From assembly GCA_030536655.1 (NCBI GenBank), contig JAUNPN010000002.1, forward strand, positions 1 to 63,650: a stretch of DNA of 63,650 nucleotides, read 5' to 3'. Position numbers and translations under genes: made by a program. Source of the stretch: a bacterium. GTDB taxonomy: Bacteria > Bacillota > Clostridia > UBA1381. Shown here one piece after another: positions 1 through 63,650 of this stretch (position 1 is the stretch's first letter; every line of letters starts with the position of its first letter). The notes beneath the pieces are model-generated. The model had not been told where the DNA came from. It saw only the letters and a list, made by a program, of their open reading frames with translations, and did not search any database.

Positions 1-69
1 TAACGAATTTGACACAATGGGAAATATTTGCACGTTAAAAACGAAATCTCTGTTTCCTCCTGAAAACTC

Positions 70-98
70 TTGATTTTCCCCGGAGGATGTGATATAAT
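70..98 (+). promoter_or_regulatory. sigma-A type promoter of a short transcript
   Basis: TTGATT at 70-75 and TATAAT at 93-98 are separated by exactly 17 bases. The predicted start is near 105, and an intrinsic terminator follows within about 80 bases, so this promoter would make only a short RNA. Confidence 0.6.
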
Positions 99-104
99 AG
101 ATTT

Positions 105-181
105 ATCAATTCCTTCGGGATTTGTTTTGATAACGGTAACTATCGAATTGCTTGGTGGACAGTTACCGTTATTTTTTTTTC
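105..181 (+). ncRNA. candidate small RNA ending in a strong intrinsic terminator
   Basis: A consensus promoter lies just upstream. The transcript would end in a hairpin with 10-bp perfect arms (AACGGTAACT at 132-141 and AGTTACCGTT at 161-170) followed by a run of about ten T. No open reading frame fits. It sits beside a gene for a small hydrophobic peptide, so it could be the RNA partner of a type I toxin-antitoxin pair, but I found no long complementarity to that gene, so the role is inference. It could also be a terminator of an upstream gene outside the window. Confidence 0.4.
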
Positions 182-217
182 TTTTAGTCAGACTGTCTTA
201 ACCTTGACTATGATTAT

Positions 218-246
218 ATTATACACTATTTACTCAAATATATCAA
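218..246 (-). promoter_or_regulatory. leftward promoter embedded in repeated operator-like sites
   Basis: Read on the minus strand there is TTGATA, a 17-base spacer, then TATAAT (plus-strand 241-246 and 218-223). It would fire leftward, towards the small-RNA candidate. The spacer overlaps one arm of an inverted repeat (TTTACTCAAATAT at 230-242, its complement at 261-273), and a similar half-site lies near 292-305. This resembles an autoregulated divergent control region; the binding protein is not known. Confidence 0.45.
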
Positions 247-294
247 TTGACAAATTATACATATTTGAGTAAATATATTTGTAGGAATTGTATA

Positions 295-323
295 TTTACT
301 TAAATATGATTTTATGTTATAAT
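295..323 (+). promoter_or_regulatory. promoter for the small peptide transcript
   Basis: TTTACT at 295-300 and TATAAT at 318-323 are 17 bases apart. The -35 box lies in the third copy of the TTTACT(C/T)AAATA half-site shared with the leftward promoter, so both directions may answer to the same repressor. Confidence 0.5.
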
Positions 324-456
324 ACTTGTGCGGTTGAGAAGTTGACTGTAAGGTTAAACAATCGACCTTGATAGAATGGAGCGGCGGCGGCTGTTCCGCC
401 CCTTGTATATCGTTTTGGGAGGTGAAAACTGCACTGAAGCGGATAAGGGGGTGATA

Positions 457-561
457 ATGTTGACTGATTTTATACAAGCTATTACGGATATTGTTGGTAT
501 CGTACTGATGATAATCCTGATTGATAGATTGATTGAATTATTTAAGAACATAAAAAAATAA
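457..561 (+). CDS. 34-residue hydrophobic membrane peptide, type I toxin-like
   Basis: This short frame encodes one continuous hydrophobic helix (about residues 5-26, rich in Ile, Val and Leu) followed by a basic tail ending NIKK. That layout is typical of small membrane toxins of type I systems, but no specific family was recognised. The ATG at 457 is preceded by GGGGGTG; a longer in-frame start at 376 would add a GC-rich, poorly conserved-looking leader. A hairpin (arms AGCCGCCC and GGGCGGCT) begins directly after the stop. A degenerate tail of a second copy appears near 945-968. Confidence 0.5.
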   Translation: MLTDFIQAITDIVGIVLMIILIDRLIELFKNIKK

Positions 562-592
562 GCCGCCCCAACTACCACATAAGGGCGGCTAT
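562..592 (+). terminator. hairpin after the small peptide gene
   Basis: AGCCGCCC and its complement GGGCGGCT form an 8-bp stem directly after the stop codon. A related hairpin occurs at about 967-1000 in the second copy of the module. There is no long T-run, so it may protect the mRNA end or attenuate rather than terminate cleanly. Confidence 0.45.
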
Positions 593-703
593 GTGTCAGA
601 TTAAAGCTCTGACATAATTCTTCCTAACGGTGGAACGGTCAAAACCGCTCCTTTACTATCTAAATTATATCACATATTATTCTTATTGTCAAGAGGTGAT
701 TTT

Positions 704-907
704 ATGGCAGTATCAAAAGCACAACAAAAGGCGGTAAACAAATATATTAAAGGCAATTACGATAGATTAAACATAGTAGTTTCAAAAGGCACAAAATCAC
801 TGATAGAGGCGGCGGCGAAAGCTAAAGATGAAAGCATTAACGGATATGTAAAAAAAGCGGTGAAAGCCAGGTATGAAGCCGACACGGGAGAAACGATTAA
901 CCTATAA
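704..907 (+). CDS. 67-residue Arc/ribbon-helix-helix-like protein, copy 1
   Basis: The ATG at 704 follows AAGAGGTGAT, a good ribosome site. The product starts MAVSKAQQKAVNKY, has a short strand (RLNIVVSKG) and then two predicted helices (residues about 33-60, with SINGYVKKAVKARYEAD). A strand followed by two helices and the phrase SINGYVKKAV fit the ribbon-helix-helix class of small DNA-binding proteins, which are often antitoxins or copy-control repressors. Family assignment is by pattern only. It could repress the promoters at 218-323. Confidence 0.65.
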   Translation: MAVSKAQQKAVNKYIKGNYDRLNIVVSKGTKSLIEAAAKAKDESINGYVKKAVKARYEADTGETINL

Positions 908-1097
908 TAAAATAAATGCCCCGTTGAACCATTTCTTTTTATTGGGTTGTTGAAAAATACAAAAAATAAGCCGCATCAACGCTCACATAAGAACGGCTTA
1001 TTAAAATGAATCGTAAAAATGTGCGGAACGGACAAAACCGTTCCTTTACTATATAACATTAATCGCATATTATTCTTAATTGTCAAGAGGTGATTTT

Positions 1098-1301
1098 ATG
1101 ACAGTATCAAAGGCACAGCAAAGAGCGGTTGCAAAATATATGAAAAATAATTATGATGAAATGAAAATCAGAGTACCGAAAGGCACAAAATCACTGATAG
1201 AGGCGGCGGCGAAGGTTAAAGATGAAAGCATTAACGGATATGTAAAAAAAGCGGTGAAAGCTAGGTATGAAGCCGACACGGGGGAAACAATTAACCTATA
1301 A
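1098..1301 (+). CDS. 67-residue Arc/ribbon-helix-helix-like protein, copy 2
   Basis: This is a paralogue of the gene at 704-907 with the same length, the same leader hairpin and ribosome site, and an almost identical C-terminal half from GTKSLIEAAAK on. The N-terminal strand differs (MKIRVPKG in place of RLNIVVSKG). In this fold the strand contacts DNA, so the two copies may read different operators; that is inference. There is no intact hydrophobic-peptide gene in front of this copy. Confidence 0.65.
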   Translation: MTVSKAQQRAVAKYMKNNYDEMKIRVPKGTKSLIEAAAKVKDESINGYVKKAVKARYEADTGETINL

Positions 1302-1392
1302 TAAAATGGGAATAACGGGCGGATGATACCCGCCCGAAAAACCTCAAAATAAATTATATAACCAAAATCCTTGTCAATACAAAATACTGAAT

Positions 1393-2148
1393 TTAATCCG
1401 AAATTACCAATTCGACGGGGCAATGGTCGGAACCCATTATATCATGGTGAATATCAGCGTCCTTAAGTCGGTCCTTTAATGCTTCGGAAGTGATAAAATA
1501 GTCAATACGCCACCCCGCATTCTTTTCTCTTGCCTTGAAGCGGTATGACCACCAGGAATAGCGTCCTTCAGCATCTGGGTAGAAGTATCTGAAGGTGTCA
1601 ATAAATCCGCTGTCTAAAAGCTTGGTCATTTCACCGCGTTCCTCGTCGGTAAAGCCTGCGTTGTGATGGTTGGTTTTAGGATTTTTCAGGTCGATTTCAT
1701 TGTGAGCTACGTTCAAATCGCCGCAGAGAATGAGCGGTTTTTTGGCGGAAAGCTGTTTTAAATATCCGCGGAAATCATGCTCCCAGCGTACACGGTAATC
1801 CAGACGCGTAAGCTCGCGCTGTGAGTTCGGAGTGTAGCAGGTGATCATATAAAAATCCTCAAATTCAGCAGTGATAACACGCCCCTCATGGTCATGCTCG
1901 TCAATCCCTATTCCGTAGGCTACATTAAGCGGCTCGCGCTTGGTAAACATTGCGGTTCCCGAATAGCCCTTTTTATCGGCATAGTTCCAGTAACAGTGAT
2001 AGCCTTCGGGAGCAAAGTCAATCTGCCCCTCCTGTAATTTTGTTTCCTGCACGCAGAATATGTCCGCGTCAACTTCATTGAAATACTCGGTAAAACCCTT
2101 CTGAACACAGGCACGAAGCCCGTTTACGTTCCATGAGATAAGCTTCAT
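1393..2148 (-). CDS. exoA: exodeoxyribonuclease III / AP endonuclease
   Basis: The 251-residue product belongs to the ExoIII family, which cuts DNA at abasic sites and trims 3' ends in base-excision repair. All hallmark motifs are visible: ISWNVNGLRA at the start, VQETK with the metal-binding Glu, CYTPNS, CGDLNVAH, GWRIDYF, and the C-terminal catalytic GSDHCPV. Length is normal for the family. It is transcribed alone, from a TTTACA-17-TATACT promoter just upstream, and its 3' end lies close to the small-protein module. Confidence 0.95.
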   Translation of the reverse strand: MKLISWNVNGLRACVQKGFTEYFNEVDADIFCVQETKLQEGQIDFAPEGYHCYWNYADKKGYSGTAMFTKREPLNVAYGIGIDEHDHEGRVITAEFEDFYMITCYTPNSQRELTRLDYRVRWEHDFRGYLKQLSAKKPLILCGDLNVAHNEIDLKNPKTNHHNAGFTDEERGEMTKLLDSGFIDTFRYFYPDAEGRYSWWSYRFKAREKNAGWRIDYFITSEALKDRLKDADIHHDIMGSDHCPVELVISD

Positions 2149-2181
2149 TTGTTTTTCTCTCCATTCTGTTTTGTTAATTAC

Positions 2182-2210
2182 AGTATATCATAATGTCCGT
2201 GAATTGTAAA
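2182..2210 (-). promoter_or_regulatory. promoter of the exonuclease III gene
   Basis: On the minus strand TTTACA (plus 2205-2210) and TATACT (plus 2182-2187) are separated by 17 bases, about 35 bases upstream of the start codon. Confidence 0.65.
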
Positions 2211-2280
2211 GAAAATTTTATAAATGTATTGACTCGTGATAACAAATATGTTGTAATATAATGGAAAGAAGGCGTATATC

Positions 2281-2349
2281 TTGTACGAGGCGGAATTTTA
2301 CCATGATAAAAAAGGAAAATCAGAAACAGTTGATTTTCTTGGTGAATGA
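2281..2349 (+). pseudogene. truncated HigB/RelE-type toxin remnant
   Basis: A TTG-started frame of 22 codons, preceded by GAAAGAAGG, encodes LYEAEFYHDKKGKSETVDFL then GE and a stop. This closely resembles the opening strand and helix of phage-derived HigB/RelE-family toxins (pattern MYE-x-FY-x-D-x-x-GKS-x-x-x-x-FL). A promoter-like TTGACT near 2230 precedes it. The remaining ~90 residues of the family are absent, so it is a remnant. The assignment rests on one short segment. Confidence 0.5.
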
Positions 2350-4107
<1,758 letters not shown>

Positions 4108-4119
4108 ATTGATTATAAG

Positions 4120-4237
4120 AGAATGTCCGTAAATTAAGCGCATCCTGCTTGCCGGTATGTACCGGCATGAATTGGATTTTTGGAATAATCCGGCGGGAAA
4201 TAAGACTTCCCGATATGAACTTCTTTAATTACGGATA
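4120..4237. repeat. dispersed intergenic repeat, family A, copy 1
   Basis: It begins GTCCGTAAATTAAGCGCATC and ends TTCTTTAATTACGGATAGGC. The ends are imperfect inverted repeats of each other (GTCCGTAA-type). The interior holds small hairpins (CCGGTATGTACCGG) and the phrase GGAATAATCCGGCG. The same ends and interior phrases recur near 9925-10240, 18766-18868 and, in part, 7590-7625 and 21203-21252. Confidence 0.7.
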
Positions 4238-4248
4238 GGCTTTAAGCA

Positions 4249-4292
4249 TAAAAGCGGCAGCAGCAGAATTGTTTTTTGCGGCTGCTGCTTTA
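4249..4292 (+). terminator. GC-rich hairpin terminator after gdhA
   Basis: AAAGCGGCAGCAGC and GCGGCTGCTGCTTT form a stem of about 13 bp with one mismatch, followed by a T-rich tail. It separates gdhA and the repeat from the helicase gene. Confidence 0.6.
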
Positions 4293-4299
4293 TTTATGC

Positions 4300-4328
4300 T
4301 TGATTTTTTGAGGGGGTTGATGTATAAT
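4300..4328 (+). promoter_or_regulatory. promoter of the SNF2 helicase gene
   Basis: TTGATT at 4300-4305, a 17-base spacer, and TATAAT at 4323-4328. A second TATAAT at 4334-4339 lacks a good -35 box. Confidence 0.55.
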
Positions 4329-4429
4329 AAGTATATAATGGAAAAGTATACGGTAGATAACAGTGCAGCGGGTCTGCACATTTTCCGGACTGTAATTTGA
4401 ATCGACCGAATACGGTATGGAGGAACGGT

Positions 4430-7400
4430 ATGAATATAAACACATTCGAGAATGTTGTAAGCGCTAAAATGCTTAAACGGGGAAAGGATTATTTTAACCG
4501 AGGCAGAGTAACGGAGTGCAAGCTTGAGTCTGACGGATTCGTGGAGGCAAGCGTTCAGGGCAGCGAAGAATATTTTGTGGAAATGAACATTGACAGCGAC
4601 GGAAATGTTATATATCATGAGTGCGACTGTCCGTATGAAGGCAGAGTATGCAAGCATGTGACAGCGGTAATGTACGAGCTGAGGAAAATGATAAACATGG
4701 GAGAGGAAAAGAATACTAAAAAGCAGACCGCTCCGAGTAAAAAGAAAAGCTCCGTTGAAGTATCAAGGCTGATTTATCATTATGAAAAAGATGCACAGAC
4801 AGAGGTGGATATGGCGAATGAAGAGGAAGGAAGTATAATTATTACTCCGATTCTCACCAACACCCTTTACTATGGATTAACGCTTTCTCTTAAAATATCG
4901 AGAAGGGGCGGACGTGAATATATTATAAAAAATATTATAGATACGTATGATGATTTTCGTGAACGCAGATATATTTCTTACGGAAAAGAGTTGAAATTTA
5001 GGCATTCCGTGGATTTGCTGGATGAAAGGAGCCTGAATCTTTTGGAGCTGGCGGTTAATGAAATCCGCAGACCGCATATGTACAGCAGCTACAGCAATAG
5101 GGAAATCAAGTTAGGTGACCGAGGCTTTGTGGATTTGATGAGGATGTATGACGGGGATTATATCAGGTATAATGCTCAAAACGTATATGTAAGCTTCTCT
5201 GACCCTGAAGCCGCACTGAAAATAACAAAGCAAAATAATGGCTATGAACTTATGATTGACGCAGAACCGACGGCGATATGTACCGTCAACAGATTGTGTA
5301 TGTTCAGTCAGGAAAAAAGCATCATTTATATTGCTTCAAAAAATATGTCAAAGGCAGTCTGCGGTTTGTACAGGATACTGGATCCCAAAAAGTCTATATT
5401 TATATCTGATGAGGATATGCAGTATTTTTACAACATGGTACTTAAGCCCGCGTCAAGATATATGACTATAATCGGAGCGGAGCTTCTCGAAGAAATCATA
5501 CCGCCCGAAGCGGAGATAAAGCTTTATATTGATGCGGCGGATAATGACGAGGTAAAGGCAAGTCTCGTATTTTCCTACGGAGATAAAAGCTTTGTTTATC
5601 CTTATGAGCCGGAAACGAATCCCTGCCGTGATTATATGGCGGAGGCGGAGGCTGAAAATGCTGTTTCAAAGTATTTTTATACCGATGAAAAAGATGAGTT
5701 TTACAATGATGAGGAAGACGAAATCTATTCCCTGCTGACCGAGGGAATAAGCGAGCTTTCAAAAATAATGGATGTGTATGTTACCGACAGACTCAAGCGT
5801 ATGAATGTCAGACCGCCTGCGCGTCCGGTTGTTGGTATCCGCGCAGAGAGCAAGCTTCTGTCTATTGATATAACCGCCGAAGGCTACAGTCAGGAGGAAC
5901 TGATTGAAATGCTCGGCGCGTACAGGCGCGGAAAGAAATATCACAGACTGAAGGACGGTTCGTTCGCATCTATAGGCAGCGGTTTGGCGGAGTTGGCAGA
6001 GCTGACGCAGAATCTTAATATTGACGACAGGGACTTGATGAATAATGATTTGTCAGTGCCCCGGTACCGTATGCTTTATCTTGACAGTATACAGAGCGAC
6101 GCGGACGGCATGAGAATTTCCCGAAGCAAAAACTTTAAGTCTGCGATTCGTGATTATAAAAGCCTGATAGACGATTCACAGTGGGCAGCTGTGCCGGATG
6201 AGCTGGATAATATCATGCGCGACTATCAGAAATACGGCTTCCGCTGGATGAAAACTATTGCGGCATACGGTTTTGGCGGTATACTTGCCGACGACATGGG
6301 CTTGGGTAAGACCTTGCAGGCTATAGCGCTGATTCTCGATATGAAGGAAAACGGCGGAGTTAAAGCTATGGTGGTTTGTCCGTCCTCGCTTACGCTGAAT
6401 TGGGAAAGCGAGATAAGGAAGTTTGCCCCGGAGCTTAAAACATCTGTAGTCACCGGCACTGCTGCGGTGCGTGAGGAAAAGCTGAAGAATATTGACGATT
6501 ACGAGGTTATAATAACTTCATATCAGACGCTGGTACGTGATATTGCAAAATATAAAAAGGCGAGCTTTGATTTGCAGTTTGTCGATGAGGCGCAGTATAT
6601 AAAAAATCAAGGAACACAGATGGCAAAGGCGGCAAAGGGAGTAAATTCAAAAATCCGCTTCGCACTGACCGGAACACCGGTTGAGAACAGCCTGGCTGAG
6701 CTTTGGAGCATATTCGATTTTGTAATGCCGGGATATTTGTTCAAGTATACGTATTTTAAAAAGATCTATGAGAAGCCTGTGGTAAGGGAAGGCAACGAGG
6801 ATGCGGTAAAGGCGCTGCAAAGGCTTGTATCGCCGTTTCTGCTCAGACGAATGAAGAAGGAGGTTCTTACAGAGCTTCCGGATAAGACGGAAACAATACT
6901 TCGTGCGGAGCTTGACGATGAGCAGAGCAAGGTTTATTCCGCGAATGTTGCGGAGGTTAAGCAGAGCATGAGCATTATAGGCGGCAACGGAAAGGAGAAA
7001 ATAAAAATTCTTGCAATGCTTACAAGGCTGCGTCAGCTTTGCTGCGACCCGTCATTGGTTTATGAGAATTACAGCGGCGGAAGCGCTAAGCTTGAAATGT
7101 GCATGGAGCTTGTGGAAACCTGTGTTGAATCGGGTCATAAGCTGCTGCTGTTTTCGCAGTTTACTTCGATGCTGGATATAATAAATAAAAGGCTGGGTGA
7201 AATGGGCATAAGCACCTATGTTCTGACCGGCGCGACAAAGCCGAAGGACAGGCTTAGAATGGTAAACAGCTTTAACAGCAATGAAGTGAACGTATTTCTC
7301 ATATCGCTTAAGGCGGGAGGTACCGGACTTAATCTTACCGGTGCGGATATTGTAATTCATTATGACCCGTGGTGGAATGTTTCGGCGGAAAATCAGGCGT

Positions 7401-7588
7401 CGGACAGAGTATACCGTATCGGGCAGACAAGAAACGTTCAGATATACAAGCTGATTGCCGGAAAAACAATAGAGGAAAGAATAATTGAGCTTCAGGAAAG
7501 AAAGGCGGAGCTGAGCGATATTGCTGTAAACGGCGACGGCGATATTATGAAGATGTCCGCGGAGGATATTATGAGCCTGCTGGAGTAG
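4430..7588 (+). CDS. SWIM-domain SNF2-family DNA helicase/translocase
   Basis: The 1052-residue protein has an N-terminal SWIM zinc finger (CDCPYEGRVCKH, near residue 65) and a C-terminal SNF2 ATPase. Helicase motifs in order are ADDMGLGKTLQ (Walker A), VVCPSSL, DEAQYIKN (Walker B), LTGTPVEN, FSQFTSML, LKAGGTGLNLTGAD and QASDRVYRIGQ. The middle 400 residues match no domain I recognise. Such proteins move on duplex DNA and are linked to repair or transcription recycling; the bacterial role is not settled. I chose ATG 4430 because GGAGG precedes it; an earlier in-frame ATG at 4397 has no ribosome site. Confidence 0.9.
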   Translation: MNINTFENVVSAKMLKRGKDYFNRGRVTECKLESDGFVEASVQGSEEYFVEMNIDSDGNVIYHECDCPYEGRVCKHVTAVMYELRKMINMGEEKNTKKQTAPSKKKSSVEVSRLIYHYEKDAQTEVDMANEEEGSIIITPILTNTLYYGLTLSLKISRRGGREYIIKNIIDTYDDFRERRYISYGKELKFRHSVDLLDERSLNLLELAVNEIRRPHMYSSYSNREIKLGDRGFVDLMRMYDGDYIRYNAQNVYVSFSDPEAALKITKQNNGYELMIDAEPTAICTVNRLCMFSQEKSIIYIASKNMSKAVCGLYRILDPKKSIFISDEDMQYFYNMVLKPASRYMTIIGAELLEEIIPPEAEIKLYIDAADNDEVKASLVFSYGDKSFVYPYEPETNPCRDYMAEAEAENAVSKYFYTDEKDEFYNDEEDEIYSLLTEGISELSKIMDVYVTDRLKRMNVRPPARPVVGIRAESKLLSIDITAEGYSQEELIEMLGAYRRGKKYHRLKDGSFASIGSGLAELAELTQNLNIDDRDLMNNDLSVPRYRMLYLDSIQSDADGMRISRSKNFKSAIRDYKSLIDDSQWAAVPDELDNIMRDYQKYGFRWMKTIAAYGFGGILADDMGLGKTLQAIALILDMKENGGVKAMVVCPSSLTLNWESEIRKFAPELKTSVVTGTAAVREEKLKNIDDYEVIITSYQTLVRDIAKYKKASFDLQFVDEAQYIKNQGTQMAKAAKGVNSKIRFALTGTPVENSLAELWSIFDFVMPGYLFKYTYFKKIYEKPVVREGNEDAVKALQRLVSPFLLRRMKKEVLTELPDKTETILRAELDDEQSKVYSANVAEVKQSMSIIGGNGKEKIKILAMLTRLRQLCCDPSLVYENYSGGSAKLEMCMELVETCVESGHKLLLFSQFTSMLDIINKRLGEMGISTYVLTGATKPKDRLRMVNSFNSNEVNVFLISLKAGGTGLNLTGADIVIHYDPWWNVSAENQASDRVYRIGQTRNVQIYKLIAGKTIEERIIELQERKAELSDIAVNGDGDIMKMSAEDIMSLLE

Positions 7589-7589
7589 T

Positions 7590-7625
7590 TTTATTAATTA
7601 AGCGCATCCTGCTTGCTGATTTCTA
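7590..7625. repeat. partial copy of dispersed repeat family A
   Basis: TTAATTAAGCGCATCCTGCT followed by TGCTGATTTCT is the left end seen at 4124 and 18766. The right half is missing. Confidence 0.55.
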
Positions 7626-7645
7626 TGAAATATTACAAAAACAGA

Positions 7646-7674
7646 TTGACAAACACATTTATTGTTGGTATAAT
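7646..7674 (+). promoter_or_regulatory. consensus promoter of the NfeD/SPFH operon
   Basis: A perfect TTGACA (7646-7651) and perfect TATAAT (7669-7674) are separated by 17 bases, about 30 bases before the first gene. Confidence 0.8.
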
Positions 7675-7704
7675 ATAAATAAAGCTTAAAAGGAGGCTGT
7701 GCTT

Positions 7705-8145
7705 ATGGAATATCTGATAGTCTGGCTTATCGGCGTGGCGGTTTTTGCCGGGATTGAAGCCGTTACGTATCAAATGGTAAGCGTATGGTTCGCAATCGGC
7801 TCAATCGGCGCTTTCCTTACCGCATATGCGGGATTGGGACTTAATCAGCAGCTTGCGGTGTTTATAATACTTTCTATAGGAACGCTGCTGCTTCTGCGCC
7901 CGCTTTCCATGAAGCTTTTGAAGCGTCACGGGAAAACTAAGACAAATGTTGACGCGCTTGCAGGCAGGGAGGTGCTCATTACTCAAAGAGTTGATAACCG
8001 CGCTTCTGAGGGTGAGGGCAGAATTAACGGACTTTCATGGACTGTGCGCAGCGCTGACAGCGATGTTATTATCGAAAAGGGCGAAACGGCAATCATTGAA
8101 AGAGTGGAGGGCGTAAAGCTCATTGTAAAGAAAAAGGAGAAGTAA
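7705..8145 (+). CDS. NfeD-like membrane protein
   Basis: The 146-residue product has about three membrane helices in its first 75 residues (starting MEYLIVWLIGVAVFAG) and a small C-terminal beta domain (about 85-146, with GREVLITQRV, GRINGLSWTVRS and GETAIIERVEGVKLIV), which is the OB-fold NfeD arrangement. NfeD proteins pair with SPFH proteins and are thought to support membrane microdomains. The ATG at 7705 lies 8 bases after AGGAGG; the GTG at 7699 is too close. The SPFH gene starts 2 bases after the stop. Confidence 0.88.
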   Translation: MEYLIVWLIGVAVFAGIEAVTYQMVSVWFAIGSIGAFLTAYAGLGLNQQLAVFIILSIGTLLLLRPLSMKLLKRHGKTKTNVDALAGREVLITQRVDNRASEGEGRINGLSWTVRSADSDVIIEKGETAIIERVEGVKLIVKKKEK

Positions 8146-8147
8146 TT

Positions 8148-9032
8148 ATGGGATTTTTGATAGCTTTGATTTTAATCGTTTTGGTAATTCTTATTGCTAA
8201 TATCAAGATTGTGCCGCAGGCAAATGCCTATATCGTTGAGCGTCTCGGCGCGTATTATCAGACATGGGACACCGGTCTGCACGTGAAAATACCGTTTATT
8301 GACCGAATTGCGAAAAAGGTCAGTTTAAAGGAGCAGGTTGTTGACTTCCCGCCGCAGCCGGTTATTACAAAGGATAATGTTTCGGTTTCGATTAATACCG
8401 TAACGTATTTTCAGGTTACTGACCCTAAGCTGCTTGCATACGGTATCGAGCGCCCTATGATGGCGATTGAAAATCTCACGGCTACTACGCTGAGAAATAT
8501 TGTAGGCTCTCTGGAGCTTGACGAAACGCTCACCTCGCGCGACCATATAAATGTTGAAATGCGCGCGATACTCGATGAGGCAACGGACGCGTGGGGTATC
8601 AAGATTAACAGAGTGGAACTAAAGGACATTGACCCTCCGAGAGAAATTCAGGATGCGATGGAACGTCAGATGAAGGCGGAGCGTGAAAAGCGCGAACAGA
8701 TTCTCCGCGCTGAGGGTGAGAAAAAGGCTGTTATTCTTAACGCTGAGGGTGAGAAAGAGAGCGCGATCCTTCGAGCAGAAGCAAAGAAGCAGGCTGCAAT
8801 CCGTGAGGCGGAGGGTCAGGCTGAGGCTATTATAAAGGTTCAGACGGCTGTTGCGGAGGGTATCAAGAGAATTAACGAGGCAAACCCATCGCAGGCTTAC
8901 CTTACAATGAAGTCGCTTGAAAGCTTTGAAAAGGCGGCGGACGGCAAGGCGACAAAAATTATTATCCCGTCGGAAATTCAGGGAATTGCCGGACTGGCGT
9001 CAGGTTTAAAGGAGATTGTTACGGAAAAATAA
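8148..9032 (+). CDS. SPFH/stomatin-like membrane-anchored protein (QmcA-like)
   Basis: The 294-residue protein has an N-terminal membrane helix (residues 2-19), an SPFH/band 7 domain (about 22-190, with VPQANAYIVERLGAYYQTW and IDPPREIQDAM) and an Ala/Glu-rich coiled coil (about 175-240, repeating RAEGEKKAVILNAEGEKE). Such proteins form large oligomeric rings at the membrane. It follows the NfeD gene and ends at a hairpin terminator, so the two form one operon. Length fits the paraslipin/QmcA group. Confidence 0.92.
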   Translation: MGFLIALILIVLVILIANIKIVPQANAYIVERLGAYYQTWDTGLHVKIPFIDRIAKKVSLKEQVVDFPPQPVITKDNVSVSINTVTYFQVTDPKLLAYGIERPMMAIENLTATTLRNIVGSLELDETLTSRDHINVEMRAILDEATDAWGIKINRVELKDIDPPREIQDAMERQMKAEREKREQILRAEGEKKAVILNAEGEKESAILRAEAKKQAAIREAEGQAEAIIKVQTAVAEGIKRINEANPSQAYLTMKSLESFEKAADGKATKIIIPSEIQGIAGLASGLKEIVTEK

Positions 9033-9060
9033 GCCTTATTTATTACTGCTTTAGGAAAAT

Positions 9061-9102
9061 GGTGCTGTAGAAAAACAAAGTTTTGCTACAGCACCGTTCT
9101 TT
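9061..9102 (+). terminator. intrinsic terminator of the NfeD/SPFH operon
   Basis: GGTGCTGTAG (9061-9070) pairs with CTACAGCACC (9086-9095), followed by GTTCTTTT. Confidence 0.8.
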
Positions 9103-9163
9103 TCATGACAAAAAAATAAAGACCGGGAACAGAAACTCCGAGTCTTTAAGTTTAATGCAGAAA

Positions 9164-9237
9164 TAGCGGTAATTGGACTTGAACCAATGACACCGCGGGT
9201 ATGAACCGCGTGCTCTAGCCAGCTGAGCTATACCGCC
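9164..9237 (-). tRNA. tRNA-Met (CAT anticodon), copy 1
   Basis: The minus strand folds as a cloverleaf: acceptor GGCGGTA, D-arm with AGCTCAGCTGG, anticodon stem CGCGG around loop TTCATAC (anticodon CAT), and T-arm GGTTCAAGTCC. The acceptor begins with G and lacks initiator features, so it is an elongator Met tRNA rather than tRNA-fMet. An Ile-type CAT tRNA modified by lysidine cannot be fully excluded. CCA is not encoded. Confidence 0.93.
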
Positions 9238-9243
9238 ATATGG

Positions 9244-9317
9244 TAGCGGTAATTGGACTTGAACCAATGACACCGCGGGTATGAACCGCGTGCTCTAGCC
9301 AGCTGAGCTATACCGCC
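9244..9317 (-). tRNA. tRNA-Met (CAT anticodon), copy 2
   Basis: This is an identical tandem copy of the tRNA at 9164-9237, with only 6 bases between the mature ends. It is upstream of the other copy on the minus strand, so both probably come from one transcript. CCA is not encoded. Confidence 0.93.
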
Positions 9318-9457
9318 ATATGAACTGTTAAGCTTTCGTAACAACATGAACTATTATACACTATAAAATGGATTTTGTCAAGAGCTTTTTGAAAAAAATT
9401 TGCGCTGCCGGAATATTTTTTCTCGTTCAAAAACTGTGGTGAAATGTCGGAAAAATA

Positions 9458-9486
9458 TTGACGAATAAAAAAATTTTATGTATAAT
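9458..9486 (+). promoter_or_regulatory. promoter of the small membrane protein gene
   Basis: TTGACG (9458-9463), a 17-base spacer, and TATAAT (9481-9486). The gene starts about 110 bases downstream. Confidence 0.6.
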
Positions 9487-9599
9487 ATTAGCAAAAGGGG
9501 CGGGGAATATATGAAAACTCTTCAGCCTTACGCAAAGTCATAAGCTGTGTGCGGATAAATTAAAAGGACAAAATAAATCGTGAAAGAGGGGAATTATTC

Positions 9600-9926
9600 A
9601 TGGATTATCAAGAGGTACGTAAACGTGAAAAAATAAAAAAACGCGGAGGCAACACCTCCGGCAGGAAATTGGGCGACCCGAAACGCGTGGATTACGGAAA
9701 GCGCCGCAGTACGGCGGTGCTGATTGTGCTGTCTGCAATTGTTCTGCTGCTTGGAGCGGCAATTATAAAAACAAACAATATCTCATTTTCAATCCTTCCC
9801 GCCCCGCCTACGGCGGAGCCTATTATTGAAAGAAACAACGATACGATGGAAAGCGGGGTTCTTACGGACGGAAGCGGGAATGCGCTGCCTACGGTGGAAC
9901 CGCCGAATACGTATTCACTGGATTAA
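9600..9926 (+). CDS. small single-pass membrane protein of unknown function
   Basis: The 108-residue product has a very basic N-terminus (residues 7-36), one membrane helix (about 37-57, TAVLIVLSAIVLLLGAAII) and an acidic, Pro/Thr-rich tail. The charge pattern predicts a cytoplasmic N-terminus and an extracytoplasmic tail. A ribosome site GAGGGGAATTATTC precedes the ATG. I recognise no family. It stands alone between a promoter and a repeat. Confidence 0.65.
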   Translation: MDYQEVRKREKIKKRGGNTSGRKLGDPKRVDYGKRRSTAVLIVLSAIVLLLGAAIIKTNNISFSILPAPPTAEPIIERNNDTMESGVLTDGSGNALPTVEPPNTYSLD

Positions 9927-10240
9927 GAGCCTGTTAAGCACAGCTTGCCTGCCGTTTTCCCGTCATATTGCCCCGGGAATCTTCGGCATACTCCGGTGTG
10001 CGCCGGAATTTTGGAATAATCCGGCGAAAAATCCGGCTGTGCAATATGCATTTTTTTTAAGGAAGCACTGATTAAATATAGTACGCAGTGAACACAGTCA
10101 GATTATATAAAAAGATCGAAGGCATACTCGCGTATGTCGAGAGATTTTTGTATGATATGACGGAAAATATGCAAGTTCAATGCGTGCTAAGCCGTTAGGC
10201 GTTAATTAATCAGTGGTTCCTTAATTACGGACATGCTCTG
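9925..10240. repeat. dispersed repeat family A, copy interrupted by a miniature element
   Basis: The left part (about 9925-10056) carries AATAATCCGGCGAAAAATCC and GCAATATGCA, and the right part (about 10221-10240) carries TTAATTACGGACATGCT. Uninterrupted copies elsewhere (18833-18868, 21217-21252) read straight through TTTTTAATTACGG, so the 168-bp element at 10057-10224 was inserted into this repeat at TTAA. Confidence 0.7.
10057..10224 (-). mobile_element. miniature inverted-repeat element (family B), copy 1
   Basis: A 168-bp non-coding element is bounded by TTAAGGAAGCACTGATTAA and its near-perfect complement. It is the reverse complement of the copies at 18586 and 53704 but lacks a 12-base GAAAAATCTGAC segment. 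The insertion site inside repeat family A shows TTAA on both sides where empty copies have a single TTAA, consistent with a TTAA target duplication. It has no gene, so it would need a transposase supplied elsewhere. Confidence 0.85.
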
Positions 10241-10305
10241 AGTCATTCACAGTCCCGGCACCTGACGCATAGTATGACATAAGAATATTTTAAGGAGATG
10301 TTTTT

Positions 10306-11088
10306 ATGGAGAGTAATGTGCTGTACGCGCTGGGACTTACGCTTATTGCGGGCGCGGCTACCGGCATAGGCGCAGTTGCCGCGCTTTTTGCAAAAAAAGA
10401 AAATACAAGGGTGCTTGCAGCCTCGCTCGGCTTTTCGGCAGGTGTGATGATTTTCGTTTCAATGGTGGAGATATTTGCCCAGGCAAGGGGGTATCTTTCT
10501 GCTGCCGCCGGCGATAAAAACGGATATCTGTACGCCGCAGCGGCGTTTTTTGCCGGTGTTGTTGTCATCGGCATAATAGACTGGGTTGTTCCTTCCGCTG
10601 AGGGCGATATAGGAAATCTGACAGCCAACCGCTCCGCTTCGCTTTCGCGTATGGGTATGCTTATGGCGCTTGCGATTGGTATACATAACTTCCCGGAGGG
10701 TATGGTTACTTTTACCTCTGCCTTGAGAAATCCTTCGCTCGGAGCGGCTGTCTGCCTTGCAATCGCAATACATAATATCCCGGAGGGAATTGCAACCGCA
10801 ATACCTATTTACTATTCCGACGGCAAAAGAGGAAAGGCCTTTTTTGTGTCTTTCCTGTCGGGAATTGCTGAGCCTGTCGGCGCTTTGATTGGTTATCTGA
10901 TTCTCCGGCCGTTTTTAAATGATTTTGTGTTCGGCTGCCTTTTTGCTGCTATCGCCGGAATTATGGTGTTTATTTCTATTGAGGAGCTTTTGCCCATGGC
11001 AAGGCTGTATGACAAGGGAAAGCTGACTATAATCGGCTTTGTCTGCGGTATGGCGGTTATGGCGCTGAGCTTATTTATGCTTGCGTAG
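10306..11088 (+). CDS. zupT: ZIP-family metal transporter (ZupT-like)
   Basis: The 260-residue protein has about eight membrane helices and the two ZIP metal-site motifs HNFPEG (about residue 126) and HNIPEG (about 155), both followed by small-residue helices. ZupT proteins import zinc and other divalent metals. Length is typical. A ribosome site AAGGAGATG lies before the ATG. It is a single gene ending at a hairpin. Substrate preference cannot be read from sequence. Confidence 0.92.
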   Translation: MESNVLYALGLTLIAGAATGIGAVAALFAKKENTRVLAASLGFSAGVMIFVSMVEIFAQARGYLSAAAGDKNGYLYAAAAFFAGVVVIGIIDWVVPSAEGDIGNLTANRSASLSRMGMLMALAIGIHNFPEGMVTFTSALRNPSLGAAVCLAIAIHNIPEGIATAIPIYYSDGKRGKAFFVSFLSGIAEPVGALIGYLILRPFLNDFVFGCLFAAIAGIMVFISIEELLPMARLYDKGKLTIIGFVCGMAVMALSLFMLA

Positions 11089-11152
11089 GAACTTCTGTAA
11101 AATGCCGGCGGCAGCCGGGTAAAAACAGGTTTTTCTCCGATAAGAGTTGTTT

Positions 11153-11195
11153 AAGAGGCTGTATGGAAACTTTGGGTTTTTATACGGCTTCTTTT
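11153..11195 (+). terminator. terminator after the ZIP transporter gene
   Basis: AAGAGGCTGTAT pairs with ATACGGCTTCTT (two G-U pairs) and is followed by T residues. Confidence 0.6.
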
Positions 11196-11281
11196 GATCT
11201 TCTGTGATAAAATACTATATATGAATAATAATAAAAATAACGAAAATAACGAAAAAAATGAATAAAATGTACAAAGTACAG

Positions 11282-11310
11282 TTGATTTCTACGTAAGTTT
11301 ATGCTATAAT
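11282..11310 (+). promoter_or_regulatory. promoter of the two-component operon
   Basis: TTGATT (11282-11287), 17-base spacer, TATAAT (11305-11310), about 60 bases before the response-regulator start. Confidence 0.65.
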
Positions 11311-11372
11311 ATATTTTATAGTATGGGTTGGTTTATCCGGCACATTATAAACGGATGAAAGGAAGTAATGTT

Positions 11373-12059
11373 ATGTCAAACAGTAAAGTACTTATAGTTG
11401 ACGATGATGAAAATATCGTGGAACTGATGCGAATAAACCTTATGAAGGAAGGTTTCGATATTTGTACAGCTAATGACGGTGAAAAGGCTGTTGAGCTTTT
11501 TAGAACGGAAACTCCGTCAATTGTAATTCTTGACGTCATGATGCCGAAAATGGACGGCTGGCAGGTTTGCCGCGAAATCAGACGCATAAGCAATATCCCG
11601 ATTATTATGCTCACAGCAAAGGGCGAAACCTTTGACAAGGTTCTTGGGCTGGAACTGGGCGCGGACGATTATATGGTTAAGCCTTTTGAAACAAAGGAGC
11701 TTATCGCGCGGGTTAAGGCAGTACTCCGCAGGAGCGAATCTGCGGAAAACTCTGCTGAAATGGAGATTGTTTATCCGAAGCTTAATATAAATATCTCAAA
11801 TTATGAACTGCGTCTTGACGGTCAGCTTGTGGAAGTGCCGCCGAAGGAGTTGGAGCTTCTATACTTTCTTGCCTCGCATCCCAATAAGGTGTTCACGCGT
11901 GAGCAGCTGCTCAGCGAGGTTTGGAATTTTAACTTTTCCGGTGATTCGCGTACGGTTGACGTGCATATAAAACGAATAAGACAGAAAATTGAAGGACTTG
12001 ACGTGAACTGGAAAATTAAAACCGTGCACAGAGTCGGTTATAAATTTGAGGTACGATAA
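11373..12059 (+). CDS. OmpR-family response regulator
   Basis: The 228-residue protein has an N-terminal receiver domain (residues 1-118: acidic pair VDDDE, phosphoacceptor Asp in VILDVMMPKMDGW, switch Thr in LTAK, and Lys in VKPF) and a C-terminal winged helix (about 130-227, with FTREQLLSEVWNFNFSGDSRTVDVHIKRIR split over two turns). AAAGGAAG sits 8 bases before ATG 11373, so I prefer it to upstream starts. The sensor kinase follows 3 bases after the stop. The signal it reads is unknown; PhoP/WalR-like regulators have this layout. Confidence 0.93.
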   Translation: MSNSKVLIVDDDENIVELMRINLMKEGFDICTANDGEKAVELFRTETPSIVILDVMMPKMDGWQVCREIRRISNIPIIMLTAKGETFDKVLGLELGADDYMVKPFETKELIARVKAVLRRSESAENSAEMEIVYPKLNINISNYELRLDGQLVEVPPKELELLYFLASHPNKVFTREQLLSEVWNFNFSGDSRTVDVHIKRIRQKIEGLDVNWKIKTVHRVGYKFEVR

Positions 12060-12062
12060 AAA

Positions 12063-13532
12063 ATGTTTTTTAAAAGCATATTCTCCCGTCTTTTCTTTAC
12101 GGTCACAACCATAATTGTTATCGTTGTAACTATTGTAAGTCTTGTTATGGCGCTGTTTATGTACAACTATACTGTCAATCGTCAGATTCAGACTATATCT
12201 GAGCTGTCTGAAACGGTTGAGCTTATGACGGGCGCAATGCAGATACAAGAAAACGATAACCGCACACGCCAGGCCTTCGGCTATCAGCTGGAGGTCTGGT
12301 CAAAGGTGGTTCATGCTGATATTATTATCGTGAATCTTGACGGTGATATTACCGAAAAAAGCACAAACAGCGTTGATTCCGTACCTCAGGAAATGCTGGA
12401 TTTCGTTCTCTCCGGCGATACTATAAAGAAAACCGGCGATTTTAACGGAGCTTATGACGAGAAAGTCATGACTGTGGGCATTCCGGTTTATTTTAACGGA
12501 AACATAGTCGGAGGTATGTTCTTTAACTCAATGGTTCCGCGTATGAAAAGGACTTTTGCTGATTTGCAGCTTCAGCTTTTGTCCGCATGCCTTATTTCAA
12601 TGGCGGTTGCCTGCATTCTGGTGTATTTAGAGTCGAGAAAGCTTTCAAGACCGATTAACCGTATTAATTCAGTTGCACGTGATATTGCGGCGGGGAATTT
12701 CGGAGGCCGTGTTCGGGTTGACAGTATGGACGAAATCGGACAGCTTGCCGCAAGCTTCAATTTTATGGCTGACAGCATAGAGGATTTGGAAAATCAGCGC
12801 TCAAGCTTTGTTTCTGATGTTTCGCATGAGCTGCGCACTCCTATGACAAGTATTACCGGCTTTGTACAGAGTATTCTGGACGGGACTATTCCGGAGGAAA
12901 AACGGGAATATTATTTGAAAATAGTACTTGATGAATCAAAACGGCTTACCAAGCTTGTAAATGATATGCTTGATATGTCGAGAATGTCCTCGGATAAGTA
13001 TCAGCTTACGATTGAAGCATTTGATTTGAATGAGCTTGTACGCGTCGCTATAGTCGGATTGTATTCAAAGATTGAGGAGCATAATCTTGATATAAGCTTT
13101 AACGGCGACGGGGAGTATGACGACAGCTTTGACGAGGAGTTTGACGAGCCGGAGGATGAGCCGCTTATGGTTATCGCCGATAAGGATTCGATAAAGCGGG
13201 TGCTTATAAATATCATAGACAATGCGATAAAGTTCAGCTATCCAAATACCGTTATAGGCATTAATACGTGGGTAGCGGACAAAAAGGCTCATGTCAGCAT
13301 CGGAAATTTCGGAATTGGAATTGACGGGGCTGATTTATCAAATGTATTTAACCGCTTCTACAAGACCGACCGTTCGCGCGGCAAGGAGCGGAGCGGAGCA
13401 GGACTGGGACTTTCGCTGGTCAAAAACATCCTTACGCTTCATAAACAAAGCATTTGGGTGGAAAGTGTAAAAGCAAAGGAGGGCGCTGACGTGAAGTATA
13501 CAAAGTTCACGTTTACGCTTGAATTAGCATAA
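12063..13532 (+). CDS. sensor histidine kinase with HAMP domain
   Basis: The 489-residue kinase has two membrane helices (about 9-33 and 168-187) flanking an extracytoplasmic sensor of about 135 residues, a HAMP domain (about 190-240), a HisKA box with phosphoacceptor His (DVSHELRTPMTSI, about residue 256), and an HATPase domain with N-box (NIIDNAIKFSY), G1 (IGNFGIGI) and G2 (GAGLGLSLVKN). A run of Asp/Glu (about 350-372) inserted in the ATPase domain is unusual. It is translationally close to the regulator before it. Confidence 0.93.
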   Translation: MFFKSIFSRLFFTVTTIIVIVVTIVSLVMALFMYNYTVNRQIQTISELSETVELMTGAMQIQENDNRTRQAFGYQLEVWSKVVHADIIIVNLDGDITEKSTNSVDSVPQEMLDFVLSGDTIKKTGDFNGAYDEKVMTVGIPVYFNGNIVGGMFFNSMVPRMKRTFADLQLQLLSACLISMAVACILVYLESRKLSRPINRINSVARDIAAGNFGGRVRVDSMDEIGQLAASFNFMADSIEDLENQRSSFVSDVSHELRTPMTSITGFVQSILDGTIPEEKREYYLKIVLDESKRLTKLVNDMLDMSRMSSDKYQLTIEAFDLNELVRVAIVGLYSKIEEHNLDISFNGDGEYDDSFDEEFDEPEDEPLMVIADKDSIKRVLINIIDNAIKFSYPNTVIGINTWVADKKAHVSIGNFGIGIDGADLSNVFNRFYKTDRSRGKERSGAGLGLSLVKNILTLHKQSIWVESVKAKEGADVKYTKFTFTLELA

Positions 13533-13559
13533 AGAATAAGGGAAGGATAATTTAACAGA

Positions 13560-16025
13560 ATGAAAACAATTTATTTAACCGGAACAGTTAATGATATGCA
13601 GGCGGAGTATGAGGCGATTAAGTCAGTCGTTATGCCGCAGATTAACGCGTTTTTGAAAGAAGAGTACGATGAGGAAGCAACTCTTATGGGCTTCGGCGAC
13701 ACATCGGACGACGAGGGCTGCCGCAAGGAGCTTAAGTCATGCTTCCGCGAGCTTAAGAAGGGTGACGCATACTTCGTGTCGCTGCTCAGCGATCGTTACG
13801 GTAATGTGCCGCCGTCGGATGTTACGGACGGCTTCCTTGAAAAGGTTGGTATTCATGCCGATGAAAATGTAATCGGATGCAGCGTTATGGAGATTGAAAC
13901 GCTTTATGCGGCGCTTAACGACCCCGAAAAAGCTCTTGTATACTTCCGCGAGCCGTTTACTAAGAAGGAAATTGCGGGACCGATGCACAAGGTATTTGCC
14001 GCAGGCTTCGGAGAGGGAAGAAAGGTTAAAAAGCTCAAGAGCACGATAAGAAAAATGAAGGCTTTGACGATTCATGAGTACAAGCTTGAAACGGTGAACG
14101 GTGTTCCGACCGAGGAAAGCGCAAATGCTCTTGCGAGCCGTATTGCAGAAGATTTAAAGCTGCTGATAGCCGCGGATATGAACAAAAAGGCAAAGGCGGC
14201 GGAGCAGGAAGAAGCTGCCGCTGCCGTTGAAACGGAAACCGCGGAAGAAAGGGCTGAGGACGTAAAAATTCCCGAAAATAAGATGAACAAGGGCCCGATT
14301 AACCTTAACAAGGTTGAAACGCCGGTCTGGAACGCCTTAAAGGAAGGCAGCGCTGAAAAGTATAATCCGGAGGAGCTTAGGAATGAAGCTGTTGCGGTAA
14401 ATAAGAACGCGGCAATGCTTGAACAGAGCGACCCGGAAAGAGCCGGCGACCTTTACGATGACGCTATGGAAATGTTCAGACGTCTCCGCAAAGACGCCGA
14501 GGCAGGTCACGGTGCGTTTGATGATACGCTTGACAAGGTACAGCAGGTTCTTGTGACAGATGAGGTTGTAAGAGATATGGGTCTTACCTACTTCGCTTAC
14601 GCAAGGATTGAATTCAACTCAAAGAATTTTGAGGGCGCGGCTGCATGGGGCAAGCAGGCTATTGACTCACTGACAGGATATCAGCAGAAGTATAACAAGA
14701 TTGAAACTATTATAGATTTATCCAACGTATGGATGCTTATGTCGGCGGCTCTTGCTAACGGCGGCAACCCGATTGAAGCAATCGATGCTGTTTCGGCTGC
14801 GATTTCGTGCTATGACGGCTTGGCTCATAACAAGAATTTCAAGGCCCCGGAGGATTTCGGAACCCGGTACAAATCAATAGCGCAGCTTGCTCATACAATC
14901 TGTATCAATGAAAAGACCGGCGAGGCGGCTAAAAAGTGGCTTACCTTCTGCCAGCAGCAGTCATTCCAGCTTTCTAAGATGGGCGACAATGCCGGTATGA
15001 TTAATTATGTAAACTTCTCGATCGGTCTCTGCGAGTACCAGATTTATCAGCAGAACAATAAGGAGAATATGTATCGTTACCTTAATATGATTCACGAGAT
15101 AGCTCAGCTCTTTCTCAGAGAAAGAAATGAGCCTATGCTTAAGCTCCTTGTCGATAAGGGCAGAAACCTTATGGAGGTCGCTCCGAATGATGAGAGAGTA
15201 ACGGACATAGTCTGCTCCATGATAAGTTTACAGGCAAATATCTTCTTCAGCACCTTAAGACATGAGGAAGCCCTTGCAAATTACACGGAAGTAGTCGATA
15301 TGCGCAAGGACTACAAGAACAGCCTTGATACCCAGAAGCGCATCGTAATCGCTGCCGACTATGCAAGACGCGCGTCCGCTTATACGGAGCTTAACAGGCT
15401 TGCAGAGGCGGAAGAAGGCTATGACGAGGCTATTTCAATTCTTAAGAGCATAAAAAGCAAGGATAATGATGAGCGAATTTGCGGAGAGCTTGCGTCTGCT
15501 TATATGAACCGCTCCGTATGCCTCGGCAAGCAAGATAGGATTGAGGAAGCTAAGGAGTCAATCGATACCGCGTACAAGTATGTTGACGGCAGGAAGCTGA
15601 CCCAGCAGAACCTTGTTATACTGAAAAGACGTATCAGAAGAATGAAGCAGATTACCGAGAGCGAAAACCCGAAGGCAATGTATGGTCAGGAGCTTATGAA
15701 GCAGGCTAAGGCTGAGATGGATAAGCTGCGCGACGCGAATGAGTATGTGAAGAAGCAGGAGTTTGAAAAGGCTGCCGGGATGATTGAGGAGGCGCTTCTG
15801 AAGCTGAAGGAACTTATGGTTGTTGACATTGTTATTCCGTCGGAGGGTTATGCGGCAAATCTGGCTGCCTGCGGTTCGATTTATCAGGATAAGCTTAATA
15901 ATGAGGTTAAGGGCGCAAGTATGTTAAAGGCTGCATGGGCGGTTCTTGTTGATATGGAAAAGGACGGTTTGCGTCTTAACGCTCAGTTAGTTAATAATCT
16001 TAAGACAAGACTTAAGATTAAATAA
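13560..16025 (+). CDS. DUF4062-like N-terminal domain fused to TPR repeats
   Basis: The 821-residue protein opens with MKTIYLTGTVNDMQAEYEAI, which resembles the DUF4062 signature found at the N-terminus of some STAND NTPases, and continues with KKGDAYFVSLLSDRYG and VMEIETLYA of the same alpha/beta fold (about residues 1-170). An Ala/Glu-rich linker (about 205-240) leads into TPR-like helical repeats to the end (for example YDEAISILKSI and FEKAAGMIEEALLKL). No NTPase domain intervenes. It lies 28 bases after the sensor kinase and probably shares its operon, which suggests a scaffold or signalling role; the function is unknown. Confidence 0.7.
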   Translation: MKTIYLTGTVNDMQAEYEAIKSVVMPQINAFLKEEYDEEATLMGFGDTSDDEGCRKELKSCFRELKKGDAYFVSLLSDRYGNVPPSDVTDGFLEKVGIHADENVIGCSVMEIETLYAALNDPEKALVYFREPFTKKEIAGPMHKVFAAGFGEGRKVKKLKSTIRKMKALTIHEYKLETVNGVPTEESANALASRIAEDLKLLIAADMNKKAKAAEQEEAAAAVETETAEERAEDVKIPENKMNKGPINLNKVETPVWNALKEGSAEKYNPEELRNEAVAVNKNAAMLEQSDPERAGDLYDDAMEMFRRLRKDAEAGHGAFDDTLDKVQQVLVTDEVVRDMGLTYFAYARIEFNSKNFEGAAAWGKQAIDSLTGYQQKYNKIETIIDLSNVWMLMSAALANGGNPIEAIDAVSAAISCYDGLAHNKNFKAPEDFGTRYKSIAQLAHTICINEKTGEAAKKWLTFCQQQSFQLSKMGDNAGMINYVNFSIGLCEYQIYQQNNKENMYRYLNMIHEIAQLFLRERNEPMLKLLVDKGRNLMEVAPNDERVTDIVCSMISLQANIFFSTLRHEEALANYTEVVDMRKDYKNSLDTQKRIVIAADYARRASAYTELNRLAEAEEGYDEAISILKSIKSKDNDERICGELASAYMNRSVCLGKQDRIEEAKESIDTAYKYVDGRKLTQQNLVILKRRIRRMKQITESENPKAMYGQELMKQAKAEMDKLRDANEYVKKQEFEKAAGMIEEALLKLKELMVVDIVIPSEGYAANLAACGSIYQDKLNNEVKGASMLKAAWAVLVDMEKDGLRLNAQLVNNLKTRLKIK

Positions 16026-16133
16026 GCGGCACGCGGGAAAACACCGGACATGAGCGGAAAAATTTCCTGCTTTGTTCGGGATTTCCGCAGTCTGCCGCGC
16101 TGTACTTTTTATAGAGAAAGGAAAGATTTCAGA

Positions 16134-17876
16134 ATGAAAAAATTAATGCTCGGAAATGAAGCCGTTGCGCGCGGTGCATACGAAGCCGGTGCAAGCGTTG
16201 TTTCTTCATACCCGGGAACACCGAGTACTGAAATAACCGAAAATATTGTAAAATATGAGGATATTTATGTGGAGTGGGCGCCGAATGAAAAGGTTGCCTG
16301 CGAGGTTGCGGTCGGCGCGTCGATTGCCGGCGCGCGTTCAATGACCTGCATGAAGCACGTCGGTCTGAATGTTATGGCTGATCCGGTATTTACCGCAAGC
16401 TACACAGGTGTGAACGGCGGTATGGTTATCTGCGTTGCCGACGACCAGGGAATGCATTCGTCACAGAATGAGCAGGATTCGCGCCACTATGCAAAGGCTT
16501 CAAAGATACTTATGCTTGAGCCGTCCGACAGCGGCGAATGTAAGAGCTTTGTCAAGAAGGCTTACGAGCTTTCTGAGGAATTTGATACTCCGGTATTTAT
16601 AAGGCTCTCAACAAGAGTTTCACATTCACAGAGCCTTGTTGAGGAGGAGGAACCGGTAAAATATGAGCTTAAGCCGTATGAGAAGAATCCGTCGAAGTAC
16701 GTTATGCTGCCGGGAAACGCAGTCGGCCGTCATGTGTTCGTTGAGGAAAGAATAAACAGGCTTCGCGCTATGGCGGAGCAGTCGGACTCGCTTAACCCGA
16801 TTGAGGACAACGGCTCAAGGATTGGCGTTATCGCGGGCGGTATCGCGTACATTTATGCAAAGGAGGCTCTCGGCGACAGCGTTGATTTCCTTAAGCTCGG
16901 TGTGATTTATCCGCTTCCGGACGCGCGTCTGAAGGAGTTTGCGGCAAAACATGACAAGGTTTTTGTAGTCGAGGAGCTTGACCCGATTATTGAGGAACAC
17001 TGCAAAATGCTCGGCATTGATGTAATCGGCAAGGATGTATTTACTCTCTTGGGTGAGTATACGCCCGCGATGATTAAAAAGGCTGTAACCGGCGAGGACC
17101 CGGCTGAGTACAATGCGGTTGAGGAAGCAATTCCCGTAAGACCGCCGGTAATGTGCGCGGGATGTCCGCACAGGGCTACATATTATGTATTAAAGAAGCT
17201 TGGCTTGGTAGTATCCGGCGACATCGGCTGCTACACGCTCGGCGCTGCACCTCCGCTGCAAAGCATTGACACTACTATTTGTATGGGCGCATCGGTGAGC
17301 GCTGCTCACGGAATGGCTAAGGCAAGAGGACCGGAGTTTAATAAGAAGCTTGTCAGCGTAATCGGTGACTCAACCTTCATGCATTCGGGAATTACGGGAC
17401 TTGTTGATATTGTTTACAACAAGGGAAACAACACCGTTATTATTCTCGACAATTCCATTACGGGCATGACCGGGCACCAGGATAACCCGACAACCGGATA
17501 TACAATCCGCAGGGAGCCGACAAAGCAGGTTAATCTTGCGGCGCTATGCAGGTCAATCGGAGTAGAGCATATTGTTGTTGCGGATCCGTTTGATGTAAAG
17601 AACTTTGAAAAGGTTGTCAGGGAAGAAGTTGAGCGTGAGGAACCGTCGGTAATTATTGCTCAGAGACCGTGCGCGCTTCTGCCTAACATGAGAAAGATTT
17701 ATAACGGTTTATGTGAAGTTACGGATAAATGTAAGAAGTGTAAGGTTTGTATGAAGCTTGGATGTCCGGCAATCTCGCTTGTTGACGGAGCGGTTAAGAT
17801 TGACGCGACACAGTGCAACGGCTGCGGACTTTGTATCAACGTATGTCCGTTCCATGCGATTGAGAAATCAGCGTGA
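16134..17876 (+). CDS. iorA: indolepyruvate:ferredoxin oxidoreductase, alpha subunit
   Basis: The 580-residue subunit oxidatively decarboxylates aryl pyruvates from aromatic amino acids to aryl-acetyl-CoA, reducing ferredoxin. It has an N-terminal pyrimidine-binding domain (YPGTPSTEITENI), a TPP-binding domain (CAGCPHRATYY, GDIGCYTLG, GDSTFMHSGITG, ILDNSITGMTGHQ) and a C-terminal ferredoxin-like tail with two cysteine clusters (CKKCKVCMKLGCP and CNGCGLCINVCP). I use ATG 16134, preceded by GAAAGGAAAG, rather than an earlier in-frame codon at 16050. iorB follows. Confidence 0.95.
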   Translation: MKKLMLGNEAVARGAYEAGASVVSSYPGTPSTEITENIVKYEDIYVEWAPNEKVACEVAVGASIAGARSMTCMKHVGLNVMADPVFTASYTGVNGGMVICVADDQGMHSSQNEQDSRHYAKASKILMLEPSDSGECKSFVKKAYELSEEFDTPVFIRLSTRVSHSQSLVEEEEPVKYELKPYEKNPSKYVMLPGNAVGRHVFVEERINRLRAMAEQSDSLNPIEDNGSRIGVIAGGIAYIYAKEALGDSVDFLKLGVIYPLPDARLKEFAAKHDKVFVVEELDPIIEEHCKMLGIDVIGKDVFTLLGEYTPAMIKKAVTGEDPAEYNAVEEAIPVRPPVMCAGCPHRATYYVLKKLGLVVSGDIGCYTLGAAPPLQSIDTTICMGASVSAAHGMAKARGPEFNKKLVSVIGDSTFMHSGITGLVDIVYNKGNNTVIILDNSITGMTGHQDNPTTGYTIRREPTKQVNLAALCRSIGVEHIVVADPFDVKNFEKVVREEVEREEPSVIIAQRPCALLPNMRKIYNGLCEVTDKCKKCKVCMKLGCPAISLVDGAVKIDATQCNGCGLCINVCPFHAIEKSA

Positions 17877-18010
17877 AAGTTAAGCGGCGCAGTTTGCCCT
17901 CTTTCGAGTCTCGAAGCGTAAACGCTTTATCCTGAGGAGAGCAGCATGCGTGCTTCTTTTCCGCACCGGGCACAGGACCGGGCAACGAGCTGTTTGGAGG
18001 TTTGAATATT

Positions 18011-18589
18011 ATGAATATTATGATAGTTGGTGTAGGCGGACAGGGAACTCTCCTTGCCAGCCGTATCTTGGGCGGCGCTGCTATTAAAAAGGGTTATGAC
18101 GTGAAGGTAAGTGAGGTTCACGGCATGAGCCAGCGCGGAGGCAGTGTTGTTACATATGTAAAGTTCGGCGATAAGGTGTATTCGCCTATTATTGATAAGG
18201 GCGAGGCGGATTTGGTGCTTGCGTTCGAGCTGCTTGAGGCGTACAGAGCGCTGCCGTTCGTTAAGAAGGGCGGCAGGCTGCTTGTAAATCGTCAGCGTAT
18301 GAATCCGATGCCGGTTATTACCGGCGCAATGGCTTATCCGGAAAATATTGAGGAAAAGCTTAGAGAAAAGGCTGAGGTTACAGCGGTTGACGCGATTCCG
18401 CTCGCGGAGCAGGCGGGCACGATCAAGGCTGTTAATGTCGTGCTTATCGGACTGCTTGCAAGAAGCATGGATATTGAAAAGGAAGTTTGGCTTGAAGTTA
18501 TTAAGGAATGCGTACCGCCGAAATTCCTTGAAATGAACTTGAAGGCTTTTGAATCAGGCTACAGCATTAAGAGCGTATCCGTAAATTAA
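18011..18589 (+). CDS. iorB: indolepyruvate:ferredoxin oxidoreductase, beta subunit
   Basis: The 192-residue gamma-type subunit starts MNIMIVGVGGQGTLLASRIL, the family signature, with SEVHGMSQRGGSVVTYVKFG and an AFELLEAYR segment. It completes the IorAB enzyme. GGAGG lies 10 bases before ATG 18011; a TTG at 18002 is too close to it. The last two bases before the stop and the TAA itself coincide with the TTAA end of the miniature element at 18586, so the original C-terminus may have been slightly altered. Confidence 0.93.
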   Translation: MNIMIVGVGGQGTLLASRILGGAAIKKGYDVKVSEVHGMSQRGGSVVTYVKFGDKVYSPIIDKGEADLVLAFELLEAYRALPFVKKGGRLLVNRQRMNPMPVITGAMAYPENIEEKLREKAEVTAVDAIPLAEQAGTIKAVNVVLIGLLARSMDIEKEVWLEVIKECVPPKFLEMNLKAFESGYSIKSVSVN

Positions 18590-18765
18590 GGAACCACTGA
18601 TTAATTAACGCCTAACGGCTTAGCACGCATTGAACTTGCATATTTTCCGTCATATCATACAAAAATCTCTCGACATACGCGAGTATGCCTTCGATCTTTT
18701 TATATAATCTGACGAAAAATCTGACAGTGTTCACTGTGTACTATATTTAATCAGTGCTTCCTTAA
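18586..18765 (+). mobile_element. miniature inverted-repeat element (family B), copy 2
   Basis: A 180-bp element with ends TTAAGGAACCACTGATTAA and TTAATCAGTGCTTCCTTAA (one mismatch between the arms). The interior includes CTCTCGACATACGCGAGTAT, which can form a small hairpin, and a direct repeat of ATCTGAC. It sits between iorB and paaK and supplies the iorB stop codon. Sequence is almost identical to 53704-53883. Confidence 0.88.
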
Positions 18766-18868
18766 ATTAAGCGCATCTTGCGTGCTGATTTCTGCTGTTT
18801 CAAAAAATCCGGCGAAAAATCCGGATTCGCAATATGCGCTTCTTTAATTACGGACAAGCTTTGAGTAA
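18766..18868. repeat. dispersed repeat family A, copy near paaK
   Basis: It carries ATTAAGCGCATCTTGCGTGC, then AATCCGGCGAAAAATCCGG, then AATATGCGCTTCTTTAATTA and CGGACAAGC. The ends form the same imperfect inverted repeat as the copy at 4120. It abuts the miniature element. Confidence 0.7.
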
Positions 18869-18888
18869 ATAAGAAATGGAGAAAAAAT

Positions 18889-20184
18889 ATGAAGTACTTT
18901 CAGCCGGAAATTGAGTGCATGAGCCGTGAGGATATACGCGCTCATCAGTTAAAGCATCTTCAGCGGCAGGTAAAGCGCATTTATGAAAATGTGCCGATGT
19001 ACCGCAGACGTATGGACGAGGCAGGCATTAAGCCGGAGGACATAAAGGAGCTTTCGGATTTGGCAAAGCTGCCGTTTACAAGCAAGCAGGATTTGAGGGA
19101 TTATTATCCGTATGACCTTCTCGCAGTGCCGAAGAAGGATATTGTGAGAATTCAGGCGTCATCGGGCACTACCGGAAAGCAGATTGTGTCGGGTTACACA
19201 AGAGGCGATCTTGATCAGTGGGCAAACGGTTTCGCGCGTCAGCTTGTCGCGGCGGGCGGTGATGAGAATTCAATTGTACAGGTATCATACGGTTACGGAT
19301 TATTTACGGGCGGTCTTGGCGCTCACGGCGGAGCGGAAAAGCTCGGCGCTATGGTAATTCCGACTTCGTCGGGCAATACCGAAAGACAAATAAGGTTTAT
19401 GTGCGATTTGGGCACAACACACCTTGCCTGTACGCCGTCGTACGCTATGTTCCTGGGAGAGGCTGTACAGAGAATGGGATGCAGAGATCAGCTTAAGCTT
19501 AAGGCGGGAATTTTCGGTGCGGAGCCGTGGACGGAGGAAATGAGAAAAAATATCGAGGAAGCGCTTGGCATTAAGGCTCACGATGTTTACGGACTTACCG
19601 AGATTATGGGTCCCGGTGTTTCTTACGAGTGCGGAGAGCAGGCGGGAATGCATATCTGTGAGGATATGTTTATACCGGAGATTATTGACCCGGATACGGG
19701 CGAGGTTCTGCCGGAAGGCTCGTTCGGCGAGCTTGTGCTTTCCACGATAACAAAGGAGGGTCAGCCGCTGTTAAGGTACAGAACAAGGGATTTATGCGTT
19801 CTCGACTATTCACAGTGCGGCTGCGGCAGAACTCATGTAAGAATGAAGAAGCCGGCGGGAAGAACGGACGATATGCTTATTATCCGCGGAGTAAATGTGT
19901 TCCCGTCACAAATAGAGGAAGTATTATTAAAGTACGGCGAGGTTGTGTCACCGAACTATCAGATTGTTGTGGGACGCGAGAACAATACCGATACTTTTGA
20001 TATTAATGTTGAGCGTCAGCCGGATTATACCGGTGATGCGGCGTCTGTTGAAGCTTTGCTTGTTAAGAGGCTCAGAAGTCAGCTGGGCATAGGCGCGAAT
20101 GTCCATCTTGTTGATGTGGATTCGATTGTCCGCAGCGAGGGTAAAGCTAAGAGAGTTATAGATAACAGAAAGCTGCACGATTGA
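18889..20184 (+). CDS. paaK: phenylacetate-CoA ligase family enzyme
   Basis: The 431-residue adenylate-forming enzyme activates aryl acids to CoA thioesters. Landmarks: the ATP loop ASSGTTGKQIVSGYT, the adenylation core HDVYGLTEIMGPG, the hinge LLRYRTRDL, and the C-terminal GRTDDMLIIRGVNVFPSQIE lid. Length fits PaaK. In this anaerobic setting, with iorAB before it, it may interconvert aryl acetates and the CoA products of IorAB with ATP gain; that direction is inference. GGAGAAAAAAT precedes the ATG. Confidence 0.93.
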   Translation: MKYFQPEIECMSREDIRAHQLKHLQRQVKRIYENVPMYRRRMDEAGIKPEDIKELSDLAKLPFTSKQDLRDYYPYDLLAVPKKDIVRIQASSGTTGKQIVSGYTRGDLDQWANGFARQLVAAGGDENSIVQVSYGYGLFTGGLGAHGGAEKLGAMVIPTSSGNTERQIRFMCDLGTTHLACTPSYAMFLGEAVQRMGCRDQLKLKAGIFGAEPWTEEMRKNIEEALGIKAHDVYGLTEIMGPGVSYECGEQAGMHICEDMFIPEIIDPDTGEVLPEGSFGELVLSTITKEGQPLLRYRTRDLCVLDYSQCGCGRTHVRMKKPAGRTDDMLIIRGVNVFPSQIEEVLLKYGEVVSPNYQIVVGRENNTDTFDINVERQPDYTGDAASVEALLVKRLRSQLGIGANVHLVDVDSIVRSEGKAKRVIDNRKLHD

Positions 20185-20212
20185 CATAAATTAATGAAAG
20201 GAGAGAAATCAG

Positions 20213-20860
20213 ATGGCAGATGCAGTTGTAAAATGGAAGAATGACCTCAAAATAAAGGAGCTTATTGAGGTGCTGAAATCAAGAAGCTTTGACGCGGTTT
20301 ATGCGGCTGACAAGGATGAGGCCCGTAAAATCGTTATGGATATGATCCCGGAAGGCTCAACCATTGCGGTAGGCGGAAGCGTAACGCTTAATGAAACGGG
20401 TATTCTCGATGAAATCAGAAGCCCGAAGTATAAGTTTATCGACCGATATAACACAAAATCCTTTGAGGAAATGCTTGACAAGTACAGAGAGGGATATACG
20501 GCTGATGTGTTCGTATCAAGTACAAACGCGGTAACAATGGAGGGTCAGCTTGTAAATATCGACTGTACCGGAAACCGTACAAGTCAGATTGTGTTCGGAC
20601 CGAAGAAGGTTATCATTGTTGCGGGAGTGAACAAGATTGTTGAGAATGTTGAGGAGGGAATCAAGCGCGCTAAGGAGATTGCTCCGATGAATGCAAGACG
20701 TATTACACATAAGACGCCGTGCGCGACTGATGACTGCTATAAGTGCAGCGACTGCCGTTCGGATGTCCGCGTATGTAATGTGACAAGTATCGTTGACGGA
20801 TGTCACTATTTCCCTAAGAGAATTACTGTTGTTCTTGTACCTGAGATCCTTGGTTATTAA
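20213..20860 (+). CDS. LUD-domain protein (DUF162, LutC/YkgG-like)
   Basis: The 215-residue protein shows the LUD fold signature: EVLKSRSFDAVYAADKDEA, GGSVTLNETGILDEI, VFVSSTNAVTMEGQLVNID, GPKKVIIVAGVNKIV. A C-terminal Cys cluster (CATDDCYKCSDCRSDVRVC, about residues 177-196) may bind metal or an Fe-S centre. LUD proteins belong to lactate-utilisation complexes, but many stand-alone members exist with unknown roles. It lies 28 bases after paaK behind GGAGAG and closes the ior-paaK operon before a strong terminator. Confidence 0.88.
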   Translation: MADAVVKWKNDLKIKELIEVLKSRSFDAVYAADKDEARKIVMDMIPEGSTIAVGGSVTLNETGILDEIRSPKYKFIDRYNTKSFEEMLDKYREGYTADVFVSSTNAVTMEGQLVNIDCTGNRTSQIVFGPKKVIIVAGVNKIVENVEEGIKRAKEIAPMNARRITHKTPCATDDCYKCSDCRSDVRVCNVTSIVDGCHYFPKRITVVLVPEILGY

Positions 20861-20874
20861 GTTGTACATAAAAT

Positions 20875-20913
20875 GCTCCGCCGCGGGTTCTTTCCGCGGC
20901 GGAGCTGCTTTTC
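20875..20913 (+). terminator. strong terminator of the ior-paaK-LUD operon
   Basis: GCTCCGCCGCGG and CCGCGGCGGAGC form a perfect 12-bp stem with a 6-7 base loop, followed by TGCTTTT. Confidence 0.88.
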
Positions 20914-20929
20914 CTGATTAATTGAGGGC

Positions 20930-20964
20930 AAAAGGGCTGTTCATTTTCATGAACAGCCCCTTTG
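20930..20964 (-). terminator. terminator of the 43-residue gene (bidirectional hairpin)
   Basis: AAAGGGCTGTTCA and TGAACAGCCCCTTT pair around a short loop. On the minus strand it lies just after the small gene at 20989-21120 and ends in T residues. Confidence 0.6.
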
Positions 20965-20988
20965 CCGTTATATTGTTTTAGAAATCAC

Positions 20989-21120
20989 TTATTCTCTGAT
21001 ATAAATTCCCTGTTCCTCAATGTAATCAAGAATGTCCTGTACTGCTTCCTCCGGCCAGTTCTCCGATTTTTCATTCGGTTCCTCGGCAGCCTCCGGCATG
21101 AGATTCTTCTCTTCAGTCAT
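20989..21120 (-). CDS. 43-residue acidic small protein
   Basis: A complete frame starts at ATG (minus, 21120) 8-9 bases after AAAGGAATG and ends in TAA, followed by a hairpin. The product is acidic (MTEEKNLMPEAAEEPNEKSE, then NWPEEAVQDILDYIEEQGIY, then IRE), with a predicted C-terminal helix. The ribosome site, its own terminator and the ordered amphipathic tail argue it is real. I recognise no family. Confidence 0.6.
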   Translation of the reverse strand: MTEEKNLMPEAAEEPNEKSENWPEEAVQDILDYIEEQGIYIRE

Positions 21121-21202
21121 ACAAAATCATTCCTTTCAGCTTTTATATTTACATTATAGCATATACGAGCTTGAATTGCAAGTACTTTTTGAAAAAATTT
21201 AG

Positions 21203-21252
21203 AGCCTATACATAGACTTCGCCGTATGCGCTTTTTTAATTGCGGACAGGCT
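21203..21252. repeat. right end of dispersed repeat family A
   Basis: GAGCCTATACATAGACTTCG and CCGTATGCGCTTTTTTAATT followed by GCGGACAGGCTC match the right end of the copies at 4120 and 18766. The TTTTTTAATTGCGG here is the uninterrupted form of the site split by the element at 10057. Confidence 0.6.
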
Positions 21253-21278
21253 CATAATCTGATAGCGGAATAGCGGCA

Positions 21279-21998
21279 CTATACCATAATTTCACGCAGC
21301 CGGGTCAGTATCTTTTTTTCGAGTCTTGACACCTGAACCTGTGAAACTCCGATCTCCTCGGCGATTTCCCTCTGTGCTTTGTTTTCGAAATAACGCATTT
21401 CTATTATCCTGCGTTCGCGCGGATTAAGCGCGGCAAGTATCTGCGAAATCATGACCTTATTTATTATACGCTCCTCCTCCGGCTTGTCCGCTATTGTGTC
21501 TCCCAAAATGATTTCTCCCGAACCGCTGTCATATACGCTCTCATATATCGAACGCATCGGAGCCGCCGCTGAAAATGCTTCGGTAAGCTCGTCCGCAGCA
21601 ATGCCGCATTCTGCGGAAATTTCACTCATCAGCGGTTCGCGTCCAAGCTGACGGCGCAGCTTTTCCTCCGCGCGCCTTCCGGCCGCCGCAGTTTCTTTTA
21701 AGGAACGGCTGACCTTAATTCCTCCGTCATCGCGCAGAAAACGCTTTATCTCGCCCTCAATAACAGGGTATGCGTATGTAGAAAACTGAGTATTGTATGC
21801 CGAATCAAATTTATCTACCGCTTTTATCAGTCCTATTACACCGACTTGGACTATTTCCTCCTTATCGTAGCCTCTGTCTTTGAACCGCAGTGCGATTTTT
21901 TCAACAAGCCGCAGATTTTCCTCAATCATGCGTCCTTTTGCGCCGGTATCGCCGTTTTTGATGCGTTCGATAAGACCGGCATTATCCGGCGCTGCCAA
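21279..21998 (-). CDS. sigF: sporulation sigma factor SigF (SpoIIAC)
   Basis: The 239-residue sigma-70 family factor has region 2 (FKDRGYDKEEIVQVGVIGLI, YAYPVIEGEIKRFLRDDGGI), region 3 and a region 4 helix-turn-helix (QREIAEEIGVSQVQVSRLEK). Its position after spoIIAA and spoIIAB identifies it as SigF, which drives early forespore genes. The start overlaps the spoIIAB end by 17 bases, so the two are translationally coupled. Confidence 0.95.
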   Translation of the reverse strand: MAAPDNAGLIERIKNGDTGAKGRMIEENLRLVEKIALRFKDRGYDKEEIVQVGVIGLIKAVDKFDSAYNTQFSTYAYPVIEGEIKRFLRDDGGIKVSRSLKETAAAGRRAEEKLRRQLGREPLMSEISAECGIAADELTEAFSAAAPMRSIYESVYDSGSGEIILGDTIADKPEEERIINKVMISQILAALNPRERRIIEMRYFENKAQREIAEEIGVSQVQVSRLEKKILTRLREIMV

Positions 21999-22404
21999 TT
22001 TTTTTCCTCATTGTAATCCGCGTTCCCATTCCCGGCTCGCTCTCAACCTCAAGCTCGTCCATGAACGTCTGCATTATCGTGAAGCCCAGTCCGGAGCGTT
22101 CCTCGTCCGGCGCCCCGGTATACATCGGCTCCATTGCCTTGTCTATGTCGGCAATTCCCGCACCTTTATCGTAAATGCTCAGCTCCACAATGGAATTGTA
22201 TATCGAGCCTTCCATCGTGATTGTGCCGGTTGTGCCGCGGTAGCCGTGAATAATCGCATTTGTGACTGCTTCCGAAACAGCCGTTTTTATTTCCGACAGC
22301 TCCTGCAAAGTCGGGTCAAGCTCCAGTACAAAGGCGGACGCCGCACTCCGCGCAAATCGCTCATTCTGTGATACGCTTATAAATTCAAGCTTCATCCTGT
22401 TCAT
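21982..22404 (-). CDS. spoIIAB: anti-sigma F factor SpoIIAB
   Basis: The 140-residue GHKL-fold serine kinase holds SigF inactive and phosphorylates SpoIIAA. Motifs: SEAVTNAIIHGYRG (N-box), YDKGAGIADIDKAMEP (G1 region) and ERSGLGFTIMQTFMDEL (G2 region). AAAGGGGTG lies before the ATG at 22404. It overlaps the end of spoIIAA and the start of sigF. Confidence 0.94.
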   Translation of the reverse strand: MNRMKLEFISVSQNERFARSAASAFVLELDPTLQELSEIKTAVSEAVTNAIIHGYRGTTGTITMEGSIYNSIVELSIYDKGAGIADIDKAMEPMYTGAPDEERSGLGFTIMQTFMDELEVESEPGMGTRITMRKKIGSAG

Positions 22405-22714
22405 CTTTACACCCCTTTTCAATCGTTACTATACTGCCCAGCCCTGACAAGCCTATGATCCGCATTAGGACGGGGTCTGCGCCGCGTATGATGATTTTTC
22501 CGCCGATGCTCTGCACCCTGCGGTAACGTCCGATTATCATGCCTATGCCCGATGAATCCATGAAAGTCGTTTTGCTCAAGTCAAAGGCTATGTTTATTAC
22601 TCCTGTGGTTTCAAGGATTTTATCTGCTTCGGCGCGTATGCGCGCCGCGCTGTGGTGGTCAATATCTCCCTCCGGAGCGATGACAAGTGTGTTCCCGCTT
22701 ATGTATTTCTGCAT
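22385..22714 (-). CDS. spoIIAA: anti-sigma F factor antagonist SpoIIAA
   Basis: The 109-residue STAS-domain protein frees SigF by binding SpoIIAB. The phosphorylatable Ser lies in TTFMDSSGIGMIIGRYR. Start 22714 is 7 bases after AGGAGGT; an ATG 6 bases earlier is too close to that site. It is the first gene of the spoIIA operon. A SigH-like AGGAATA with a weak GTAT lies about 60 bases upstream, but I would not rely on it. Confidence 0.94.
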   Translation of the reverse strand: MQKYISGNTLVIAPEGDIDHHSAARIRAEADKILETTGVINIAFDLSKTTFMDSSGIGMIIGRYRRVQSIGGKIIIRGADPVLMRIIGLSGLGSIVTIEKGCKDEQDEA

Positions 22715-22813
22715 ATGCATTACCTCCTATATATATTAATACCCCGCTGGAAAAGCTTATTCCTATAATATTTTTTGTGTTTCGTGTACCATAATTCGAC
22801 ATTATTCGGGCGC

Positions 22814-22926
22814 GAAAAAACAGACTGTGTCTGTTTGACACAGTCTGCTGTAATCGTTATTAATCAGCGCTCTGCATGCTTTGGAGCTTCTCGCCTTGTG
22901 CAAGAACATTATCCTTAGCAAGCGGC
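22814..22926 (-). ncRNA. candidate small RNA between spoIIA and the XRE gene
   Basis: A consensus promoter is followed by about 112 bases ending in a terminator with 11-bp arms (CAGACTGTGTC and GACACAGTCTG at 22821-22847) and a T6 run on the minus strand. A 24-codon frame starts within the -10 box itself and so would lack a ribosome site, making an RNA product more likely. A frame inside the RNA starting ATGTTCTTGCAC behind AAGGATA is also possible. No known RNA family was recognised. Confidence 0.45.
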
Positions 22927-22932
22927 TTTGCC

Positions 22933-22961
22933 ATTATACACAAAAAATATTGATCCGTCAA
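22933..22961 (-). promoter_or_regulatory. promoter of the minus-strand small RNA
   Basis: On the minus strand TTGACG (plus 22956-22961), a 17-base spacer and TATAAT (plus 22933-22938). Confidence 0.65.
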
Positions 22962-23010
22962 TACAAATGTTTGTTTTTTGAGGTTCGGATTACTGCAATG
23001 TTACGCTGCG

Positions 23011-23262
23011 TTAAGAAATATCGGAATCAAACAGCAGGTTAATATCTACGTTAAGCAATTTGGAAATAACATATATTTCTTTATCGGTAGCAAGGCGGAG
23101 CTGTCCTTCTAATTTGGAGTAGCTTGTCGGATTCATGTCTATGCCGGAGGCTTGTATCTGAGCAATGAAATCTTTTTGCTTTATGCCAAGTGATTTTCTT
23201 ATTTTTTCGATGTTTTGTCCGACCATGTTTCGCTTTCCTATTTCAGTTGTTCTTGTTTTCAT
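23011..23262 (-). CDS. XRE-family helix-turn-helix regulator
   Basis: The 83-residue protein is a single HTH_XRE domain: NIEKIRKSLGIKQKDFIAQI, then NPTSYSKLEGQLRLATDKEI and ISKLLNVDINLLFD. AAGGAAGG lies 6 bases before the first ATG, so I keep the long start. Divergent promoters in the large palindrome at 23315-23359 suggest autoregulation. It is the closest regulator to the DGR, reading away from it, and could control the short transcripts between them. Confidence 0.85.
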   Translation of the reverse strand: MKTRTTEIGKRNMVGQNIEKIRKSLGIKQKDFIAQIQASGIDMNPTSYSKLEGQLRLATDKEIYVISKLLNVDINLLFDSDIS

Positions 23263-23307
23263 ATATACCTTCCTTAATATTTTTTTTTATTATATTATAA
23301 AAAAGTA

Positions 23308-23359
23308 TTGACAAAATTCCGTAAAAGAATTATAATGTAATTAATTCTATTACGGAATT
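23308..23359 (+). promoter_or_regulatory. consensus promoter overlapped by a palindromic operator
   Basis: TTGACA (23308-23313), 17-base spacer, TATAAT (23331-23336). A palindrome with 10-bp perfect arms AATTCCGTAA (23315-23324) and TTACGGAATT (23350-23359), and inner AGAATTA/TAATTCT arms, spans the promoter. This is a typical repressor site for the adjacent XRE protein. The rightward transcript has no protein gene for over 450 bases. Confidence 0.7.
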
Positions 23360-23404
23360 ATAATTGCATTGGAAAACTTTTAATAAAATTTTCCGATTTT
23401 ATAC

Positions 23405-23433
23405 TTTACATTTCCGTTGGAATGTGGTATACT
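23405..23433 (+). promoter_or_regulatory. promoter of the structured RNA
   Basis: TTTACA (23405-23410), 17-base spacer and TATACT (23428-23433). The predicted start falls at the first base of a long closing stem. Confidence 0.6.
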
Positions 23434-23439
23434 ATAAGT

Positions 23440-23598
23440 GCTACACAATTATTAATAATCTCAGAATTCACGGAGTTTACGTTTGTTAAAAGACGTAGGC
23501 TTTGCTGTCATACTCCGTGAATGAGAATGAATTGTGTAGCAACAATTGCAAGCTGCGTTTTTATTGCGTAGCTGTGCAATGCGGCTGCGCATTTTTTA
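23440..23598 (+). ncRNA. highly structured candidate RNA upstream of the DGR
   Basis: From the predicted start the RNA folds into nested stems: GCTACACAATT (23440-23450) with AATTGTGTAGC (23530-23540), CTCA with TGAG, TTCACGGAGT (23467-23476) with ACTCCGTGAA (23512-23521), and an inner TACGT/ACGTA hairpin. A second domain (AGCTGCG/CGTAGCT, about 23550-23572) and a short terminator (AATGCG, GCTG loop, CGCATT, T6) follow. No coding frame exists. It matches no RNA class I know. Its link to the DGR is only positional. Confidence 0.6.
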
Positions 23599-23717
23599 TG
23601 CAAAGGTGTGGTTGGCATTAATAAGCGCCTTTTATAAAAGATAATAAATGAATATTATACTTTTTTGATAGTAAATATGTCAAAAATGGCTTAAAACGTG
23701 TCAATTCTGCAAAAGTG

Positions 23718-23746
23718 TTGACAAATTAGCAATAAATAGGTATAAT
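23718..23746 (+). promoter_or_regulatory. promoter of the DGR operon
   Basis: A perfect TTGACA (23718-23723), 17-base spacer and perfect TATAAT (23741-23746). It should drive avd, the template repeat and the reverse transcriptase, and possibly the target gene. Confidence 0.75.
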
Positions 23747-23794
23747 GTTTTTAAGTCTATAAGAGAAACATAAGGAGACCATTGTAGAGAAAGC

Positions 23795-24298
23795 ATGAGA
23801 AATGATTTAAATGTAATAAAAAAATCAAAAGACTTATCGGGTATGATTTTCGAAATAACAGAAAGGTCTCCGAAAAAATTTAGATTTACTCTTGTATCTA
23901 AAATGCAGAATTTGTCTCTTGAAGTTATAAGTGAGTTATACATGGCAAATGATACTTTTGTTGATATGAAGATAATATCTGATATGAATAAAACAATAGA
24001 CTTTACAAAAAATATTAAATCTTTTAAAAGTGAGGAAGAAAGGATATATTACAGAAATAAAATATTTGAATTAAAAATGACAAGAGCTGTAAAAACAGAA
24101 GAAAGAGTATCAAGAAGATTGGAACATAGTTATGCGGCTCTTACAAAAATTAAGGAATTAGACTGGCTTATTACATTGTCAGCGCAAATGCAATGTATAA
24201 CAACAAAGCAGCAAGAGCGGCTGGCTATGCTTGTTTATGAGGTTAGAAGCCTTATAGGCGGTTTTATAAAGAGTGATAAGCGCAGATTTAATTATTAG
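23795..24298 (+). CDS. avd: DGR accessory protein (Avd-like four-helix bundle)
   Basis: The 167-residue, helix-rich basic protein has the four-helix-bundle pattern of DGR accessory proteins (segments NLSLEVISELYMAND, EERIYYRNKIFELKMTRAVK, ALTKIKELDWLITLSAQMQC, QQERLAMLVYEVRSLIGGF). Avd forms a pentamer that binds the reverse transcriptase and template RNA. The gene ends 12 bases before the template repeat, the usual place. Its base composition is clearly more AT-rich than neighbouring core genes. Identification rests on fold pattern plus context, which together are strong. Confidence 0.85.
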   Translation: MRNDLNVIKKSKDLSGMIFEITERSPKKFRFTLVSKMQNLSLEVISELYMANDTFVDMKIISDMNKTIDFTKNIKSFKSEEERIYYRNKIFELKMTRAVKTEERVSRRLEHSYAALTKIKELDWLITLSAQMQCITTKQQERLAMLVYEVRSLIGGFIKSDKRRFNY

Positions 24299-24310
24299 GG
24301 ATAGGGTTAT

Positions 24311-24423
24311 GGCTCCGTTCTCCGAATTCCAACAACAATAGTAACAATGCCCGTGTTGTCAACTCCGGCGGCAATGTTAACAACAATAATGCAAACAACA
24401 ATAACGTTGGTGTTCGTCCCGCT
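24311..24423 (+). repeat. DGR template repeat (TR)
   Basis: This 113-base segment matches the variable repeat at 26488-26600 with ten mismatches, every one at an adenine of this copy (A to G five times, A to T four times, A to C once). It holds 34 adenines, mostly as AAC/AAT Asn codons if read in the target frame. The last 18 bases (GTTGGTGTTCGTCCCGCT) match exactly and correspond to the initiation-of-mutagenic-homing end. The first differing non-adenine base lies immediately after it (C at 24424, T at 26601). Confidence 0.96.
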
Positions 24424-24477
24424 CTCTTTTTTAGTGAGATATTGTATTTAAGTAAATACATTCAGTACAAAGAGAGG

Positions 24478-24520
24478 AAAGGAATCCTATTCCTGTCAGG
24501 TGCAGGAGAATTCCATTAGT
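24478..24520 (+). ncRNA. hairpin in the template RNA spacer
   Basis: GGAAT and ATTCC close an inner stem TCCTG/CAGGA (around loop TCAGGTG) about 60-95 bases after the template repeat. In studied DGRs the RNA directly 3' of the template is bound by the reverse transcriptase and Avd and primes cDNA synthesis, so this fold is a plausible part of the template RNA. The role is inference. Confidence 0.45.
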
Positions 24521-24639
24521 TTTTCTGTGTCTGATAAACATACGATGCCGGAAAATATATTGTGTAAGTAGATGTTTTGCATTGAACACAAAATATATAA
24601 TCAGATTATCATATATAAGAAAACGGCAGGTGATATATA

Positions 24640-24774
24640 ATTAAGACAATAAGAAATCAATTTAATGATGTATGCAGCTTCCAAAACTTGCTTGAAGCAC
24701 ACAGAAAATCACGTTTGGGAAAAGGTGCAAAAACAGAAGTGCTTTTATTTGAATATGATTTGATGTGTATATAG
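24640..24774 (+). pseudogene. out-of-frame N-terminus of the DGR reverse transcriptase
   Basis: This frame encodes the conserved opening of DGR reverse transcriptases (VCSFQNLLEAHRKSRLGKGA, then KTEVLLFEYDLMCI and TAG). It starts after an in-frame TGA at 24631, with only ATT (24640) or ATA (24637) available as start behind GGCAGGTG, where an ATG would be expected. The main frame begins at 24765 one phase away, so a single missing base (or two extra) near 24765 breaks the gene. It could be a sequencing error, a real lesion or a recoding site. Confidence 0.75.
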
Positions 24775-25682
24775 CAGGTTTGAAGACGGAGCTTGAAAAC
24801 AAAACATACGTTATAGGGAAATATAAATCTTTTAAGATTTATGAACCAAAGGAAAGGGATATTATGGCGCTGTCATATCGTGACAGAGTTGTACAGCGCT
24901 GTTTGTGTGACAAGGTTCTGGAACCATATCTTGACGCAAGACTTGATTATGACAATGCGGCATGCAGAAAGGGAAAAGGAACACATTTTGCGTTAGACAG
25001 ACTGAAATATTTTATGAAGCAGGGATATAATAAATGGGGGAACGGTTATTACATATTAAAATGCGACATAAGAAAATATTTTTATAATATCAATCATAAT
25101 ATACTAAAGAAAAATCTTTATCAATATATAGAGGATAAGAATATAATTTGGTTGCTGGATATAATTATAGACAGTACAGACGGTGACGTGGGTTTACCTA
25201 TAGGTAATATGACAAGTCAGTGGTTTGCTGTATTTTATCTTGACAAGTTGGATAAATATATCAGAGAAAAACTGAAAATAAAGTTATATTCAAGGTATAT
25301 GGATGATTTTATACTTATTCATAATGATAAAGAGTATTTAAAGCAATGTTTGAAAAAAATAAGGTTATTTTTACAGGAAATGTTAGGACTTGAATTAAAT
25401 GAAAAGACCCAGATTTTTCCTGTTAAGAATGGAGTTGACTACTTAGGATTTCATTCATATCTTACAGAAACGGGGAGGGTGATAAGGAAAATACGAAAAA
25501 AGTCAAAAGCCGCAATGAAGCGGAAAATTAAAAAATTTAATATCGGGTATTCTGCACAAGAAATATCATATGAAAGAATCAGCCAAAGCATATCATCATG
25601 GGTGGGGCACGCGAAGCATGGCAACACCTACTATCTTAGAAAAAATATAATGAAACGATTAAAGTTAAGGGTTTGTAAGTGA
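24765..25682 (+). CDS. DGR-type reverse transcriptase (main frame)
   Basis: The 305-residue frame (GTG start) carries the catalytic core: YKSFKIYEPKERDIMALSYR, RKGKGTHFALDRL, KCDIRKYFYNINH (catalytic Asp about 101), IGNMTSQWFAVFYL (146-159) and SRYMDDFILI (YMDD at 178-181), then the DYLGFHSYL thumb segment. The IGxxxSQ motif in place of QGxxxSP is diagnostic of DGR reverse transcriptases, which copy the template repeat with adenine-specific errors. About 44 N-terminal residues lie in another frame upstream, so the intact enzyme would be near 349 residues. The GTG lacks a ribosome site. The target gene starts 33 bases downstream. Confidence 0.93.
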   Translation: MYIAGLKTELENKTYVIGKYKSFKIYEPKERDIMALSYRDRVVQRCLCDKVLEPYLDARLDYDNAACRKGKGTHFALDRLKYFMKQGYNKWGNGYYILKCDIRKYFYNINHNILKKNLYQYIEDKNIIWLLDIIIDSTDGDVGLPIGNMTSQWFAVFYLDKLDKYIREKLKIKLYSRYMDDFILIHNDKEYLKQCLKKIRLFLQEMLGLELNEKTQIFPVKNGVDYLGFHSYLTETGRVIRKIRKKSKAAMKRKIKKFNIGYSAQEISYERISQSISSWVGHAKHGNTYYLRKNIMKRLKLRVCK

Positions 25683-25715
25683 AATATTTAAACAGATTCA
25701 GAGAAAGGACAGTGA

Positions 25716-28700
25716 ATGAAAATGAAGAAAAAACTAATGAGCATACTGATAACGATGTCAATGCTTGTGACATTTCTGCCGGTAATATCGGTCGGTGCGT
25801 CTGCTGATATTAATATCGGTGAATACCTGCAAATGGGTACATATTACGGCGAACCGATATTATGGCGGTGCGTGGATATTGACGAAAACGGTCCGCTTAT
25901 GCTGAGCGATAAGATTATCAGTATCAAGCCGTTTGACGCTGCGGGGGATAACACAAGCGGCTCTCATGGCAGGGGATATGGTGATGGTTCTTATCGTAAA
26001 AGTTGGGGTTCAAATTATTGGGCAGATTCAAATATGCGCTGCTGGCTCAATTCCGACGCGTCCGCCGGGAATGTGAACTGGACGTGCGGCAATCCTCCGA
26101 CAGAGGATAAGGTATATTATGGATATAATGAATATGCAGATGAAGCGGGATTTTTGAGTAATTTTTCTCTGGGGGAAAGAAATGCGATAAAGCCGGTTAC
26201 GCAGAAGTCGCTTTTGGATGGTTATGAGCATGATTCAAATACTAGAAACGAAAATTATCATAGATATGATTCATATATAGAAGATGTAATGCAGAATTAC
26301 GATACTGCTTATTCAGAGCAGGTAACGGATTCTGTTTTTTTATTGGATGTAAAGCAGGCGCACAGAGTATACAGTAACGGAAATATTCTCGGAGAGGATT
26401 ATTATATAGGTGAGCCGACTGCGCAGGCTGTGGAAAAATCGGAATATAAGAGCTCATCATTGGGTATTGGAAATAAATGGTATTACTGGCTCCGTTCTCC
26501 GAGTTCCAGCAACAATAGTAGCTATGCCCGTGTTGTCAACTCCGGCGGCTATGTTAACAACAGTAGTGCCTACTACAATAACGTTGGTGTTCGTCCCGCT
26601 TTCTATTTAAATCAGTTATCTGCGCGCTTCACCTCCGGCAACGGCACGCTTGCGGCTCCGTATACCGTTGAGGGCAGCGGCAGCTATATCCCCGAGGTTA
26701 CGCCTGCACCTACACCGGAACCCACACCCACACCTACGCCTACGCCAACCATAAAGCCATATTTATTTGAAGTTGAAAAGTACCGCGCTAACGAGGTTAT
26801 GACGGGTTTATCCGGAAAAACGCTTTTCTCAATGGAAAATACTTATTTTGAGCAAACTCCGGGCAAGGTGTTGGTTGAAGCAGGTAAGAAAAATGGGTTA
26901 GATAAGTTAACTGAATTCTGGCGTGGTATGAATGATGAGGTAGGCGCGGTAAATGATATATCAAAAATTGCAGACCTTGCCTTTGAAGAAAAGGATATGT
27001 ATGAAGCGATTATTTGGGCTATATTTGAGTCGGGAGCGGATTTTAAACTGATAAGCAATATAGATTCGACAATAGCTGATAATGGTAAAAAAGTATATGA
27101 TTTCGTATCCGGGCAGATGAAATCAATGTATAATCTGAGTGTTGCGGATAAAGGAATGTATAACGCTCTTTCGGATAAACAGAAGCAGGAATGGAAAAAG
27201 CTTGTTACCGATTCATTTGAGTCGGAATATTCTTCATTAAGCAAGAGTATAGATATAGCGGATAAGATGGACTTATTCTTTGACGTAGCAAAGGATATAG
27301 AAGATCTTATAAACAGATGCGCGGCGTACTATGAATTGTCGTCAATGCAGGATTCGTTGAAACAGGTATTAAAGGAAATGTATCAGCAGTGTCCGTCTGA
27401 TGAAATTGCTATGAAGGCTGCTCTGCTTAATTGCGTAACTGTTATGAATTCAAATGAAGCAGCTGTTTCGGCAGAGATAGCGGCGTCTGTTGCAGGCACT
27501 ACAGGTAAGCGTTTTGGAATGATAGGCATGTCGGCGATGTGGTCAAGTGTGATGACAGGGGTCAAAAATGCTCACCCGGCTGTGGCAGTGTTTATGATGG
27601 CATATAAAAGCGGAACGTTTGTAAGCAATGCATTGTTTAACACTGATGCAATTGAAGAAGCATATCATAAGCTTGATGCTGTAATAAAAGTAGAGAATGT
27701 CGCACGCAGTGCATATTACAAGCTTAAAAAGCAATACATCAATGATGAGACAGAAACAAATGCGGCACATTATAACAGCGCTATTGATATTATGTTTAAT
27801 GCCAAAGATTATGACTGTGATACATCAATATCCTTTATAGATTCAGTAAGCAGTTCTGCGGCAGGAGCAGTAATCTCTTTATTGGGAGATAAAACAGCGG
27901 AAGAGAGAAAAAAATCAGTGAAGTCTATTCAGGATTCATCATATTCGATGTATGAGAGTATTCTTACAAGTTGGGTGTATCAGCTGGAAGAAGATGATAA
28001 GCAAACATATGAACAATATAAGTATGTTTTAGAGGAATCTGAAAAACGTATAAATAAGCGTTATCATATAGCGTGTCCTGTAGACGTATATGTATATGAT
28101 AAAATCGGACAAGAGGTTGCTTCTGTAGTAAACAACAAAACCTCGGTAAATGACAATTCAGATATCGTTATAACAGCATATAACGATGAAAAATTTGTTT
28201 ATCTTGATGATGACAAATATAGTCTGGAGTATAAAGCTACAGGCAACGGTACTATGGATATTACAATAGATGAATATAACGAAAAAGGAAAGACTGAAAG
28301 AACTGTAGGTTTTGATGATTTGTTAATTAGCAGAGGAGATGTATACAAATCGGAGGACAGCGGGGAGTATACGCTGACTTTGGACGGCAGCACAGTTGAG
28401 CCGGATTATGACACTGCGAAAAATAAAGCCGATGCAGTAAAAAAGCTGCTCGAAACAGACAGTGATATATCCACGGAAAAAATCACGAATGAATCAAATA
28501 ATGGTAAAATTGATCAAAACGATGATAATGTTCATCAAAATGATGATACAACGTCATTGAATCAATATCAAAAAGCAGCGATAAATTATGTTACGGAAAA
28601 CGCAATAATGACTGGTTACGATGACGGAACAATCAAACCATATAACAGCATAACGCGAGCAGAGTTTGCTGCTATGATGTGCCGACGCTTCGGATTTACG

Positions 28701-29891
28701 ACAAGCGAAAAATCCCTGTTTGATGATGTTCAGGATACTCATTGGGCTTCCTCATACATTCGTGCGTGTACTGATAAAGGAGCGATTAATGGAATAGGTG
28801 ATAATAAATTCAATCCGGACGGAATGGTTACATTTGAACAAGCAGTAAAAATTATAACAGTTCTCTGTGGCTATGAAAAGCAGGTCAGCATATATGAAAT
28901 GGGCGGATACCCGGATGGATATGTTTATGCGGCTGAGGAATATCATTTAACAGATGATATGACCGTTACTGTAAACGGACAAAATCTACCGAGAATTGAT
29001 GTTGCAATGCTCATATATAATTGCAGAAACAAACCGGAGGAAATATTAGGTGAAAACATTATAAAAAAATATGACTATATCGGCTGGTTTAATTATAATC
29101 ATCATCAGTTTGCTGAAATGGAGAAAGATGAAAAATGGGGAGTCATTGACTCCAAAGGGAACGAAGTGATAAGTCCTAAATATGATTATGTCGACATTCG
29201 CGGTGATGGAGAATATATCATAGTGAACAACGGAAAGAAAAGCGCACTCGTTGACGTGAACGGCAATATTGTGCTCGATTTTGACTATAGTATAATAGAC
29301 TTTTGTGATAACAATAAATATTTGACGGTTTGCTCAGCAGGAACTGGGAAAGACAGAACATGGGCATTAATAGATTATGAAGGCAGAGAAATAATTCCGG
29401 TTGGCAAGTATACAGAAATGAATTATTGCAGCGACAATTATATTGTTGTAGAATACGATGATGAATACGGTGTTATTGATATTAATGAAAATCAAGTTGT
29501 GCCATTTGATTTCAATTATATATTTCCGTTTTATGAGCAGAGAATGCTTCATGTAAGTGATGATGACGGAATGTATGGTATTGCAGATCTTAAGGGAAAT
29601 ATAATTATTGATACAGAATATGATGACATAGAAGGAGGTCGAGTATTGCCTGTATTTGCTCAAAAAAATGACAAATGGGGTAAGGTAGACAGAAATAATG
29701 AAATTGTAGTAGGTTTCAATTACGATTATGACCACGTTTATTCATATATTGATGGAGCTGGAAAATACTCCATCGCAGAAAAAAACGATGTTTTTTGTAT
29801 TATTGACAGTAACTTAGAAATGCTGACAGGGTATGACTTTGATGACATTGAGGATGCGGTCGATTATATACTTAAGAATCGTAATATGTAA
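25716..29891 (+). CDS. DGR target: secreted DUF6273-like, SLH and WG-repeat protein
   Basis: The 1391-residue protein has a signal peptide (1-30, MKMKKKLMSILITMSMLVTF), a DUF6273-like C-type-lectin-related domain (about 31-305, GEYLQMGTYYGEPILWRCVD) ending in the variable repeat (258-295, YYWLRSP through GVRPAFYLN), a Pro/Thr linker (about 328-349), a largely helical region (350-900), SLH modules (about 948-1075, with DDGTIKPYNSITRAEFAAMM) that anchor to the cell wall, and WG repeats (about 1137-1385, KWGVIDSKGNEVISPKYDY). GAGAAAGGAC precedes the ATG. The variable repeat is far from the C-terminus, unlike most DGR targets. Ligand unknown. Confidence 0.93.
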   Translation: MKMKKKLMSILITMSMLVTFLPVISVGASADINIGEYLQMGTYYGEPILWRCVDIDENGPLMLSDKIISIKPFDAAGDNTSGSHGRGYGDGSYRKSWGSNYWADSNMRCWLNSDASAGNVNWTCGNPPTEDKVYYGYNEYADEAGFLSNFSLGERNAIKPVTQKSLLDGYEHDSNTRNENYHRYDSYIEDVMQNYDTAYSEQVTDSVFLLDVKQAHRVYSNGNILGEDYYIGEPTAQAVEKSEYKSSSLGIGNKWYYWLRSPSSSNNSSYARVVNSGGYVNNSSAYYNNVGVRPAFYLNQLSARFTSGNGTLAAPYTVEGSGSYIPEVTPAPTPEPTPTPTPTPTIKPYLFEVEKYRANEVMTGLSGKTLFSMENTYFEQTPGKVLVEAGKKNGLDKLTEFWRGMNDEVGAVNDISKIADLAFEEKDMYEAIIWAIFESGADFKLISNIDSTIADNGKKVYDFVSGQMKSMYNLSVADKGMYNALSDKQKQEWKKLVTDSFESEYSSLSKSIDIADKMDLFFDVAKDIEDLINRCAAYYELSSMQDSLKQVLKEMYQQCPSDEIAMKAALLNCVTVMNSNEAAVSAEIAASVAGTTGKRFGMIGMSAMWSSVMTGVKNAHPAVAVFMMAYKSGTFVSNALFNTDAIEEAYHKLDAVIKVENVARSAYYKLKKQYINDETETNAAHYNSAIDIMFNAKDYDCDTSISFIDSVSSSAAGAVISLLGDKTAEERKKSVKSIQDSSYSMYESILTSWVYQLEEDDKQTYEQYKYVLEESEKRINKRYHIACPVDVYVYDKIGQEVASVVNNKTSVNDNSDIVITAYNDEKFVYLDDDKYSLEYKATGNGTMDITIDEYNEKGKTERTVGFDDLLISRGDVYKSEDSGEYTLTLDGSTVEPDYDTAKNKADAVKKLLETDSDISTEKITNESNNGKIDQNDDNVHQNDDTTSLNQYQKAAINYVTENAIMTGYDDGTIKPYNSITRAEFAAMMCRRFGFTTSEKSLFDDVQDTHWASSYIRACTDKGAINGIGDNKFNPDGMVTFEQAVKIITVLCGYEKQVSIYEMGGYPDGYVYAAEEYHLTDDMTVTVNGQNLPRIDVAMLIYNCRNKPEEILGENIIKKYDYIGWFNYNHHQFAEMEKDEKWGVIDSKGNEVISPKYDYVDIRGDGEYIIVNNGKKSALVDVNGNIVLDFDYSIIDFCDNNKYLTVCSAGTGKDRTWALIDYEGREIIPVGKYTEMNYCSDNYIVVEYDDEYGVIDINENQVVPFDFNYIFPFYEQRMLHVSDDDGMYGIADLKGNIIIDTEYDDIEGGRVLPVFAQKNDKWGKVDRNNEIVVGFNYDYDHVYSYIDGAGKYSIAEKNDVFCIIDSNLEMLTGYDFDDIEDAVDYILKNRNM
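26488..26600 (+). repeat. DGR variable repeat (VR)
   Basis: This copy of the template repeat lies in the target gene. Relative to the template, Asn codons became Ser at five places and Tyr at four, and one GCA became GCC (silent). Bases that are not adenine in the template are unchanged over all 113 positions. The encoded segment is RSPSSSNNSSYARVVNSGGY followed by VNNSSAYYNNVGVRPA. The substitutions fall in one exposed-loop-like region of the DUF6273-like domain. Confidence 0.96.
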
Positions 29892-29909
29892 ACACATAGT
29901 GAAGTAAAT

Positions 29910-29972
29910 ATACGAGAACGGAGATATTGTGTAGTTTGTGGGGATAACAACATAGCATCTCCGTTTTCGTAT
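29910..29972 (+). terminator. long hairpin after the DGR target gene
   Basis: ATACGAGAACGGAGAT (29910-29925) pairs with ATCTCCGTTTTCGTAT (29957-29972) over 16 bp with one G-U pair. The 31-base loop contains GTTTGTGGGGATAACAAC, which may fold further. No T-run follows, so it may be an mRNA-protecting or processed structure rather than a simple terminator. Confidence 0.5.
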
Positions 29973-30138
29973 ATGGCAAAGTATATAATTTTGTGCATGG
30001 AGAAGAATTTATATGAAAACAAATTTTGGGGCAGTTTTATGTTATAGTAGTGCTTTGGACGTTCGACGGAATGTTTTTTTCTTTTTCGGTACATTTTTAA
30101 TATTTATACAGCATTTTTGTAAAAAATGCGAATAATAC

Positions 30139-30167
30139 TTGAAAAACAGTTTCAAAAATGTTATAAT
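30139..30167 (+). promoter_or_regulatory. promoter of the nadK-argR-recN operon
   Basis: TTGAAA (30139-30144), 17-base spacer, TATAAT (30162-30167). The stretch 29973-30138 before it is AT-rich and holds no recognisable gene. Confidence 0.7.
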
Positions 30168-30205
30168 ATATTATATTGTATTATACTAAACTACCGGAGA
30201 TTATT

Positions 30206-31051
30206 ATGCAGAATATAGCAATAATTCCTAATACCATAAAGGATATAGGTCTGCTGGCAACTAAGCGGACGGTGGATTATCTTTTCGGCAAGGCTCATAT
30301 CCTTATGGAAAAATCTTTTGAAGTAACAAAGATGAATGCGGATTATCTGCCTAAGGAGGAGCTTTTTAACCGCGCCGACAAAATGGTTATTATCGGCGGC
30401 GACGGAACTATCCTTCAGGAAGCAGCCGACTGTGCAAGGGCGGATATTCCCGTTTTGGGCATTAACCTCGGCAAGGTGGGCTTTCTTACCGAGGTTGAAG
30501 TGGATGACGTCGAGCGCGCTCTTGAAAAGCTCCTTGCCGGAGATTACAAGCTTGAATCGCGTATGCTCCTCAGAGTGGAGCTGCGCAGGCAGGGGATGAC
30601 CGTCTTTTCGCATCATGCGCTCAATGACGTGGTCGTTTCAAAGCCGTCCGGCGCAAGGCTTATATCCATGGAGCTGTATGCCGACAAGGAGCTTATGTAT
30701 AAATATACGGCGGACGGTCTTATCATCGCAACGCCGACAGGCTCCACAGGCTATTCAATATCCGCCGGAGGTCCCGTGGTTGCCCCCGATATGGAGCTTT
30801 ATGTCGCAACTCCCATTTGCGCGCATATGCTCTCGGTACGAAGCGCCGTGCTGAGCGCGGACAGACCTATCACTATCCGCATGGACGACGGATACCGCGG
30901 CAATGAGGCGGTGGTTACCGCAGACGGAGATGTTCAGGGTTATATAAACGGCGGTGACGAGGTCGTTGTTTTGAAATCAAAATACAGGTTCAAGCTGATT
31001 AAAATAGGGAATAAGTCATTCTATGACACTCTTATCAGTAAGTTATCGTAA
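30206..31051 (+). CDS. nadK: NAD kinase
   Basis: The 281-residue enzyme phosphorylates NAD to NADP. It has the GGDGT motif (VIIGGDGTILQEA, about residue 61), LGINLGKVGFLTE, the catalytic-site NDVVVSKPSGARLI, and TADGLIIATPTGSTGYSISA. Start ATG 30206 follows CCGGAGATTATT; upstream in-frame codons lack a ribosome site. Its place before argR and recN is common in Firmicutes. Confidence 0.95.
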   Translation: MQNIAIIPNTIKDIGLLATKRTVDYLFGKAHILMEKSFEVTKMNADYLPKEELFNRADKMVIIGGDGTILQEAADCARADIPVLGINLGKVGFLTEVEVDDVERALEKLLAGDYKLESRMLLRVELRRQGMTVFSHHALNDVVVSKPSGARLISMELYADKELMYKYTADGLIIATPTGSTGYSISAGGPVVAPDMELYVATPICAHMLSVRSAVLSADRPITIRMDDGYRGNEAVVTADGDVQGYINGGDEVVVLKSKYRFKLIKIGNKSFYDTLISKLS

Positions 31052-31071
31052 GAATATAGAGGGATAAAACT

Positions 31072-31530
31072 ATGAAGTATAAAAGACAGGGACAGATAAT
31101 TAAAATTATCAGCGAAAAACAAATAAAAACGCATGAACAGCTGATTGAGGAGCTTACCAAAAAAGGCTATGACGTTACTCAGGCTACTGTTTCGAGAGAT
31201 ATAAAGGAGCTTGGACTTGTAAAGGCGCCCTCTCAGAGCGGCGGTTCATGCTATTCGCTGCCGACGGATAAGAGCGAAAATGCGGATAAGCACCTTAACC
31301 TTTTTTCCGATACGGTCAGGGGTGTTTCCTCCGCGCTCCATACGGTGGTCGTGCGTACATATCCGGGTATGGCGTCCGCAGTTGCGGCTTCGCTGGATAC
31401 GGTTATGCGCGCGGATATTTTAGGCTCAATTGCCGGCGACGATACTCTGCTGATTATAACACCGAGCGAGGAAGCGGCGGTTGAAACCGCGGCAAGGCTT
31501 AGGAAAATTTTTAAAACTGAAGGTAGGTAA
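31072..31530 (+). CDS. argR: arginine repressor ArgR
   Basis: The 152-residue protein has the winged-helix DNA-binding domain (residues 1-70: KRQGQIIKIISEKQIKTHEQ, VTQATVSRDIKELGLVK) and the C-terminal hexamerisation/arginine domain (about 78-152, VVVRTYPGMASAVAASLD, DILGSIAGDDTLLII). It controls arginine biosynthesis and catabolism according to arginine supply. It lies 20 bases after nadK. Confidence 0.95.
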   Translation: MKYKRQGQIIKIISEKQIKTHEQLIEELTKKGYDVTQATVSRDIKELGLVKAPSQSGGSCYSLPTDKSENADKHLNLFSDTVRGVSSALHTVVVRTYPGMASAVAASLDTVMRADILGSIAGDDTLLIITPSEEAAVETAARLRKIFKTEGR

Positions 31531-31533
31531 AAA

Positions 31534-33198
31534 ATGCTTCAAAGCTTAAATATAAAAAATATAGCTGTAATCGAAAAGCTTAAGGTTGATTTTCACGGCG
31601 GCGTTACGGCTTTTACGGGTGAAACCGGCGCGGGAAAATCGATAATAATCGATTCAATTAACATGATTCTGGGCGCGCGGACGAGCAGGGAACTGGTTCG
31701 CTACGGCGCCGACAGGGCTATGGTTCAGGCTGTTTTTGACGGCAGTCCGGAAATATACCGCCTTTTGGAGGAAAACGATATTGACGCCGACGACGGGGAT
31801 ATTATTATCACACGCACTCTCACCAAGGACGGAAAAAGCTCCGCAAGAATAAATGATACAGTGGTTACGCTTGCCGTTCTGCGCGAAGCTGCGGACAAGC
31901 TGATTAATATCCACGGTCAGCACGATAATCAGGCTCTGCTTACGCCGGAAAAGCACATCAATTTTCTTGACTCGTATGCCGCGGACGCCGCCGCGCTGGA
32001 ACGCTACAGGGAGATTTACAAGCGTATGCGCGGGCTTAAAAAGAAAATTGCTTCCCTTGCGCTTGATGAAAAGGAAAAAATGCAGAGAATTGATTTGCTT
32101 GAATATCAGGTGAAGGAAATAACCGAGGCAAGGCTTATACCCGGAGAGGAAGCCGAGCTTATGCAGCAGCGGGAGCTTTTGGAAAATGCGGAACAGATTT
32201 CAAAGGCGGCGGCGGAGGCTTATGCGAATTTATATGAGATGGAGGAGGCTCAGTCCGCTTACGACTCTATCAGCATCGCGGTGAACGCCTTGAGCGAGAT
32301 AAGCGATGTAAGCCCCGTTATACGCGGAATTTATGAGCAGCTCAGCGAGGCAATGTATGCTGTGGAGGACGCGGCTCATGAAGTAAGGGATTTTGCGTCA
32401 GAGGTGGAATATGATCCGCGGGCGCTGGAGGAGGTCGGCGAAAGGCTTGACCTTATTTCAAGGCTGAAAAAGAAGTACGGCTCCACGATTGAGGAAATAA
32501 ATGAGTACGGCAAAAAAGCGGCGCGGGAGCTTGCAAGCATTGAGGATGCCGGCGAGCTGACAGAGGAGCTTAGAGCGGAGCTTGAAAAAACAATAAAGGA
32601 GCTTAAGCAGGCGGGAATCTCTCTTTCGTCAATAAGAAGAAAAGCAGCCAAGGCTCTGGGCGGAGAGATTGAAAAAGCGCTTTCGGAGCTGGATATGGAA
32701 AAGGCAAAGTTCAGCGTCTGCGTTGAAACAACAAAAAGCTATGAGCCGAACGGCATTGACCGGGTAGAATTCATGATAAGCACAAACCCCGGCGAACCGC
32801 TTAAGCCGCTTGTGAAAATAGCGTCCGGCGGTGAGCTTTCGAGAGTTATGCTTGCGGTTAAGTCCATTCTTGCCGGGAGCGACAGCGTCGGCACCCTTAT
32901 CTTTGACGAGATTGATACCGGAGTTTCCGGCAGCGCCGCAGTGAAGATTGCGAAGAAGCTGCGCAGCATAGGCAAAACAAAGCAGGTTATCTGTATTACA
33001 CACCTGCCGCAGATGACTGCCGCCGCGGATAACCATTATCTGATTAAGAAAAATACTGAGGGAGAAATGGCGTCAACAACTCTCACAGAGCTTGACTTGC
33101 AGGGAAGAATTGAGGAAATCGCAAGAATTATTGACGGTGAGAACGCTTCCGATACCGCAAGACGGCACGCGATGGAAATGCTTGAGGATTGGAGATGA
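31534..33198 (+). CDS. recN: DNA repair protein RecN
   Basis: The 554-residue SMC-like ATPase has a Walker A (FTGETGAGKSIIIDSINMIL), a long central coiled coil (about 150-370), the ABC signature region (KIASGGELSRVMLAVK) and Walker B (LIFDEIDTGVSGSAA). RecN binds double-strand breaks and promotes recombination repair. It starts 3 bases after the argR stop. Length is typical. Confidence 0.96.
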   Translation: MLQSLNIKNIAVIEKLKVDFHGGVTAFTGETGAGKSIIIDSINMILGARTSRELVRYGADRAMVQAVFDGSPEIYRLLEENDIDADDGDIIITRTLTKDGKSSARINDTVVTLAVLREAADKLINIHGQHDNQALLTPEKHINFLDSYAADAAALERYREIYKRMRGLKKKIASLALDEKEKMQRIDLLEYQVKEITEARLIPGEEAELMQQRELLENAEQISKAAAEAYANLYEMEEAQSAYDSISIAVNALSEISDVSPVIRGIYEQLSEAMYAVEDAAHEVRDFASEVEYDPRALEEVGERLDLISRLKKKYGSTIEEINEYGKKAARELASIEDAGELTEELRAELEKTIKELKQAGISLSSIRRKAAKALGGEIEKALSELDMEKAKFSVCVETTKSYEPNGIDRVEFMISTNPGEPLKPLVKIASGGELSRVMLAVKSILAGSDSVGTLIFDEIDTGVSGSAAVKIAKKLRSIGKTKQVICITHLPQMTAAADNHYLIKKNTEGEMASTTLTELDLQGRIEEIARIIDGENASDTARRHAMEMLEDWR

Positions 33199-33270
33199 CG
33201 CCAATATTTTAAAAATATTTCTCAAATATAGCCGCAGAACATGAAAAAGATGATAATTTTTAAATATATG

Positions 33271-33299
33271 TTGCAAATATTGAAAAGAGATGGTATAAT
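33271..33299 (+). promoter_or_regulatory. promoter of the 2-oxoacid oxidoreductase operon
   Basis: TTGCAA (33271-33276), 17-base spacer, TATAAT (33294-33299). Confidence 0.65.
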
Positions 33300-33334
33300 A
33301 AATATATAATTTCAGCAAAGGGAAATATAATTAT

Positions 33335-33994
33335 ATGTATAAAAAACAGATTCATGTATTTGCCGGTCACTTCGGGAGCGGCAAAACAGAGACTGCACTT
33401 AATTTTGCTATGAAAGAACGCGCGAAAGGAAAACGTACCGCGATAATTGACCTGGATATCGTGAATCCGTATTTTCGCACTAATGATGCGGCAAGGGAGC
33501 TGCAGAAAATGGGGATTCGTCTCATTTCCAACGGCTTCGCCTCGACTAACCTGGATATGCCTGTTGTGCCCTCGGAGGTACAGGGCGTATTTTACGGAGA
33601 GGAAGAAGCCGTTATTTTTGATGTGGGCGGAGATGAGGACGGAGCATTCGCTCTCGGACAGTATTCAAGATTTTTTAAAACGTACGGCTATTTTATGCAC
33701 CTTGTGATTAATACAAGGCGTCCGCTTACTCCCGATGCTTTGTCGCTTTACGAAATGGCAAGAGGAATTGAGTCCGCTTCAAGACTTAGTTTTACGGATA
33801 TATATAATAATACAAATCTTGCGGCGCAGACCGATGCGGAAGTTCTGACGTCCGGAATAAAAACAGCGGAAGAATTATCCGGGATGATGAATATACCTGT
33901 AGCATATCATTGCGGCACAAGCGATGTTATAAAAAATATTCCCGGTGGGTACAGGACGTTTGAAATGGATATTACTGTTAAAATGCCTTTCTGA
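33335..33994 (+). CDS. P-loop ATPase of unknown role, first gene of the oxidoreductase operon
   Basis: The 219-residue protein has a Walker A (VFAGHFGSGKTETALNFAM), a MinD/ArsA-like second motif (TAIIDLDIVNPYFRTNDAA) and a Walker B-like VIFDVGGDEDG. This resembles SIMIBI-class nucleotide-binding proteins that mature or load metal or cofactor proteins. It sits directly before the ferredoxin and oxidoreductase genes, which suggests help in assembling or activating that enzyme; this is inference. A ribosome site AAGGGAAAT precedes the ATG. Confidence 0.75.
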   Translation: MYKKQIHVFAGHFGSGKTETALNFAMKERAKGKRTAIIDLDIVNPYFRTNDAARELQKMGIRLISNGFASTNLDMPVVPSEVQGVFYGEEEAVIFDVGGDEDGAFALGQYSRFFKTYGYFMHLVINTRRPLTPDALSLYEMARGIESASRLSFTDIYNNTNLAAQTDAEVLTSGIKTAEELSGMMNIPVAYHCGTSDVIKNIPGGYRTFEMDITVKMPF

Positions 33995-34006
33995 AAGGGG
34001 AAGAAA

Positions 34007-34258
34007 ATGAAGCTTGTTAAATTTAATGAGGAACGCTGCAAAAGCTGTGAGCTTTGTATAAGTGTATGTCCGAAAAAAATTCTCAGAATTTCGGCGGATA
34101 GAATGAACGCAAAGGGATACCGTCCAGCAGAAGTATCGGAGAGTGAGAAATGTATCGGCTGCGCTTTCTGCGCGACAGTTTGTCCCGACTGCGCAATAAG
34201 CATATATGATGCGACCGATGACGACAATAACGGGATCAGTCCGGAACGGGAGGTGTGA
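34007..34258 (+). CDS. 2x4Fe-4S ferredoxin-type delta subunit of 2-oxoacid oxidoreductase
   Basis: The 83-residue protein has two cysteine clusters, CKSCELCISVCPKKI and CIGCAFCATVCPDCAI, typical of bacterial 8Fe-8S ferredoxins fused or associated as the delta subunit. It passes electrons from the TPP subunit to free ferredoxin. GAAAGGGGAAG precedes the ATG, and the alpha subunit starts 3 bases after the stop. Confidence 0.92.
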   Translation: MKLVKFNEERCKSCELCISVCPKKILRISADRMNAKGYRPAEVSESEKCIGCAFCATVCPDCAISIYDATDDDNNGISPEREV

Positions 34259-34261
34259 CGC

Positions 34262-35329
34262 ATGGGAGAAAAGGTACTTATGAAGGGCAATGAGGCTATC
34301 GGTGAGGCTGCAATACGCTCCGGCTGCCGTCACTTTTTCGGCTACCCGATAACGCCGCAGACGGAGCTGTCTGCATATATGGCTAAGAAAATGCCGAAGA
34401 TAGGAGGAACCTTCCTCCAGGCTGAATCTGAGGTTGCCGCGATAAATATGGTTTACGGAGCCGCTGCTGCGGGCATGAGGGCTATGACCAGCTCGTCAAG
34501 TCCCGGTATCAGCCTTAAGTCCGAGGGTATAAGCTATATAGCGGCGGGAGATTTGCCGGCTGTTATTGTAAATATTATGCGCGGAGGGCCCGGCTTGGGC
34601 GGTATTCAGCCGGCTCAGTCGGATTATTTCCAGGCTACAAAGGGCGGCGGTCACGGCGATTATCATCTTATAGTTCTTGCTCCGAACGGCGTTCAGGAGC
34701 TTGCAAACCTTACTGCCGACGCGTTTAATATTACCGATAAATACAGGATTCCGGTAATGCTCCTGGGTGACGGAACCATAGGTCAGATGATGGAGCCGGT
34801 TGATTTCGATGATATACCAAAGCCGGTCAGGTATGAAAAACCGTGGGCGGTTACGGGTACTAATAATGAGCGTTCCGCAAACTGTGTAAAGACGCTGTAT
34901 CTTACTCCGTCAGAGCTTGAGGACAAGGTCGTTGAGCGGTACAATAGGTATGAAATTGTTAAGGAGGAGCTTCAGCGGTATGAAGCGCATGATACTGAGG
35001 ATGCTGATATTATCATATCCGCGTACGGCATAACCTCGCGCGTGGCGGAAACCGCGGTTAAGAAGCTCCGCGCCGAAGGGATTAAGGCGGGTATTATACG
35101 TCCGATTACACTTTGGCCGTTTCCGGAAAAGATATATAAGCAGGTTCACCCTAAGGCTTTTCTCGCGGTTGAGATGAGCATGGGTCAGATGGTGGAGGAT
35201 ATAAGGCTCGCATGTGAGTGCAGAGTACCGGTGTATTTCACCGGAAGAACCGGCGGAATTATTCCTACCCCCGATGAGATTATTGCTAAAGTAAAAGAAA
35301 TTGCCGGGGAGGTATGCCCGAATGAATAA
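34262..35329 (+). CDS. 2-oxoacid:ferredoxin oxidoreductase, alpha subunit (Vor/Kor type)
   Basis: The 355-residue subunit shows the pyrimidine-binding motif GYPITPQTELSAYMA, QAESEVAAINMVYGAAAAG, TSSSSPGISLKSEGISY and RGGPGLGGIQPAQSDYFQAT, which match VorB/KorA proteins. The complex converts a 2-oxoacid and CoA to acyl-CoA, CO2 and reduced ferredoxin. Whether the substrate is 2-oxoglutarate or a branched-chain 2-oxoacid is not clear from sequence. It overlaps the next gene by 8 bases. Confidence 0.93.
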   Translation: MGEKVLMKGNEAIGEAAIRSGCRHFFGYPITPQTELSAYMAKKMPKIGGTFLQAESEVAAINMVYGAAAAGMRAMTSSSSPGISLKSEGISYIAAGDLPAVIVNIMRGGPGLGGIQPAQSDYFQATKGGGHGDYHLIVLAPNGVQELANLTADAFNITDKYRIPVMLLGDGTIGQMMEPVDFDDIPKPVRYEKPWAVTGTNNERSANCVKTLYLTPSELEDKVVERYNRYEIVKEELQRYEAHDTEDADIIISAYGITSRVAETAVKKLRAEGIKAGIIRPITLWPFPEKIYKQVHPKAFLAVEMSMGQMVEDIRLACECRVPVYFTGRTGGIIPTPDEIIAKVKEIAGEVCPNE

Positions 35330-36071
35330 GGTTATATTTGAAAAGCCAAGAGCGTTGGGAGATAAGCCGCTTCACTACTGCGCGGGCTGTTCGCACGGAA
35401 TTGTACACAGGCTTGTCTGCGAGGTGCTTGACGAGCTGGAGCTTACAGGCAGAGCTGTATGCGTTGAGCCGGTCGGCTGCTCTGTTACGGCAGATGAATA
35501 CTTTAATTTTGACGTTGTGCAGGCTGCGCACGGAAGGGCTCCGGCGGTTGCAACCGGAATAAAACGGTCGCTGCCAGGGAATATAGTGTTCACATATCAG
35601 GGAGACGGAGATTTGGCGGCTATTGGTACTGCCGAGACCGTCCACGCAGCAGCAAGAGGTGAAAACATAACTGTTATATTTATTAACAATACTATCTATG
35701 GAATGACAGGCGGGCAGATGGCTCCGACGTCGCTTCCGGGTCAGGTGACGCAGACCTCTCCCTACGGAAGGGACACTAAAACTCAGGGCTACCCGGTAAA
35801 GGTATGCGAAATGCTTTCCACGCTTGACGGTCCGTCGTTTATTGCGCGCTGTGCTGTTGACAGTGTGCCGCATATAAAAGAGGCTAAAAAGGCGATTAAA
35901 AAGGCGTTTGAATACCAGTGCGGGGGCAGAGGGCTTTCCTTTGTCGAGATACTGTCGACTTGCCCGACAAACTGGGGTATGCCGCCGCTTGAGGCAGTCG
36001 AACGGCTGCGCACGGAGATGATTCCTTACTATCCCTTGGGAGTGTACAAGGATGAGAAGGGGGCGGAATAA
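35322..36071 (+). CDS. 2-oxoacid:ferredoxin oxidoreductase, TPP-binding beta subunit
   Basis: The 249-residue subunit binds thiamine diphosphate: HYCAGCSHGIVHRL (Cys ligand region), GRAPAVATGIKRS, and the TPP motif YQGDGDLAAIGTAE through FINNTIYGMTGGQMAPTS. ATG 35322 lies 9 bases after GGGGAGG and inside the end of the alpha gene, so translation is coupled. The next gene starts directly after the stop. Confidence 0.94.
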   Translation: MNKVIFEKPRALGDKPLHYCAGCSHGIVHRLVCEVLDELELTGRAVCVEPVGCSVTADEYFNFDVVQAAHGRAPAVATGIKRSLPGNIVFTYQGDGDLAAIGTAETVHAAARGENITVIFINNTIYGMTGGQMAPTSLPGQVTQTSPYGRDTKTQGYPVKVCEMLSTLDGPSFIARCAVDSVPHIKEAKKAIKKAFEYQCGGRGLSFVEILSTCPTNWGMPPLEAVERLRTEMIPYYPLGVYKDEKGAE

Positions 36072-36620
36072 ATGAACAGCTGTGAAATGATACTTGCAGG
36101 CTTCGGCGGTCAGGGAATACTTTTTGCGGGAAAGATGCTTGCATATGCGGCTATGCTCAGGAACAGGCATTTGTCATGGCTTCCGTCGTACGGCCCGGAG
36201 ATGAGGGGCGGAACCGCGAATTGCCATGTTATAATAAGCGATGATCCGGTCGGTTCACCTATTATTCTGAAGCCGGATATAATGGTTGCGATGAACAGAC
36301 CGTCGTTGGATAAGTTTGAGGATGAGGTTGTGCCCGGCGGAATGATTTTTGTTGACAGCTCCTTGATTGACCGGAGGGTCAAAAGGACTGACGTTGAAGC
36401 TGTGTATATTAACGCCACGGAAACGGCGGACAAAGCCGGCAGAAAGACGCTTGCAAATATGGTTATGCTCGGTGCGGTTATCGAAAAAACCGGACTTTTC
36501 AGTACGGATGAAATGAAAGAAACAATAATAAAATCCATTCCTGCGAAAAAGGCGGCTCTTGCAGCGCCTAATATTGAAGCGGTTGAAATGGGAGCTGAAT
36601 ATATCAGAAAGAATAAATAA
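36072..36620 (+). CDS. 2-oxoacid:ferredoxin oxidoreductase, gamma subunit
   Basis: The 182-residue subunit starts MNSCEMILAGFGGQGILFAG, the gamma-domain signature, with WLPSYGPEMRGGTANCHVII and MNRPSLDKFE. It completes a four-subunit enzyme in the order delta-alpha-beta-gamma. No gap separates it from the beta gene. Confidence 0.94.
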   Translation: MNSCEMILAGFGGQGILFAGKMLAYAAMLRNRHLSWLPSYGPEMRGGTANCHVIISDDPVGSPIILKPDIMVAMNRPSLDKFEDEVVPGGMIFVDSSLIDRRVKRTDVEAVYINATETADKAGRKTLANMVMLGAVIEKTGLFSTDEMKETIIKSIPAKKAALAAPNIEAVEMGAEYIRKNK

Positions 36621-36634
36621 TAGGAGGGTTTTGC

Positions 36635-36928
36635 ATGGCAGCAGCAAAAAAAAGAAAATTATTGACCTATAAGGGTAAACCGCTTTTAAGATGCGGAAAC
36701 AGGGTATATTACGGTTATCTTGATGACAAATATATCCTTGTTCTGGATGTGGTTGAAAGTGAAAAGCTCAAGGATATTGAGGTGTCGAAAAAGGTTATTA
36801 TTCAGGTTATGGATAATACCGGTGAGCTTGGCAAAGGCTCGGTGTTCAGGAAGGCTGAACGTTCAGACTTGTACTCGGCGATTGATATAGGCGAGTGGTG
36901 GCTTAAGCAGGCTATTCAGAACGCGTAA
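36635..36928 (+). CDS. 97-residue conserved-looking hypothetical protein
   Basis: The product is basic at the N-terminus (MAAAKKRKLLTYKGKPLLRC) and otherwise mostly beta (YYGYLDDKYILVLDV, KKVIIQVMDNTGELG) with a short C-terminal helix (GEWWLKQAI). It starts 14 bases after the gamma subunit behind AGGAGG and ends before the operon terminator. I recognise no family; similar small proteins of unknown function exist in Clostridia. Confidence 0.75.
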   Translation: MAAAKKRKLLTYKGKPLLRCGNRVYYGYLDDKYILVLDVVESEKLKDIEVSKKVIIQVMDNTGELGKGSVFRKAERSDLYSAIDIGEWWLKQAIQNA

Positions 36929-36937
36929 ACAAGTATT

Positions 36938-36976
36938 ACGGCCGCTGATGATATTTTCAGCGGCTGTATATTTTTG
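36938..36976 (+). terminator. terminator of the 2-oxoacid oxidoreductase operon
   Basis: GGCCGCTGA and TCAGCGGCT pair, followed by GTATATTTTT. Confidence 0.75.
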
Positions 36977-37076
36977 CTCGTTGGACTATTGTATATTTTC
37001 TTTTTTTAAAGACCAAGCGGTACAATAGGTAGAAATATTATTCACAGAATATTTACAAAAAAATTGAATAAAGCAC

Positions 37077-37105
37077 TTGAAATTGCAGTAAACTTATGAT
37101 AGAAT
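37077..37105 (+). promoter_or_regulatory. tmRNA promoter
   Basis: TTGAAA (37077-37082), 17-base spacer, TAGAAT (37100-37105), about 15 bases before the mature 5' end. Confidence 0.7.
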
Positions 37106-37119
37106 ATATTTAAATCCAT

Positions 37120-37471
37120 GGGGCTGCAATGGCTTCGACGGGGATGAGGAAGCTTGAGAAGCGAGTAGCGGATGAGTCAGCCGCTTTAAAAAGGCTCAAA
37201 TTTTTAAAATAAACGCTAACGATAGAGAATTAGCTTTAGCTGCCTAAGCAGCTTCGTCTCCCCTGTGAGTACCACGGCACAGGCTGAGGCGCATACCAGT
37301 GGTGAACGTGCGTTGGAGAGCGTTCCGGCTCCTTCCATGAATTAGGAACTACTGATACCGCTGCTTTGACTGCGGAGCTGCGGTAAAGGGAATGTAAATC
37401 ACAGTCTGCACTCGGAGAAACTTGAGTGGATTTGTTTTCGGACACGAGTTCGATTCTCGTCAGCTCCACCA
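37120..37471 (+). ncRNA. ssrA: transfer-messenger RNA (tmRNA)
   Basis: The 352-base RNA has the tRNA-like ends of tmRNA: GGGGCTG at the 5' end pairs with CAGCTCC before the encoded ACCA, with the typical GCAATGGCTTCGACGGGGAT and GTTCGATTC T-arm. The tag reading frame near 37210-37245 encodes ANDRELALAA (possibly preceded by Asn) and stops with TAA; the ALAA end is the usual degradation signal. It rescues stalled ribosomes together with SmpB. Confidence 0.97.
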
Positions 37472-37478
37472 TTTACAA

Positions 37479-37521
37479 AACCGCATAACTACGCTGAAAT
37501 ACGTTAGTTATGCGGTTTTAT
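37479..37521 (+). terminator. tmRNA terminator
   Basis: AACCGCATAACT (37479-37490) and AGTTATGCGGTT (37506-37517) form a perfect 12-bp stem followed by TTATT. Confidence 0.85.
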
Positions 37522-37615
37522 TACGTTTTTAGATTTCAAAAAAGTGCATAGAAGAACATAAAAAAGTAAATGGTATGTAGTCAAGCTGTAGTCAATTTTG
37601 AGAAATTTGTCATTC

Positions 37616-38815
37616 TCAATCTCTCCTATATGTGATATTGCACATCTCAATCCAATTACAAATTGTGTCAAAGACTAATTTAGTATTACCACAGTTACAG
37701 TGATTTTGCGCCTGCTCCTTATCGGTAAACAATCGGAAAGTCAGTGAACGCACATTTTTCATCATATTTATCTCTTTACCCACCATTTTGTAATTTATAA
37801 AATGGTCTTGATTTGCACCGAGAATTAAAATATCCTGTGTTATTTTATAAGCTATCGGAGTTAAATCATAAAGCATTAACTTTTTAGCATATTCGTAAGC
37901 GTCTTTTGCTTCGTAAGCATAGCAGCCGTGTTTTAATCCCCAATCAATGCTCGGCTCCTTTTTTGACGCTATTTTAAATATTGCATTTATGACAGCCCGG
38001 CATTTGAGCTTTATTAAAACATTTAACAGCTTTTGCACGGCTGTCGGCATATCGCCCATAATGATGTCCATAAAACAAGGAAATACAGACCACGCAACAA
38101 CTCTTTTGATGCGTGTATCAAACGCGGCTGCGCGTGGTGCGAGATAGCCGCCGAGCGATGCGCCGATAACCGTTACATCATCTAAATTAAAATAATTTAA
38201 TATCGTCTTGACTGGCTTTTCCCATTCGTGTGTGAAATGTTTGTTTTGTAATCGCACAACACCGCCTTGTCCCGGGCCTTCAAACATATATACCTCATAG
38301 CCATTTTCTCTCAAATAGAGCATAGGGAAGAAAAATTCTTCAAAATAGCTGTCATTGCCGCCGTGTAAAAGTATAATTCCTTTACTTTCGGTATTAGGTT
38401 TTACTCTCATAACAGGCAGACAGATATTTTCATAAGGAACACTGTATTTGGTAACAACAGGTGTATCGCCCGTGAAGAAATCCGCAAAATACTCATAAAA
38501 CATATCAGTTGCGTATTTGTAATATTTCTTTTTATCGCTATCACCGTCATACATAAAAAATTCACTCATACGATAATATCCGATTGCATTTTCGATGCGG
38601 TGTTCAGACATCGCTTTATCACCAAGAGCAATAAGTTCGCGCTTCCAATCCTTGCTGTTATGTATTCTATGGGATATTTTTGCAACATCCTCATATCGTC
38701 CTCCGTCCCAATTTATAACCCTGTTTAGCTGAAAATCAAAATTTGAATTATCGTTTAATTGATACACGCCTGTTTTGAATTTGATTTTCGTGTTTATATC
38801 ATATCTTTGTTCCAT
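37616..38815 (-). CDS. alpha/beta hydrolase
   Basis: The 399-residue protein has an N-terminal helical cap region (about 1-130) and an alpha/beta-hydrolase core: oxyanion HGGNDSYFEEFFFPML, nucleophile elbow VIGASLGGYLAPRAA (Ser about 225), acid LILGANQDHFINY, and a likely catalytic His in QAQNHCNCGN. It resembles the FrsA/dipeptidyl-peptidase-like esterases. It follows the methyltransferase gene by 12 bases on the same strand, so they form an operon. Substrate unknown. Confidence 0.85.
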   Translation of the reverse strand: MEQRYDINTKIKFKTGVYQLNDNSNFDFQLNRVINWDGGRYEDVAKISHRIHNSKDWKRELIALGDKAMSEHRIENAIGYYRMSEFFMYDGDSDKKKYYKYATDMFYEYFADFFTGDTPVVTKYSVPYENICLPVMRVKPNTESKGIILLHGGNDSYFEEFFFPMLYLRENGYEVYMFEGPGQGGVVRLQNKHFTHEWEKPVKTILNYFNLDDVTVIGASLGGYLAPRAAAFDTRIKRVVAWSVFPCFMDIIMGDMPTAVQKLLNVLIKLKCRAVINAIFKIASKKEPSIDWGLKHGCYAYEAKDAYEYAKKLMLYDLTPIAYKITQDILILGANQDHFINYKMVGKEINMMKNVRSLTFRLFTDKEQAQNHCNCGNTKLVFDTICNWIEMCNITYRRD

Positions 38816-38827
38816 TGTCCCACCTCT

Positions 38828-39496
38828 TTATTTTATACACCGAAAACAAGCCATTGATTTAACAGTTTCAATATGCACCTTTGAATACATAGACTTTAAC
38901 CGTTTTTCAAGACTATCTTTTGTTTCAAACGGCGGCGTTAAATAGCCCATTTTTGTGTAAAGTTTTGTAAGAAACAAATCCGTGCGCTTGCTTTCTCCCA
39001 CAACGGCGAAGCAGCCGCACAAAATACCGTCATTTTTCAAAACACGATAAGTTTCGGAGTATGCTGCATCCTTATCGGGAAAAGCGTGGAAGCCGTTTAA
39101 GGATAAAACGATGTCAAAACTCTCATTGTCAAACGGCAGCTTGCCGACATCACCCTGCATAAATTTTATCTTTTCTATATTCATTTCATCAGCTCTATAT
39201 TCAGCACGAGCCATCATTTCGGGGGAATAGTCAAGACAGACAATATCCGCTTTTTTGAGTTTTTTATACAGTGGCATTGTCAAAATTCCTGTTCCGACAG
39301 GCACTTCAAGTAATTTGCCGCAAAAATCCTCAGTAATCGGCGATAATGCTTTTTCAAGATATTCCTTATTTTCTTCCTTATTCATTCGCCATACAATACG
39401 GTTTACAAGCGAGCCTAAAAAAGTTGTGCTTGTTATCATTCCATCATAAAAATTGCTTTTGCCTAATTTTTTATATGATGATTTAGTATTACTCAT
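38828..39496 (-). CDS. class I SAM-dependent methyltransferase
   Basis: The 222-residue enzyme has methyltransferase motif I (LLEVPVGTGILTMPLY), motif II (ADIVCLDYSPEMMARAEYRA), FMQGDVGKLPFDNESFDIVL and NGFHAFPDKDAAYSETYRVL. It is a Methyltransf_11 type (UbiE-like small-molecule group). AAGGAGGAATTTAAT precedes the ATG. A strong promoter with a palindromic operator controls it and the hydrolase. Confidence 0.9.
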   Translation of the reverse strand: MSNTKSSYKKLGKSNFYDGMITSTTFLGSLVNRIVWRMNKEENKEYLEKALSPITEDFCGKLLEVPVGTGILTMPLYKKLKKADIVCLDYSPEMMARAEYRADEMNIEKIKFMQGDVGKLPFDNESFDIVLSLNGFHAFPDKDAAYSETYRVLKNDGILCGCFAVVGESKRTDLFLTKLYTKMGYLTPPFETKDSLEKRLKSMYSKVHIETVKSMACFRCIK

Positions 39497-39510
39497 ATTA
39501 AATTCCTCCT

Positions 39511-39562
39511 TATAGTTAGCTATACCTAACTATATTTTACACCCGTTTACGCTTTTTGTCAA
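39511..39562 (-). promoter_or_regulatory. promoter and palindromic operator of the methyltransferase operon
   Basis: On the minus strand TTGACA (plus 39557-39562), a 17-base spacer and TAAAAT (plus 39534-39539). A near-perfect palindrome with arms TATAGTTAG and CTAACTATA (39511-39534) covers the -10 end and transcription start, typical of a repressor of the PadR, MarR or TetR type. No such regulator gene is adjacent. Confidence 0.65.
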
Positions 39563-39656
39563 TACAATACAAGAAGATATCACTTAAATTAATTTTTGTA
39601 AATAATTTGTAACAAATTCCATTCATCGACCAAACAATCAAGCATGATATTAGATA

Positions 39657-39926
39657 TTAGTTTTTTGAGCCTGTTTCTGATTTGAAAAGCTTAATAAGAT
39701 TTATAGCATATTTCCTTGCGATATTTAAATTAAACTGAACATTTTTATCTTGTGTGCGACAATGGTCTTCATCAAAATGAACATCAAGAAGCCGGTGCAT
39801 TGTTTCGACAGACCATTCCATTCGGGTGTAAAATCCGTGCAATTTGAAAACGGCGGGTGTTTTGCCGACAGATGAATAACCGCCGTTACCGCGTCCGCCA
39901 ATCCCGCCAAGTGTCCGATACACCAA
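39657..39926 (-). pseudogene. C-terminal fragment of an ISAs1-type transposase
   Basis: The last ~55 residues (RMEWSVETMHRLLDVHFDED, HCRTQDKNVQFNLNIARKYA, INLIKLFKSET) match the C-terminal catalytic-Glu region of ISAs1/H-repeat transposases. The upstream part (GGIGGRGNGGYSSVGKTP) is Gly-rich and out of family, so only the tail survives. Confidence 0.7.
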
Positions 39927-40140
39927 GTTATGATATATTCCTAATTTTGGATATATCCGTTTTTTCTCCCCGTAATATTTAAAGCCCTCGCTATGGACTG
40001 CGCCATCGAGGGCTTTTCTGCGATTATTAACTTATGTTTCATTGTTTAAATATTCTACTTAAATTTTTGCATACAAAAACAGCGCCCAATTATGAGCGCT
40101 GTTTATTATAATTGTTGAATTGTTGTGATAGACAAACTGG
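39891..40140. repeat. long direct repeat flanking the toxin-antitoxin cassette, left copy
   Basis: It shares with 41990-42236 the phrases GTGTCCGATACACCAAGTTA, TTTTGGATATATCCGTTTTT, GTAATATTTAAAGCCCTC, GAGGGCTTTTCTGCGATTAT and GAGCGCTGTTT. It contains two hairpins (AAAGCCCTCG/CGAGGGCTTT and AACAGCGC/GCGCTGTT) that can terminate transcripts. The copies differ at many positions, so the duplication is old. It begins in the transposase fragment, so the repeats are probably IS-derived. Confidence 0.75.
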
Positions 40141-40148
40141 AAGTTGTG

Positions 40149-40913
40149 CTACTGTAGCCCTATAATAAAGAGTACCAATGCCATAATCGTCAGAACAGTC
40201 CAGCCGATATATCTTCCTGCAATTTCCCAATCAGACGGATCTGCATGGTCGACATTGCGAATCTGAAATGCCAGATTCCAACGGAACAGCTCATCTGCAA
40301 ACAAAATAGAAATTGTATTGAGAACGCAGATGAACACAGCTCCAAACAATGCAAACCATTCGCCCTTATGTGTTAGTTCGGGATCATTCATAAGCTCCAG
40401 TATAGTAGATGCAGATGGTTCTACGGGATCAATTACGTCCCCGTTTTCGTTCCTCTCGATTCCATCGCTGGTTACATAGGAAACTCCATAGTTATCTAAG
40501 GTTCCGTCCTCATTGTATAGCCAATATGAATCCCCGGTTTCCAAAACACCCCCACGAAACAAAATATCTTCTCCTTGACGAAGCTCCATACCAGTCATAT
40601 ATTCTGCCATTTCTTCGTCCCTCGGAATAGCTGTAGGATCTTCTTTTGCTGTATAAGGACCATAGGTTTTATCACCATGCTGAAACACAACGGTCCTATC
40701 CTTAGACACCGTAAAATGTGCCTGTTGCCCTTGGATTTTACCGGAATACACCGTATTGCCATTTTCTTGACTTGGGACAAGAATTGTGTCCTTATATTCA
40801 AATCCAACTTGTGAGATTGTCATAGGATAAACCACCGCAAATACCAGTGCCATAGCAATCATAAATATTAGGACACCTTTTTGATAGCGATTCAAACTTT
40901 TGATTTTTTCCAT
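40149..40913 (-). CDS. membrane protein of unknown function
   Basis: The 254-residue protein has an N-terminal membrane helix (about 10-32, GVLIFMIAMALVFAVVYPMT), an extracytoplasmic beta-rich domain of about 150 residues (VYSGKIQGQQAHFTVSKDRT), and two C-terminal helices (about 183-206, FALFGAVFICVLNTISILFA, and 233-253). GGAAGGTGAG lies before ATG 40913. It is the third part of the cassette between direct repeats. No family recognised. Confidence 0.7.
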   Translation of the reverse strand: MEKIKSLNRYQKGVLIFMIAMALVFAVVYPMTISQVGFEYKDTILVPSQENGNTVYSGKIQGQQAHFTVSKDRTVVFQHGDKTYGPYTAKEDPTAIPRDEEMAEYMTGMELRQGEDILFRGGVLETGDSYWLYNEDGTLDNYGVSYVTSDGIERNENGDVIDPVEPSASTILELMNDPELTHKGEWFALFGAVFICVLNTISILFADELFRWNLAFQIRNVDHADPSDWEIAGRYIGWTVLTIMALVLFIIGLQ

Positions 40914-41005
40914 AGTCTCACCTTCCATTCAAATTCCGATTTATCTGTTCATATAATTTTACCATACTACAGCCTCACAATCAATAAATAAATTGTAAAT
41001 TATCT

Positions 41006-41350
41006 TTACTCTATGTCGAACCTGTTAAACAATTCGCTATCCAGTTCCGTAATATCCTCGAATAATATCTCCGTGCCGTCTTGTAAAATGAGCTTGCGTT
41101 CGTAATTATCAAACTTCCGAACCGTTACGCATACTGTTACATATTCGCCGCCGGATTTCTTTTTATCGGGAACAAAATAGGTAACGGTTATCTCTGAATA
41201 TTCATCGGCATACTCGCAAAGTATACGGAGTTTTTCATTTAAAACCGCTTTTGGCGTTTCGCATGTGCAAATACTTGACTCTGTTTGTATATCCGCCGCC
41301 GTGAAACCGTCCGGGATTTTCTTTGTTTTCATAAGTGTACTCCGTTTCAT
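41006..41350 (-). CDS. 114-residue protein co-encoded with the toxin, YolD-like
   Basis: Its ATG overlaps the toxin stop codon (ATGA), so translation is coupled. The C-terminal half (ITVTYFVPDKKKSGGEYVTV, FDNYERKLILQDGTEILFED) follows the strand pattern of YolD-like/WYL-type small beta domains, a weak resemblance. It could be a third component or simply a passenger of the toxin-antitoxin operon. Confidence 0.6.
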   Translation of the reverse strand: MKRSTLMKTKKIPDGFTAADIQTESSICTCETPKAVLNEKLRILCEYADEYSEITVTYFVPDKKKSGGEYVTVCVTVRKFDNYERKLILQDGTEILFEDITELDSELFNRFDIE

Positions 41351-41610
41351 AATCCTAAAATATCCTTGTGATGTCCCACATCAAGCAATAAAATGATAAT
41401 TCCATTATCATACTGCCACAATATCCGTATATCCATATTTACGCTCATTTCAAATATATTATCAAGTCCCTGTACTTTTTTTGTTCGCAGTGACGGATAA
41501 AACGGATTTTGAATAAGCAGCTGTAATTTCTGTGCAGCGGCTTTTTGCTCTTTAGGGGATAGTTTTTTAAGACTTTTTTCAAAGACCATTGTAAATTTCA
41601 ACTTATACAT
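41347..41610 (-). CDS. RelE/ParE-superfamily toxin
   Basis: The 87-residue protein has the compact RelE-like layout: KFTMVFEKSLKKLSPKEQKA, then NPFYPSLRTKKVQGLDNIFE, then VNMDIRILWQYDNGIIILLL and GHHKDI. The conserved Arg in RILWQY and the end GHHK are typical of this group of mRNA-cutting or inhibitory toxins. It starts inside the end of the AbrB-type antitoxin gene. Confidence 0.85.
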   Translation of the reverse strand: MYKLKFTMVFEKSLKKLSPKEQKAAAQKLQLLIQNPFYPSLRTKKVQGLDNIFEMSVNMDIRILWQYDNGIIILLLDVGHHKDILGL

Positions 41611-41869
41611 TGTCTATATCTATCCCCATATCCGCAAACATATCATCTACATTTTTATAGGCTTTTTGATTTGCTGTATCGTTTTCTGACTCCTTTATCA
41701 GCCTTGCAATTTTTACAAGCTTATCTTTCGGGTACACTACAACAGGGCATAGGAAAATACCGCCGTCCTTTTCCGTAATATCAAATTTATCTCCTTCGGA
41801 AATACCCATCTTTTTGATAATCTCTGCCGGAATGGTAATCTGCGAACGTCCTCTTATTTCAGCCAACAT
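41603..41869 (-). CDS. AbrB/MazE-type antitoxin
   Basis: The 88-residue protein opens with the swapped-hairpin AbrB signature (AEIRGRSQITIPAEIIKKMG, GDKFDITEKDGGIFLCP) and ends in an acidic flexible tail (KNVDDMFADMGIDIDNV) suited to bind the toxin. It precedes the toxin with an 8-base overlap. AAGGAGTGATTAT lies before the ATG. Confidence 0.88.
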   Translation of the reverse strand: MLAEIRGRSQITIPAEIIKKMGISEGDKFDITEKDGGIFLCPVVVYPKDKLVKIARLIKESENDTANQKAYKNVDDMFADMGIDIDNV

Positions 41870-41989
41870 ATAATCACTCCTTGCTCTGATTTTCTGAATT
41901 TCTTACACTTATATTATATAATTCTTTTAGGAAAAAATCAAGTATTTTCAATAAAGAGTTTGTTAATTTTTATCATCATACTCAGACGC

Positions 41990-42236
41990 GTTCGCCAATC
42001 CTGCAAGGTGTCCGATACACCAAGTTATGATACATTTCTTATTTTGGATATATCCGTTTTTTTCGTAATATTTAAAGCCCTCAATATAGATCGCGCCATT
42101 GAGGGCTTTTCTGCGATTATTAACTTATGTTTCGTTTAAAAATTTTTCTTTCTGATTTTTTTTATTAAAAAATAGAGTCCACAGTAATGAGCGCTGTTTG
42201 TGTTATTATTTTGTTGTGGTTGATAAACTGGAATAT
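41990..42236. repeat. long direct repeat flanking the toxin-antitoxin cassette, right copy
   Basis: It is the partner of 39891-40140, in the same orientation, with the hairpin AAAGCCCTCA/TGAGGGCTTT and the end TGATAAACTGG. The first ~30 bases (TTCGCCAATCCTGCAAGGTG) come from the same transposase region as the left copy. Confidence 0.75.
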
Positions 42237-42405
42237 GTATACCGTTTTTTTAATCCCACATATGCTGCTTGATTCTTTCATATTCTTTGGCACTAATATC
42301 TATTACTACGCCGTGTTTAAAATTATGGGAATATAAATTTCTCTTTAGCACAATTTAATTGCACGTTATCCAAAGCATTATAACAATATCTTTTGTTAGA
42401 TAAAA
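42237..42405 (-). other. gene-remnant stretch
   Basis: A minus-strand frame ending at 42250 encodes HNFKHGVVIDISAKEYERIK followed by QHMWD and a stop. It looks like the C-terminus of a decayed gene because no start or ribosome site is present. The family is not recognised, and the rest of the stretch shows nothing. Confidence 0.35.
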
Positions 42406-42454
42406 TAAAAGCTGTCCGGAAAATATTATTGCATGTTTTCCGGACAGCTTTCAA
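42406..42454. terminator. bidirectional terminator
   Basis: AAAGCTGTCCGGAAAA and TTTTCCGGACAGCTTT form a 16-bp perfect stem. It lies about 100 bases after the phosphoesterase gene on the minus strand. Confidence 0.8.
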
Positions 42455-42554
42455 AAGAGGACGTAACAAAATCCGCATTTTTAAATCCTCTTTTTCTAAA
42501 GCAGGTGCAGGTGATCGCACCTCAAAAAATATATGAATGTAACTTGTTTTTTGT

Positions 42555-45500
42555 TTATTGTGATATGGTCATGCTGCCGGAATATGCTGCCGCCTTTGGC
42601 ATTTGTTCGGGAAGGTTATTCCATACCATGATTTTATAGATATATGCTCCGGCCGGTATTGATGAAACATCAATTTCCGCTGTATTTTCACCGGCTGAGG
42701 CAAAGGATTTCTGTTCTGTCAGGACTTTTACCAGCATACCATTTGTGTTATAAATTGCAGCAATTACGGTTTCCTCGTCATTGTCACCGGTGATAACATT
42801 AAACTCAGGCTGTAATTTTTTTGTTTCCGTGTCGTACCGGCAATCGGTAATTTTAATGTCCATATCGGAATTTTCGGTAAGCTCATATACAGCTACAGTA
42901 CCGCCCACCTCGCATGCAGCAAGAAGAAGCGCATTTCCTGTAGGGCTCTTTTCGGACGGGACAAATTTCAGACCTTCAGGAGAATCATCTGCTCCCAACT
43001 CTGCATCAAAATCACGGCTGTTAATATAATTTACATATTCAACATTTTCAGGGTCGGTAATGTCATAAACCATTACGCCGCCTATGCGTTCAAGCGTAAC
43101 AAACGCATACGTTCTTCCGTCAATAGTTCCTGTTACCACGCTTTCGGGCTCTGGTCCCTTCTTATTGGAACGGTCATCTATGTCAAGGCTGTCGTTTGAG
43201 CAGTTGAAGTAATCGGGCAGATATTGTGCCGTCTTTGATTCAAAATCACTGCCGCTGTCATATACCTGCGTCAAACCGTTTTCTGTTACCTCAAATACTG
43301 TGAATGTGCGTGTGCCGAACAAATATGTTTTATCCGCTTCAAGTCCGTCATAATCTGTATTGTCAAGATATGTTACCTTTTTACCGGTTTCAGCACCGGA
43401 TACAGAAGTAAGTTTTCCGCTGACTTCATTTGTATATTGATTCGGTTTTTCACCCCATTCACGGCTGTCGCCCTCGTTGGCTGTGATAATATATGTCTTG
43501 CCGTTTGCTTCGTAAGTGCTGATGCCGTCCGGCATACGAAGTCCCAGTACATTCTCATAATTATCGGGATTGTATGCTGTATCTCCCTTGTTAAGATCAA
43601 CCTTTACATCTCCGAAATCAACTGTTCCGAGCGGGTATACTCCCGTAAATGCTTTGCCTGCAATATCAAGCACCGCAACAGCGTTAGCTTCCTGCAATGT
43701 AATGTATGCCTTGCTGTTGTCTGCCGCAATATATTCCGGCTCAAGCTCCGCTGCCGGCTCTGCGCCTTTCTTAAGTACTACACCCGCTGCCGCAAGAGTG
43801 TCATGGCTGAAAGCATCAAAGCTGATTGTTGAAGGCGTAAGTGTTGATGTGTCAATTATTGTAACACTTCCTTTCGGGTCAATCGCGGGAGCGGTATAAC
43901 CTTCTCTCGGCTCACCCTCATCTGCTGTAAGAATATGCGCTCCGTCCGGTGTGAAGGTTACCATATCAGGCTGCACGCCTGTTTCGATCGTAGCTTCAAA
44001 TGTAAGCGTGCCGTCATCGTTGCAGGTAAACAGCGCAACACGTCCCTTGTCGCTGTAGCTTTCAGCCTGTACAGCTGCTGCAAGCCTTGTGCCGTCCGGT
44101 GAAATGGCTAAGGATGTCATATCTCCGTATATAAAGGTTTCATCATTTACAAGTGATTTTACATCAATATCATTGCCGTCAAGTAAGTCGATCTTTTCGG
44201 TATCCTCAAGCTTTTTAAGCGGAATCGCGCTTAAAATCCCTGCCTGACCATTGATTGCATATGCCCAGCCTGTTTCCGCATTGTAATCCACGATTTCCAT
44301 AACACCGCCGTCGGCATTGGTCATGCCTGAATCATAGCGCGCAAGCTGTGTAAGCTTAAGGGCGGCACTGCCGTTTTCAAAGCCTTCACTCTGTTCTCCG
44401 CCGTCCTTGTTTTTTGTTACAGTGAATGCGTCAACCTGTTTTGAAGCCGGATTTTCACTGTCACCGTCAAGGTTGTATGCCTTTGCCGATATTGTGTCGC
44501 CGGTTACATCAAACATGACATAGCAGGGACTGTATTCCTGATTATATTCCTGATTTCCTATCGGAAGATAATCTGCCTGATTGTCTGCGGCAGCTCCTTT
44601 CAGATATGCCTGAGAACCCCTTTCGCCGTTTGCGAGCAGCGGATAGTCAATGTTATTTTCCTTGTCAACCTTTTCAAACGGTGTATAGTACTGCATATCA
44701 CTTGCACAGTTGCCTGTGATATATATTGTACCTTCCGGGTCGTTTATGATGTCAAGACGTTCGCTCACTCTTTCACCGCTGCCGTTTAAAACATAGCTTC
44801 GGGAATATACGTGATCATGACCGCCGAGAACAAAATCAACGTCAAAATCCTCCATAAGCTGTTCAAAGCCTGCGTCAACGTAATTTTCTATATCGGAGTC
44901 GGCGGCGTGCTTTGCCACAGTCTGCGTGGATTTATGGTGCGTTACCACTATCCAATTGTACTGCCCATTATAATCCTCCGTTGCGGCACTAAGCGTTTTG
45001 CGGAAATTTTCTACAATTCCGACAGCTTCGTTTTCGGCTTTTGCGCTTTCAAGCTCTGTATTCTCACCGTCAAGCGCATCATTGCCGCCCGGATAGGCTC
45101 CTGTATTCAAGGTTACGAAAAGCACGTTATTATACAGGTAATAATAATTTCCCTCGGTTTCCATTTCACGCCGTTCAACGTAGTCATATCTGCCGTCAGC
45201 GTCAGGTATTACGCCTTTTTCATTTTTAGCACTGCTGATTTCCTCCGCTGTTGCCGCAGTATAGTTACCGTGGCTGAGGCTTGAGCCGTTGTTCTGACCG
45301 CGGAATGTGGTCTTTACTTCGGTAAGTGTCTTTGGGTCATCTGAAGCATCAGCACTTATTTTCATTTCGTTGGGAAGATTGAAATGGTCACGGAACATAT
45401 AGTGGCGGTCGTGATTGCCTACAGCCGGTGCATATGCGATTGAAGCCATTTCAGCAGGCGCAAAAAACGCGTCATACTCGCTCTTTTTGCCCCAGCTCTG

Positions 45501-46070
45501 GTCCTCTACCTGATCACCTGCTGATACAATAAGAGTTGCACCTTCATCCGCAATTTTTTTCATCATAGCCTGCCAACCGGTTTGATTTGTGCCGTCTGAC
45601 GGATTCCAGCCATTGCTGTTGCTTTCGCCGTTTTCCTTAATCTGCGGGTCGCTTGTAAATGCGAAACGGAAGGAATCGCTTTTCGGTGTCTTGTAGGTGT
45701 AATCCTCCGTCCAGCTTTCGCCGTTGTCGTTTGAGAGCTTGTATGTGTACACCGTGTCGGGCTTAAGACTGTCTATTGTCGCCTTGCACACGACATAACC
45801 CGCATATGGATCAGACGCGGAGTCCTTTCCCGTAGGAATCGTCGTGTCGCTTACGCTTGCCGCGTATTCGACTCCATCCATGCTGATTTTCGGTATGACA
45901 CTGTCAGGCTCTCCCTCCGCATACCATGTTACATTGACGGATTCCTCCGTTGCGCCCGGTTGCAGCGTAAGGCTGCTTACAGCCACGGTTGTCTGCGCAT
46001 ATACAGACGGGAATGCTCCCGCCGTCATGGCGGCAGCAATCATCAAAGCCGCTGCTTGTTTCTTATTCAT
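42555..46070 (-). CDS. large secreted metallophosphoesterase / choice-of-anchor I protein
   Basis: The 1171-residue protein has a signal peptide (1-25, ending PSVYAQ), a purple-acid-phosphatase-like N-terminal beta domain (about 30-130), a calcineurin-type phosphoesterase (about 135-540: FTSDPQIKE, SAGDQVEDQ, AVGNHDRHY, VVTHHKSTQ, GGHDHVYSRSY), a choice-of-anchor I beta-propeller-like region (about 570-1060: GWAYAINGQAGILSAIPLKK, ANEGDSREW, GLKFVPSEKSPTGN) and a short C-terminal beta domain. Such enzymes release phosphate from organic phosphates outside the cell. The upstream Pho-box-like array fits this. AAAGGAGATAAAACAGC precedes the ATG. Confidence 0.9.
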   Translation of the reverse strand: MNKKQAAALMIAAAMTAGAFPSVYAQTTVAVSSLTLQPGATEESVNVTWYAEGEPDSVIPKISMDGVEYAASVSDTTIPTGKDSASDPYAGYVVCKATIDSLKPDTVYTYKLSNDNGESWTEDYTYKTPKSDSFRFAFTSDPQIKENGESNSNGWNPSDGTNQTGWQAMMKKIADEGATLIVSAGDQVEDQSWGKKSEYDAFFAPAEMASIAYAPAVGNHDRHYMFRDHFNLPNEMKISADASDDPKTLTEVKTTFRGQNNGSSLSHGNYTAATAEEISSAKNEKGVIPDADGRYDYVERREMETEGNYYYLYNNVLFVTLNTGAYPGGNDALDGENTELESAKAENEAVGIVENFRKTLSAATEDYNGQYNWIVVTHHKSTQTVAKHAADSDIENYVDAGFEQLMEDFDVDFVLGGHDHVYSRSYVLNGSGERVSERLDIINDPEGTIYITGNCASDMQYYTPFEKVDKENNIDYPLLANGERGSQAYLKGAAADNQADYLPIGNQEYNQEYSPCYVMFDVTGDTISAKAYNLDGDSENPASKQVDAFTVTKNKDGGEQSEGFENGSAALKLTQLARYDSGMTNADGGVMEIVDYNAETGWAYAINGQAGILSAIPLKKLEDTEKIDLLDGNDIDVKSLVNDETFIYGDMTSLAISPDGTRLAAAVQAESYSDKGRVALFTCNDDGTLTFEATIETGVQPDMVTFTPDGAHILTADEGEPREGYTAPAIDPKGSVTIIDTSTLTPSTISFDAFSHDTLAAAGVVLKKGAEPAAELEPEYIAADNSKAYITLQEANAVAVLDIAGKAFTGVYPLGTVDFGDVKVDLNKGDTAYNPDNYENVLGLRMPDGISTYEANGKTYIITANEGDSREWGEKPNQYTNEVSGKLTSVSGAETGKKVTYLDNTDYDGLEADKTYLFGTRTFTVFEVTENGLTQVYDSGSDFESKTAQYLPDYFNCSNDSLDIDDRSNKKGPEPESVVTGTIDGRTYAFVTLERIGGVMVYDITDPENVEYVNYINSRDFDAELGADDSPEGLKFVPSEKSPTGNALLLAACEVGGTVAVYELTENSDMDIKITDCRYDTETKKLQPEFNVITGDNDEETVIAAIYNTNGMLVKVLTEQKSFASAGENTAEIDVSSIPAGAYIYKIMVWNNLPEQMPKAAAYSGSMTISQ

Positions 46071-46118
46071 GCTGTTTTATCTCCTTTCATGAACGTAAAT
46101 TTTTCGGATTTCTCCGAA

Positions 46119-46137
46119 TGTGAAAATTATTTTCACA
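46119..46137. promoter_or_regulatory. 19-bp palindrome in the phosphoesterase leader
   Basis: TGTGAAAAT and ATTTTCACA flank one central base. It lies just after the TATAAT box (minus, plus 46143-46148) and before the ribosome site, so it could be an operator or leader hairpin. Confidence 0.5.
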
Positions 46138-46142
46138 AATTA

Positions 46143-46207
46143 ATTATAACACATTTTTAAATTTTTGCTATCGTATTTAGGTAAAATATATTTTAAGTCT
46201 GTGTAAA
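46143..46207 (-). promoter_or_regulatory. Pho-box-like array and -10 box of the phosphoesterase gene
   Basis: On the minus strand hexamers TTTACA, TTAAAA, TTTACC and ACGATA begin every 11 bases (plus 46202-46207, 46191-46196, 46180-46185, 46169-46174), followed after 20 bases by TATAAT (plus 46143-46148). The 11-base period of TTWACA-like repeats is the known form of PhoP/PhoB sites. Confidence 0.55.
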
Positions 46208-46363
46208 GCAAAACAAGTGAGCCTCAGCAAGCCGTAATGAGTTTATATTTAATTCGCTTCTTTTTCCGTATTCTGCGATATTTTTCCGCAATAATATTAT
46301 ACTGTACCGCAGCTTTGCCGTACTGCCCTGATGAGTTAAATTTTGAGTTAAGCCTTTGTAAAA
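46208..46363. other. intergenic region without recognised features
   Basis: The stretch between the two divergent Pho-box-like arrays holds no coding frame. A few T-rich tracts and TATTATACTG near 46296 are visible, nothing more. Confidence 0.4.
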
Positions 46364-46429
46364 TTAACAAACATTTTACTTATGTTTTACGTAATATTGG
46401 TATCAGAATTTAGATCTGTGTGATAAAAT
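46364..46429 (+). promoter_or_regulatory. Pho-box-like array and -10 box before the yibE remnant
   Basis: TTAACA (46364), TTTACT (46375), TTTACG (46386) and degenerate TTGGTA (46397) start exactly 11 bases apart. TAAAAT (46424-46429) follows 21 bases after the last hexamer, the same layout as at 48394-48459. Confidence 0.55.
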
Positions 46430-46496
46430 AAATTTGAATTGAAGCTATCCGCAAAGGCGGAAGATTCATTAAAATCATTTTATTGGAGTGAATATT

Positions 46497-47262
46497 CTGA
46501 AAATTAAAATAAACAAAAGACAATTGATACTACAATGAATACCATGCGCAGTTATTGCAGTTGGATTGATTTTAATGGGTATTTGGCTGCATATTCCGAA
46601 TGAGGATAGTGTGCCGACCGCAGTCAGTCAGATTATATATATTCCGGCAAGAGTTGAGGCAATTATCAGTGATAATACTGAGGAAGACTATGAACATTAT
46701 GAAGGTCAGCGTCAAGGCTCGCAGGAATTGGAGGTAAAGCTTCTGTCAGGCGAACACAAAGGAGAGGTACTCTCTATGACTAACTATCTGGGCGCGCTGT
46801 TTAATGTTGATGTTAAGAAGGATGATCGTGTGATAGTCCGGCTCCATACAAATGAGGATGGCTCCTATTATGTTTCAATGTATAACTATGACAGAGGGGT
46901 TATAATGGGAATCGTTCTGCTTTTATTTGTGGCTGTTCTGGTGGTGCTTGGAGGGAAAAAAGGAGCGCGGGCATTAGCGGGACTGGCGCTTACACTGCTT
47001 TGTATATGGCAGCTTCTGATTCCCGGACTGATTCGGGGATTTTCGGCTTTACCATATACCATATTTTTGGTAGCTGTTGTTACGATAGCAAGTCTTATAT
47101 TACTAAACGGATTTTCTCCCAAAACCTTATGCGCTGCTGTAGGCTGTATCGGCGGAGTCACTATTGCGGCTATGGTGCGGGAATTGTCGGGGTTATTGCA
47201 CCTTTGAACGGCTTTCAGATGACAGAAGCTGAGGATCTGCTGCTTTACGGCGCGGAGCTGAA
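46497..47262 (+). pseudogene. degraded YibE/F-family membrane protein
   Basis: The readable part (AVIAVGLILMGIWL, VDVKKDDRVIVRL, GVIMGIVLLLFVAVLVVLGG, ALAGLALTLLCIWQLLIPGL) matches YibE/F multi-pass proteins. It is broken: the start appears as CTG behind TTGGAGTG, an in-frame TGA stands at 46536 between KRQLILQ and IPCAVIAVG, and a frameshift near 47200 moves the continuation (GFQMTEAEDLLLYGAELN) into another frame. The C-terminal half of the family is gone. Confidence 0.75.
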
Positions 47263-48097
47263 CCGTATATCTGCAATTGAAGGCTATGTAACAAGCGGAA
47301 CAGCAGATAAGAATACGACATTCTTCGATGCTGTTTATGTACAGGACAAAACCGGTGGAATCACAGTATTCCCATATTCTCAAACCGGTCTTGAAATAGG
47401 CACAAAGGTGCGTATTACAGGTTATACGGATGAATATCAGGGAGACAAAGAAATACAGATTCTCTCTGTTGAAATTCTGGATGACGATCCGTACAGCTAT
47501 GAACCGAAACTGCTGACTACGGCGCAGGCAACGGATTATGACACATACGGCGGACAGTTAGTCAAGGTTTCGGGAACTGCGAGTGATATTATCAAAGAAA
47601 ACGGAGTTGTTTCGCAGTTTAAGGTTATAGACAGATCAGGCATTGCAGCAACAGTATTTATTGATGGATACATAACCAATGCAAGCGGTGTAAACGATAT
47701 AGGGAATTGGCTCATTGACGGAACAGAGGTTGAAGCTGCGGGTCTGCTTTATAAGCACCCGGAGGGCGGTTCGGACGTGTCAGTACCGGTATTGTGTGTG
47801 CGTAACTGCGATGAAATAATCTCTGATGGCTCTCCGTCAGACCGCGCTTATACATTAACATACGATAACGGTGCAGTAACCGTAACCGGGTCTGAGGCTG
47901 TTGCATGAGAATATGTGCTGATAGAGGCGGTCTATAACGATGACGGCAGCTTGAATAAGTTAATTACATATCCTGTAACGACTGTTAATACTCCTATACA
48001 GGTCAGCACTGACTTTAATGACGGAAATGTTAAATTCATGCTTTGGAACAGCTTGAAAGGAATGACACCAATGGCTGACGCGGTGGGAATAAAATGA
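47263..48097 (+). pseudogene. C-terminal fragment of a secreted surface protein joined to yibE
   Basis: From about RISAIEGYVTSGTADKNTTF the frame encodes an OB-fold-like domain (GTKVRITGYTDEYQGDKEIQ) and a second beta domain, then an in-frame TGA at 47906 and a tail (YVLIEAVYNDDGSLNKLITY through KFMLWNSLKGMTPMADA) typical of the C-terminus of large secreted clostridial proteins. It starts in the middle of yibE without a start codon, so a deletion or recombination joined two genes and both decayed. Confidence 0.65.
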
Positions 48098-48137
48098 TTA
48101 TTTTGGATGCGGCAGAATGTGTGCAAAAATAGAACCA

Positions 48138-48212
48138 TGAAATGACCTGTTTCCCCTATGTCATTTCAGCTTAATGATAACAGCCCTATTCAACGTTGAA
48201 CAGGGCTGTTGT
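48138..48212 (+). terminator. paired hairpins after the remnant genes
   Basis: TGAAATGAC/GTCATTTCA (48138-48168) and ACAGCCCTATTCAACGTTGA with its complement half (48180-48210, arms ACAGCCCT and AGGGCTGT), followed by TGTTGT. Confidence 0.6.
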
Positions 48213-48393
48213 TGTATGATGGGAATGTTGTAAATCAGTACTGCGACTCTGATGACTTGGGTATGCGGAAAAAGAGGGTGTAACAAAATCCGCATCTTTG
48301 CTATACCCTCTTATACGTAAAGCGAGTGTAAAGGAAGCACAGACTGAGCAATGCTTTCTAAATTATTTTGCGTTGCAAGTTGCAATATGTGCA

Positions 48394-48459
48394 TTTACAT
48401 AGAATTAACATGACATTTACATTGTCTTGATAGCTATAAAAAAAATAAAGTGTTATACT
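48394..48459 (+). promoter_or_regulatory. Pho-box-like array and promoter of the phosphate/polyphosphate operon
   Basis: TTTACAT (48394), TTAACAT (48405), TTTACAT (48416) and TTGATAG (48427) start exactly 11 bases apart. TATACT (48454-48459) follows 21 bases after the fourth hexamer. The three first repeats fit the PhoP consensus TT(A/T)ACA very well, and the genes behind handle phosphate. The leader from here to 48634 (about 170 bases) has no recognised RNA element. Confidence 0.75.
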
Positions 48460-48633
48460 ATAAATAAGGCATCGGTAATAAGGCAGAGCCGGCTGGGTTA
48501 CCCACACGCATGGTGCAGATAACTCTATAATGATAAAACAATTAAGATATATATGTTTATATATAAAATCAAATCTATTAAAAAAAGAAGAAATTGAACG
48601 TATATCGTTCAAAAAAAGAGATAGGAGAAATTA

Positions 48634-50322
48634 ATGATGAAGGAAGTATTACAAACAATATTCGGACTGCTTGGAGGACTGGCAGTTTTCATATTCGGAA
48701 TGAATATGATGAGTGAATGTCTGCAAAAGGTGGCAGGGGAAAAGATGAAGAAAATTCTTGCCCTGCTCACCAAAAATCCTGTTCTTGGCGTTATAGCAGG
48801 AGCGCTTACAACAGCGGTATTGCAGAGCAGCAGCGCAACAACGGTTATGGCGATTGGCTTCGTAAGCGCGGGACTTATGACGCTTCCCCAGGCAATATCA
48901 ATAATCCTCGGTGCGAATATCGGTACTACGATAACAGCGCAGATTATTGCTTTTAAAATCACTGATTACATATATGCTTTTATATTTGTAGGTTTCATTA
49001 TATATTTTCTTGCAAAATCAGAAAAGCTTAAAAATATCGGTCAGACACTTTTTGCATTCGGCCTTTTGTTCTTAGGAATTGAAACGATGGGCAGTGTCAT
49101 GAAGCCTCTTGCGTCAAGCCCTGTATTTACAGATATGATTGCAAAGGTTGCCGGTATTCCTGTGCTTGGAGTGGCTGTAGGAACTCTTATGACTTTGGTT
49201 GTACAGAGCAGCAGTGCGACTATTGCGGTTTTGCAAAACTTTGCGTCACAGGCGGGCGCAGACGGAGTTACAAGTATTCTCGGACTTACGGGCGCAATTC
49301 CTATTCTGCTCGGTGACAATATCGGTACAACAATCACAGCACTGCTTGCAAGTGTAGGTCAGCCGAAAAACGCAAAACGAACGGCTGTTGCACATTGTAT
49401 TTTTAATATTTCGGGCTGTCTGCTGTTCATATGGTTTATACCGTTCTTTGCCGAATTCATTCGATGGATTTCACCGAAGGGACCCGAAATAGAGGTTATC
49501 TCGCGTCAGATTGCAAACGCTCATACTACATTCAATGTGGTTATGACGCTTATATGGATGCCGCTTATATGGCTGATGGTGAAAATTGTAATGAAGCTTA
49601 TTCCTGACCAAAAATACGGTGAAAAAGATACAAACAAGCCTATATATCTTGATGATAAGCTGATATCACAGCCTGCCGCAGCACTTCACCTTGTATCGAA
49701 GGAGATCATACACTGCGGTGATATTGTTGGTGAAATCCTGCTTGATACGATAGATGCTGTTAAAGAGGGCGGAAAGAAACAGCTTGAATTAATTGTGGAA
49801 AAAGTGGCTGTTGCACGAAGTCTGAATGACGATATTACGGAGTACCTTGCCGAGCTGTTCGCATCAGGTGTGCTTACAGAGGAACAGGCAACTCAAACGG
49901 CAGGCATAATGCACGTTCTTAGCGATATTGACCGCATAGGCTCATTGAACAGCGAAATTGCCGATAATCTGAAAGCAAACATGGAGCGCAAAAAGAAATA
50001 TTCAAAGGATGCACTGAAAAATCTGCAAAACGCGCTTTCCATGATTGAAGAAATGTATTCGGGAGCACTTCATATTATGAAAAATGAACCCGGCATAACG
50101 GATATTCTGAACAAGAAGGAAAACGTCCTTGACATTGATATAGATATGCGGAAGGGGCATATGAAGCGTGTCGCCAAGGGTAAATGTGACGCTAATCTTA
50201 CTGCGTCCTTTAATAGTATTCTTCACATCATTGACCGTATGGGCAATAACTGTGTGAATATTGCAGAAGCGGTAACAGGTCCTGTCAGCTTTGACTATTT
50301 CACAAGTCTGGATAAACAATAA
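48634..50322 (+). CDS. Na+/phosphate cotransporter with PhoU-like C-terminus
   Basis: The 562-residue protein has two Na/Pi cotransporter repeats with the paired motifs LQSSSATTVMAIGF (about residue 67) and VQSSSATIAVLQNF (about 190), GANIGTTITAQ and GDNIGTTITALL, at least eight membrane helices up to residue 320, and a helical PhoU-like C-terminal domain (about 345-540). NptA-type proteins import phosphate with sodium. AGGAGAAATTA precedes the ATG. It leads an operon with CorA and PPK1. Confidence 0.93.
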   Translation: MMKEVLQTIFGLLGGLAVFIFGMNMMSECLQKVAGEKMKKILALLTKNPVLGVIAGALTTAVLQSSSATTVMAIGFVSAGLMTLPQAISIILGANIGTTITAQIIAFKITDYIYAFIFVGFIIYFLAKSEKLKNIGQTLFAFGLLFLGIETMGSVMKPLASSPVFTDMIAKVAGIPVLGVAVGTLMTLVVQSSSATIAVLQNFASQAGADGVTSILGLTGAIPILLGDNIGTTITALLASVGQPKNAKRTAVAHCIFNISGCLLFIWFIPFFAEFIRWISPKGPEIEVISRQIANAHTTFNVVMTLIWMPLIWLMVKIVMKLIPDQKYGEKDTNKPIYLDDKLISQPAAALHLVSKEIIHCGDIVGEILLDTIDAVKEGGKKQLELIVEKVAVARSLNDDITEYLAELFASGVLTEEQATQTAGIMHVLSDIDRIGSLNSEIADNLKANMERKKKYSKDALKNLQNALSMIEEMYSGALHIMKNEPGITDILNKKENVLDIDIDMRKGHMKRVAKGKCDANLTASFNSILHIIDRMGNNCVNIAEAVTGPVSFDYFTSLDKQ

Positions 50323-50325
50323 TAT

Positions 50326-51243
50326 ATGAAATACATTTTAAACAGACGCTTGTCAGCAGTTGAGGGAAACTGCATAAATCCGGGTGAAACTATTGTTGAG
50401 ATAATATATTCGGATGAATATGATAAAAGATACAGGAACGAGTATCATCATGAGGTGCTTATGGAAAACCTGAAAAGCATACAGTATTGCAAGGTGGAAA
50501 TGCTCAGAAACTGTATAATAGGCACTCTGCTTATACCTGATAAGGATAACCTTACAGACGGCGAATTTGGATTGGGATTTTACATACATAAAAATCATCT
50601 TGTTTTTATAGACGATACCATGAAAATGAAGGCGGTGCTTGAAAATCTTCCGGAAATCAAGTCGCCCGAAAATACACCTGCGGCAAGATTTTTCCTTGAA
50701 TTTCTGGAATATATAGTCAAGGACGATGTAATATTTCTTCAGAAGTATGAGGATAAGCTGGTGGCGATCGAGGAAGAGCTTCTGGATAATGATATTGATG
50801 ATTTTCACAGGGAGATACTTAAATGCCGCAGGGAAATACTCGTGCTTAACTCCTACTATCAGCAGCTTATGGACATGGCAGAAAGCATGAGCGAGAACAA
50901 GAATTATATTTTCAATCACGAGGACTGCCGCCTTTTCAACGTGTATGAGGAACGTGTTGAGCGTATGTATGACAACACAAAGCTTCTGCGCGAATATACA
51001 ATTCAGATGCGTGAAATGTATCAGTCACAGATAGATATATCGCAGAATCAGACGATGAAGGTGCTGACGGTATTGACGGCAATATTTTCGCCGCTTACAC
51101 TTATAACGGGTTGGTATGGGATGAATTTCAGCGTCATGCCCGAAACAGCATGGAAATACGGCTATTTACTTGCCGTGGTGATCTGCATTATAGCCGTGAC
51201 AGCGGAAATTATATATTTTAAAAAGAAAAAATGGTTTGATTGA
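50326..51243 (+). CDS. corA: CorA-family divalent metal transporter
   Basis: The 305-residue protein has a long cytoplasmic N-terminal domain with coiled coil (about 120-235) and two C-terminal membrane helices, with the loop motif WYGMNF (GMN, about residue 267) that forms the channel mouth. It moves Mg2+ or related ions. It starts 3 bases after the transporter stop, so it is co-expressed; Mg2+ is the counter-ion of polyphosphate, which fits the operon. Confidence 0.93.
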   Translation: MKYILNRRLSAVEGNCINPGETIVEIIYSDEYDKRYRNEYHHEVLMENLKSIQYCKVEMLRNCIIGTLLIPDKDNLTDGEFGLGFYIHKNHLVFIDDTMKMKAVLENLPEIKSPENTPAARFFLEFLEYIVKDDVIFLQKYEDKLVAIEEELLDNDIDDFHREILKCRREILVLNSYYQQLMDMAESMSENKNYIFNHEDCRLFNVYEERVERMYDNTKLLREYTIQMREMYQSQIDISQNQTMKVLTVLTAIFSPLTLITGWYGMNFSVMPETAWKYGYLLAVVICIIAVTAEIIYFKKKKWFD

Positions 51244-51372
51244 CGGATGGTTTGATTGATGAATAGATTTTTGCAGTTTATAAAAAGATTAATAAAATAT
51301 AGAGCATTAATGGGCAGACCCGCTCATGAAGAAAAAATGCCCGATATACAAAATAAAGGAGAGATTTTTAAT

Positions 51373-53430
51373 ATGTCACAGAGTTATTATCGTAACAGGG
51401 AGCTTTCATGGCTGGATTTTGACAAGAGAGTTTTAGAGGAGGCGCAGGATCTGAACAATCCGCTTTGCGAACGCATGACCTTTGCTTCTATTTTCAAGAG
51501 CAATCTGGATGAGTTCTTTATGGTACGTTTCGGTATGCTGCATGACAGTATGCTGTTTTCAAAAAATCCGAGAGAAAATAAAACAAATATGACGGCAAGC
51601 GAACAGATTGATGCTGTTCTTGATAAGACGAGAGAGCTGACTGCTGAGTGTGACAAGACCTTTGCGGACATTATGACTGACGCGGAAAAGCAGGGTATTA
51701 AGCTTGTGAATTTCAAAAGCCTTACAGAAGAACAGGCAATGGCTGTGGAGGATTACTTCAACAAAGAAATAAAGCCGCTTCTGTCGCCGCAGATTGTCGG
51801 CAAAAGACACCCGTTTCCGTTTTTAAAAAATAAGGAAATATATGTGCTGGTAACGCTTAAAACAAAAAATAACAATGAAAAAATAGGTATTGTTCCATGC
51901 GGCAGCAATGTTTTTAAGCGTCTTATTCCAATTAACGGCATAGACGGAGTTTTCATGCTTGCGGAGGAATTAATTCTGCATTATGCGGCTAAGGTGTTTG
52001 ATAAATATAAAGTCAAAGAAAAAACCTTGATGCGCATAATCAGAAATGCCGATATTGATACGGAGGACGCTTATAATGATGAAGAAAATTACCGCGATAT
52101 GATGGAGCGCATCATAAAACAGCGCAAAAAGCTTTGTCCGATTAAGCTTGAGCTTTCAAGAAAAATAGACGACAGCACCGTAAAAGCAATGAGCGCAAAT
52201 CTTGACCTTACAGCAGACAGAGTGTTCTATTCCTCAATCCCGCTTGATTTGTCATTTGTGTTTGATTTGCAGAATTATCTCAGTGACAAAAAGGAGCTGT
52301 TCTATTCTCCGAGAGTTCCGCAGAAAACTCCTTTTGCGGATAATAAGGAAAGTATGATTGCGCAGATCAAGAAAAATGATATACTTCTTTCATATCCGTA
52401 TGAGAGCATGAAGCCGTTTTTCAGACTTCTGAGTGAAGCGGCAAATGACGATGCTGTCGTATCTATAAAAATGACATTGTACCGTGTGGCAAAGTATTCA
52501 AAGATAGTGGAAACGCTTATTGAAGCGGCGGAAAACGGCAAGGAGGTTGTCGTTCTTGTTGAGCTGCGCGCAAGATTTGATGAGGAAAATAATATAGAAT
52601 GGTCAAAACGCCTTGAGGAAGCAGGCTGTAGAATTATATACGGTCTTGAACATCTGAAGGTACATTCCAAGCTGTGTCTGATAACAAGGAAAGAAAACAA
52701 CTCGATAGAATATATTACACAAATCGGTACGGGAAATTATAACGAAAAAACCTCAAAGCAGTACACAGATTATTCTTTAATGACTGCGTCTGCGGATATC
52801 GGCATGGAGGCTGCTAATGTCCTGAACGAGCTTGCTATGGGGCAGGTTGTAGAGCGTACAAAGCATTTGCTTGTCGCACCTAAGTGCTTACAGAATAAAA
52901 TCCTCGCAATGATTGATGAAGAAATCGCAAAGGCAAAGGAAAATAAGCCTGCCTATATCGGCGCAAAGATAAATTCGCTTACTGATAAAAAGATTATTGA
53001 CCGACTTGTCGAAGCATCACAGGCAGGAGTGAAAACAGAATTGATAGTAAGAGGTATATGCTGTCTTATTCCGGGTGTTCAGGGTTACACGGATAATATC
53101 ACCGTAATAAGCATTGTCGGAAGATACCTTGAACATTCAAGAATTTACATATTCGGAGCGGAGCCGGATTGTAAGGTATATATAAGCTCCGCGGACTACA
53201 TGACGAGAAATACGCTCCACCGTGTAGAGGTAGGTGTGCCTGTTTATGATGAAAGACTGAAAATACAGGTGCTTGAAATGTTTAATATAATGCTGGACGA
53301 TAATGTAAAAGCAAGGCGTCAGATGCCTGATTCAACATATGTCAAGCTTCATTCCGATAACGCCCCGCTGAACTCGCAGGAGTATTTCTATAATAAAGCA
53401 TATAAAAATGCACCTCAATCTAAAAACTGA
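51373..53430 (+). CDS. ppk: polyphosphate kinase 1
   Basis: The 685-residue enzyme makes polyphosphate from ATP. It has the N-terminal RELSWLDFDKRVLEEA segment, FKSNLDEFFMVR, and the phospholipase-D-like catalytic halves with LEHLKVHSKLCLI (phosphorylated His) and QIGTGNYNEKTSKQYTDYSL, and a second His region near SSADYMTRNTLHRVEVGVPV. AAAGGAGAG lies before ATG 51373; a frame starting 39 codons earlier adds an atypical leader. It ends the Na/Pi-CorA-PPK operon. Confidence 0.95.
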   Translation: MSQSYYRNRELSWLDFDKRVLEEAQDLNNPLCERMTFASIFKSNLDEFFMVRFGMLHDSMLFSKNPRENKTNMTASEQIDAVLDKTRELTAECDKTFADIMTDAEKQGIKLVNFKSLTEEQAMAVEDYFNKEIKPLLSPQIVGKRHPFPFLKNKEIYVLVTLKTKNNNEKIGIVPCGSNVFKRLIPINGIDGVFMLAEELILHYAAKVFDKYKVKEKTLMRIIRNADIDTEDAYNDEENYRDMMERIIKQRKKLCPIKLELSRKIDDSTVKAMSANLDLTADRVFYSSIPLDLSFVFDLQNYLSDKKELFYSPRVPQKTPFADNKESMIAQIKKNDILLSYPYESMKPFFRLLSEAANDDAVVSIKMTLYRVAKYSKIVETLIEAAENGKEVVVLVELRARFDEENNIEWSKRLEEAGCRIIYGLEHLKVHSKLCLITRKENNSIEYITQIGTGNYNEKTSKQYTDYSLMTASADIGMEAANVLNELAMGQVVERTKHLLVAPKCLQNKILAMIDEEIAKAKENKPAYIGAKINSLTDKKIIDRLVEASQAGVKTELIVRGICCLIPGVQGYTDNITVISIVGRYLEHSRIYIFGAEPDCKVYISSADYMTRNTLHRVEVGVPVYDERLKIQVLEMFNIMLDDNVKARRQMPDSTYVKLHSDNAPLNSQEYFYNKAYKNAPQSKN

Positions 53431-53450
53431 TATATCTCAGAGGAACTCAT

Positions 53451-53699
53451 ATGCAGGAATACGAAGTTCAATCAATAGAATTTAAAATAAAATCGGTATA
53501 CCCCATGCTTCGAAAATCTGAAAAGAAGGTTGCCGATTATATTTTGCGCAATAAAAAGAAGGTTTCAAAAATGACAATGCGCTCTCCGGCGGAAAAAACA
53601 GAGGTAAGCCGGCCTACAATTATGCGCATCTTGAAAGTTCGGGTTCAGGTTCGATTAAAAAGGTGCGTTTGGGTGAGGTTCCTATTGCGTTTGGTTTAA
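53451..53699 (+). pseudogene. truncated RpiR-family regulator
   Basis: Residues 1-60 match the HTH domain of RpiR regulators (FKIKSVYPMLRKSEKKVADY, ILRNKKKVSKMT, VSRPTIMRILK). The usual ~280-residue protein with a SIS sugar-binding domain is missing. After PTIMRILK the frame continues as low-complexity VRVQVRLKRC and stops. A miniature element follows 4 bases later. The neighbouring frame reads SGSGSIKKVRLGEVPIAFGL, so the region is a junction of remnants. Confidence 0.65.
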
Positions 53700-53703
53700 G
53701 ACA

Positions 53704-53883
53704 TTAAGGAACCACTGATTAATTAACGCCTAACGGCTTAGCACGCATTGAACTTGCATATTTTCCGTCATATCATACAAAAATCTCTCGACATACGCGA
53801 GTATGCCTTCGATCTTTTTATATAATCTGACGAAAAATCTGACTGTGTTCACTGCGTACTATATTTAATCAGTGCTTCCTTAA
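53704..53883 (+). mobile_element. miniature inverted-repeat element (family B), copy 3
   Basis: A 180-bp copy almost identical to 18586-18765 (differences near CTGACTGTG and ACTGCGTAC), with ends TTAAGGAACCACTGATTAA and TTAATCAGTGCTTCCTTAA. It lies in a degraded region between two gene fragments. Confidence 0.88.
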
Positions 53884-53893
53884 AAATTTGAAA

Positions 53894-53989
53894 ATGCAGT
53901 CCTCTGAGATCGATGTTATCAAATCGAATGTGGATATGATTTTAAATATGCCTAAAGAAATGGTTAAACAAGAAGAAAAGGAATTATAA
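53894..53989 (+). pseudogene. 31-residue gene tail after the miniature element
   Basis: The frame MQSSEIDVIKSNVDMILNMP then KEMVKQEEKEL ends in TAA just before a terminator. It has no ribosome site and looks like the 3' end of a gene cut by the element. The family is not recognised. Confidence 0.4.
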
Positions 53990-53990
53990 A

Positions 53991-54026
53991 GAACGGAGTT
54001 ATCGGCTTGATAACTCCGTTCTCTAC
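53991..54026. terminator. terminator between convergent genes
   Basis: GAACGGAGTTATC (53991-54003) and GATAACTCCGTTC (54009-54021) form a perfect 13-bp stem. Confidence 0.8.
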
Positions 54027-54031
54027 ATAGT

Positions 54032-54661
54032 TTATTCCGCAACAACGCTGATTCTCTGCTGAATGTGATTGCCGTTTACGATTTCATCAACCATTGCTAT
54101 GGCATAGTCCGCATAGCTGATTACACTTTCGCCCTTGCCGTTCAATACAAATTCCTCGCCGCCTAAGATATACTTGCCTGTTTTTGTGCCGTCCGCCTGA
54201 AAATCTGCGGCAGGACTTATATATGTCCACTTGACGTCATTGCGCTCTCTCAGCTCGCCGAGAGCCTTTGCCATTGCAGCAGCAAGAGGCTTGAACGCGT
54301 CCGGGAAATTCTCGCCGTCCGAAACTGTCAATGTGTGTTCGGGATTTACATACAAGCTGCCTGCGCCGCCGACTACAAGAAGTCTTGTGTCTGAACCGGA
54401 CAGAGCGTTGCACAATACCTTTAATGATGTGCTGTGCTGCGGAAGTGTTTCCGGCGTCCATGCGCCGAATGCGTCAACTACCGCGTCAAAGCCCTTTAAA
54501 TCCTCTGATGTAAGTTCAAACAAATCCTTAACGATTGCCTTATCCGCCGCGCTTTTATTCTCGCCGCGCACCACTGCCGTTACGTCAAGACCTCTGCCGA
54601 TTGCTTCCTCTACGATTAACTTTCCTTCTTTTCCGTTTGCACAAATTACTGCTATTTTCAT
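54032..54661 (-). CDS. NAD(P)-dependent oxidoreductase, NmrA/YwnB-like SDR
   Basis: The 209-residue protein has the nucleotide-binding start MKIAVICANGKEGKLIVEEA, KGFDAVVDAFGAW, LLVVGGAGSLYVNPEH and a WTYISPAADF segment of atypical short-chain dehydrogenases (NAD(P)H-binding, flavin-reductase-like). Substrate unknown. GGAGGTAATCAAA lies before the ATG at 54661. Single gene on the minus strand. Confidence 0.85.
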   Translation of the reverse strand: MKIAVICANGKEGKLIVEEAIGRGLDVTAVVRGENKSAADKAIVKDLFELTSEDLKGFDAVVDAFGAWTPETLPQHSTSLKVLCNALSGSDTRLLVVGGAGSLYVNPEHTLTVSDGENFPDAFKPLAAAMAKALGELRERNDVKWTYISPAADFQADGTKTGKYILGGEEFVLNGKGESVISYADYAIAMVDEIVNGNHIQQRISVVAE

Positions 54662-54725
54662 TTTGATTACCTCCATAAAATTAAATTTTAATATATTTTA
54701 TATTCGGCATTTGCCGATTATTTAC

Positions 54726-55931
54726 TTAAAACTTGCCGTTTTCGTTTGCCCATTCGCTCTTGTCAGGAATAGTTTCGATAATATCCCAATGTTCTATAAT
54801 TTTACCGTTTTCAATTCTCCACATATCATAGAATGCTGTCGGTGCGCCGCCGAGAGTTCCCTCGCTGACCGCAAGAACAAAGTTGCCCTGACCTACAATA
54901 ATCGGTGTATCGGTATAAATCATTTCGATACCCTGTTCTGCATATGCCGCGAGAGCTGCACCCAGACCGTCAAGACCGTCTGCTATGCCTGTGTTATGCT
55001 GAATATACTCGTTTCCGTTGAAATACGAGGTCAGATTGTCGGGATTTTCACCTACAAGAACGTCTTTTATAAAGTTTGCTGCAATCTGTTTATTTTCCTC
55101 TGTCTTGTCAAGTTCCTTAAATTCTGTCGCACCGTCAATCTGTGTGCGCCCGCTTGGATTAGGCTCTGCCTTTGACGCTAAGTTATCCCAATGCTCTGCG
55201 ATTTTACCGTTTTCAAATCGGAATATGTCAAAAGCTACCTGCTCTCCTGCGCCCGCAAAGTTATATACTGTTTGCAGGAATACATAATCACCGTCGGCAA
55301 ATGCGCGGACATTATTTACCGTCGTTTTAACCGGAGCTGACGCGAGATACTCAACCGAGCCTACAAACGCGTCCCGTCCTGTTCCGTATGCGAGATTGTG
55401 CTGAATGTAGTTCTCTGTCAAGAGATTTTTCGCAACATTTGTATCGCCGCTTGCAAAGCTGCCGATTAAATCAAGAGCTTTCTTTGTGTTAGTGGTTACG
55501 CTTGCTGTCTTTGCCGCTTCGTCCCAATCAACGTCATAGCCGACTGTTTCGGAAATAAATCTGAAAGGAACAAGGGTTCTGTCATTCTTGATATGAGTTG
55601 CATTGTCGAGTTTGACATTCTTTGTTTCCTTATTCTTTGTCACTGCTACGGTGTCTGAACCGACAACGAATTTTAGGTTTACATTATTGCAGTCGATAAC
55701 TACCGTCGAGCTTTCGTTGATGTAGTCAACCGTTGCGTCGATATTTTCAAATACACCTCTTACGGGAACATAAGTCTTTCCGTCAACAATTTCGGGGGTT
55801 ACGTCCTCAAAGGCTACCGTTGTGCCATCAACCGTTACATTTATATTCGTGTCTGCCATAACATTTACTGCTCCGCTTGCGAGCAATGCCGCTGTTAATA
55901 ATATGCTTAATGTTCTCTTTTTCATTGTCAT
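54726..55931 (-). CDS. secreted protein: copper-amine-oxidase-type N-domain plus two SnoaL-like domains
   Basis: The 401-residue protein has a signal peptide (1-26, ending NVMA), a stalk domain of the copper amine oxidase N-terminal type (about 27-150, VDGKTYVPVRGVFENIDATV, RTLVPFRFISETVGYDVDWD) and two tandem SnoaL-like folds (about 155-265 and 280-395), each with EHWD near its end (GKIAEHWDNLAS and GKIIEHWDIIET). The stalk domain is a common surface module in Clostridia. The SnoaL pair may be enzyme-like or ligand-binding; the function is unknown. AAGGAGGACAATGAC precedes the ATG. Confidence 0.85.
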   Translation of the reverse strand: MTMKKRTLSILLTAALLASGAVNVMADTNINVTVDGTTVAFEDVTPEIVDGKTYVPVRGVFENIDATVDYINESSTVVIDCNNVNLKFVVGSDTVAVTKNKETKNVKLDNATHIKNDRTLVPFRFISETVGYDVDWDEAAKTASVTTNTKKALDLIGSFASGDTNVAKNLLTENYIQHNLAYGTGRDAFVGSVEYLASAPVKTTVNNVRAFADGDYVFLQTVYNFAGAGEQVAFDIFRFENGKIAEHWDNLASKAEPNPSGRTQIDGATEFKELDKTEENKQIAANFIKDVLVGENPDNLTSYFNGNEYIQHNTGIADGLDGLGAALAAYAEQGIEMIYTDTPIIVGQGNFVLAVSEGTLGGAPTAFYDMWRIENGKIIEHWDIIETIPDKSEWANENGKF

Positions 55932-55996
55932 TGTCCTCCTTAGGAAAATCTTTTTGGCTGAGATGCCGTCCGCTCATCTCCTTACCTTGTGATTAC

Positions 55997-56025
55997 ATTA
56001 TAGCACCGCTCTGAATGCTTGTAAA
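55997..56025 (-). promoter_or_regulatory. promoter of the SnoaL-domain gene
   Basis: On the minus strand TTTACA (plus 56020-56025), 17-base spacer, TATAAT (plus 55997-56002). Confidence 0.7.
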
Positions 56026-56154
56026 GTACGCACTTTTTTGTGCTGTAGTTACCTGTTGGTGACTTTTGGGCGGTTTCTGAATGGTAACTTTTGCGTATCT
56101 ATGAGGTTTAAAGCCAATAAAATTTTTTCAAAAATTTTTTCAAAAAAATTTAAA

Positions 56155-56188
56155 AAACGCTGTACTCCAAAACAGAATACAGCGTTAA
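56155..56188 (-). terminator. hairpin with T-run on the minus strand
   Basis: AACGCTGTA and TACAGCGTT pair, and the minus strand continues with six T. No minus-strand gene is obvious to its right, so its transcript is unknown. Confidence 0.5.
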
Positions 56189-56307
56189 AAATAGGCTTGC
56201 AAAATTCAGCAAGGAAAATCTAATTTTAAGGCAGTATGTGTGTTTATATTGGATAGGCGGGTTTTGCGAGTTATCAAATGTATTTTATAAATAATTTTCA
56301 AAAAGTC

Positions 56308-56336
56308 TTGACATTAGTACAGTTTTGGACTATAAT
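56308..56336 (+). promoter_or_regulatory. promoter of the marR-MATE operon
   Basis: A perfect TTGACA (56308-56313), 17-base spacer and TATAAT (56331-56336). ATTAGTAC occurs in the spacer and again just downstream (about 56338-56347), possible MarR half-sites. Confidence 0.7.
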
Positions 56337-56378
56337 ATAATTAGTACGGAAGCAGACTAATATTAAGGAGGAGTAACT

Positions 56379-56846
56379 ATGATAGAAAATAATGCTTTTA
56401 TGGAACAGTTAAACCAATTCTATACTTTGTGACAAGAATACAACTATGTATATGAGGAGTGGGCAAAAGCGCAAGGGTTATCCGTCAACAGCCTGTTAAT
56501 TTTATATGCTATTTATGAAGATGGAGAGGATTGCACACAAAAGAAAATAAGTCAAAAATGGCTGATACCCAAGCAAACCACCAATATGGTATTGAAAGAC
56601 TTTGAACAAAAAGGGTTTGTTGAATTGTCCCCTATGTCAGAGGACAAAAGAAATAAAGTTATTTGTTTTACAGCGACAGGAAAAGAATATGCAGACACAA
56701 TCATTTCCAAGCTACGAAAAGTGGAATTGTTTGTAATAGAGAAAATGGGAATTGAGCGTATGAAGCAGTTAAATGACAGTACGGCTTTATTTGTAGAGCT
56801 TTTTCGTAAAGCGGGAGGTAAACAAGATAATGAAACAAATGCGTGA
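56379..56846 (+). pseudogene. MarR-family regulator with an in-frame stop
   Basis: AGGAGGAGTAACT precedes the ATG at 56379. The frame encodes a MarR regulator (YVYEEWAKAQGLSVNSLLIL, KWLIPKQTTNMVLKDFEQKG, SEDKRNKVICFTATGKEYAD) of 155 residues, but codon 18 is TGA (56430-56432) in FYTL-stop-QEYNYVYEEW. A Trp codon there would differ by one base. Re-initiation could yield only a piece without the first helix. It overlaps the MATE gene it would control. Confidence 0.82.
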
Positions 56847-58153
56847 TATAAAAACTTTCTTTCGGTATGTTATCCCATCTGTGTTATCCTTTGCATTATC
56901 AGGAGTGTATGCAATCGTAGACGGGTACTTTGTCGGAAACAGTATGGGGGATATTGGTCTGTCGGCAGTTAATATCGCTTATCCCATTGTCGCTGTTATT
57001 CAGGCATTGGGTACGGGAATAGGTATGGGCGGCGCTATTTACTATTCTATCAATAAAGCAGAGGGAAAGGAAAAAGAAGCCGGAGAATTTACAGCAGGCG
57101 CCTTGTGGGTGTTAATTATTGCAAGCGCAATATTAACGTTTTCAATATTCTTTCTGAACAATCCGCTTTTACGGTTATTAGGAGCAGAGGGCAGTCTGCT
57201 TTCTTTGGGGGAGGAATATATTGCTATTATTGCCTTGGGTGCAGGTCTACAAATTATCGGTACAGGACTAATTCCGTTTATACGTAATCACGGCGGTTCA
57301 TTTTATGCTATGTTTGCTATGGTTGCAGGATTTATAACAAATATTATACTTGATTATCTGTTTGTGTGGGTGCTTGGACAGGGTGTTGAAGGTGCAGCGA
57401 GGGCTACTGTAATCGGTCAAGGTATTACTATGCTGATTGCATTGATTTATTTACTGCACAAAAAAACAGTTTACACTGCGTATCCCGTTTTCAAAAATTG
57501 GAAAAGTATATGCTTCTATTTTTAAAATAGGAATCGCGCCTTTTGGGCTTGCGATGACGCCAAATATTTCATTGATAATTATAAACAGTTTTTCTATATC
57601 ATACGGCGGCGAATCGACAATCGCCACTTATGCGTGTATTGGTTATATCATTTGTATTATATATTTGATTTTACAGGGTGTCGGCGATGGAAGCCAGCCG
57701 CTAATCAGTAAATATTACGGCGAAAGAAATTTTGATAATATGAAAAATATACGGAAATTGGCATGCGGTTTTGCCTTGCTGCTATCTTTAATTGGCTGTG
57801 CGGTTATGTATATAACAAGAGAAAAACTTGGAATATTATTCGGAGCATCAAGCGAAGTAAATACGGAGATTTCAAAAATAATACCGATATTTTTGATGTC
57901 AGTTCCCTTTGTTGCAATAAACCGTATTACAACCGCAAGTTTTTATGCAACGGAAAAAAGCGCATTTTCTTATATTCTAACATTTATAGAGCCATTTTTG
58001 ATGTTGGTTTTAATGCTTATTCTGCCACCGTTATTCGGCGGTCAGATTATGATTTGGTGGAGTACAGTATTTGCAAGAATTTTATCTGCTATCTTAGCCT
58101 TAATTCTGAAACAGCGTGTTGATAAAGGAGAAATGACATTATGCAGCACTTAA
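56830..58153 (+). pseudogene. MATE-family efflux transporter with a frameshift
   Basis: The first frame (56830-57525, 231 residues, MRDIKTFFRYVIPSVLSFAL) and second frame (from about 57492 to 58153, KIGIAPFGLAMTPNISLIII to QRVDKGEMTLCST) are the two halves of one ~440-residue MATE drug/sodium antiporter. A single-base change in the A-rich TTTCAAAAATTGGAAAAG at about 57492 separates them. A sequencing or assembly error is possible in this homopolymer. With the MarR gene it forms a typical regulated efflux pair, now broken. Confidence 0.85.
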
Positions 58154-58179
58154 AATTACAATGGTTAGTTTCAAATTGA

Positions 58180-58359
58180 TACATAGACGATAATATACCG
58201 GAGTGGGCGCGTGAAAGCGTACAGTGGTGCGTGGACAAGGGCATTATCAAGGGCACAGGAGAAGGACTGGGACTTGATGATAAGGATTTGAAGTATTGCG
58301 TGGTACTGCACCGTACCGCACGTGTTACAGCTAAAATTTGCGGCGGCGTTGAGCTTTAA
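58180..58359 (+). pseudogene. SLH-domain fragment
   Basis: The frame without a start encodes YIDDNIPEWARESVQWCVDK and GIIKGTGEGLGLDDKDLKYC, the pattern of an SLH-like module (WA-x-x-S-x-x-x-x-x-x-x-x-G-I-x-x-G). It breaks off where the TRAE motif should be. It is a stray tail of a surface protein next to the IS element. Confidence 0.65.
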
Positions 58360-58676
58360 AAACGGTAAAATATGCACTGTTTGTCGGATGGTGTCGAAAC
58401 ATGTATGACGATTTTTCTTGCATTTTTGGGAAAAGTGATGTATAATAAGTGCATAAGGTTAAATGATTTACATTCTTGTTATGGAATTGTCAAGATTTGT
58501 GCAGTCAAAAAAACACCCAAAATTTCTTCCCATTAATTGTGCAGTTTGCTGATTTCAATTGCTGTAACATCTTACCACGCATTTTCGGAATACTGTCAAG
58601 GTCACCGAAGGTGCTTGTATTAACCTTGACAGTATTTTGAAAATGTATATACTGTCTGTCAGCGATTGAAATCCTC

Positions 58677-59602
58677 CTATGCTGCCAATACTATTTTAGC
58701 CTCATACTGTTCCCGATACTGTACCGGCGACAAGCCTTCCGGATTAGAAGTGTGAATTCTTAATCTGTTATAGTAGACAACTATGTACCGGAATATTACA
58801 GTCTTCACCTCATCGCGCGTCATCTTATATGTTGGAATACGATATATTTTTTCCTTTTTCAATGTCGCAAAGAAGCTTTCCATCCTTGCGTTGTCAAAAC
58901 AATGGCCTGTGCCGCTTAAGCTTTGTACTATTCCATTCTTTTTCAATTCCTCTCTGAATTCAGCGCTCGTGTATTGACTTCCCCTATCCGAATGCAAAAT
59001 GACATTTTGCAAATTGCCAAACTTTTCAGTGACTTGTCTTACAGTATCTATGCACAGTTCTTTTTTCATATTGTCACGCATTTCAAATGCGACAATCTCG
59101 CCGTTAAAGCAATCCAGAATTGCGGATAGATACAGTTTTCCGTCAGAACAAGGTATCTCTGTAATATCAGTAAGAAGCTTTGTCATCGGCTCATTCGCCT
59201 TAAAGTTTCTCTTGATAAGATTCTCTTTTTCTTGAACTTCGGTTGTGGCCTTTGTTATGCTGTGTGGTTTTCGGCACTTGTGAATATATCCGCCCGCTTT
59301 CATAGCTCTATATACAGTTCTTTCGCTAACATTAACACTCCTCTGTGTTAACGCTGTGTGCATCCTGCGCGAACCGTAATTGTCGTTATCCGGATGCTCA
59401 TCAAGAATTTTTCTAATTTAGACCAGAAGAAGCTGTTGTTTTGTAGGCTTATCCCGATGCTTTAACCAACGATAGTAACCGGATTCGCTGATTCGCAATG
59501 CTGCGCACATTGCTTTTACAGAATACTGTTCCCTATATTGAAACACAAACAAATGACGTTCGGCAGTCTTTACCTCTTCCGGTCTTCTGCGAAAAAACCG
59601 AG
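58677..59602 (-). pseudogene. IS3-family transposase OrfB with a stop codon
   Basis: The integrase-like OrfB has the DDE motifs KLLTDITEIPCSDGKLYL, VILHSDRGSQYTS and ARMESFFATLKKEKI and the tail YNRLRIHTSNPEGLSPVQYR. The N-terminal part (KAMCAALRISESGYYRWLKH) reads on from orfA by a -1 shift. A TAA at 59418-59420 interrupts it between QQLLLV and IRKILDEHPDN. Translation from a later ATG (59363) gives 228 residues with the whole catalytic core. Confidence 0.88.
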
Positions 59603-59842
59603 AGCATCCTTTAATATATCATTAGCACGCCTCAGTTCAGCGTTTTCTTTTTCAAGCTCCTTTATCCGACGTGTTGTTTCAGCATCACCCGATTTTTCGC
59701 TTGATTGCTTTATCTTTCGCTGCTTACGCCAGTCTGAGAGAGTATTGTAGCGTAAACCTAATTGAGAGGCAGCTTTCTTGATTCCTATTTCATCAGAGAG
59801 TTTTAACGCTTGTTCTTTAAATTCCTTATTGTACCTTGTCAT
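59570..59842 (-). CDS. IS3-family transposase OrfA
   Basis: The 90-residue protein has the HTH (EFKEQALKLSDEIGIKKAAS, LGLRYNTLSDWRK) and a leucine-zipper-like helix (RIKELEKENAELRRANDILK) of IS3 OrfA. A slippery TTTTTTC lies near its 3' end, where ribosomes normally shift -1 into OrfB. Confidence 0.9.
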   Translation of the reverse strand: MTRYNKEFKEQALKLSDEIGIKKAASQLGLRYNTLSDWRKQRKIKQSSEKSGDAETTRRIKELEKENAELRRANDILKDALGFFAEDRKR

Positions 59843-59993
59843 AATGTTACACCCTACTTTCTGTTATTTATTATATCACTTTTTTGGGTGTTTGTCGACT
59901 CTATTTATATTATACTATTCCAGTTCCTTAATGTATCGACAAAGTATAATAGTAACAGTGTGAATTGTTATCAAGTTTACCGTAAATTTTAGA

Positions 59994-60026
59994 ATAAAAA
60001 AGACATACCAAATCTTTGATATGTCT
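59994..60026 (-). terminator. minus-strand hairpin terminator
   Basis: On the minus strand AGACATATCAAA pairs with TTTGGTATGTCT and is followed by TTTTTATTC. It lies beyond the tRNA-Trp terminator. Confidence 0.5.
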
Positions 60027-60132
60027 TGATGAATAAATTCTTAGTTATATATTGTTCGTTCCTGACTAATTTTTATATGTTTCTATGTGCTTTTTTTTTG
60101 TGTTTGTTTTTGCGGGCTGAAAAGACAAGAAA

Positions 60133-60176
60133 AAGCCCATAACTATGCGATTTTCTCGATAACTACGGGCTTTTAA
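60133..60176 (-). terminator. tRNA-Trp terminator
   Basis: On the minus strand AAAAGCCC and GGGCTTTTT close a larger stem that also pairs GTAGTTAT with ATAGTTAT-like bases. It starts 3 bases after the tRNA. Confidence 0.7.
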
Positions 60177-60179
60177 AAT

Positions 60180-60255
60180 TGGCAGGGGTACAAGGACTCG
60201 AACCTTGGGCACGCGGTTTTGGAGACCGCTGCTCTACCAACTGAGCTACACCCCT
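60180..60255 (-). tRNA. tRNA-Trp (CCA anticodon)
   Basis: The minus strand folds as a 76-base cloverleaf: AGGGGTG acceptor, AGCTCAGTTGGTAGAGC D-arm, GCGGT anticodon stem around CTCCAAA (anticodon CCA) and GGTTCGAGTCC T-arm. The 3' CCA is encoded. Confidence 0.95.
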
Positions 60256-60639
60256 ATTTAGCACTTCCAACCAAAGTACTTATACAGTATAACATATTTA
60301 TAGTATTTTGTCAAGTGATTTTTTGAATTTTTTTTACCGCTTTAGACGTAAAAGGTTGCTATTAAGGTATCAGAGGGAGCCGGAACATAACAATACGCGT
60401 AATATCTTATTTATAATAAGTGTAAATTCTATTACAAAAATACTATGTTTTTTGCGTTACATGTGCCGAAATTCTTGATTTTTTATTTTTGTGAATTTTT
60501 CAGAACTTCGGGAATGCATATTTTAAGGCATTCTTACGTGAATAGCAACTATAAAAGAATTGTCCGGCAGATTTTATACAAAAAAGAACAATAAAAATAA
60601 TATTTATAAACAAAATTCTGTTATTTTATATGATAAATC
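60256..60639. other. AT-rich intergenic region
   Basis: Between tRNA-Trp and the c-di-GMP gene I see no coding frame, repeat or recognised RNA structure. The stretch is A/T-rich with several TTTTTT tracts. Confidence 0.4.
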
Positions 60640-60668
60640 TTGCGTAATTATAGGAAACATGCTATAAT
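60640..60668 (+). promoter_or_regulatory. promoter of the c-di-GMP signalling gene
   Basis: TTGCGT (60640-60645), 17-base spacer, TATAAT (60663-60668). Confidence 0.6.
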
Positions 60669-60744
60669 TATAATATGATGTTTTGTGCGTACAGCAAGGG
60701 AAGGACAGTATATATAGATTAGAATATTGATGGAGAGTATTGTG

Positions 60745-63483
60745 ATGAAGGCGAATTACGGAATGTGCACAATTGATATGGTATATGACAGCCGTATTAT
60801 TGATGTCGATGAAGGCTTTACTAAGATGCTGGGTTATAAAAAAGCAGATTTGGCAAGCAGCGGTATAACATATCGATCGCTTATGGTTCAGGATAAAAAT
60901 GATGAAGGATTTAAAAGTCTCACAGATAACACTATTAATAACGGTATGGCGTGCGTAGAGCATTTTATACGCAGAAAGGACGGAAGTGTAATTAATGTGT
61001 CATGTTTTGGACGCAATCGTGGTGATGATAAAATAGATATTATGATAACCGAGGATAAGCAGGAATGGAATTCGGGCGGCGGCGGATATGACCGTTTGAC
61101 AGGATTTTATAATTATGCGGCGGCAAGGGCAGAGATTGCACGCCTTTTAAAACGCGGAGGAAAAGAATATCACTCCTGCATACTGATGCGGCTGCGAAAT
61201 GTGGAAAAGATGGACGAACTGTATGGCAGCGCATTTACCGGTGCGATTATTGAAAATACGGCAATGTATATCAGCCGTTATTATTCTGATATGGGTGTGA
61301 AAATTGTGCCGGGACGTTTGAGCAGAGATACATTTCTTGTTTTTGAATGCGGTGATGAGCCGGAAAAGGTTGAAAAAAACGCAAAGTGGATTAGTGAAGA
61401 ACTGAAAAAGAGTTATTACGGGCGCAGGAAGGGGATTAGCGCCGGTATTGAACTCGGCATAAGCCATATGGACTTGGGCGATGATGATTTTGAAAAAGCG
61501 TTTTACACTGCTGGTCTTGCTCTTGAATATGCAGATAAGAACGGTACGGAATTTGAGATTTATGACAGAAATGCGGAGAATCGCTATAGCAAGCCGGAGG
61601 GACACAATATAGAAGATGATTTGCCGGAAGAGAATGAAAGAGTATTTGATTATGACAACCGTTTTGTTTCTTTTGCGGTTGCGCTTCTTGCGAATGCACG
61701 AGATCCTGAAAGTTCACTGGACGTTCTTTTGCAGCGTACTGCATGGAAATATAAATTTCAGTATGCGCTTGTGTGCAGATTTGAAAAAAAACATTATGTA
61801 CGGGTCGTAAACCGCTATGTGCGGGGCGTCGGCATTGCCCTTAATGAGGACGAGGTTTTAGACATGAACGACTGGGACAAATTTATGCGCAGCTTTGACC
61901 ATAACGGAATATCAAGAATTGACGATACAAGCGCTGAATATCTTTCTGATGAAGACAGGGAGTTTTTCAGGATACGCAAAGTAGGCTCCGCTTTAAACTT
62001 TCTCCTGCATGATAACGGATTGCCGGCAGGTTATGTTTCTTACTGCCGCACTGAAAAGAGCGGAGAATGGGACAGGACAAGCATTAATACACTTATTCAA
62101 GTTTCAAAAATTATTGAGATTTTTCTTTCTCAGCGTATAAGAAATGAGGAGGAAGAGAAACGGCTCAGAAAGCTGTCAAAGGATTTTGTTACCGGCTTGT
62201 ATGTTTTACCGGCATTCGTGGCAGAAGCGGAAAAAATACTCAAAAACTTTGATGAAAACAAATGTTATGCAGTTGTTCATACAGATATTGATAATTTTGC
62301 TTATTTTAATTCTAATTACGGAGTTGAAGTGGGCGAAAGAATACTTAAAATGTATGCGGACATTATTGATGAGGTCTGTCGTGAGGGTGGATTAAGCTGC
62401 CATATGGAGGAGGACATATTTATCTGTCTGCTTATCAGGGACACAAAAGAAGAGATTGAGGAAGCGGTAAAGAAAATGGGCAGAAGCTTTCATGAGCTTA
62501 ATGCCGGAAACCGTGCATTGAGTAATCTCCGTTCGTCAAGCGGAGTCTATTTCATGGAGAAAAACAAGCTTGATTTGAAGGAAGCCATGAGCAATGCAAG
62601 TCTTGCATGGAAGACAATAATGAATGATGGTCTGGTGCCATACAGGATTTATGATGATGAATTCAGATTAAAACGTGAGCATAAGCTTGAGGTGATCAGC
62701 AGTGTAAGGAGTGCAATTGAAAACGGAGAGATTGAAGCGTTTTTTCAGCCGAAGTTCTCAATGAAGACAATGACGGTTGTAGGAGCAGAAGCTCTGTGCC
62801 GCTGGAGAAATCCGGACGGCAGCTACAGATTTCCGGACGACTTTATCCCGATTCTTGAGAATGAAGGACAGATTGTTGATATTGATTTTTGCATATTTGA
62901 GCAGGTACTGCAGGCGATTGAGAGCTGGAAGGACAGCGGATTTAATGTTGTTCCGGTATCGGTAAACTTTTCGCGTGCGCATGTCGGGACAGGCAACTTT
63001 GCAGAAAAAATTATTGCAATGGCAGAGAGCTTCGGTGTTGAACCGAAATATCTTGAAATTGAAATCACGGAAAGCACAATTTCAAGCAATGATACAAGAA
63101 TGCTGAACTATATGAATGAGCTTCGCAGAAAAGGATTTAAGGTAACAATGGATGATTTCGGAACGGGCGCGTCGTCGCTGAATATGCTGCTTGATGCTCC
63201 GATTGATGTGGTAAAGGTAGATAAAGGATTTATGGACAGATATGAGAATCCTTTATACCGAGCATACATTGACAGTATAGGAAATCTTATAATAATGGCA
63301 AAAAAAGAAATTATTTTTGAGGGAGTAGAAACACAGGAACAGATAGATTTTCTGTTGGAGTGCGGATATGATACCGCTCAGGGGTACTTTTTTTCAAAGC
63401 CGATTACGTTAAGGGAGTTTGAAGATAAATATATATTCAAAAATACACATTTGAAGGCGGGGACACAAAATGATGATAAATAA
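60745..63483 (+). CDS. PAS-GGDEF-GAF-like-GGDEF-EAL c-di-GMP signalling protein
   Basis: The 912-residue protein has a PAS domain (about 1-105), a degenerate GGDEF domain (about 115-265, GRLSRDTF at the active-site loop), a GAF-like region (about 300-480), a second degenerate GGDEF domain (about 495-650, HMEEDIF) and a C-terminal EAL phosphodiesterase (about 660-895). The EAL residues are intact: GAEALCRWRNP, VPVSVNFSRAH, EIEITESTIS, MDDFGTGASS, VKVDKGFM and EGVETQEQ. It should cut c-di-GMP, with GGDEF domains as sensors. I prefer ATG 60745, 8 bases after TGGAGA. Confidence 0.88.
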   Translation: MKANYGMCTIDMVYDSRIIDVDEGFTKMLGYKKADLASSGITYRSLMVQDKNDEGFKSLTDNTINNGMACVEHFIRRKDGSVINVSCFGRNRGDDKIDIMITEDKQEWNSGGGGYDRLTGFYNYAAARAEIARLLKRGGKEYHSCILMRLRNVEKMDELYGSAFTGAIIENTAMYISRYYSDMGVKIVPGRLSRDTFLVFECGDEPEKVEKNAKWISEELKKSYYGRRKGISAGIELGISHMDLGDDDFEKAFYTAGLALEYADKNGTEFEIYDRNAENRYSKPEGHNIEDDLPEENERVFDYDNRFVSFAVALLANARDPESSLDVLLQRTAWKYKFQYALVCRFEKKHYVRVVNRYVRGVGIALNEDEVLDMNDWDKFMRSFDHNGISRIDDTSAEYLSDEDREFFRIRKVGSALNFLLHDNGLPAGYVSYCRTEKSGEWDRTSINTLIQVSKIIEIFLSQRIRNEEEEKRLRKLSKDFVTGLYVLPAFVAEAEKILKNFDENKCYAVVHTDIDNFAYFNSNYGVEVGERILKMYADIIDEVCREGGLSCHMEEDIFICLLIRDTKEEIEEAVKKMGRSFHELNAGNRALSNLRSSSGVYFMEKNKLDLKEAMSNASLAWKTIMNDGLVPYRIYDDEFRLKREHKLEVISSVRSAIENGEIEAFFQPKFSMKTMTVVGAEALCRWRNPDGSYRFPDDFIPILENEGQIVDIDFCIFEQVLQAIESWKDSGFNVVPVSVNFSRAHVGTGNFAEKIIAMAESFGVEPKYLEIEITESTISSNDTRMLNYMNELRRKGFKVTMDDFGTGASSLNMLLDAPIDVVKVDKGFMDRYENPLYRAYIDSIGNLIIMAKKEIIFEGVETQEQIDFLLECGYDTAQGYFFSKPITLREFEDKYIFKNTHLKAGTQNDDK

Positions 63484-63604
63484 AAGTTTTGATGATGAAT
63501 ACTCAGCTATGTTCGGCATGAACGGCGGAATGGTGGAAAAAATGACAGGACTGAAGCGGTATATGCGGATATTTCGGAGCTTTATGAATAAAAAGATATT
63601 TTAA
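63470..63604 (+). CDS. 44-codon frame ending in the miniature element
   Basis: The frame overlaps the end of the EAL gene (ATGA-type overlap nearby), reads MMINKSFDDEYSAMFGMNGG and ends at the TAA that is part of the TTAA end of the element at 63601. In the next frame EAVYADISELYE also reads protein-like, so this may be a gene cut short by the insertion. No family recognised. Confidence 0.35.
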   Translation: MMINKSFDDEYSAMFGMNGGMVEKMTGLKRYMRIFRSFMNKKIF

Positions 63605-63650
63605 GGAACCACTGATTAATTAACGCCTAACGGCTTAGCACGCATTGAAC
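63601..63650 (+). mobile_element. miniature inverted-repeat element (family B), copy 4, cut by window end
   Basis: The last 50 bases of the window are identical to the left end of the copies at 18586 and 53704 (TTAAGGAACCACTGATTAAT and onward to GCATTGAAC). Confidence 0.85.

Follow-up and report, generated by a model that had tools for sequence, protein, structure and literature searches.

The RNA encoded at positions 23440-23598 (+) of the 63,650-nt stretch of clostridial DNA analysed here (the window) is a member of a previously undescribed family, probably of leader RNAs that act in cis by transcription attenuation. The family is absent from Rfam 15 and is filed as a candidate new family of transcription-attenuating leaders, and as an orphan riboswitch candidate.

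The fold energy of the RNA in the window is -63.4 kcal/mol, against -38.0 +/- 3.5 kcal/mol for dinucleotide shuffles (z = -7.3), and none of 200 shuffles folded as well. A preliminary description of this DNA had presented it as a strongly folded, promoter-driven RNA starting on the first base of an 11-bp closing stem, and these points are confirmed. The promoter (23405-23433, +) has a -35 box TTTACA, a 17-nt spacer and a -10 box TATACT with an upstream TG; its predicted start lies at about 23440, and the spacing of the -10 box agrees throughout the family. The closing stem, P1 (23440-23450 with 23530-23540), delimits a putative sensor domain (23440-23540, +). Within it lie P2 (23466-23522, +; 23466-23476 with 23512-23522), which was described previously as a 10-bp stem but has 11 bp, and the P3 hairpin (23477-23498, +; 23477-23483 with 23492-23498), whose strands and A-rich loop form the most conserved sequence of the family. 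A possible helix P4 (23508-23530, +; 23508-23511 with 23527-23530) would cross P2 as an H-type pseudoknot and is regarded as tentative. The preliminary description missed a long-range pseudoknot (23499-23553, +) between 23499-23505 (GCUUUGC) and 23548-23553 (GCAAGC). It placed a second domain and then a terminator downstream of the closing stem; both are present, but they constitute an antiterminator/terminator pair with the common strand 23567-23573. The antiterminator (23551-23573, +) pairs 23551-23557 (AGCUGCG) with 23567-23573 (CGUAGCU) around a U-rich loop, and the intrinsic terminator (23565-23597, +) pairs 23565-23575 with 23581-23591, followed by U6 at 23592-23597. For this copy the computed energy of the 3' domain is -21.7 kcal/mol in the antiterminator form and -18.9 kcal/mol in the terminator form, the former being stabler by 2.8 kcal/mol.

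Upstream, a second promoter (23308-23336), matching the consensus at 12 of 12 positions, points towards the RNA and would yield a second, longer transcript through it. An 18-nt inverted repeat, AATTCCGTAAAAGAATTA/TAATTCTATTACGGAATT (17/18), overlaps this promoter, the two together spanning 23308-23359, and probably serves as operator for the divergent HTH/XRE gene at 23011-23262.

BLASTN searches with the window region retrieved further copies in the same genome and in its relatives. The best matches begin at about the -10 box and reach the U-tract of the terminator, with 81% identity to another contig of the same genome (G000:C89) and 76% to one of a relative (G026:C42). A covariance model built from 13 copies (R1) and one built from 121 copies (R2) identified the identical four copies in the genome of origin, within which copies are 79-81% identical. 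R1 matched 78 of the 95 genomes of the order (25/27 genera), with up to 24 copies per genome, and 95 of the 391 genomes of the class (56/222 genera). Among 348 genomes drawn from across the phylum it matched the genome of origin only, the class members listed there being ones without the RNA, and outside the class none of the genomes sampled from the phylum carries an R1 match. A pattern based on the P3 core retrieved 13 named contigs, all from metagenome-assembled genomes of gut Clostridia/Oscillospiraceae and all confirmed by R1, and had zero matches in 2.9 million viral contigs. At the gathering threshold no Rfam 15 family covers the window copy or 20 divergent homologues, which agrees with the earlier remark that the RNA fits no known class; permissive searches (E up to 0.5 for the homologues and up to 10 for the window) gave only weak matches far below the cut-offs. 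One variant (L023, 1501-1571 and upstream) keeps P1 and the antiterminator/terminator, while its inner domain appears different; it is possibly an alternative sensor on a common P1/terminator platform.

A covariation test, proposed in the preliminary description, was passed, with compensatory changes in the stems. It used an alignment of 113 distinct sequences (A2) and a model of 45 pairs that comprised P1, P2, P3, the terminator, the pseudoknot and P4; neither the pseudoknot nor the antiterminator had played a part in building the alignment. In total, 90.8% of the cells in the model are paired, compared with 72.5% when partners are shuffled, and double changes occur in 42 of the 45 pairs. The model reaches a covariation score of 0.572; with shuffled partners the score is 0.224, and with slid partners it is at most 0.135. 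A phylogeny-preserving null gives significance at E=0 for P1, P2 and one terminator pair. P1 is 98.6% paired in the 113 sequences, with changes on both sides in 10 of 10 pairs; the core pairs of P2 are 94.9% paired and all show compensatory changes; P3 (95.4% paired) is compensated in 6 of 6 pairs and the terminator (99.2%) in 8 of 9. The antiterminator has its own covariation, with 88.8% pairing and changes on both sides in 6 of 7 pairs. The pseudoknot is 77.7% paired; it surpasses all shuffles in double-change cells and in covariation score, but not in the number of pair types.

The long-range helices were further evaluated by a swap test, in which the partner strand of each sequence is compared with the partner strands of other sequences. 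The pseudoknot gave z values of -13.8, -10.9 and -8.3 with 107, 72 and 40 sequences (three redundancy levels), with controls near zero or positive, and the antiterminator reached -15. P4 (65.6-78% paired) gave z values of -6.8 to -6.0; we regard it as only suggestive because two unplanned comparisons reach -5.6/-2.8 and -5.1/-3.5. An early terminator made of the 3' strand of P1 and the 5' strand of the antiterminator gave a weak signal, z falling from -5.6 to -2.8, and is not claimed. The antiterminator and the terminator share a whole strand, and the 3' strand of the pseudoknot overlaps the antiterminator by three positions. As predicted from the aligned sequences, this sharing of strands gives the RNA the layout of a transcriptional switch.

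The start of the RNA is locked to P1. In 152 of 156 copies (26% at random positions) P1 is preceded, at a distance of 3-12 nt from its first base, by a -10 box; the distance is exactly 6 nt in 106 copies and 7 nt in 24, and 116 additionally have a -35-like hexamer. Where copies stand in tandem, 14 of the 16 downstream ones have their own -10 box in register with P1, most of them also with a -35-like hexamer. Each unit thus consists of promoter, RNA and terminator. It is unusual for a leader RNA to have its start fixed by the promoter in this way and to occur as self-contained units in tandem. At one locus (L112, G032:C59) three head-to-tail cassettes and a fourth, inverted one lie within about 1.5 kb, the inverted cassette preceding an XRE-type regulator gene.

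We then consider the genes behind the RNA. Of 157 copies, 97 have an open reading frame with a Shine-Dalgarno sequence that begins no more than 80 nt behind the RNA (13.5% at random), and 54 are followed by a start resembling a signal peptide (1.75% at random), called by a simple pattern and not by a trained predictor. Among 100 downstream proteins, Pfam matches include LRR_5 (BspA repeats, 23), Cu_amine_oxidN1 (7), CHAP (4), SLH (3), HTH_3 (3) and DUF6273 (2). AbrB/SpoVT-like regulators and recurrent small proteins, named from their sequences by eye, are also found downstream. One recurrent protein of about 80 amino acids with no assigned function (..DEIADTTAIKALSEIQKVI..DFDAVEEIVCIFEKY..) follows the RNA immediately in several families (L106, L122, L124, L198, L206 and L208). 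About 40% of the copies are without an open reading frame with a clear Shine-Dalgarno sequence within 80 nt, some have no co-directional gene behind them, and some (L024, L031) face a convergent HTH gene. The position in a 5'-UTR that is looked for in a riboswitch is found family-wide (97/157) and not for the window copy, where no gene begins directly behind the terminator. As a description of the RNA, a leader of the genes downstream, most of them for secreted proteins, fits better than a stand-alone non-coding RNA.

These data also bear on the reading that every copy is a complete gene for a trans-acting small RNA of about 158 nt, with its own promoter and terminator, whose neighbours are either bystanders or targets reached through base pairing or a protein partner. 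The promoter locked to P1, the terminator that is always present, the separate promoters of the tandem copies and the copies without a co-directional gene would all suit such an RNA. We nevertheless consider it unlikely: ribosome-binding sites with open reading frames, and genes for secreted proteins, are strongly enriched close behind the U-tract, and a covarying antiterminator is hard to explain if the RNA always ends there.

In the attenuation mechanism that we propose, RNA polymerase would initiate at the first base of P1. A sensor would be formed by the 5' domain (P1, P2, P3 and possibly P4). The GCUUUG strand leaving P3 would pair with the CAAAGC just 3' of P1 to form the pseudoknot. Because the antiterminator begins within the 3' strand of the pseudoknot, a pseudoknot held in place by a folded or bound sensor would hinder the antiterminator; the terminator would form and transcription would stop after about 158 nt. 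Release of the pseudoknot would allow the antiterminator to form, with read-through into the adjacent gene, usually one for a secreted or cell-surface protein. Sequence and covariation together show the helices, their mutual exclusion, the fixed geometry of promoter and P1, and the close proximity of ribosome-binding sites and of genes for secreted proteins; the response of the switch to a ligand or factor, and the direction of switching, we infer. Since the computed terminator form is on average 5 kcal/mol stabler than the antiterminator form in the family, switching would need to be kinetic or to be assisted by a factor. Further observations speak against attenuation: no pathway common to the downstream genes points to a particular ligand, tandem copies that each have a promoter and a terminator would equally suit stand-alone small RNAs, and the gaps noted above, at about 40% of the copies and behind the terminator in the window, count on the same side. 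The preliminary description had seen in the position of the RNA an invitation to a regulatory role, and such a role is likely.

The leader might instead be read by a protein or an antisense RNA and not by a small molecule, in the manner of pT181-like antisense attenuation or of a LoaP-type antiterminator. Antisense attenuators of the pT181/pIP501 type and LoaP leaders share with the present family a leader with a switchable intrinsic terminator, and this architecture would fit either. In the window, moreover, a minus-strand promoter just behind the RNA (23654-23683), with 12 of 12 consensus positions, points leftwards and would transcribe the RNA in antisense. Unlike in the pT181/pIP501 systems, however, no antisense promoter is conserved in the family: reverse promoters occur inside the RNA in 46 of 157 copies against 26 in shuffled sequences, and downstream of it in 38 against 24. 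Unlike for LoaP processive antitermination leaders, none of the 95 genomes of the order has a LoaP protein above the NF033641 cut-off. On this evidence, which covers antisense promoters and LoaP, reading by a protein or an antisense RNA appears improbable.

A mobile repeat spread by transposition, MITE-like, with P1 as its terminal inverted repeats and the fold as a by-product, would agree with the multiple copies, their tandem and inverted arrangements and the one copy in the genome of origin that lies beside a relaxase-like gene. Covariation largely refutes it: the copies of that genome have diverged to 79-81% identity with compensatory changes in every helix, and transposition would not maintain the conserved regulatory geometry. 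We therefore give this explanation very little credence.

The RNA in the window is followed by a DGR, in the order avd, TR/RT-14 RNA, RT and a secreted DUF6273-SLH-WG protein. The DGR operon has a separate consensus promoter (TTGACA-17-TATAAT; 23718-23746, +) downstream of the RNA terminator. The next gene, avd (23795-24298, +), for the DGR accessory protein, is bAvd-like with an E value of 3.6e-9, just under the Pfam cut-off. The template repeat lies at 24300-24440, and Rfam RF02921 (RT-14) matches 24422-24598, outside the leader RNA. The target, a secreted surface protein with DUF6273, SLH and WG repeats (25716-29891, +), contains the VR at 26487-26608 with 90% identity to the template repeat. 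A second VR-like copy (84% identity), on another contig of the same genome (G000:C180:30625-30742), is a possible remote target of this DGR. That the RNA is a component of the DGR, whether as template RNA or as a processing or control element of the retroelement, is suggested by its location, which is 120 nt before the DGR promoter and 200 nt before avd, and is contradicted to the point of being virtually untenable by its distribution (78 of 95 genomes of the order, against 3 of 95 for an avd homologue), by the other two avd loci and the second VR copy, which have no RNA alongside, and by the DGR having its own promoter and RT-14 RNA. The phage-related role that the position had invited in the preliminary description, and a special tie to the DGR, fall with the same counts and with the zero matches in viral contigs, and the link to the DGR looks incidental.

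Homologues of the DGR target are found elsewhere directly behind the RNA. In one relative (G066) the RNA precedes, by 38-40 nt, DUF6273 genes whose products are 47-49% identical to the target in the window. Because relatives carry the RNA directly before such homologues, the DGR cassette has probably ended up between leader and gene; the RNA in the window would then be the original leader of the surface-protein gene, as judged from these sequence comparisons. Separated from its probable original target by a cassette with its own promoter, the window copy may contribute no more than read-through into the DGR operon, or may act as an orphan leader. In two relatives (L211 and L212) a tyrosine-recombinase-like gene lies near the avd homologue, which suggests a mobile DGR cassette.

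Among described systems, the nearest that we found is the SLH motif, a riboswitch candidate from Thermovirga lienii with 80 examples in Synergistaceae, Clostridia and Negativicutes, ~60% of them before SLH genes (Stav et al. 2019, PMC6429828). Both are candidate cis-regulatory RNAs before surface-protein (SLH) genes and both occur, the SLH motif partly, in Clostridia. Unlike the SLH motif, the leader RNA is found in one class only, in hundreds of copies and mainly before BspA-repeat targets; the comparison covers the described range and targets (PMC6429828). The open papers that we searched contain no description of the leader RNA, the human-microbiome catalogue (PMC8040213) not having been compared motif by motif.

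Like terminator riboswitches that have pseudoknots, among them c-di-GMP classes I and II, the leader has a sensor followed by an antiterminator and a terminator with a common strand, and it occurs in several copies per genome, also in tandem, before genes for surface or secreted proteins. Unlike them, it has no Rfam riboswitch match, its start is locked to P1, and nearly every tandem copy has its own promoter. c-di-GMP is unlikely as the ligand because eight RNA-bearing genomes that are at least 90% complete (G078, G033, G079, G080, G026, G002, G042 and G050) encode no GGDEF domain detectable at E<=1e-5. A c-di-GMP riboswitch (GEMM-I/II) is rejected on the same ground and for want of an Rfam match.

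The marks of a riboswitch that the family does carry are a conserved structured domain with compensatory changes and, coupled to it, a mutually exclusive antiterminator and terminator. We offer as a tentative proposal, less secure than attenuation itself, that the family is a new candidate riboswitch class that senses a signal and governs adhesin-like and surface proteins of uncultured gut Clostridia as a genome-wide regulon, carried in a portable, tandem-stackable cassette of promoter, sensor and terminator. With over a hundred sequences of a putative orphan signal-sensing RNA at hand, ligand screens are directly feasible, and the promoter-locked start and the self-contained tandem cassettes make the question of action in cis or in trans easy to test. 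If the proposal is true, the large and poorly studied secreted BspA, SLH and CuAO proteins of gut Clostridia would be under a common switch.

Follow-up and report, generated by a model that had tools for sequence, protein, structure and literature searches.

Does the stretch of clostridial DNA between positions 23,718 and 29,891 of the window, by which we mean the whole 63,650 nucleotides analysed, encode a complete diversity-generating retroelement (DGR)? A preliminary description had read it so, and the elements that it listed all lie where it had put them, in the order promoter, Avd-like open reading frame, template repeat (TR), reverse transcriptase (RT) and target (Table 1). As judged from its sequence, this locus of a gut-type Clostridia bacterium (UBA1381 lineage) is a genuine, cell-encoded DGR, with predicted activity in the recent past. 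The best overall explanation is very probably a cell-encoded retroelement with one TR and two targets, one carrying an adjoining variable repeat (VR1) and the other a repeat elsewhere in the genome (VR2). Systems of this type are already known; the set-up is unusual in its two unlinked targets, in a VR deep inside an S-layer protein and in an RT gene that is missing a base. The word "complete" did not survive: the RT frame is interrupted close to its N-terminal end, and a working RT from the present copy is in question.

Table 1. Features of the DGR locus and of its remote variable repeat.
Feature	Position	Strand	Details
Promoter-like site TTGACA-17-TATAAT	23718-23746	+	Ahead of avd; 12/12 consensus match
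avd, accessory variability determinant	23795-24298	+	167 aa; ~40-residue helical insertion
Template repeat (TR)	24310-24423	+	16 AAY codons in VR frame; 5′ and 3′ ends A-free
Structured DGR scaffold RNA, Rfam RT-14 (RF02921)	24422-24598	+	59.5 bits against a gathering score of 48.1; E 1.9e-6
RT N-terminal part	24640-24774	+	~43 residues; frame unlike core; ATT opening after AGGTGA; TAG end at 24772-24774
Overlap of two RT frames	24765-24774	+	GTG 24765 / TAG 24772; frame-change site; one base fewer than relatives
DGR reverse transcriptase core	24765-25682	+	305 aa; GTG start; IGNMTSQ and YMDD
Target protein 1	25716-29891	+	1391 aa; signal peptide, DUF6273 head, proline-rich linker, SLH domains, WG repeats
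DUF6273 domain, C-type-lectin-like (modelled stretch)	25791-26690	+	AF2 pLDDT 89.7
Variable repeat 1 (VR1)	26487-26600	+	Target residues 258-295; ~1,090 residues before C-terminus
SLH domain, best stretch, cell-surface anchor	28719-28844	+	PF00395 E 4.7e-18; residues 1002-1043
WG repeat, best stretch	29136-29237	+	PF14903 E 1.1e-14; residues 1141-1174
Variable repeat 2 (VR2)	contig C180:30625-30738		Second target, same genome

The TR and VR1, which are offset by 2177 bases, had been reported to differ at ten positions, all of them template A (changed to G five times, to T four times and to C once), and our alignment confirmed each. Between VR2 and the TR, 18 of 114 positions differ, again all at template A. 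The TR contains 34 A in 114 bases, and the probability that all 28 of 28 differences would fall on A by chance is about 1e-17. On sequence grounds, these differences in two VRs strongly support adenine-specific mutagenic retrohoming at this DGR. Over the 114 bases neither VR carries any non-A difference, and the retrohoming would therefore be recent. If the TR and VRs were instead ordinary duplicated coding repeats, an A-bias might arise from composition or selection, and the TR is indeed 30% A; but the exclusive placement of the differences on A, the non-coding nature of the TR, which lies between avd and the RT gene, and the location of VR2 on another contig leave this reading a negligible chance. 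The second VR effectively rules out both chance and a duplicated repeat. The genome holds a single TR, a single RT and two VRs, and its other DUF6273 proteins (on contigs C165 and C160) showed no TR homology that would indicate further VRs.

The RT core, which bears the two motifs claimed for it, is the sole RVT_1 match in the genome. Its best PDB match is the DGR RT 8ub7 (E 4.6e-39), with the alignment beginning at residue 47 of 8ub7. Placement of the RT with retrons or group II introns had been named as evidence against a DGR; in our tree of DGR and group II intron RTs, it falls within the DGR clade with that of Bordetella phage BPP-1, and a 100/100 split from the group II maturases rules out a group II intron RT. 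Retron profiles matched the protein weakly, below cut-off. The avd product matches PHROG 3206, "Avd protein of DGR", with an E-value of 1.4e-17, and matches the bAvd and NCBIfam Avd models below their cut-offs. Its AF2 model (pLDDT 90.9) aligns to the BPP-1 Avd in 4dwl and 8ub7, with a TM-score to the matched structure of up to 0.85-0.86. Upstream, the site described as a perfect promoter matches the consensus at every position; three such 12/12 sites occur in 23308-23746, and since looser sites are in total at chance level, its promoter function is only putative. Altogether the locus holds a TR, two VRs with A-only differences from it, an RT core of the DGR clade, a predicted Avd fold, a structured scaffold RNA and a lectin-like target domain, and its reading as a DGR is upheld.

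The flanking genes, a SigF-type operon and nadK-argR-recN, are host genes, none of phage type. They rule out a prophage origin; the best phage match of the RT is 54% identical. Upstream of nadK, where an empty site was sought, the genes vary between the genomes of relatives, as seen in short loci. Two related DGRs have RTs 71-73% identical to the one studied here: L118, from the uncultured Clostridia MAG Lapin-008 bin58 (genome G032), and L119, from Lapin-003-2 bin74. Both share its long Avd, with a helical insertion that it has in common with these two loci only, and the RT-14-like RNA; unlike it, both have the RT N-terminus in frame. L118 further shows the same gene order, an internal VR (followed by 1,376 aa) and a non-AUG RT start, and differs in adjoining a tyrosine-recombinase-like gene. 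Its TR/VR pair is also A-biased (15 of 16 mismatches in a 70-base window), and G032 yielded one VR and no second.

Directly 3′ of the TR, starting exactly at its 3′ end, lies an RNA that scores above the gathering threshold of RT-14 (RF02921), a family listed by Rfam as an sRNA. It also follows the TR in L118, L119, L139, L239, L240, L242, L243 and L244. Across 16 DGRs, covariation amounted to 39 double-change cells; shuffles gave 12, and sliding gave no more than 15. A literature search covering few subscription journals found no paper that joins the RT-14 name with DGRs, and the present locus would tie this sRNA to the DGR RNA scaffold.

The out-of-frame RT N-terminus, like the second, unlinked VR, had been missed in the preliminary description. 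The N-terminal part scores 39.4 bits against the N-terminal profile, out of frame with the core, and among 157 DGR RT loci tested the break occurs in this RT alone. No ATG, GTG or TTG opens the N-terminal frame, and none was found at the RT start in L118, L129 or L133; SD-like sequences lie at a proper distance from all four non-AUG starts. Compared with L118, the N-terminal protein is identical at 25 of 42 residues and its codons show a third-position excess (14/14/30). Inspection by eye of 24750-24775 revealed no classic −1 slippery heptamer. Given recent retrohoming, the break would be very new, or a product of faulty assembly, or circumvented during translation.

We put at not far below even the chance that faulty assembly or sequencing produced the break and that the organism's own DGR RT is ordinary and intact: the genome is a draft in 266 contigs with the look of a metagenome bin, the A-only differences imply recent activity, and the N-terminal protein is otherwise well conserved, as its identity to L118 attests, although short-read assemblies seldom drop a single base outside a homopolymer. 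The same position outside any homopolymer, and the intact frame of the other loci tested, would suit a genuine mutation by which the element has only just been inactivated, with the VRs as snapshots of past activity. This we consider possible but somewhat doubtful, since an assembly fault could also explain the break; with both VR cores free of non-A differences and the third-position excess retained, any death of the DGR would have to be very recent. Alternatively, the RT might be made in two steps, with a non-AUG start for the N-terminus and then a re-start at GTG 24765, overlapping TAG 24772, or a frame shift, by which the mutagenic enzyme would be kept scarce. The start/stop overlap, the purifying pattern in the N-terminal part and the non-AUG starts with SD-like sequences, here and in L118, L129 and L133, are consistent with this scheme, but it is unlikely: it has no recognised slippery sequence to draw on, and the frame change is unconserved, the N-terminus of L118 and L119 being in frame.

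Target protein 1 has Pfam matches to DUF6273, SLH and WG; its signal peptide and linker were read from the sequence. The second target is a host protein with CARDB-like repeats. The DUF6273 model of target 1 superposes on PDB 9qa6 with a TM-score of 0.85 and 40% identity (profile E 2.2e-86), and this domain is homologous to that solved CTLD. The 9qa6 structure is the N-terminal domain of the Thomasclavelia ramosa IgA peptidase, whose zinc ligands D78, H90 and C126 occupy the positions of the invariant D49, H59 and C99 (alignment A2). Unlike in our target, the DUF6273 domain there is fused to an M64 peptidase; it is dispensable for IgA cleavage, and no DGR link is reported for the peptidase (PMC12237041, PMC12402451). 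Within the same limits of journal coverage, we found no papers joining DGRs with S-layer homology, or with DUF6273 plus IgA. Because the DUF6273 domain of this gut enzyme has been solved, the link makes possible a structural model of the variable face of a hypermutated domain in a host-associated bacterium.

The locus resembles the mtd-avd-TR-brt cassette of BPP-1 in its RT type, its Avd, a TR directly after avd, A-specific TR/VR differences, structured spacer RNA between TR and RT and a C-type-lectin-type target (PMC12875486). It differs in being cellular rather than phage-borne, in a target downstream of the RT, in a VR inside the protein with no stem-loop after it, in two unlinked VRs and in a longer Avd. 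With the tentaclins and the Faecalibacterium prophage DGRs it shares a DUF6273 target with the VR at the C-terminal end of the domain and, with tentaclins, the N-terminal placement of the lectin domain; those targets are phage-encoded, with Ig domains or tail parts (PMC10743442, PMC11792537), whereas ours are host proteins, one with SLH domains and WG repeats and the other with CARDB-like repeats. Metagenome-contig surveys of DGRs miss remote targets (PMC8144416).

In the mechanism that we propose, avd, the TR and the structured RNA would be carried on one transcript, and the RT-14 RNA would tether the RT and Avd to the template. This putative ribonucleoprotein would copy the TR, misreading adenines, and the cDNA would replace matching DNA at both loci, in neighbouring VR1 and in VR2 at another chromosomal site. 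Each VR would form one face of the zinc-bearing C-type-lectin-like head of a large secreted protein, presumably a binding surface, and SLH domains would hold target 1 on the cell wall. A likely use is quick change of cell-surface binding, whether to phage, to other cells or to glycans or glycoproteins of the host. A joint reading, improbable in its entirety, would combine, in a gut Clostridia lineage, an RT kept scarce at translation (an AUU/AUC/AUA start position conserved in the nearest relatives, and here the GTG/TAG overlap) with a single template from which two giant, unlinked surface proteins would have their lectin-like heads diversified, through a domain common to an IgA peptidase and with target signals set within the coding sequence, free of a stem-loop.

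VRs are usually C-terminal, a position that DGR surveys attribute to a requirement that target signals be intergenic. Neither VR1 nor VR2 matches the C-terminal position of the BPP-1 type: about 1,090 residues follow VR1, including the SLH domains and WG repeats, and about 1,150 follow VR2, against a median of 12-15 in relatives. A scan of 160 bases 3′ of each VR found no stem-loop with at least five pairs; BPP-1, scanned in the same way, shows its 8-bp GAAA hairpin. With two targets, a VR deep in coding sequence and no such stem-loop, the question of which target signals are really needed becomes testable. After position 24423, VR1 and VR2 share the same changes from the TR; because the PAFYLN encoded there is present in the majority of homologues, non-DGR ones among them, these changes could reflect protein conservation rather than IMH.

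The template repeat (TR) and the variable repeat of target 1 (VR1) align without gaps at an offset of 2177, and all ten differences between them fall on template adenines, as the preliminary description had claimed. Searching the same genome with the TR returned one further true match, a second variable repeat (VR2) on contig C180, with 18 differences across the same 114 bases, again all on template adenines (18/18) and split about equally among the three other bases (7/6/5). The chance of 28/28 differences on adenine is ~1e-17. The genome (3.49 Mb) is in 266 contigs, the window being the whole of C122, and C180 might conceivably have been misbinned; however, VR2 matches the TR at every non-adenine position of the core. 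Read in the VR frame, the TR has 16 AAY codons, 33 of 34 adenines at codon positions 1 and 2, and adenine-free ends; relative to it, 9 residues are altered in VR1 and 14 in VR2.

Features of the retroelement, its targets and its surroundings
Feature	Position	Strand	Remark
Small HTH (XRE-type) gene	23011-23262	minus	just upstream of cassette
Promoter-like site	23405-23433
Putative small RNA	23440-23600
Terminator-like hairpin	23565-23593
avd	23795-24298
TR	24310-24423
RT-14 match	24422-24598
RT, N-terminal part	24640-24774
RT, core	24765-25682
Target 1	25716-29891
VR1	26487-26600
VR2	C180:30625-30738		in target 2
Tyrosine-recombinase-like gene	L029:10419-11492		in relative G032

TR/VR identity ends with the TR's last base, past which VR1 and VR2 carry identical differences from the TR. 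These fit both an IMH/IMH* border and conservation of the encoded PAFYLN. A stem-loop scan that recovered the known 8-bp hairpin of the Bordetella phage BPP-1 element found none 3′ of VR1, VR2 or the VR of L118, a locus in an uncultured Clostridia MAG. Some 1,090 (VR1), 1,150 (VR2) and 1,376 (L118) residues lie C-terminal to the VR; the median in related DGRs is 12-15 (70-base-window scans). A VR far from the C-terminus with no BPP-1-type hairpin is unusual. A large survey found VRs to be near-universally C-terminal, attributing this to target-site DNA signals beyond the coding region, and by its own account it misses remote targets (PMC8144416).

The RT core is the sole RVT_1 match in the genome, and among solved structures the BPP-1 DGR RT comes closest to it (8ub7, E 4.6e-39). 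In a tree of 42 RTs it groups with L118 and L119, from two rabbit-gut Clostridia MAGs, within the DGR group containing BPP-1 and apart from group II RTs at 100/100, which upholds its earlier assignment as far as group II introns are concerned. The closest named relatives of the genome are likewise Lapin-series MAGs, labelled uncultured Clostridia. Avd, at 167 residues, is ~40 longer than most owing to a helical insertion that it shares with L118 and L119. Its model (pLDDT 90.9) can be aligned to solved Avd chains, yet the scores of generic S23-type four-helix proteins are marginally higher; PHROG 3206 and position therefore count for the Avd call no less than the fold does.

The RT N-terminal part encodes a normal DGR RT N-terminus in a frame different from the core, one base being short near 24767-24772 relative to L118. 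Of 157 DGR RT loci whose N-terminus could be recognised, the window copy alone is out of frame. Because neither VR1 nor VR2 has a non-adenine difference, and because differences from L118 in the N-terminal part distribute 14/14/30 over codon positions, we conclude that the element was recently active and that the frame break either arose lately, is artefactual or is bypassed. No ATG, GTG or TTG opens the N-terminal frame; the start position is ATT here, ATC in L118, ATA in L119 and TTG in L139, and the RTs of L129 and L133 likewise lack a usual start codon. The RT genes of the window (24640), L118 (6863), L119 (5914), L129 and L133 seemingly begin at ATT, ATC or ATA behind an SD-like sequence, with no in-frame ATG, GTG or TTG except a GTG three codons upstream of the ATA in L119.

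Between TR and RT lies a match to the Rfam RNA RT-14, scoring over the gathering threshold, whose span places its start at the TR end. Weaker matches stand directly 3′ of the TR in L118, L119 and L139. Of six more RT-14 loci in five relatives' genomes, five (L239, L240, L242, L243 and L244) have an A-biased repeat pair ending just ahead of the match; L241 has neither such a pair nor an RT nearby. The post-TR alignment of 16 DGRs contains 15 pairs, 10 with double changes; double-change cells number 39, compared with 12.1 in shuffles and no more than 15 once partners are slid. This covariation indicates a conserved RNA 3′ of the TR, just as a spacer RNA follows the TR in BPP-1 (PMC12875486).

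Target 1 carries DUF6273, SLH and WG repeats and, as read from sequence, a signal peptide. Target 2 (1451 aa, TTG start), flanked by pnp-like and valS-like genes, combines DUF6273 with a CARDB-like stretch. DUF6273 is already known as a DGR target (PMC10743442, PMC11792537). Its model (pLDDT 89.7) superposes on the Thomasclavelia ramosa IgA peptidase (PDB 9qa6; TM 0.85, 40% identity), whose domain a profile search also recovers from sequence (E 2.2e-86). The peptidase N-domain has been described as a decorated C-type-lectin-like domain with zinc ligands D78, H90 and C126 (PMC12237041); by numbering, we infer that D49, H59 and C99, invariant in 17 homologues, are their counterparts. IgA cleavage proceeds without the N-domain (PMC12237041, PMC12402451); a role in binding IgA therefore does not follow. 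Tandem DUF6273 arrays occur in relatives (G069:C9, G103:C40, G003:C13, G029:C21), one reading frame of 4193 aa holding about nine copies.

What the sequence itself establishes is the set of elements and the order in which they lie, the adenine specificity of the differences, the presence of two targets, the RNA and the predicted folds. By analogy with BPP-1, an RNP would assemble, cDNA would be primed within the spacer RNA, and the VR would be replaced; judging from domain content, a variable lectin-like head may be displayed on the cell wall.

The HTH gene is a possible regulator. In G032, the L118 genome, the recombinase-like gene adjoins avd, a hint that the cassette may be able to move. 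The putative small RNA, accompanied by promoter- and terminator-like elements, matches no Rfam family; it is highly structured (fold z -7.2) and has three genome copies at 79-82% identity.

Follow-up and report, generated by a model that had tools for sequence, protein, structure and literature searches.

One template repeat and two DUF6273 targets: a chromosomal diversity-generating retroelement in a Clostridia genome

Introduction

Do a short repeat and its copy inside the gene for a large exoprotein belong to a diversity-generating retroelement (DGR) and, if so, does such an element turn asparagine into serine and tyrosine in particular? The question is raised by a direct repeat of 133 nt (24310-24442 and 26487-26619, 88% identical) in the window, which is the whole stretch of 63,650 nt analyzed here (contig JAUNPN010000002.1 of assembly GCA_030536655.1, from a bacterium of the Clostridia lineage UBA1381). 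A sequence-only reading had proposed that the first copy is a template encoding an Asn-rich loop, which the second copy converts to Ser/Tyr. Lectin-like DUF6273 targets of DGRs with the variable repeat in a hairpin have already been published for phages, namely the tentaclins and others of gut phages (PMC10743442) and those of Faecalibacterium prophages (PMC11792537). All window features given below lie on the + strand.

The template repeat and its variable repeats

The template repeat (TR; 24310..24427) was delimited by repeat alignment and its core comprises 16 AAY codons and 34 adenines. Alignment to the TR places the variable repeat VR1 at 26487..26604; compared with the span read earlier, 26488-26600, the true start is one base upstream and the true end slightly further on, at about 26604. 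Base by base, VR1 departs from the TR at 10 of the 34 core adenines (5 A>G, 4 A>T and 1 A>C) and at 0 of 83 non-A positions, setting aside a C>T at the 3' edge (position 114) which is common to both variable repeats; if mismatches were random, ten of them would all fall on A with a probability of ~2e-6. The codon changes are AAT>AGT (three), AAC>AGC (two), AAT>TAT (two), AAC>TAC (two) and a silent GCA>GCC, exactly the five Asn-to-Ser changes, four Asn-to-Tyr changes and silent change that had been read from the sequence. Read in the target frame, the TR is as rich in AAC and AAT as was claimed (16 of its 28 loop codons are AAY), and the proposed design of A/C and A/T codons that avoids stops is borne out: 28 of 28 loop codons end in C or T in both VR1 and VR2, GCA being the sole loop codon of the TR that does not.

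The variable repeat closes with an IMH-like invariant 3' end (GTTGGTGTTCGTCCCGCT..., 26583..26612), recognized by alignment and followed by TR-specific bases at which VR1 and VR2 agree with each other. By analogy with BPP-1, this end may act as the IMH, and the 3'-edge C>T resembles the difference between IMH and IMH* in known DGRs.

Searching the genome with the TR returned three sites only: the TR itself, VR1 and a second variable repeat, VR2 (C180:30625-30742, i.e. L003 1501-1618), on a contig unlinked to the cassette. VR2 lies in the gene of a 1451-aa DUF6273/CARDB exoprotein, flanked by genes for polynucleotide phosphorylase and for a valine tRNA ligase-like protein, the latter named from a reading of its sequence. 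Here 18 of 18 changes fall on adenines of the TR, split evenly into 6 T, 6 G and 6 C (chance of 18 random mismatches all landing on A, ~6e-12), and the AAY codons encode D, Y, T, I, G, P, H and L in addition to unchanged N. Outside the repeats, identity between the two target genes is 77%, dropping to 57% at third positions, whereas the non-A positions inside VR1 and VR2 equal the TR at all but one edge base, a contrast that calls for both loops to have been copied from the TR recently. A third DUF6273 gene of this genome (G000:C165, L010 6288-7343) carries no variable repeat; judged from sequence, its neighbors are VirB4-like and methylase genes, an arrangement reminiscent of a conjugative element.

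These data bear on whether the TR could instead be a degenerate pseudogene fragment of the target that arose by ordinary gene duplication and divergence. The TR is indeed short and non-coding and flanks the target gene; however, the differences all fall on TR adenines in two independent targets, an RT gene and an Avd-like gene are adjacent, and more than 60 related variable repeats have the same pattern. The A-only pattern already refutes duplication, and we give it practically no credence.

The cassette and its chromosomal setting

The gene order of the cassette is Avd-like gene, TR, reverse transcriptase (RT) and target. Directly 5' of the TR, 23795..24298 encodes the Avd-like accessory protein (167 aa), whose profile matches fall under the curated cut-offs both for PF22296 bAvd (E=3.6e-9, 37.5 bits against a cut-off of 40) and for NCBIfam DivGenRetAVD (NF033474; E=1.9e-12). 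The main part of the RT, 305 aa from a GTG, lies at 24765..25682 (RVT_1, E=8e-19); it reads YMDD and GLPIGNMTSQ, the latter containing the DGR-type IGxxxSQ motif. Most related RTs adjoin TR/VR pairs. With differences confined to adenines at 10 of 10 positions in VR1 and 18 of 18 in VR2, and with Avd-like and RT genes adjoining the TR, the locus is a genuine DGR.

On one flank of the cassette there is a sporulation-type sigma factor with STAS and kinase partners, and on the other NAD kinase, ArgR and a RecN-like protein, which places the cassette in a bacterial chromosome and not in a recognizable phage; viral contigs searched with the target domain gave no relative. The nearest relatives of the RT, 73% and 71% identical, come from Clostridia metagenome-assembled genomes labeled 'Lapin' (rabbit), and a gut origin of the host bacterium is therefore likely.

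The reverse transcriptase and present activity

In comparison with the RTs L025 and L026, which are 71-73% identical and have open frames, one base is missing near 24760. Codon alignment with these two relatives shows the N-terminal ~46 residues of the RT in another frame, as a fragment at 24634..24774 (IIKTIRNQFNDVCSFQNLLEAHRKSRLGKGAKTEVLLFEYDLMCI*) that ends in a stop at 24772-24774. This fragment has no ATG, GTG or TTG, the possible starts being only ATA and ATT. The RT of the relative L025 likewise lacks an ATG, GTG or TTG start at the same place.

The split gene and the lack of a usual start in its N-terminal frame make present activity doubtful, or else point to an assembly error, and this copy of the DGR may be inactive now. 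If the frameshift is real, the loops would be fossils that evolve as ordinary genes, and VR1 and VR2 may record, in frozen form, activity of the recent past. Backup by a second RT of this kind is ruled out, as the genome search gave one match only, and this, like the base missing relative to two open homologs, speaks for a dead element. Against it, the remainder of the RT is open with YMDD intact, and the TR and both variable repeats are free of decay at non-A positions, so any loss of the RT must be very recent or the assembly wrong; the frameshift is possibly an error of short-read assembly or the mark of a mixed population. We put the dead element at slightly short of an even chance. It concerns present activity, not the kind of element, and is compatible with the DGR reading, to which we return below.

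The target protein and its variable domain

The local target (25716..29891) is a protein of 1391 aa composed of a signal peptide, identified by reading the sequence, a DUF6273 domain, a Pro/Thr linker, a long middle region, SLH domains and WG repeats. Profile matches were obtained for SLH (4.7e-18), DUF6273 (2.1e-15) and WG_beta_rep (1.1e-14), the DUF6273 (PF19789) score of 57.5 bits standing above the Pfam gathering score of 23.5. VR1 corresponds to residues 258-297, inside the N-terminal DUF6273 domain (25806..26654).

Thirty DUF6273 domains were aligned and modeling was then performed with AlphaFold2, model residue i corresponding to protein residue i+26. The model has a mean pLDDT of 93.2 and a pTM of 0.92, and its sole strong match to a solved structure is the N-terminal domain of the Thomasclavelia ramosa IgA protease (9qa6; Z 38.5, 1.3 A over 263 residues, 45% identity), the homologous segments being window positions 25794-26672 and 9qa6 residues 32-303. 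As the 9qa6 domain is described as a C-type-lectin-like core, the modeled domain is likewise C-type-lectin-like in fold. Weaker fold matches include Legionella Lcl (8q4e, Z 7.6), Treponema denticola TvpA (2y3c, Z 6.6) and formylglycine-generating enzymes.

In the model, VR1 forms beta strands 244-248 and 253-258 with flanking loops, and the nine changed residues cluster in this one hairpin and its two loops: residues 237, 239 and 243 lie in the loop after strand 231-236, residue 244 begins strand 244-248, residues 253, 257 and 258 belong to strand 253-258, and residues 260 and 261 lie in the loop before strand 268-272. This accords with the clustering part of the expectation, voiced with the sequence-only reading, that the nine residues would share one exposed face; they also fall in the columns that vary most across the family. 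Mean column entropy is 3.28 bits at the 16 AAY positions and 1.73 at the remaining columns (P=4e-9). V248, G252, V254, A259, G265, R267 and P268, which are interspersed with the AAY positions or follow them, show stronger conservation. This conservation pattern supports exposure of the AAY positions.

Is the Ser/Tyr outcome special?

All nine substituted codons of VR1 encode Ser or Tyr. It could therefore be supposed that the system, or selection for binding, drives Asn to Ser/Tyr in this target specifically, which would give a natural binding loop made of two residues, comparable to synthetic Tyr/Ser antibody libraries. To judge this, related DGRs were collected, their TR/VR pairs being found mechanically and then read in frame. 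Across more than 60 pairs, 51% of A and 0.3-1.0% of C, G or T were changed, rates that are biased upward since the pooled set keeps only variable repeats with at least 9 A changes. Among 751 AAY codons in 63 variable repeats other than VR1 and VR2, the outcomes are Tyr 147 (20%), Asn 133, Asp 106 (14%), Ser 94 (13%), Gly 91 (12%) and ten further, rarer residues.

The Ser+Tyr fraction of VR1 (9/9) is the highest among 65 variable repeats. Given the adenines hit, the probability under the related-VR spectrum that position 1 receives nothing but T and position 2 nothing but G is P=0.0016, or P=0.0037 for any one-letter choice, these values being approximate as the pooled loci are related to each other. 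VR1 was, however, chosen because it drew notice, and a P of ~0.002-0.004 is nothing out of the ordinary for the most extreme of 65 repeats. In the related repeats a single hit already often yields Tyr or Ser: together these residues make up 59% of single-hit codons, and 39% of all substituted AAY codons. They are also favored by the enzyme of BPP-1, whose bRT has an intrinsic bias on AAC (Tyr 14%, Ser 12%, Asp 10%); the Tyr/Ser skew is described as a misincorporation bias of the RT, and its use in binding is discussed (PMC12875486). Most directly, VR2 carries D, Y, T, I, G, P, H and L from the same TR. A Ser/Tyr drive on this target is accordingly a very improbable explanation, and as a codon-level program it is ruled out by the residues of VR2 and the pooled spectrum. 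The earlier claim of an Asn-to-Ser/Tyr conversion as such is thus not supported, with eight residues in VR2 and a Ser+Tyr share of 39% in the pool; it is a true description of one sample, VR1, and a weak basis for a rule.

The spectrum is in part enzymatic and may in part reflect selection, and we infer that the Ser/Tyr-only set of VR1 is a chance sample of an RT spectrum skewed toward Tyr, Ser, Asp and Gly, plus selection. In the related set, the Tyr yield from AAC and AAT does not differ (20% and 18%, P=0.51), unlike the reported behavior of bRT on AAU, and the position-2 spectrum does differ between AAC and AAT (P=5e-5); both P values are approximate for the reason given.

Proposed mechanism

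The evidence very strongly favors a chromosomal DGR that diversifies two DUF6273 targets from one TR. RNA of the TR would be copied by the error-prone RT together with Avd, with misincorporation opposite adenines, and the cDNA would then replace the matching stretch of the target genes, with the invariant 3' end as its guide. The TR would thereby place 16 Asn codons at probably exposed, naturally variable positions of the modeled DUF6273 domain, where AAY could sample up to 15 residues without a stop codon, and residues that keep the fold would be specified by codons without mutable effect, nearly all adenine-free, apart from the one silent A in GCA. The local target is predicted to be an exoprotein anchored to the cell wall through SLH, while the second, secreted DUF6273 protein encoded on the other contig would be diversified in trans. 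Display at the surface and binding of ligands are the presumed uses of the variable face.

Comparison with known systems

The locus shares with the tentaclins and other phage DUF6273 targets a C-type-lectin-like domain, a variable repeat predicted here, too, to form a surface beta-hairpin with flanking loops, AAC/AAT codons that can yield 15 residues, a pair of target genes served by each TR, and frequent aromatic and Ser replacements. It differs in that those DGRs and their targets reside in phage genomes, the tentaclins together with Ig-domain proteins, whereas this cassette is in a bacterial chromosome, SLH and WG repeats are found in its local target, and its second target is on another contig. 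The BPP-1 DGR (Mtd/bRT/Avd) likewise has A-only mutagenesis, AAY codons, a C-type-lectin-type target and Tyr, Ser and Asp favored from AAC (PMC12875486); its target is, however, a phage tail tip with the variable repeat at the C-terminus, while here a predicted bacterial surface protein carries it near the N-terminus. As in the TvpA DGR of T. denticola, the variable protein has a lectin fold and one TR can serve unlinked targets, but the fold subfamily is different (Z 6.6, 8% identity) and DUF6273 has an additional zinc-type site. Remote targets of DGRs are mentioned in PMC4891356 and PMC8144416, the latter a large survey whose approach was, by its own account, unable to detect them.

The closest comparison is to the IgA protease of Thomasclavelia ramosa, whose N-terminal domain is the same domain. 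The structure paper for 9qa6 describes a zinc site of D78, H90 and C126 in its C-type-lectin-like core, ligands whose likely counterparts in the window domain lie, on sequence grounds, in FDA, GSH and TCGNPP. Unlike the window target, this protein is a peptidase. In the literature searched, no clear function is assigned to the N-terminal domain and no link between IgA proteases and DGRs was found, nor does the structure paper mention DGRs.

Paralogs and wider meaning

DUF6273 paralogs without an RT mostly lack the NNY mark of past mutagenesis; an exception is L106 (G018:C17), whose VR-like loop is nearly all NNY and has NNY at 16 of 16 AAY columns. In L137 455-565 (G061:C39), a VR-like loop is nearly all NNY. 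No RT of this kind was found in the genomes of either (G018 and G061), and their loops are possibly orphan variable repeats. Elsewhere, a 4193-aa open frame (G045:C9:6442-16122) contains about nine tandem DUF6273 domains, in a family member where likewise no RT of this kind was found.

A broader proposal, which we regard as rather unlikely, is that Clostridia surface proteins, and IgA proteases as well, have in the DUF6273 hairpin a general face for binding ligands, that the host DGR diversifies several anchored proteins in trans to give a cell-surface repertoire, and that selection kept a minimal Ser/Tyr-rich loop in VR1.

The two variable repeats from one TR provide a clean control, in that the residue pattern of a single variable repeat should not be read as design. 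The analysis shows a bacterial chromosome carrying a DUF6273 DGR, with one TR acting on at least two unlinked exoproteins, and the solved homolog (9qa6) lets the variable face be mapped experimentally. For the gut IgA protease, whose N-terminal domain is unexplained, this offers a concrete hypothesis: the hairpin may be a binding site.

Follow-up and report, generated by a model that had tools for sequence, protein, structure and literature searches.

The window, by which we mean the whole stretch of 63,650 bp that was analysed, contains three candidate promoters, P1, P2 and P3, whose coordinates are collected in Table 1 together with those of the genes behind them. P1 lies upstream of a secreted phosphoesterase of 1171 aa, P2 upstream of the remnant of a yibE gene, and P3 upstream of an operon which encodes a Na/Pi symporter, a CorA-family transporter and a polyphosphate kinase. 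A strong hairpin situated between the remnant and P3 is possibly a terminator or an insulator. Elsewhere in the window (56830-58153), a MatE transporter appears split into two open reading frames, 56830-57525 and 57554-58153, and is perhaps frameshifted.

Table 1. Coordinates and main characteristics of the features discussed.
Feature	Coordinates	Strand	Characteristics
Secreted phosphoesterase	42555..46070	-	purple-acid-phosphatase N, Metallophos and choice-of-anchor I domains; motifs GNH, THH, GGHDH
P1, putative Pho promoter of the phosphoesterase	46143..46207	-	TTTACA-5-TTAAAA-5-TTTACC-5-ACGATA-20-TATAAT; TGT before -10
P1 boxes	46207-46202, 46196-46191, 46185-46180, 46174-46169	-	-10 TATAAT at 46148-46143
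P1b, tentative second array	46296..46362	-	TTTACA-5-TTAACT-5-TTTAAC-5-AGGGCA-22-TATAAT; 2 mismatches to the class-A pattern
P2, putative Pho promoter before the yibE remnant	46364..46429	+	TTAACA-5-TTTACT-5-TTTACG-5-TTGGTA-21-TAAAAT; TGA before -10
P2 boxes	46364-46369, 46375-46380, 46386-46391, 46397-46402	+	-10 TAAAAT at 46424-46429
yibE remnant, 5' part of a YibE_F gene	46566..47207	+	first ~90 of 241 profile positions only
Secreted OB-fold/DUF5689-like remnant behind the yibE part	47000..48100	+	DUF5689 below its cut-off
Hairpin between remnant and P3	48174..48215	+	-23.6 kcal/mol, z -4.6; without a good T tract
P3, putative Pho promoter of the Na/Pi operon	48394..48459	+	TTTACA-5-TTAACA-5-TTTACA-5-TTGATA-21-TATACT; TGT before -10
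P3 boxes	48394-48399, 48405-48410, 48416-48421, 48427-48432	+	-10 TATACT at 48454-48459
Na/Pi symporter with C-terminal PhoU domain (NptA type)	48634..50322	+	
CorA-family transporter, Na/Pi operon	50326..51243	+	
Polyphosphate kinase (Ppk1), Na/Pi operon	51256..53430	+	

Each of the three promoters carries three TTWACA-like hexamers at 11-bp steps, with TTWACA on the coding strand, followed by a fourth element and by an extended -10 region in which a TGN triplet precedes the hexamer. The hexamers, their 11-bp period and the distances of 20, 21 and 21 bp to the -10 which had been reported in the initial annotation all proved exact on re-reading the letters, and its description of four TTWACA-like hexamers per promoter holds for the first three. 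The fourth element fits TTWACA at only 2 (P1), 3 (P2) and 4 (P3) of its 6 positions and has G(A/G)TA as its common part, and is hence referred to here as being of the nnGRTA type. Measured from the last TTWACA box, the -10 is reached after 31 bp in P1 and after 32 bp in both P2 and P3. A scan with a sigma-70-like consensus returned 7 sites in the region, where 8.2 were expected from shuffles, and no sigma-70-type promoter ending at the -10 of P1, P2 or P3; their classification as sigma-A promoters was rejected on these grounds. In addition, a weaker fourth array, P1b, stands back to back with P2 and is aimed at the phosphoesterase, which could thus possess a tandem promoter.

The gene behind P2 is degraded. 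The yibE remnant has an in-frame stop upstream and lacks the usual start codon in the expected place, and is fused to the OB-fold-like remnant, the 3' end of a gene for a secreted protein, which contains a further in-frame stop near 47907. The possibility that the two in-frame TGA codons are read by an alternative genetic code was considered and rejected, since TGA ends 6 of the 18 larger open reading frames of the window and thus shows no sign of reassignment. YibE is absent from all 40 relatives searched, so that no YibE match other than the remnant was obtained from 41 genomes, the own one included. YibE was also rejected as a general gene of the Pho regulon: when 30 YibE loci taken from other parts of the class were scored against the three-box array (maximum 18, see below), a single one reached 15/18 and none 16/18. 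YibE genes elsewhere do not carry Pho arrays, and the gene behind P2 is therefore not a usual Pho target. Taken together with the in-frame stops of the remnant, this argues that P2, judged from its letters, is an intact-looking promoter of the Pho type that has outlived, or was left without, a working gene.

The rarity of the arrays was assessed by scoring three boxes at a fixed step against TTWACA, with a maximum of 18. At a step of 11 bp, four arrays with at least 16/18 were found on both strands of the window, namely P1, P2 and P3, the last of which counts double since its fourth element reaches a score as well. Dinucleotide shuffles of the whole window (n=100) yielded a mean of 0.06 such arrays, and other steps (7-10 and 12-19) yielded none, with the exception of two at step 9. 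When the two intergenic stretches were shuffled 5000 times, three such arrays never arose (0/5000). When up to 2 mismatches over the three boxes are allowed, the whole genome (3.49 Mb in 266 contigs) yields 20 places, compared with 9 for the reversed pattern, and the only perfect match is P3. Some of the other three-box matches were inspected by eye: those on contigs C160 and C17 resemble ordinary sigma-A promoters with TTGACA ~17 bp before a -10-like hexamer; one on C59 (L007, 575), in which TTTACA-5-TTTACA is followed by TATTAT 31 bp on, precedes an HtrA-like gene and is a weak Pho or WalR candidate; and one on C191, before a TrkH-like gene, is likewise a weak candidate. A stricter pattern, termed class A, joins three TTWAC units to GRTA; it was written after P1-P3 and the relatives were known and does not include the 21-bp spacing. 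With at most 1 mismatch it detects P1, P2 and P3 alone in the own genome (reversed control, 0), while at up to 3 mismatches its 26 places against 36 in the control are noise. The genome-wide search with this pattern reveals no further promoter of the exact design of P1-P3 in this genome.

A candidate regulator is encoded on contig C173, which was found via a search for the PhoU family. There, pstS, two permease-like genes, an ATPase-like gene, phoU, a response regulator and a histidine kinase follow each other in one direction (pstC, pstA and pstB were named by eye, the other genes by profile). The best NCBIfam model for the response regulator is PhoB TIGR02154, with 218.6 bits and thus below the cut-off of 296.2, and the best model for the histidine kinase is PnpS (PnpS/PhoR-like), with 309.2 and below the cut-off of 400. 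The pstS gene of this operon is preceded, in the same orientation as in P1-P3, by the promoter TTTACA-5-TTAACA-17-TTAACA-10-TATAAT, in which 33 bp separate the last adjacent box pair from the -10; genome-wide, this three-box pattern occurs without mismatches at pstS only. Directly upstream of the response regulator gene itself there is no array. The other regulator that was inspected, on contig C243, is YycF/WalR-like.

The same box recurs before phosphate genes of related bacteria. Of 30 fetched pstS loci, 17 were scanned (L161-L177), and the upstream regions of 9 of these carry TTWACA-5-TTWACA-16/17-TTWACA with 17-18 of 18 letters matching. These nine, the own gene and 8 from relatives, are the top nine by E-value; the 8 weaker pstS-like matches (L170-L177), which are mostly partial, contain no array. 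For the symporter, a set of 80 loci from named genomes, the nearest being Hespellia, was used. Within 350 bp upstream, 31 of 79 loci (one upstream region was too short) reach 15/18 at step 11, while the other steps (7-10 and 12-19) give 0-3 loci each, the reversed sequence none and the opposite strand 2. When whole operons were considered, with two further box layouts allowed in both groups and all 80 loci used, 48 of 80 symporter operons reached at least 16/18, whereas among 720 other genes of these loci only 5 did so, the two strongest of the latter arrays preceding PhoB-like response regulator genes. No array at 16/18 was found in the remaining 32 of the 80 operons. In another pass over the symporter loci, 7 of 80 lacked a gene call. 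Among weaker symporter relatives from the own family and order, 8 of 29 loci (L132-L160) reach 16/18. The enrichment of the motif before phosphate genes, on which the initial annotation had made its proposal depend, is therefore observed.

The phosphoesterase has a patchy distribution: a search of 61 genomes including the own retrieved a full-length relative (71% identity) in 1 of the 60 related genomes, G041, which belongs to another genus of the family. Its promoter, TTTACA-5-TTTACC-5-TTTACT-5-CGGATA-21-TATAAT, repeats the design of P1 with different spacer letters (locus L037 was lost to this comparison at a contig edge). The symporter, for its part, shares 73% identity with a protein of Hespellia, while full-length matches in 40 nearer relatives do not exceed 38%, and its gene may have been acquired by horizontal transfer. 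In relatives, Pho arrays also stand directly upstream of genes for PhoB-like regulators (L087 near 15419, L098 near 11441, and L239-L241), which suggests that these putative regulators are autoregulated.

The distance between boxes and -10 is conserved as well. Downstream of 54 distinct adjacent box pairs found upstream of symporter genes, a TAnnnT hexamer with 4 or more of 6 letters is located at 31 bp in 19 cases and at 32 bp in 21 (40 of 54), the next commonest spacing accounting for 8. Since P1-P3 show 31, 32 and 32 bp, the fixed distance that the initial annotation had read from three promoters is shared, and extends beyond the own genome. A search of 100 relatives for the class-A pattern with at most 1 mismatch gave 11 matches beyond those of the own genome, where the reversed control gave 7; taken by itself, the pattern is thus enriched to a modest degree only. 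However, in 6 of the 11 a TAnnnT follows at precisely 21 bp, a distance on which the search had placed no condition, whereas every other spacing occurs at most once. These six precede three PhoB-like response regulator genes (identified by visual inspection of the translated sequences), one symporter, the phosphoesterase and one secreted protein.

Seen together, the promoters fit a common grid on which boxes end near 10, 21, 32, 43 and 54 bp from the -10. The own pstS occupies positions 10, 33 and 44, while P1-P3 occupy 32, 43 and 54 (31, 42 and 53 in P1), with nnGRTA at 21 (20 in P1) and no convincing element at 10. In a set of 44 symporter arrays that have their -10 in place, GATA or GGTA stands at 21 in 10 of the 13 that possess the distal box and in 5 of the 31 that do not; many of the ten are related promoters and thus do not represent ten independent events. 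A uniform nnGATA element in the -35 position is possibly new. It is conceivable, and we advance it tentatively as something rather less than an even chance, that the own genome and its relatives use a distinct Pho subtype for symporter, phosphoesterase and phoB-like genes, with boxes at ~54, 43 and 32, an obligatory nnGATA at -35 and no strong box near the -10, while pstS keeps the classical layout. The two layouts could then set different thresholds for phosphate in the same regulon, and nnGATA would be a specific contact, either a weakened half-site or a docking site for polymerase, and not a decayed box.

These observations point to P1-P3 as Pho promoters of the PhoB/PhoP family which, very probably, are driven by the regulator pair of C173 and jointly induce phosphate genes. 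The single PhoP/PhoB-type activator that had been postulated for the three promoters is the best-supported reading, given the same box at the own pstS and in 8 relatives, its frequency at symporter operons and the conserved distance to the -10. Under phosphate scarcity, the histidine kinase of C173 would phosphorylate the response regulator, whose dimers would bind head-to-tail to the TTWACA half-sites, stepped by 11 bp and therefore presented on one face of the DNA. With the last adjacent pair of boxes ending 31-32 bp before the -10 and the nnGRTA half-site filling the -35 position, the bound regulator would place RNA polymerase on a -10 of the TGN-TATAAT type that has no usable -35 hexamer. 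As a result, release of phosphate by the phosphoesterase, import by the Na/Pi symporter and storage by polyphosphate kinase would be induced together. Binding, phosphorylation, activation and the response to phosphate are extrapolated here from what the cited parts of work on the family describe (PMC4415409; PMC4913102; PMC13170248).

That the repeats arose by chance in the AT-rich intergenic DNA which surrounds ordinary sigma-A promoters would agree with the abundance of loose class-A matches, and is barely credible in view of the shuffles, the step control, the contrast between symporter operons and other genes, the conservation of the distance to the -10 and the corresponding promoter of the orthologue from another genus; conservation already contradicts it, unless the conservation is itself an artefact of how loci were selected. 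Head-to-tail repeats of 11 bp are general in the OmpR family, many members of which bind such repeats, and the PhoB-like regulator of this genome scores below the curated PhoB cut-off, so that a response regulator of this family other than the one in the pst operon might use the sites. We regard this as highly improbable, as the own pst operon is preceded by the same box, and so are, in relatives, the 8 best pstS matches and PhoB-like regulator genes.

Only slightly more credence is due to the proposal that the arrays are sites of WalR/YycF, which remains very unlikely. The genome does encode a YycF/WalK pair, and the published WalR consensus is TGTWAH-N5-TGTWAH (PMC4168254, in the part cited). 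Moreover, a TGTTAA...TGTAAA array in the opposite orientation precedes the own yycF (L115 about 3800-3860, contig C243), and the repeat in this orientation before the YycF/WalR-like gene is what WalR autoregulation would lead one to expect. Yet orientation is fixed in the arrays discussed here: of 79 upstream regions of the symporter, 31 reach 15/18 when TTWACA is read on the coding strand and 2 when it is read on the other. Their targets are pstS, symporter, phosphoesterase and PhoB-like regulator genes, with no cell-wall hydrolases among them. At P1-P3, neither a coding-strand TGTWAH nor a target in cell-wall metabolism was found, and WalR was rejected as their regulator on orientation and targets combined; the cited part of PMC4168254 includes WalR sites on both strands, so orientation alone is not an absolute argument.

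A PhoB/PhoP-type activator therefore remains our preferred reading, and what is met here, in an uncharacterised genome, is a known switch. The value of the analysis lies in a definition, at the level of sequence, of phosphate-starvation promoters for a poorly studied family and for the symporter operons of Lachnospiraceae. As symporter, polyphosphate kinase and secreted phosphatase would come under one regulator, release, import and storage of phosphate form one predicted circuit. The nnGATA element and the two layouts, furthermore, raise the concrete question of how an activator of the PhoB family replaces the -35 contact.

Among known systems, the core binding region of PhoP in B. subtilis consists of four TT(A/T/C)ACA repeats with gaps of ~5 bp, extending from about -60 to -22. 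P1-P3 share its half-site, its step and the number of its units, and like it they lie on the coding strand, upstream of the -10. They depart from it by one more distal box, which ends 53-54 bp before the -10, and by the lack of a good box that ends ~10 bp before the -10; it is the own pstS that has the B. subtilis layout. Four TTWACA boxes of the B. subtilis kind were rejected for P1-P3, their fourth element being nnGRTA. A count of four is not strict in the wider Pho family, as the own pstS has three boxes and the pneumococcal site two. In searches of the literature on Pho boxes of Clostridia or gut Firmicutes, the promoter design of P1-P3 was not found.

Two direct repeat units of 11 nt per dimer also make up the pho box of PhoB in E. 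coli, where, in contrast to P1-P3, the half-site is CTGTCAT (PMC4415409, in the part cited). The WalR/VicR box, TGTWAH-N5-TGTWAH, has the same letters on the opposite strand and the same 11-bp step, and differs from P1-P3 in orientation and target genes, as far as the cited parts go (PMC4168254; PMC9210968). In S. aureus, pst and nptA require PhoPR, so that an NptA-type Na/Pi symporter with a PhoU domain is there, too, placed under a phosphate two-component system; unlike nptA in the part of that study cited, the present symporter shares one operon with corA and ppk, and its control is predicted from sequence (PMC13170248). The Pho box of PnpR before pstS1 of S. pneumoniae, TTTACACAATCTTTACA, offers a further parallel, combining a TTTACA-N5-TTTACA direct repeat, identical to P1-P3 in half-site and step, with a phosphate-transport gene and a regulator of the PhoB family (PMC4913102). 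Compared with this site, as given in the cited part of that paper, P1-P3 possess three boxes plus nnGRTA, one of them precedes a pseudogene, and their targets are a Na/Pi-corA-ppk operon and a phosphoesterase (PMC4913102).
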